A stretch of DNA of 11,814 nucleotides, from assembly GCA_003696125.1 (NCBI GenBank), contig RFHZ01000783.1:1-11814 (forward strand), read 5' to 3'. Shown one piece after another: positions 1-11,814 of the stretch; position 1 is the stretch's first letter, and each line of letters begins with the position of its first letter. Below the pieces are notes generated by a model. The model saw only the letters and a list, made by a program, of their open reading frames with translations. It was not told the DNA's origin and made no database searches. The stretch is from Nitrospinota bacterium (GTDB taxonomy: Bacteria; Tectomicrobia; Entotheonellia; J063). A program made the translations under genes and the position numbers.

Positions 1-1
1 C

Positions 2-1039
2 GATGTCGCCGTGGTAGAGATCTCCGAGGTCCTCTCCCTGCGGGCCATGGATGCCACCATCCCGCTCGATGACTATATCAAAGCTGAAGGAGGAGAGGCC
101 TTCCTGGAGCAGTTCTTCCCGGCCTTCTTTGGCAACGCCAAGGTGGAAGGGCATATCTACTCCTTCCCCTTCCAGCGGAGCACCCCGATCCTCTACTGGA
201 ACAAGGACGCCTTCCGCGAAGAGGCAGCAGCCCTCAAGAAGGCAGGCCTGGATCCGAACCGGGCACCGAAAACCTGGGATGAGCTGGTTGCCTATGCCAA
301 GATCCTGACCAAGCGAGAAGATGGAGAGGTCAAGCGGTACGGGGTCATCATTCCAGGAGGATGGAACGACTGGATCTTTGAGGCCTTTGCCCGCCAAAAC
401 GGCAGCCAGTTGATCAAAGAGGACTGGAAAACGGTCACCTTCGATACCCCGGAGAACCTGGAAGCCCTGCGGCTCTGGGTCGATCTGATGCAGAAGTACA
501 AAGTCTGCCCGGTCCTTCGTCCCTGGAACATCACCCCTGAAGACTTCATCGCCGGGGTGGCGGCGATGATGTACTATTCGACCGGTGGAATGCGTAAAGT
601 GCGGGAAAACGCCAAGTTCGAGTTTGGAGCGGCCTTCATGCCGGCCAAGAAGACCTACGGCACACCGGTAGGAGGGGGGGATTTCCATATCTTTAAGAAT
701 CGCCCCAAATCGCATCAGGATGCGGCCTGGAAATTCATCAAGTTCATGACCACCCCGGAGCAGCAGGCGTACTGGAGCCGAGAATCGGGATACATCGCGG
801 TCAATAAACGGTCTTACGATCTGCCTGAAATGCAGGAGTTCCTGAAGAAGTTCCCTCAGATGACCGTGGCACGCGATCAGCTCCAATACGCCCATCCCAA
901 AGCCATGGCGGTCAATTTCCAGTTGATCCGCAAGGCGATGACGACCAACCTGGATGCAGCCCTGGAGGGGAAAAAGACCCCGGAACAGGCGCTGCGTGAT
1001 GCCCAGAAGGCGATGGAAGCGGCCATTGCCGGACAGTGA
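2..1039 (+). CDS. ABC transporter substrate-binding protein, family 1 (UgpB/MalE type), 5'-truncated
   Basis: This is the extracytoplasmic binding protein of a carbohydrate-type ABC importer. It captures the solute and delivers it to the two permeases encoded directly downstream. The reading frame is open from base 2, so the true start, signal peptide and lipobox lie outside the window; the GTG at 11 is internal. About 345 residues are visible, compared with roughly 400-450 for the family. Typical family-1 features are the early 'PDVA'-like stretch (DVAVVEI), the hinge segment YSFPFQRSTPILYWNKDAF, and the C-terminal GGGDFHIFKN / AAWKFIKFMTTPEQQAYWS / SGYIAVNK block. That last block is most reminiscent of UgpB, the glycerol-3-phosphate binding protein, but the ligand cannot be assigned: a sugar, oligosaccharide or glycerol phosphodiester is possible. 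The stop overlaps the next gene's GTG start by four bases, which implies co-translation. Confidence 0.9.
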   Translation, partial: DVAVVEISEVLSLRAMDATIPLDDYIKAEGGEAFLEQFFPAFFGNAKVEGHIYSFPFQRSTPILYWNKDAFREEAAALKKAGLDPNRAPKTWDELVAYAKILTKREDGEVKRYGVIIPGGWNDWIFEAFARQNGSQLIKEDWKTVTFDTPENLEALRLWVDLMQKYKVCPVLRPWNITPEDFIAGVAAMMYYSTGGMRKVRENAKFEFGAAFMPAKKTYGTPVGGGDFHIFKNRPKSHQDAAWKFIKFMTTPEQQAYWSRESGYIAVNKRSYDLPEMQEFLKKFPQMTVARDQLQYAHPKAMAVNFQLIRKAMTTNLDAALEGKKTPEQALRDAQKAMEAAIAGQ

Positions 1040-1947
1040 CGATGGAAAGGCAAACCAAACGCACGAGTCTCTGGTGGTTTCTCTACCGGTGCCGGTACTA
1101 CCTCTTCCTCCTGCCGGCGCTCCTCTTTCTGGGGGTATTCGTCTATTACCCTATCGGGTACTCTCTCCTCCGGAGCTTTCAGCGCTGGGATCTCCTCCAT
1201 CCCAAACCGCGCTGGGCCGGCTGGAGGAACTACCAGCACCTCATGCAGGATCCGGTCTTCTGGACCGTGGTCAAGAATAGCCTGATCTACGTGACCTGTA
1301 CCATCTTCCCGACCATGGCGCTGGCCCTCTTCTTTGCCATCCTCATTGACGAGCGGGCACGGGGGAGGGCCTATTATATCTACAGCCTCTTCTATCCAAC
1401 CCTGATCCCGATGGCCGCGGCGGCCATGCTCTGGGTCTTCATCTATTCCCCCAACCTGGGCCTGATGAACATCGTCCTCTCCCGTTTTGGCCTTCCCAAG
1501 CTGGGCTGGTTGGGAAGCGCCGACACCTCCCTGTGGGCCTTAATCATCATGAGCATCTGGAAGTATCTGGGATTCTACACCCTGATCTATCTCTCTGGCC
1601 TGCAAAACCTCGACAAGTCGCTCTACGAAAGCGCCTTTATCGATGGAGCCGGCTGGTGGCGGCGTCACCTCTCTATTACGGTTCCCCTGGTCGCTCCCAC
1701 CTCTCTCTTCATCTTCATCGTGGGAGTGATCCTCTCCTTTCGCGTCTTTGCCCCGGTACATCTGATGACAGAAGGGGGACCGGGGAACAGCTCTAACGTG
1801 ATTATCTACTACATCTATGAAAACGGCTTTAAATTCTTTCAACTCGGTATCGCCTTTGCCCTGACCGTACTGCTGGTCATTTCCCTCCTTCTGCTGGTCC
1901 TTTTGATCTTCGGCTTTCTGGATAAGCGGGTAACCTATACGGGATAA
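1036..1947 (+). CDS. ABC transporter permease, MalF/UgpA type
   Basis: Inner-membrane permease of the importer begun by the upstream binding protein. The 303 residues carry about six hydrophobic helices: near 22-40, 80-104, 115-137, 165-188, 220-243 and 270-294. The EAA loop that docks onto the ATPase is clear at residues 197-221 (YESAFIDGAGWWRR...VPLVAP), between the fourth and fifth helices, as in MalF/UgpA. The TEGGPGNSS segment near 245-253 is also typical of this family. The GTG at 1036 overlaps the upstream stop codon (GTGA) and is preferred. The ATG at 1042 would remove only two residues and cannot be excluded, since no strong Shine-Dalgarno sequence precedes either. The next permease follows after 38 bases. 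The family is certain; the substrate is not. Confidence 0.92.
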   Translation: MTMERQTKRTSLWWFLYRCRYYLFLLPALLFLGVFVYYPIGYSLLRSFQRWDLLHPKPRWAGWRNYQHLMQDPVFWTVVKNSLIYVTCTIFPTMALALFFAILIDERARGRAYYIYSLFYPTLIPMAAAAMLWVFIYSPNLGLMNIVLSRFGLPKLGWLGSADTSLWALIIMSIWKYLGFYTLIYLSGLQNLDKSLYESAFIDGAGWWRRHLSITVPLVAPTSLFIFIVGVILSFRVFAPVHLMTEGGPGNSSNVIIYYIYENGFKFFQLGIAFALTVLLVISLLLLVLLIFGFLDKRVTYTG

Positions 1948-1971
1948 AGGGAGACGAACCGGTCACAACAC

Positions 1972-1977
1972 GAGGAG
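1972..1977 (+). promoter_or_regulatory. Ribosome binding site of the MalG/UgpE-type permease
   Basis: GAGGAG lies eight bases before the ATG at 1986, in the 38-base gap between the two permease genes. It fixes the start of the second permease and gives it independent translation initiation. Confidence 0.7.
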
Positions 1978-1985
1978 CGGCAGCA

Positions 1986-2813
1986 ATGACGGAACGGACC
2001 TATGAACTCTGGCTCAAGGTGGCGGTGCTGCACCTGGTCGCTTTCCTGATGCTTGTCCCCTTTGCCTGGCTGGTCTCGACCGCCCTCAAGGCACCAGGAG
2101 AAGTCTTCAGCGAAACGATTCAGTGGATCCCGCAAAAACTCCGCTTTGCCAACTTCCGCGAGATCATGGATGCGGCACCGTTCATGACCTATCTCTATAA
2201 CACGATCATCGTGGTTACCAGTATCCTGGTATTGCAACTGCTCCTGATCATCCCGGCCGCGTACGCGCTGGCTCGCCTGGAGTTTCCGGGCAGTGATTAC
2301 GCCATCGTCCTTTTCATCATCCAGATCATGCTCCCGATCGAAACCATCCTGCTTCCCAACTACTTCCTGATCAAAGCCTTTGGCCTGCTCAACACCAAGA
2401 CCGCCCTGGTCCTCCCCTTTGTGGCCAGTGGGTTTGGGACCTTCCTCTTTCGCCAGACCTTCAAGCAGATCCCTAAAGAGCTGGAGGACGCTGCTCGCAT
2501 CGATGGTGCCGGGCACTTCCGCTTCATCTGGTCCGTACTCCTCCCCCTCTCCCGGCCCACCCTGGTTACCTTCTCCATGCTGAGCATCGCCACCCACTGG
2601 GACGATTTCTACTGGCCGCTGATTGTGACGGAAACGGACAATGTGCGTACCCTGGCCATCGGATTGGGACTATTCGTAAAACAGGAAAGCGGATCAGAGT
2701 GGAACCTGTTGATGGCGGCTACCCTCTTTGTCTGCGCACCGGTGATTCTCCTCTTTTTGATCGGACAGCGGGCCTTTATCAAGAATTTTTTGACCTCAGG
2801 GATCAAGGGATGA
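1986..2813 (+). CDS. ABC transporter permease, MalG/UgpE type
   Basis: Second membrane subunit of the same importer, pairing with the MalF-like protein. The 275 residues show six predicted helices: near 12-32, 72-97, 104-127, 138-155, 186-210 and 242-262. The EAA loop at 165-191 (ELEDAARIDGAGHFRF...LPLSRP) is a close fit to the consensus. The C-terminal FIKNFLTSGIKG ends like the usual '...GLxxGAVKG' tail of MalG/UgpE proteins. The ATG at 1986 is supported by GAGGAG eight bases upstream. No ATP-binding subunit follows: the next gene is on the opposite strand. The importer therefore probably uses a shared MsmK/UgpC-type ATPase encoded elsewhere, which is common for this class, or one encoded upstream of the window. 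Confidence 0.93.
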   Translation: MTERTYELWLKVAVLHLVAFLMLVPFAWLVSTALKAPGEVFSETIQWIPQKLRFANFREIMDAAPFMTYLYNTIIVVTSILVLQLLLIIPAAYALARLEFPGSDYAIVLFIIQIMLPIETILLPNYFLIKAFGLLNTKTALVLPFVASGFGTFLFRQTFKQIPKELEDAARIDGAGHFRFIWSVLLPLSRPTLVTFSMLSIATHWDDFYWPLIVTETDNVRTLAIGLGLFVKQESGSEWNLLMAATLFVCAPVILLFLIGQRAFIKNFLTSGIKG

Positions 2814-2820
2814 TGTCGCT

Positions 2821-2876
2821 GCTCTCCTTTCTCCTCCTGCAGGAAGGGCACCCTCTTCGTTCCTGTTAAGGAGAGC
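2821..2876. terminator. Hairpin in the convergent gap, possible bidirectional transcription stop
   Basis: GCTCTCCTT at 2821-2829 is perfectly repeated in inverse at 2868-2876. Inside it, CAGGAA at 2840-2845 pairs with TTCCTG at 2860-2865, and GGG/CCC in the centre can close a small tip. The structure sits between two convergent genes, where a bidirectional terminator is expected. Neither strand has a T-run after the outer stem, so it does not look like a standard intrinsic terminator. It could instead be an mRNA 3' stabilising hairpin. Confidence 0.35.
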
Positions 2877-2887
2877 ATAAGGAGGAT

Positions 2888-3868
2888 CTACAGGCGGGTG
2901 GTCAGTGTATACCCGGTAAAGCTCAGAAGCCCCAGGCCGAGGAAGAACTGGAACAGCTTCCTGTTCTCCTGTTCCAGAATATCCCCCACCACTTCCCGTC
3001 GGGTAAACACGTTCTGCCAGCGTGGTCCCAGGGTGACACGCTGGTAGGTTCCTCCTGTGACCTGAGCGATATGGCGGAGCCTCTCTTCGTTCAGGCGGGT
3101 GGTGACTACCTGATCATCGATCTTCAGGTACCCGGTAAATCTCCCCTGCCCGTCATAGAGGGGAATCGGCGAAGGAGAAGCCGTTCCCAGTCCAAAGGTC
3201 ACAACTTTGATTCCCCGCCGTACCGCTTTGGCCAGCACCGGCTCCAGCCCCTGCTGTTTATCCCCTCCATCAGAGAAGAGGAGCAGGAGTTTCTGTCGAG
3301 TCGGGTCCTTTGTGCACAGGGCGATCCCGGTCTCGATGGCCTGGGCAATGTCTGATCCTCCCAGCCCGACGGCATCGACCTGTACCCAGTGCCGGAGGAT
3401 GAAGTCCAGGGCAGAGAGATCTTCGGTCAGCTCGGCCTGCCGGAAGGAGGTGCCGGCAAAGGTGACCAACCCGACACGGTTCCCCCGGAGATCGGCCAAA
3501 AGGGCTCTGGCTATCTCTTTCGCCTTTTCCAGGCGGGAACGCCGACCGTAATCCTCTGCCGCCATACTCTTGGACACATCCATGAGGAAAACCACATCCA
3601 GCGTCCCCTCTCGCAAGCGCAGGGTTCCGGCAGGAAGGCGGGGATCGGAGAGGGCAAACACTATGCTTACTACGGTGGCAAACAGGAAGGCCAGTCGCCA
3701 TCCATCGTGCCGCAGGCGCGGGAAACGGGGGACAGATGCCTGCAGCAGGGTTATATCCCCCCAGGCCCTTACGAGCCTGTCTCTGCGTCTCCTCCCACTA
3801 CGAGAGATCCCATAGAACGCCGGGAGCAAGAGGAGGAGAAGAAAGGCCAGCGGTTGAGCAAAGTCCAT
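2888..3868 (-). CDS. vWA-domain membrane protein (BatB / MxaL-like)
   Basis: Last gene of the MoxR operon. The 326-residue protein has an N-terminal helix (5-21), a second helix (58-74), a von Willebrand factor A domain (about 90-285) and a C-terminal helix (306-322). This is the architecture of BatB and MxaL, with the vWA domain on the outer side of the membrane. The MIDAS metal site reads DVSKS (D97, S99, S101). The second loop is GGSD, with Ser172 where Thr is usual, and the third is FSDGGD (D200). The protein probably binds a divalent cation and a protein partner, working with the MoxR ATPase to mature a client. The start follows AAGGA with seven-base spacing, 15 bases after the TPR gene ends. 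The family is clear; the client is unknown. Confidence 0.88.
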   Translation of the reverse strand: MDFAQPLAFLLLLLLPAFYGISRSGRRRRDRLVRAWGDITLLQASVPRFPRLRHDGWRLAFLFATVVSIVFALSDPRLPAGTLRLREGTLDVVFLMDVSKSMAAEDYGRRSRLEKAKEIARALLADLRGNRVGLVTFAGTSFRQAELTEDLSALDFILRHWVQVDAVGLGGSDIAQAIETGIALCTKDPTRQKLLLLFSDGGDKQQGLEPVLAKAVRRGIKVVTFGLGTASPSPIPLYDGQGRFTGYLKIDDQVVTTRLNEERLRHIAQVTGGTYQRVTLGPRWQNVFTRREVVGDILEQENRKLFQFFLGLGLLSFTGYTLTTRL

Positions 3869-3883
3869 GGTCCTGTCCTTCTC

Positions 3884-4450
3884 TTAGATATCTGAACGGG
3901 GAGAAGGCCGGCCTGCCCCTTCCTTCCCCAGGCCTTTCCCCTCTTCCTTATGCAGGCCCGGGGCCTGCTGGAGGGAGGCCTTCGCCTGTCCTCCCTTCTC
4001 CAAGAGGACAAAATGATAGAGCCGTTCCAGGTTAAATTTCACCTCTGGATCACTCGGATCGATGCGGAGCGCCTCTTTGAACATTTCGGCTGCCCCTTCC
4101 GGCTCTTCTAGAGCGAGCAACACAACCCCCAGATTGTAGAGGGCCCGCTTCCGGAGCAGGCGATTATCGGTCTGGTAGGCCTGCCGGAAGAGGTCAGCGG
4201 CCCGGGAGAAGTTCTGAGCCTCATAGTTCAATACTCCCTGGTTATAGAGCAGGAGTTTTTGATTGGCCAGCCAGTACCGGCTGGCCTGCGTGTAAGCCTG
4301 GGTATCGAAGCGCTTTTCCGCTACCGCTCGGTTTCCGGCAGCAACGAGTCGGCTATACTGCGTCTGGTAGGCGGCAAAGGCCAGGCAGAGCATGCCACCG
4401 ATGAACAGGATTCCATAAAGGATTCTGGAGTCATTGATCAACTTGCGCAT
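3884..4450 (-). CDS. TPR-repeat membrane-anchored protein (BatC / MxaK-like)
   Basis: This 188-residue protein has a short basic N-terminus, one membrane helix (about 11-28), two tetratricopeptide repeats (about 66-99 and 102-135, with YNQGVLNYEAQNFSRA and YNLGVVLLALEEPEGA cores followed by ALRIDPSDPEV), and a hydrophilic tail rich in Gly, Lys, Glu and Pro from about 152 on that is likely disordered. A small TPR protein lies between the two vWA genes in Bat operons, and MxaK occupies the same place in mxa clusters. The protein most likely serves as a scaffold between the vWA proteins at the membrane. The start is well supported by AGGAGG seven bases upstream, after a 28-base gap from the preceding vWA gene. 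The two repeats are clear by eye; the role is inferred from position. Confidence 0.85.
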   Translation of the reverse strand: MRKLINDSRILYGILFIGGMLCLAFAAYQTQYSRLVAAGNRAVAEKRFDTQAYTQASRYWLANQKLLLYNQGVLNYEAQNFSRAADLFRQAYQTDNRLLRKRALYNLGVVLLALEEPEGAAEMFKEALRIDPSDPEVKFNLERLYHFVLLEKGGQAKASLQQAPGLHKEEGKGLGKEGAGRPSPRSDI

Positions 4451-4457
4451 CCTGTCT

Positions 4458-4463
4458 CCTCCT
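4458..4463 (-). promoter_or_regulatory. Strong Shine-Dalgarno of the TPR gene
   Basis: On the minus strand AGGAGG stands seven bases before the ATG at 4450. The TPR gene is the first in the operon not reached by an ATGA overlap, so it needs its own initiation signal, and this is one of the strongest in the window. Confidence 0.7.
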
Positions 4464-4478
4464 CTTTACAAGCTCCCT

Positions 4479-5399
4479 TTATACGGTAATAACCCATGTC
4501 TGTTTCAGGAGAAAAGCCACCATGAGGAGAGCGAGCGCGGTGAGGGCAAAGAAGGGGTAAAGCTCTTTGCGCTCTGTACTCTGCACCACTTTTACCGGTG
4601 ACCTCTCCAGCCGATCGATCTCCCGCAGTGCTGCCTCCAACTCCTCTCCCCGGTTGATGTTGAAGTAGCGTCCCTGGGCCCGCCGGGTAAGCTGGACGAT
4701 ACTGGAGTCTTCCTCGAGTTCCATACCGAGCAGGTAGAGCATGACCCCTTCCTGCCGCAAGCGCCTGATAATCTGTCGTTCTTCATCTGGGGTCATGGAA
4801 TCGAGGCCATCGGTGAGAAGCAAGAGGAGCTTTGTTCGGGCCTGTCCCAGCTCCTGAAAATGATGGAGAGCTTTGAGAAGGGCGTGGACAAGGTAAGTTC
4901 CCCGGAGTTTAGAGGGGAGGAGACCATCCAGGCGCTGCAACCGTTGCCGCAGCATGGTGCTGTCGGTGCTGAGGGGCCACACGCCAAAAGCGTCATCACC
5001 AAAGACAAGGAGACCGAGTCGATCCTGTGGATGTCTTTGCACGAATTGCAGGCTGGCCTGCCGGACCAGATCCAGCTTCCGTACCCGCCCCTGTTCCGGT
5101 CCGGCGGGGATCTTTCCCTCCATGCTGAGGGAGAGATCGAGGACCAGGAGGATGTCGCGCACTTCCACCACCTGCTCCTGCTTCTCCAGAGTCCCCTGGG
5201 GTCTGGCCAGGGCGATGAGCAGGAACAGCACAGCGGTCCAGGTCAGTCCAGCGACCAACAGGGCGGGGGGATCGATCTGCCGTTCTTTCTTCAGTAAGGC
5301 CACGTTGGAATAATACCAGGCAGAGCGAGGAGCCAGGAGATAGGGCCAGAGGAGCAAGAGTCCTGCCAGCAGTAGCCATGGATCGGCCAACCGTATCAT
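4479..5399 (-). CDS. vWA-domain membrane protein (BatA / MxaC-like)
   Basis: This 306-residue protein has two N-terminal helices (about 8-23 and 46-66), a vWA domain (about 80-265) and a C-terminal helix (about 281-298), the standard BatA layout. The MIDAS motif is DLSLS (D88, S90, S92), with T168 in the second loop (RGTY) and D197 in LLTDGLD, so the metal-binding set is complete. The frame is open upstream to 5507, but the ATG at 5399 is chosen. It overlaps the stop of the preceding gene as ATGA, has AGAGG upstream, and starts directly with MIRLADPWLLL, the typical N-terminus of this family; the extra 36 residues are not family-like. Its place corresponds to mxaC. It is expected to act as a membrane partner of the MoxR ATPase. 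Confidence 0.9.
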   Translation of the reverse strand: MIRLADPWLLLAGLLLLWPYLLAPRSAWYYSNVALLKKERQIDPPALLVAGLTWTAVLFLLIALARPQGTLEKQEQVVEVRDILLVLDLSLSMEGKIPAGPEQGRVRKLDLVRQASLQFVQRHPQDRLGLLVFGDDAFGVWPLSTDSTMLRQRLQRLDGLLPSKLRGTYLVHALLKALHHFQELGQARTKLLLLLTDGLDSMTPDEERQIIRRLRQEGVMLYLLGMELEEDSSIVQLTRRAQGRYFNINRGEELEAALREIDRLERSPVKVVQSTERKELYPFFALTALALLMVAFLLKQTWVITV

Positions 5400-6400
5400 G
5401 ATGCGGGTATCCTCTCGAGCTTTTCCAAAAGAGTAATCCCCTTCCACCACAGCTCCCGTTCCTTCCCAGGATCGGGGGCTGTGGGCCGGTATTTCAGGAT
5501 GGCACACTCTTCTAGCAGGGCCAGGATCTCCTGGGCAAGAGGAACTCCATCCAGCAGAGGTGCGAGTTCAGCCGGAGTCAAAGTGGCAGCAGACAACCCA
5601 AACTCTGCCTGCAGGTACTGGCGAAAGATCTGGTCCAGTCTTTCTCCTGCAGAAAGGGAGGAAGTCTCCAAAGGGGGAAAGAAGTACAGCTCCTCTCTCC
5701 GCAAGGCCTGCAGTGCCTGCTCGGCTGCGGAAAGGGCCACAGGATGCTGAGGGGAATTGGAGAGTCGCTTTTGCCACCATCTCCGCGTCCACCCTCCTAC
5801 CGAGGTGACCAGAAAGACGGTACCCAGGGTCAAGGTCATCCCGATAGGGAGCGCTCGCCTGTCAGGGAGAACTGCTTTGGGTTTTACCGGCTGGGTGGTT
5901 TGATAGGGACCGATACGAGAGATATTGATGGTCACCGGCTGTGTAAACAGGCTCTGGTAGGTGTAGGTCTTCTCTGGAGCAACCCCTTTCCTGGAGGTGG
6001 CATAGAGGATCTCCAGGGGAGCAAAGCGGGTGGTCAGGGGAGTGGGGCCGAAGTACTGGAGACGGTAGTGGACACGATAGATCTTCTTTCCTTGCTTTTG
6101 CGTGGAAGAGGTGATGGCCAGGTCTCGGATCTCAAACGGACCATGGGTTTCTCCTTTTTGGGGGAGATTGACCAGATCGATCACCACCCCTGGTTCAGCC
6201 TCGATGATCAGCGTGAGCGGGATTTCATCCCCGATGAAGTATCCATAGTCACGCGGGAGTTCGAAGTGGGAGAAGATCGGAAAGTGCCTGCTACGAGCAG
6301 TTGCAGTGGGGGAAGGAGTAACGAGAAACTTTGGCACCATCAGGTAGCCGATAGGAACCACTATCCCTATCAAGATAAGGATCAGGAGTCTCTTCTTCAT
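5396..6400 (-). CDS. Two-TM membrane protein of the MoxR operon (MxaA-like position and topology)
   Basis: This 334-residue protein has a basic N-terminus and signal-anchor helix (4-23), an extracytoplasmic region of about 160 residues that appears rich in beta strands (about 40-165, beginning HFELPRDYGYFIGDEIPLTLIIEAEPG, like an Ig/BatD-type sandwich), a second helix (185-203), a basic WTRRWWQKR stop-transfer segment, and a cytoplasmic helical domain of about 125 residues (205-334). No catalytic motif is visible. The gene sits third, between the DUF58 and first vWA genes, exactly where mxaA lies in mxaRSACKL, and MxaA has a similar size and topology. It overlaps both neighbours by ATGA. Its own AGGAGGG lies seven bases upstream of the ATG at 6400. 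A role in bridging the cytoplasmic ATPase to periplasmic or external partners is inferred from topology alone. Confidence 0.75.
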   Translation of the reverse strand: MKKRLLILILIGIVVPIGYLMVPKFLVTPSPTATARSRHFPIFSHFELPRDYGYFIGDEIPLTLIIEAEPGVVIDLVNLPQKGETHGPFEIRDLAITSSTQKQGKKIYRVHYRLQYFGPTPLTTRFAPLEILYATSRKGVAPEKTYTYQSLFTQPVTINISRIGPYQTTQPVKPKAVLPDRRALPIGMTLTLGTVFLVTSVGGWTRRWWQKRLSNSPQHPVALSAAEQALQALRREELYFFPPLETSSLSAGERLDQIFRQYLQAEFGLSAATLTPAELAPLLDGVPLAQEILALLEECAILKYRPTAPDPGKERELWWKGITLLEKLERIPAS

Positions 6401-7269
6401 CCGCCTTCCCTCCTTCGCCTGAGAAAGAGCTGTGTCAGATCATCGATATAATGGGTTTGCGAGGTGATCCGGATATAGGGGATGTGGAAGCGTTGGAATA
6501 GCGAGGCGAGCTGTGCCTGTCTCTTCAGGTTTACCCTTGTCCGGGAAAGCCGGTACACCACTCTTTGCCCTGATTCCAGATCACGCACAGCGATTCGTCC
6601 CTCTCCAGCAGGAACCTCCTCTTCGCGGGGATCGGCCATCACAAGGGCAATCAGGTCGTGACGGAAACGGAGCCGGTCCAGCATCTGCGAGAGCTGTTCT
6701 TCATCCTCGGTCAAAAAGTCGGAAAGGAGGAAGAGCAGAGCAGGTGAAGGGACCCGGTTTTCGGCCACCTCGGTCGCTATCCGGAAATCGGTATGCCCCT
6801 GGTGCGTCGGATGGGTAAGGATGGCTTCCGGGAGCATATGCTGGTACCGGGAAGAACGCCGCGGCGGGAAGTAGCACTCGAGCCGATCACTAAAGCCGGC
6901 CAATCCGATGCGATCGTAGGCCAGCAAAGCCGAATAGACTAAGGAGGCGCTGACCTCTGCGGCCAGCGTTCTCTTCGTTACCCGATAACTCCCAAAATCC
7001 ATGGAAGCACTCATATCCACCAGGAGCATCACGGTGATTTCCTTCTCCTCGTAGTAGGTGTTGACCAGGAGCGGAGTTCCTCCCCGTCGCGCGGTCGCTG
7101 CCCAGTTGATCCTGCCTACCCCTTCCCCTAGCTGGTACTCCCTGATCTGATCGAACTCCAGTCCCGAACCTCGCTGCCGACTCGGGTGCTGTCCCAAGCG
7201 GAAATGATTCGCAGGCCACCTGATATAGAGGGGAATACGAGCAACATGCTGCAGAATGGTTTCTTTCAT
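6397..7269 (-). CDS. DUF58 family protein with vWA-like MIDAS (MxaS-like)
   Basis: This 290-residue soluble protein has no evident membrane helix. It carries the DUF58 signature around 40-62 (FDQIREYQLGEGVGRINWAATARRGG; the usual R-x-Y-x-x-G-D here has Glu for Asp) and then a vWA-like domain with DMSAS (D85, S87, S89) and a third-loop LLSDF (D184). DUF58 genes are very commonly directly downstream of MoxR ATPase genes, and mxaS belongs to this family. The protein is thought to be a cytoplasmic or membrane-peripheral partner of the ATPase. It overlaps the MoxR stop codon (ATGA at 7269-7266) and its own stop overlaps the next start in the same way. The family call is firm; the molecular role is known only in outline. 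Confidence 0.92.
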   Translation of the reverse strand: MKETILQHVARIPLYIRWPANHFRLGQHPSRQRGSGLEFDQIREYQLGEGVGRINWAATARRGGTPLLVNTYYEEKEITVMLLVDMSASMDFGSYRVTKRTLAAEVSASLVYSALLAYDRIGLAGFSDRLECYFPPRRSSRYQHMLPEAILTHPTHQGHTDFRIATEVAENRVPSPALLFLLSDFLTEDEEQLSQMLDRLRFRHDLIALVMADPREEEVPAGEGRIAVRDLESGQRVVYRLSRTRVNLKRQAQLASLFQRFHIPYIRITSQTHYIDDLTQLFLRRRREGG

Positions 7270-8255
7270 GGAATTTCCACCTTTCCTAATATCTGTTGAA
7301 TCACCTCTTCCGGAGTAAGACCCTCGCTCTCTGCACGAAAGTCGAGCAGGATGCGATGACGCAGCACATCATAAGCCACGGCTTTTACGTCTTCTGGCAA
7401 TACGTAGTCCCGTCCCTGGAAGAAGGCCTGAACCCGGGCGGCTCTCCGCAGATTCATGGTGCCACCGCGGGGGGAGGCGCCCAGGCGGATTTTGGTACGC
7501 AGATCCTGCAGGCCGTTGTACTGCTCGGGATGACGGGTTGCCCGTACAATGCGGACAATGTACTGCTTGATCTGGTCATCGACGTAGACCGTCTCCTTGA
7601 TCTCCTCTCGCATGCGGATCAGTTGCTCTGGAGAGGTGACCACCTGCAGGTCTTGCAGCGGGTTGCGTCGATCCAGGGAGGGGAGATCGAGGATCTTGAG
7701 CTCCTCGGCCTCCTCCGGGTAATCGACCAGCAGCTTAAAAAGGAAGCGGTCCAGTTGCGCTTCGGGCAGGGGATAGGTTCCCTCCTGCTCAATCGGGTTC
7801 TGTGTGGCCAGCACGATGAACGGATCGTTGAGGGCAAAGGTCTCTGTACCGATGGTCACCTCTCGCTCCTGCATCGCCTGCAGGAACGCGGCCTGGACCT
7901 TAGGAGGGGTCCGGTTAATCTCGTCGGCCAGGAGAAAGTGGGTATCCAGGATCGGTCCCTTCTGCACCAGAAACCGGTGGGCATCCGGCTGGTAGATCAG
8001 GGTGCCGGTAATATCACTCGGCATCATATCGGGGAGGAGCTGAATCCGGCGAAAACTCCCTCCGGTGACCTTCCCCAGTGCACTGATCAACTGCGTCTTG
8101 GCCAGACCTGGTACCCCCTCGAGTAAGACATGGCCATCGGCAAGCAGGGCCATGAGCACCTTCTCGATAAGGGGTAACTGACCCAGCACCACCTTGCTCA
8201 CCTCTGCAGTAATGGCGGCGATGACCTCTCGATTGCTTGTCCCCCGGTTATCCAT
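7266..8255 (-). CDS. moxR: MoxR family AAA+ ATPase
   Basis: First gene of the operon and its motor: a cytoplasmic AAA+ ATPase of 329 residues that is expected to form a hexamer and remodel a client together with the vWA proteins. All core motifs are present: Walker A EGVPGLAKT (46-54), Walker B FLLADE (107-112), sensor 1 ATQNP (N153), an arginine-finger candidate in LDRF (R170), and sensor 2 GASPRG (R263). The GTYPLPEAQLDRF stretch is diagnostic for MoxR. An ATG at 8291 would add 12 residues, but it has no Shine-Dalgarno, while the ATG at 8255 has AGAGGG with seven-base spacing and is preferred. Downstream order and overlaps show co-transcription with five partner genes. In mxa clusters the equivalent MxaR is needed for active methanol dehydrogenase; here the client is unknown. 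Confidence 0.95.
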   Translation of the reverse strand: MDNRGTSNREVIAAITAEVSKVVLGQLPLIEKVLMALLADGHVLLEGVPGLAKTQLISALGKVTGGSFRRIQLLPDMMPSDITGTLIYQPDAHRFLVQKGPILDTHFLLADEINRTPPKVQAAFLQAMQEREVTIGTETFALNDPFIVLATQNPIEQEGTYPLPEAQLDRFLFKLLVDYPEEAEELKILDLPSLDRRNPLQDLQVVTSPEQLIRMREEIKETVYVDDQIKQYIVRIVRATRHPEQYNGLQDLRTKIRLGASPRGGTMNLRRAARVQAFFQGRDYVLPEDVKAVAYDVLRHRILLDFRAESEGLTPEEVIQQILGKVEIP

Positions 8256-8434
8256 GGCTTTTCCCTCTGCTGGTTCTGCCCTGAGAGCCATTCATTTCTT
8301 TTCGCTTTCTCATCGGCAATATCTTCCTGAGAGATTAGAGAATTTTCGAGGGGAGGGAAACCCCTCTTAACTCTCCTTCTCCACTGCTTTTACTATTCAG
8401 GATACCCCTTCTTTCCCCTCTCTTCTGTGCCAAT

Positions 8435-8455
8435 CATCACCATTACCCGGTGATG
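8435..8455. promoter_or_regulatory. Perfect 7+7 inverted repeat, possible operator
   Basis: CATCACC at 8435-8441 is repeated in inverse as GGTGATG at 8449-8455 with a seven-base centre. It lies 180 bases upstream of the MoxR start and 107 bases upstream of the rightward promoter candidate. No T-run follows on either strand, so an operator for a dimeric regulator is more likely than a terminator. The cognate regulator cannot be named. Confidence 0.35.
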
Positions 8456-8561
8456 TTCCTCACCAAAGAAACTTCTAAAAGGGGTCCCTCCTTCCGTTTG
8501 ACGAAAAGAAGAGAGCGGAAATTCCCCCAGCCCTTTTTTAGTCCAGAAATCCGGCTTTTTC

Positions 8562-8590
8562 TTGACAATGTCTCCAGAATTTCTTACGTT
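8562..8590 (+). promoter_or_regulatory. Sigma-70-like promoter facing the metal ATPase gene
   Basis: A perfect -35 hexamer TTGACA (8562-8567) is followed after exactly 17 bases by TACGTT (8585-8590), which keeps the most conserved T, A and final T of the -10 box. AT-rich sequence lies upstream. If used, it would give a leader of about 410 bases before the ATPase ATG. The match was found by eye, so chance is possible. Confidence 0.4.
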
Positions 8591-8669
8591 TATAGGTGGA
8601 TGGTCTGATCCGTTACCTCTGTCTGGAAGCAGCGGGTTTGTATCGCTGGAAGGGGATGCCGCAGGAACG

Positions 8670-8768
8670 ATGGGTCGTTATGGCGTGCTGTCTCTCAGAG
8701 CAATTATGGTATGTGTAATCATGTTGACCCTGGCACATCTGGTCTGGGACTTCATGTATCATGCCGAG
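8670..8768 (+). pseudogene. Possible decayed transposase C-terminal fragment
   Basis: The translation GRYGVLSLRAI...MLTLAHLVWDFMYHAE recalls the 'YxVRSxxAIxRxxxLxxLAHxxL' segment near the C-terminus of some DDE transposases of the IS4/IS701 kind. The frame has no usable upstream catalytic domain, and an adjacent frame holds another tryptophan- and arginine-rich piece (GLYRWKGMPQERWVV) that ends in a stop, as expected of a frameshifted relic. The resemblance is from memory of family patterns and is weak. The stretch may be ordinary noncoding leader sequence. Confidence 0.18.
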
Positions 8769-8943
8769 ACCAATCCTTTACACCTGCTGCACTTTCCCTG
8801 TCTGGCCGAGCCGGATGAAGAGCTCTCCTGTTTTATCCCACCGTTGGGAAGTCGGCTAGATGCTGCCGAATTCCTCTCCCTCAGCAGCGCTTTTGCTTTT
8901 CCCCTCCTCAAGCCTCCGAAACCAGCCCTGGTGTAGGCGGTCC

Positions 8944-8962
8944 AGGGGAGACTCTCTCCTCT
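8944..8962 (+). other. Stem-loop in the ATPase leader
   Basis: AGGGGAGA (8944-8951) can pair with TCTCCTCT (8955-8962) around a three-base loop, giving eight base pairs including one G-T. No T-run follows. It lies 48 bases before the ATPase start, so it could shape the leader RNA near the ribosome site. Confidence 0.3.
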
Positions 8963-8998
8963 CTGCGGGGGAAAAGGCATCAGGTCTCATGAAATAAG

Positions 8999-9010
8999 GG
9001 AAGCGCTTCC
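8999..9010. promoter_or_regulatory. 12-base perfect palindrome abutting the ATPase start codon (LacI/cre-like)
   Basis: GGAAGCGCTTCC is a perfect palindrome ending at the base before the ATG at 9011, and its left arm forms part of the purine-rich ribosome site (AAGGGAAG). The centre AAGCGCTT is typical of LacI/GalR-family operators. The 15-base stretch 8997-9011 fits the CcpA cre consensus WTGNAANCGNWNNCW with one mismatch (G for T). A repressor bound here, or a four-base-pair RNA hairpin, would block initiation. The match is seen directly; the regulatory role is inferred. Confidence 0.4.
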
Positions 9011-11374
9011 ATGGAAAAAGAGGAGAAAATACTGCAACTCGAGATTCCCGTATTGCTCCCCGCTATCGCGGATAACCGTGATCAATGCGTGGAGCGACTC
9101 ACCGAGCGGATCGCAAACTACTATAAAGGGATCACCAGAGTCCACGTAGACCGGAAAGATGGGGAAGCTCTCCTCTGCCTGCACTACGATCCCAATCTGG
9201 TCTCCCTGGAATGGGTCAGGCGGGTGGCTGAGGAGGCAGGAGCAGAGGTGACCAGACGTTATCAGCATGAAACCCTTCCTGTTACCGGTATGGATTGTCC
9301 CGATTGTGCGGGAAGCCTGGAGCACCTGCTGGGCCGTATGGATGGCATCATAGACGTCGCTGTCAACTACGCGGCCGAGAAGATGCGGGTGGAGTACGAT
9401 ACCACGCTGATCACGCACGAGGAGATTGTCCGGCGTGTGCAGAGTATGGGCTATGAGATTGTGGAAGAACGACAGCAGAGGTGGGTTCAAGAGCATAGGG
9501 AATTGGTGCTCTCCTTGCTGTCGGGGGGCTTTCTGGCCGGAGGATTTTTGGGAGAATGGCTCTTCGGACTCCCGCGCACTGCAGCCGTGGTGCTTTATCT
9601 CCTCGCCTATCTGACCGGCGGGTATGATGCCACCCGGCACGGGATCACGGCTGCACGCCATCTCCGCTTTGATATCGACTTTCTGATGGTGGTGGCAGCT
9701 TTAGGAGCGGCCATAGTCGGTGAATGGGCGGAGGGAGCGCTCCTCCTCTTCCTCTTCAGCCTGGGCCATGCCCTGGAACACTACGCCATGGGACGGGCAC
9801 GACGGGCTATCCAGGCCTTAGGGGAGCTGACACCCAAAACGGCCCGGGTGAGACGGGATGGGCAAGAGCAAGAGTTACCGGTCACCGAACTGCAACGGGG
9901 AGACGTGGTGATTGTCCGTCCCGGAGAGCGGATACCGATCGACGGTACCGTGGTGGAAGGGCGTTCTGCCGTTGATGAAAGTCCCATCACCGGGGAAAGC
10001 CTGCCGGTGGAAAAAACAATAGATGATCCGGTCTTTGCCGGCACGCTCAACGGTGACGGGTCTCTAGAAATCGTGGTTACCAAACTGGCCAGGGACACGA
10101 CCCTGGCCCGCATCGTCCAGATGGTGGAGGAGGCACAGACGCAGAAATCACCCACCCAGCGCTTCACAGAGCGATTTGAACGGATCTTTGTTCCGGTTGT
10201 ACTGGGGGGTGTTCTGGCGGTAGCTGTCTCTCCTCCCCTCATCGGATGGCTCCCCTGGTCAGAAGCGTTTCTTCGCGCCATGACTATTCTTGTGGCTGCC
10301 TCTCCCTGTGCACTGGCCATCGCCATCCCGTCCACGGTTCTCGCCGGAATCGCCCAGGCAGCACGCAACGGTGTGTTGATCAAAGGGGGTGTATATCTGG
10401 AAAATCTGGGACGCCTGAAAGCCATGGCCTTCGATAAGACCGGTACCATCACCCGTGGTCAGCCGGAGGTGACCGATATCATTCCTGCCCACGAAAACGG
10501 GGAACGCGAACTATTGAGCCTCGCCGCAACGGTAGAGAGCCGTTCCACGCATCCCCTGGCTCAGGCCGTTGTCCGCAAGGCGCAAGAGCAAGGGATCGCC
10601 CTTTCCGAAGCAGTGGGAGAACTGTACTCGTTCACCGGCCGAGGGGTGCAGGCAGAGTTGAACGGGCAGGTGGTGCGGGTAGGGAATATCACCCTGTTCA
10701 CCGAGCAGCAAGAGGCGATACCAGAGCACATGACTTCAACCGTGCACCGCCTGGAGGCGGAAGGGAAAACCACCATGCTCGTCCAGATGGACCAGCGCTT
10801 CTATGGGGTCATCGCCGTGGCCGATCAACCCCGTCCCGAAGCTAGAGCTACCTTAGCGCAGCTCAGAACACTGGGAATCCCCAATCTCATCATGCTTACC
10901 GGAGATAACGAGCGGGTAGCGGCGGCTATTGCTCATGCTGTGGGGTTGACCACCTACCGGGCCAATCTCCTACCCCAGGAGAAGGTTGCTGCAATCAAGA
11001 CCCTGCTGGACACCTATGGAGAGGTGGCCATGGTCGGGGATGGGGTGAACGATGCTCCTGCCTTAACCCAGGCCACGGTAGGCATTGCCATGGGGGCCAG
11101 AGGCACCGATGTGGCACTGGAAACCGCCGATGTCGCCCTCATGGCCGACGATCTCTCCAAGCTGCCATTTGCCGTGGCCCTGAGTCGTCAGGCTCGTCAT
11201 ATTATCTGGCAGAACCTGTTCCTGTCTTTGGGAGTCATTGCCGCGTTGGTTCCGACAGCCCTGTTGGGGATGGCCGGCATTGGGGTTGCTATCGCCTTCC
11301 ATGAGGGAAGCACGCTTCTGGTGGTGGCCAATGCGCTGCGGCTATTACGCTTTCACGGGAAGAAGCCGTCCTGA
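9011..11374 (+). CDS. P1B-type heavy-metal-exporting ATPase (SPC/HEG, P1B-4-like) with N-terminal HMA domains
   Basis: This 787-residue membrane pump exports a divalent transition metal at the cost of ATP. Order of parts: a degenerate HMA-like domain (about 6-81), an HMA domain with CPDC (C96, C99), eight membrane helices, the actuator domain with TGES (327-330), the P-domain with DKTGT (phosphorylated D475), the N-domain with the P1B-specific HP pair (H514-P515), TGDN, and GDGVNDAP (676-683). The membrane metal site reads SPC (431-433) followed by six residues and Pro, rather than CPC, and the last helices carry HEGST...N (764-766 onward). Those two signatures define the P1B-4 group (CoaT, PfeT, CtpD), which moves Co(II), Fe(II), Ni(II) or Zn(II). 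The start has AAGGGAAG upstream. The gene precedes a liv permease by 36 bases in the same direction. Confidence 0.94.
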   Translation: MEKEEKILQLEIPVLLPAIADNRDQCVERLTERIANYYKGITRVHVDRKDGEALLCLHYDPNLVSLEWVRRVAEEAGAEVTRRYQHETLPVTGMDCPDCAGSLEHLLGRMDGIIDVAVNYAAEKMRVEYDTTLITHEEIVRRVQSMGYEIVEERQQRWVQEHRELVLSLLSGGFLAGGFLGEWLFGLPRTAAVVLYLLAYLTGGYDATRHGITAARHLRFDIDFLMVVAALGAAIVGEWAEGALLLFLFSLGHALEHYAMGRARRAIQALGELTPKTARVRRDGQEQELPVTELQRGDVVIVRPGERIPIDGTVVEGRSAVDESPITGESLPVEKTIDDPVFAGTLNGDGSLEIVVTKLARDTTLARIVQMVEEAQTQKSPTQRFTERFERIFVPVVLGGVLAVAVSPPLIGWLPWSEAFLRAMTILVAASPCALAIAIPSTVLAGIAQAARNGVLIKGGVYLENLGRLKAMAFDKTGTITRGQPEVTDIIPAHENGERELLSLAATVESRSTHPLAQAVVRKAQEQGIALSEAVGELYSFTGRGVQAELNGQVVRVGNITLFTEQQEAIPEHMTSTVHRLEAEGKTTMLVQMDQRFYGVIAVADQPRPEARATLAQLRTLGIPNLIMLTGDNERVAAAIAHAVGLTTYRANLLPQEKVAAIKTLLDTYGEVAMVGDGVNDAPALTQATVGIAMGARGTDVALETADVALMADDLSKLPFAVALSRQARHIIWQNLFLSLGVIAALVPTALLGMAGIGVAIAFHEGSTLLVVANALRLLRFHGKKPS

Positions 11375-11410
11375 ATCCTCCCCCAACCACACTATCAGTC
11401 GAGGATTCTC

Positions 11411-11814
11411 GTGATATCGACAATACGGCCCATAATCAACCCCAGAACGCTTGGCCTCGGAGCGGGGATAGGATTCTTGTGCTTTCTCCCCCTCCTCCTG
11501 AATCCTTACTACCTGATTATCCTGAGTTATGCCCTGGTGTATGCCATCGCCTGTTTGGGGGTTAACCTTCTCTTCGGCTATACCGGCCTGGTCTCCCTGG
11601 GTCATGCCGCCTATTTCGGGGTGGGAGCATACATGGGAGGCTTTCTATATGCCTTTTCTGAACTCAAGTCCCTCGAGCTCTATCTCCTCACCGGCCTGGT
11701 CGCGGCCACCGCTCTCGCCGCCCTTCTGGGGGCGATCTGTGTCCGGGCAACGCGCATGCACTTTGCCATCCTGACCCTGGCCTTTGCCCAGATGGTCCAC
11801 TCCCTCTTTATCAG
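11411..11814 (+). CDS. livM: Branched-chain amino acid ABC transporter permease, LivM family, 3'-truncated
   Basis: This frame starts at GTG 11411, seven bases after CGAGG, and stays open to the window end (134 codons plus two bases). There is no in-frame ATG between the ATPase stop and this GTG. Hydrophobic helices follow one another at about 15-32, 35-56, 62-82 and 86-110. The LGVNLLFGYTGLVSLGHAAYFGVGAYMGG block (about 49-77) is the hallmark of LivM/LivH permeases, and RATRMHFAILTLAFAQMV (113-130) fits LivM in particular. LivM forms the membrane pore with LivH for branched-chain amino acids; related systems take up urea or amides. LivH is not upstream, where it usually sits, so it may lie downstream or the operon order may be altered. 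Confidence 0.87.
   Translation, partial: MISTIRPIINPRTLGLGAGIGFLCFLPLLLNPYYLIILSYALVYAIACLGVNLLFGYTGLVSLGHAAYFGVGAYMGGFLYAFSELKSLELYLLTGLVAATALAALLGAICVRATRMHFAILTLAFAQMVHSLFI

Follow-up and report, generated by a model that had tools for sequence, protein, structure and literature searches.

Sequence comparison places a six-gene MoxR cluster of a Nitrospinota bacterium as sister to the Mxa accessory genes

Introduction

Little is understood of how machines built from MoxR and vWA proteins recognize their clients and mature them. Among those with a defined client the Mxa system is the best known; its accessory genes are linked chiefly to the calcium enzyme. Bat/MRP-type MoxR operons are found in very many bacteria. 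The general view of MoxR proteins is that they act as chaperones of specific complexes (PMC3893208); the Mxa accessory genes have been reported to be essential for methanol dehydrogenase function (PMC4109929), and in Methylosinus the genes downstream of mxaI have been described as serving as chaperones, as regulators and in calcium insertion (PMC3615186). Accessory clusters away from or without dehydrogenase genes are also on record: the Methylophilaceae carry extra mxaRSACKL clusters away from mxaF, also in strains without mxaFJGI (PMC4109929), and Sphaerotilus carries partial mxa sets without mxaFI (PMC13300288). A detached accessory cluster is thus already published in methylotrophs and is not new in itself.

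The locus described here resembles those of the Methylophilaceae and Sphaerotilus in its detachment; those, however, belong to proteobacterial methylotrophs with XoxF, and were compared by description rather than by sequence. Direct comparison was made with mxaRSACKL loci from Methylobacterium, Paracoccus, Methylocystis and Methylococcaceae (L029-L031, L037, L101-L104), with which the locus shares the six gene types and their order, the order of the two vWA paralogues, and an operon without BatD. It differs from them in lacking the upstream mxaFJGI and the downstream mxaD-like SRPBCC gene, and in lying outside the Proteobacteria. All six proteins also have homologues in the Bat operon (MoxR-DUF58-X-BatA-BatB-BatC-BatD; for example Parabacteroides distasonis, L032) and share Bat-type signature residues with it, but the Bat order is vWA-vWA-TPR-BatD, and the locus has neither BatD nor the vWA-vWA-TPR arrangement. 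The DUF4381-type MoxR cluster (Vibrio, Legionella, Azospirillum and Persicobacter; L092, L094-L097) is similar in its MoxR-DUF58-X-vWA-vWA layout, but has a short DUF4381 third protein and BatD, and forms a separate clade.

Results

Gene content of the locus and its flanks

The window, that is, the whole stretch of DNA analysed, is an entire contig of 11,814 bases (G000:C175) from an assembly of 4.18 Mb in 990 contigs; sequence past 11.8 kb is out of view. Six minus-strand reading frames, all open, occupy positions 2888-8291 in the order MoxR, DUF58, 334-aa protein, vWA, TPR, vWA. The features are, by position:

11..2813, plus strand: left flank, ABC sugar-type importer with a substrate-binding protein and two permeases (SBP_bac_8, BPD_transp_1); convergent, outside the system
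2888..3868, minus strand: second membrane vWA protein (MxaL/BatB paralogue; Pfam VWA_2, 1.7e-18; MIDAS DVSKS)
3884..4450, minus strand: TPR protein in the MxaK position, with one N-terminal TM segment (Pfam TPR_1, 2.5e-11)
4479..5507, minus strand: first membrane vWA protein (MxaC/BatA paralogue; Pfam VWA, 5e-14; MIDAS DLSLS)
5396..6400, minus strand: MxaA-like protein of 334 aa (tree with MxaA, 95/91; tblastn; model pLDDT 70)
6397..7269, minus strand: DUF58/vWA-like protein in the MxaS position (Pfam DUF58, 1.1e-45; MIDAS-like DMSAS)
7266..8291, minus strand: MoxR-family AAA+ ATPase in the MxaR position (Pfam AAA_3, 1e-57; tree; motif)
9011..11374, plus strand: right flank, heavy-metal P1B-type ATPase with HMA domain (NCBIfam TIGR01525, 656 bits); divergent

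The genes are tightly packed, with a 4-bp overlap at each of the first two junctions and gaps of 28 and 15 bp at the last two; the probable start of MoxR is the ATG at 8255, and if the first vWA protein begins at its likely internal start, ATG 5399 (306 aa), its junction with the third gene overlaps too. From hydrophobicity, TM segments are predicted for every one of the six proteins except MoxR and DUF58. An earlier note, made from the sequence alone, had described an intact set of six genes in this order between a convergent sugar importer and a metal ATPase, with no mxaF/xoxF, mxaJ or mxaG on either side; the reading frames and Pfam domains bear out the first part, the flanks are as described, and neither mxaF, xoxF and mxaJGI nor any other PQQ dehydrogenase gene was found on the 11.8-kb contig. 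The heavy-metal ATPase is treated here as a flank of the six-gene system. Within the window PADLOC reported no defence family save a generic TPR match, Rfam gave no match, and promoter and terminator scans yielded matches not above chance expectation.

The same cluster in other genomes

A search for the third protein in a sample of 386 whole genomes, in which the window-type genomes are mostly draft or incomplete assemblies, recovered the full-length 334-aa protein in four others: G003, of the same class as the window genome; G035, which was submitted as Candidatus Tectomicrobia; and a pair from a single genus of a small phylum, G101 and G367. All four carry the six genes in this order, and the order in the window is therefore not due to chance. 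None of the five window-type clusters has mxaFJGI or xoxFJG attached; among those without mxaFJGI is a relative's cluster on a 172-kb contig. A pattern scan of the catalogue matched three of the four relatives, its sole other match being the MxaA of a Methylococcaceae bacterium.

The third protein is related to MxaA

The 334-aa protein consists of an N-terminal hydrophobic segment, a beta domain (42-160), a TM segment (187-214) and a C-terminal helical domain, and carries the motif GYxIGDxIP, the form that the G-x-x-x-GD motif common to it and MxaA takes in the closest mxaRSACKL members. It matched no family in Pfam or NCBIfam, which we attribute to a gap in the libraries, since true MxaA and MxaK proteins (and MxaS as well) match no NCBIfam model either; as Pfam and NCBIfam gave no usable model of MxaA, MxaK or MxaS, the comparison was made with homologues from annotated mxa clusters. 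In tblastn against plasmids the only matches, though weak (E 1e-3 to 0.4), were three mxa clusters, those of Methylobacterium bullatum, M. aquaticum and Azospirillum lipoferum. An iterated profile search recovers all eight reference MxaA proteins, and in the reverse direction a methanotroph MxaA retrieves the third genes of G101 and G367 (E 5e-7 and 1e-7). The possibility raised by the earlier note, that this protein might match only unrelated families, is thus contradicted by tblastn, profile and tree alike. The third proteins of Bat clusters and BatD are also related to it, so that homology of the third protein alone does not separate Mxa from Bat. No meaningful match was found among PDB sequences, and the weak Foldseek matches of its model to Ig-like and TRAP-subunit structures, with low TM-scores, were not taken as evidence.

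Phylogenetic position of the cluster

The trees set the five window-type clusters beside eight proteobacterial mxa clusters, nine Bat clusters and five of the DUF4381 type. An old duplication gave rise to the pair of vWA genes in each cluster, and each paralogue roots the other: in the resulting tree both halves show the window type as sister to Mxa (97/98 and 94/95), and with 15 more MxaC sequences added it remains sister to MxaC (100/98) and to MxaL (96/87). The DUF58 tree likewise groups the window type with Mxa against Bat (100/99), the third-gene tree joins it to MxaA with the support listed above, and the MoxR tree alone leaves the choice undecided. In all, the window type goes with Mxa in four of the five single-gene trees and in the concatenation, and the five-gene tree splits Mxa plus the window type from Bat plus the DUF4381 type at 100/100. 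A grouping with Bat is rejected by the five-gene AU test (p-AU 0.0007), whereas the single-gene tests do not reject it at 0.05 (p 0.10, 0.24 and 0.41). The window type is sister to the Mxa clade and not nested within it, and each of 17 further MxaA-type proteins, taken from sampled Gammaproteobacteria, groups with Mxa and not with the window type.

The signature residues tell another part of the story. The window type has Walker A GVPGLAKT where Mxa has G(D/N)VG(V/T)GKT, and MIDAS motifs DLSLS and DVSKS in its first and second vWA proteins where Mxa has DRSxS and DITxS; the Mxa-derived motifs are absent, and Bat-like residues are kept. Because the trees place it with Mxa while the signatures stay Bat-like, we treat the window type as a sister lineage of Mxa and not as mxa proper: the match to mxaRSACKL claimed earlier holds for order, phylogeny and the third protein, and fails for these motifs. 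On this sequence comparison the kinship of the six genes with Mxa goes beyond analogy and sets them apart from Bat operons.

PQQ dehydrogenases in genomes with the cluster

On another contig of the window genome (C654) a PQQ dehydrogenase, a c-type cytochrome and a MoxJ-like substrate-binding protein lie in a row. The dehydrogenase (P0008, 576 aa) scores 481 bits against TIGR03075, whose cut-off is 480, and because this score is marginal we term it XoxF-like, not XoxF. Two positions after the catalytic Asp of its active site stands a lanthanide-type Asp (DWDYD, where MxaF has DEWDYA), and relatives of 51-55% identity occur in the same three-gene set on plasmids of Skermanella and Rhodococcus. 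The GC contents of C654 (56.8%) and the window contig (57.1%) are compatible with a common origin and no proof of it, given 8% contamination. No calcium-type (MxaF) dehydrogenase and no PqqE over cut-off were found in the window genome. The earlier view that the machine is separated from its client is accordingly right for the neighbourhood of the cluster, but the XoxF-like enzyme with its cytochrome and MoxJ-like partner qualifies it for the genome as a whole.

Among the relatives, neither a TIGR03075 dehydrogenase nor a PqqE above cut-off was found in G003 (77% complete) or G035 (86% complete); in G101 and G367 PQQ dehydrogenases are numerous. Downstream of the G367 cluster, at a distance of about 2.5 kb, lies a PQQ-dehydrogenase-like gene with Ala where the catalytic Asp is expected (our own alignment), and a fragment of this gene is found at the same place in its sister genome. 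Two further genomes of the window's class, G001 and G002, have 10-11 TIGR03075 matches and a true PqqE, but the third gene is without a full-length relative in either; a Bat-type DUF58-vWA-TPR-vWA set lies next to one of their dehydrogenases. PQQ dehydrogenases occur in 3/5 genomes with the cluster and in 11/381 other sampled genomes (hypergeometric p about 4e-4, a value weakened by two of the three positive genomes belonging to one genus), an association that is suggestive, not tight.

Discussion

We hypothesize that the products of the six genes form a maturation machine, anchored in the membrane and driven by ATP, that is sister to Mxa, with a PQQ dehydrogenase as its likely client here and no strict tie to such enzymes across the lineage; the chances of this reading seem to us evenly balanced. 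By analogy with Mxa and other MoxR systems, MoxR, as a hexamer, would act on the cytoplasmic side along with the DUF58 vWA protein, an exported client would be kept at the membrane by the MxaA-like, TPR and two vWA proteins, and ATP hydrolysis together with the MIDAS metal sites may drive insertion of the client's metal or cofactor, or its remodelling. In the window organism the most likely client, if a weakly supported one, is the single XoxF-like PQQ dehydrogenase on C654, and another exported enzyme is the next most likely. Counting against a PQQ client are the lanthanide-type Asp of this enzyme, given the link of Mxa accessory genes chiefly to the calcium form, the want of a PqqE over cut-off in the window genome, the presence of the cluster in G003 and G035, where no such dehydrogenase was found, and the many dehydrogenases of G001 and G002, which have no full-length third-gene relative. 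Across the lineage the machine is not strictly bound to PQQ enzymes.

A serious competitor, which we consider possible but less than probable, is that this lineage serves a different exported client, a metalloenzyme or an envelope complex, and never a PQQ dehydrogenase, in a state predating the recruitment of Mxa to methanol dehydrogenase. The two relatives that have the cluster without PQQ dehydrogenases or PqqE speak for it and lend some support to the other client proposed in the earlier note, as do the Bat-like rather than Mxa-derived Walker A and MIDAS signatures and the want of attached mxaFJGI (0/5); against it stand the incompleteness of both those genomes, the PQQ dehydrogenases of the remaining three, including the possible client on C654 and the gene near the G367 cluster, and the fragment retained in the sister genome. 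Somewhat more tentatively still, the non-proteobacterial lineage may have split off before the link between Mxa and methanol dehydrogenase arose, and in genomes without PQQ enzymes may still mature some other exported metalloenzyme; if true, this would show where Mxa was recruited from.

That the locus is instead an ordinary Bat/MRP-type operon with rearranged gene order and a superficial likeness to mxa is improbable. Raw alignment scores do lean to Bat (MoxR 326 against about 140 bits; DUF58 150 against 31-57), and BatA, BatB and BatC are the best NCBIfam models for the vWA and TPR proteins; the Mxa branches are, however, very long, so that we set raw scores aside as a guide, and slow evolution would explain them. 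Nor is the order strict: the DUF58-vWA-TPR-vWA sets of G001 and G002 have the two vWA types swapped, and gene order was accordingly dropped as sole proof of Mxa kinship. The absence of BatD from the operon, the vWA paralogues in Mxa order, the separate clade formed in the vWA, third-gene, DUF58 and concatenated trees, and above all the AU rejection largely refute the Bat interpretation. Hardly credible is a canonical mxa operon that has lost mxaFJGI to assembly fragmentation or recent deletion, for although the genome is fragmented and the window stops at contig ends, unrelated genes lie on both flanks, four relatives have no adjoining mxaFJGI either, and the genome search found no calcium-type enzyme.

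What is new within the genomes sampled here is a sister lineage outside the Proteobacteria, in some of whose genomes the enzyme was not detected. Occurring outside methylotrophs, both with and without PQQ dehydrogenases, it could help to tell features that arose with the methanol dehydrogenase client from older ones. It also cautions that finding an mxaRSACKL-like cluster in metagenomic data is in itself no evidence of methanol oxidation.

Related gene neighbourhoods

The features discussed here are the following:

L009 (contig C654 of the window's own genome), 882-4076: three genes in a set, for a PQQ dehydrogenase, a cytochrome c and a MoxJ-like protein
L154 (G002), 9755-17121: Bat-type DUF58-vWA-TPR-vWA genes and PQQ dehydrogenase
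L153 (G001), 4337-12008: Bat-type DUF58-vWA-TPR-vWA genes and PQQ dehydrogenase
L067 (G367), 2071-3885: gene for a PQQ-dehydrogenase-like protein, on the downstream side of this genome's six-gene cluster
Window, 11411-11814: incomplete ORF, cut by the contig end and resembling an ABC permease for branched-chain amino acids

Plasmids of Skermanella and Rhodococcus carry relatives of the C654 set in which all three genes are retained, so this divergent XoxFGJ-like cassette has reached plasmids as well as an actinomycete. In the same-class genomes G001 and G002, the PQQ dehydrogenase lies about 1.5 kb from the Bat-type genes in convergent orientation; the two vWA types of these genes stand in swapped order, and no adjoining MoxR was detected at either locus. 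The catalytic Asp site of the L067 protein reads WAYD, whereas the others have WDYD, and in the sister genome G101 the gene was detected only in fragments (L035, 18660-19147).

Arylsulfatase genes adjoin the DUF4381-type MoxR/vWA/BatD clusters of Azospirillum argentinense plasmid p4 (L096, 4985-14901; together with a formylglycine-generating enzyme gene) and Persicobacter psychrovividus pPP4 (L097, 4152-13319), which suggests that sulfatases are a further class of clients for MoxR machines.
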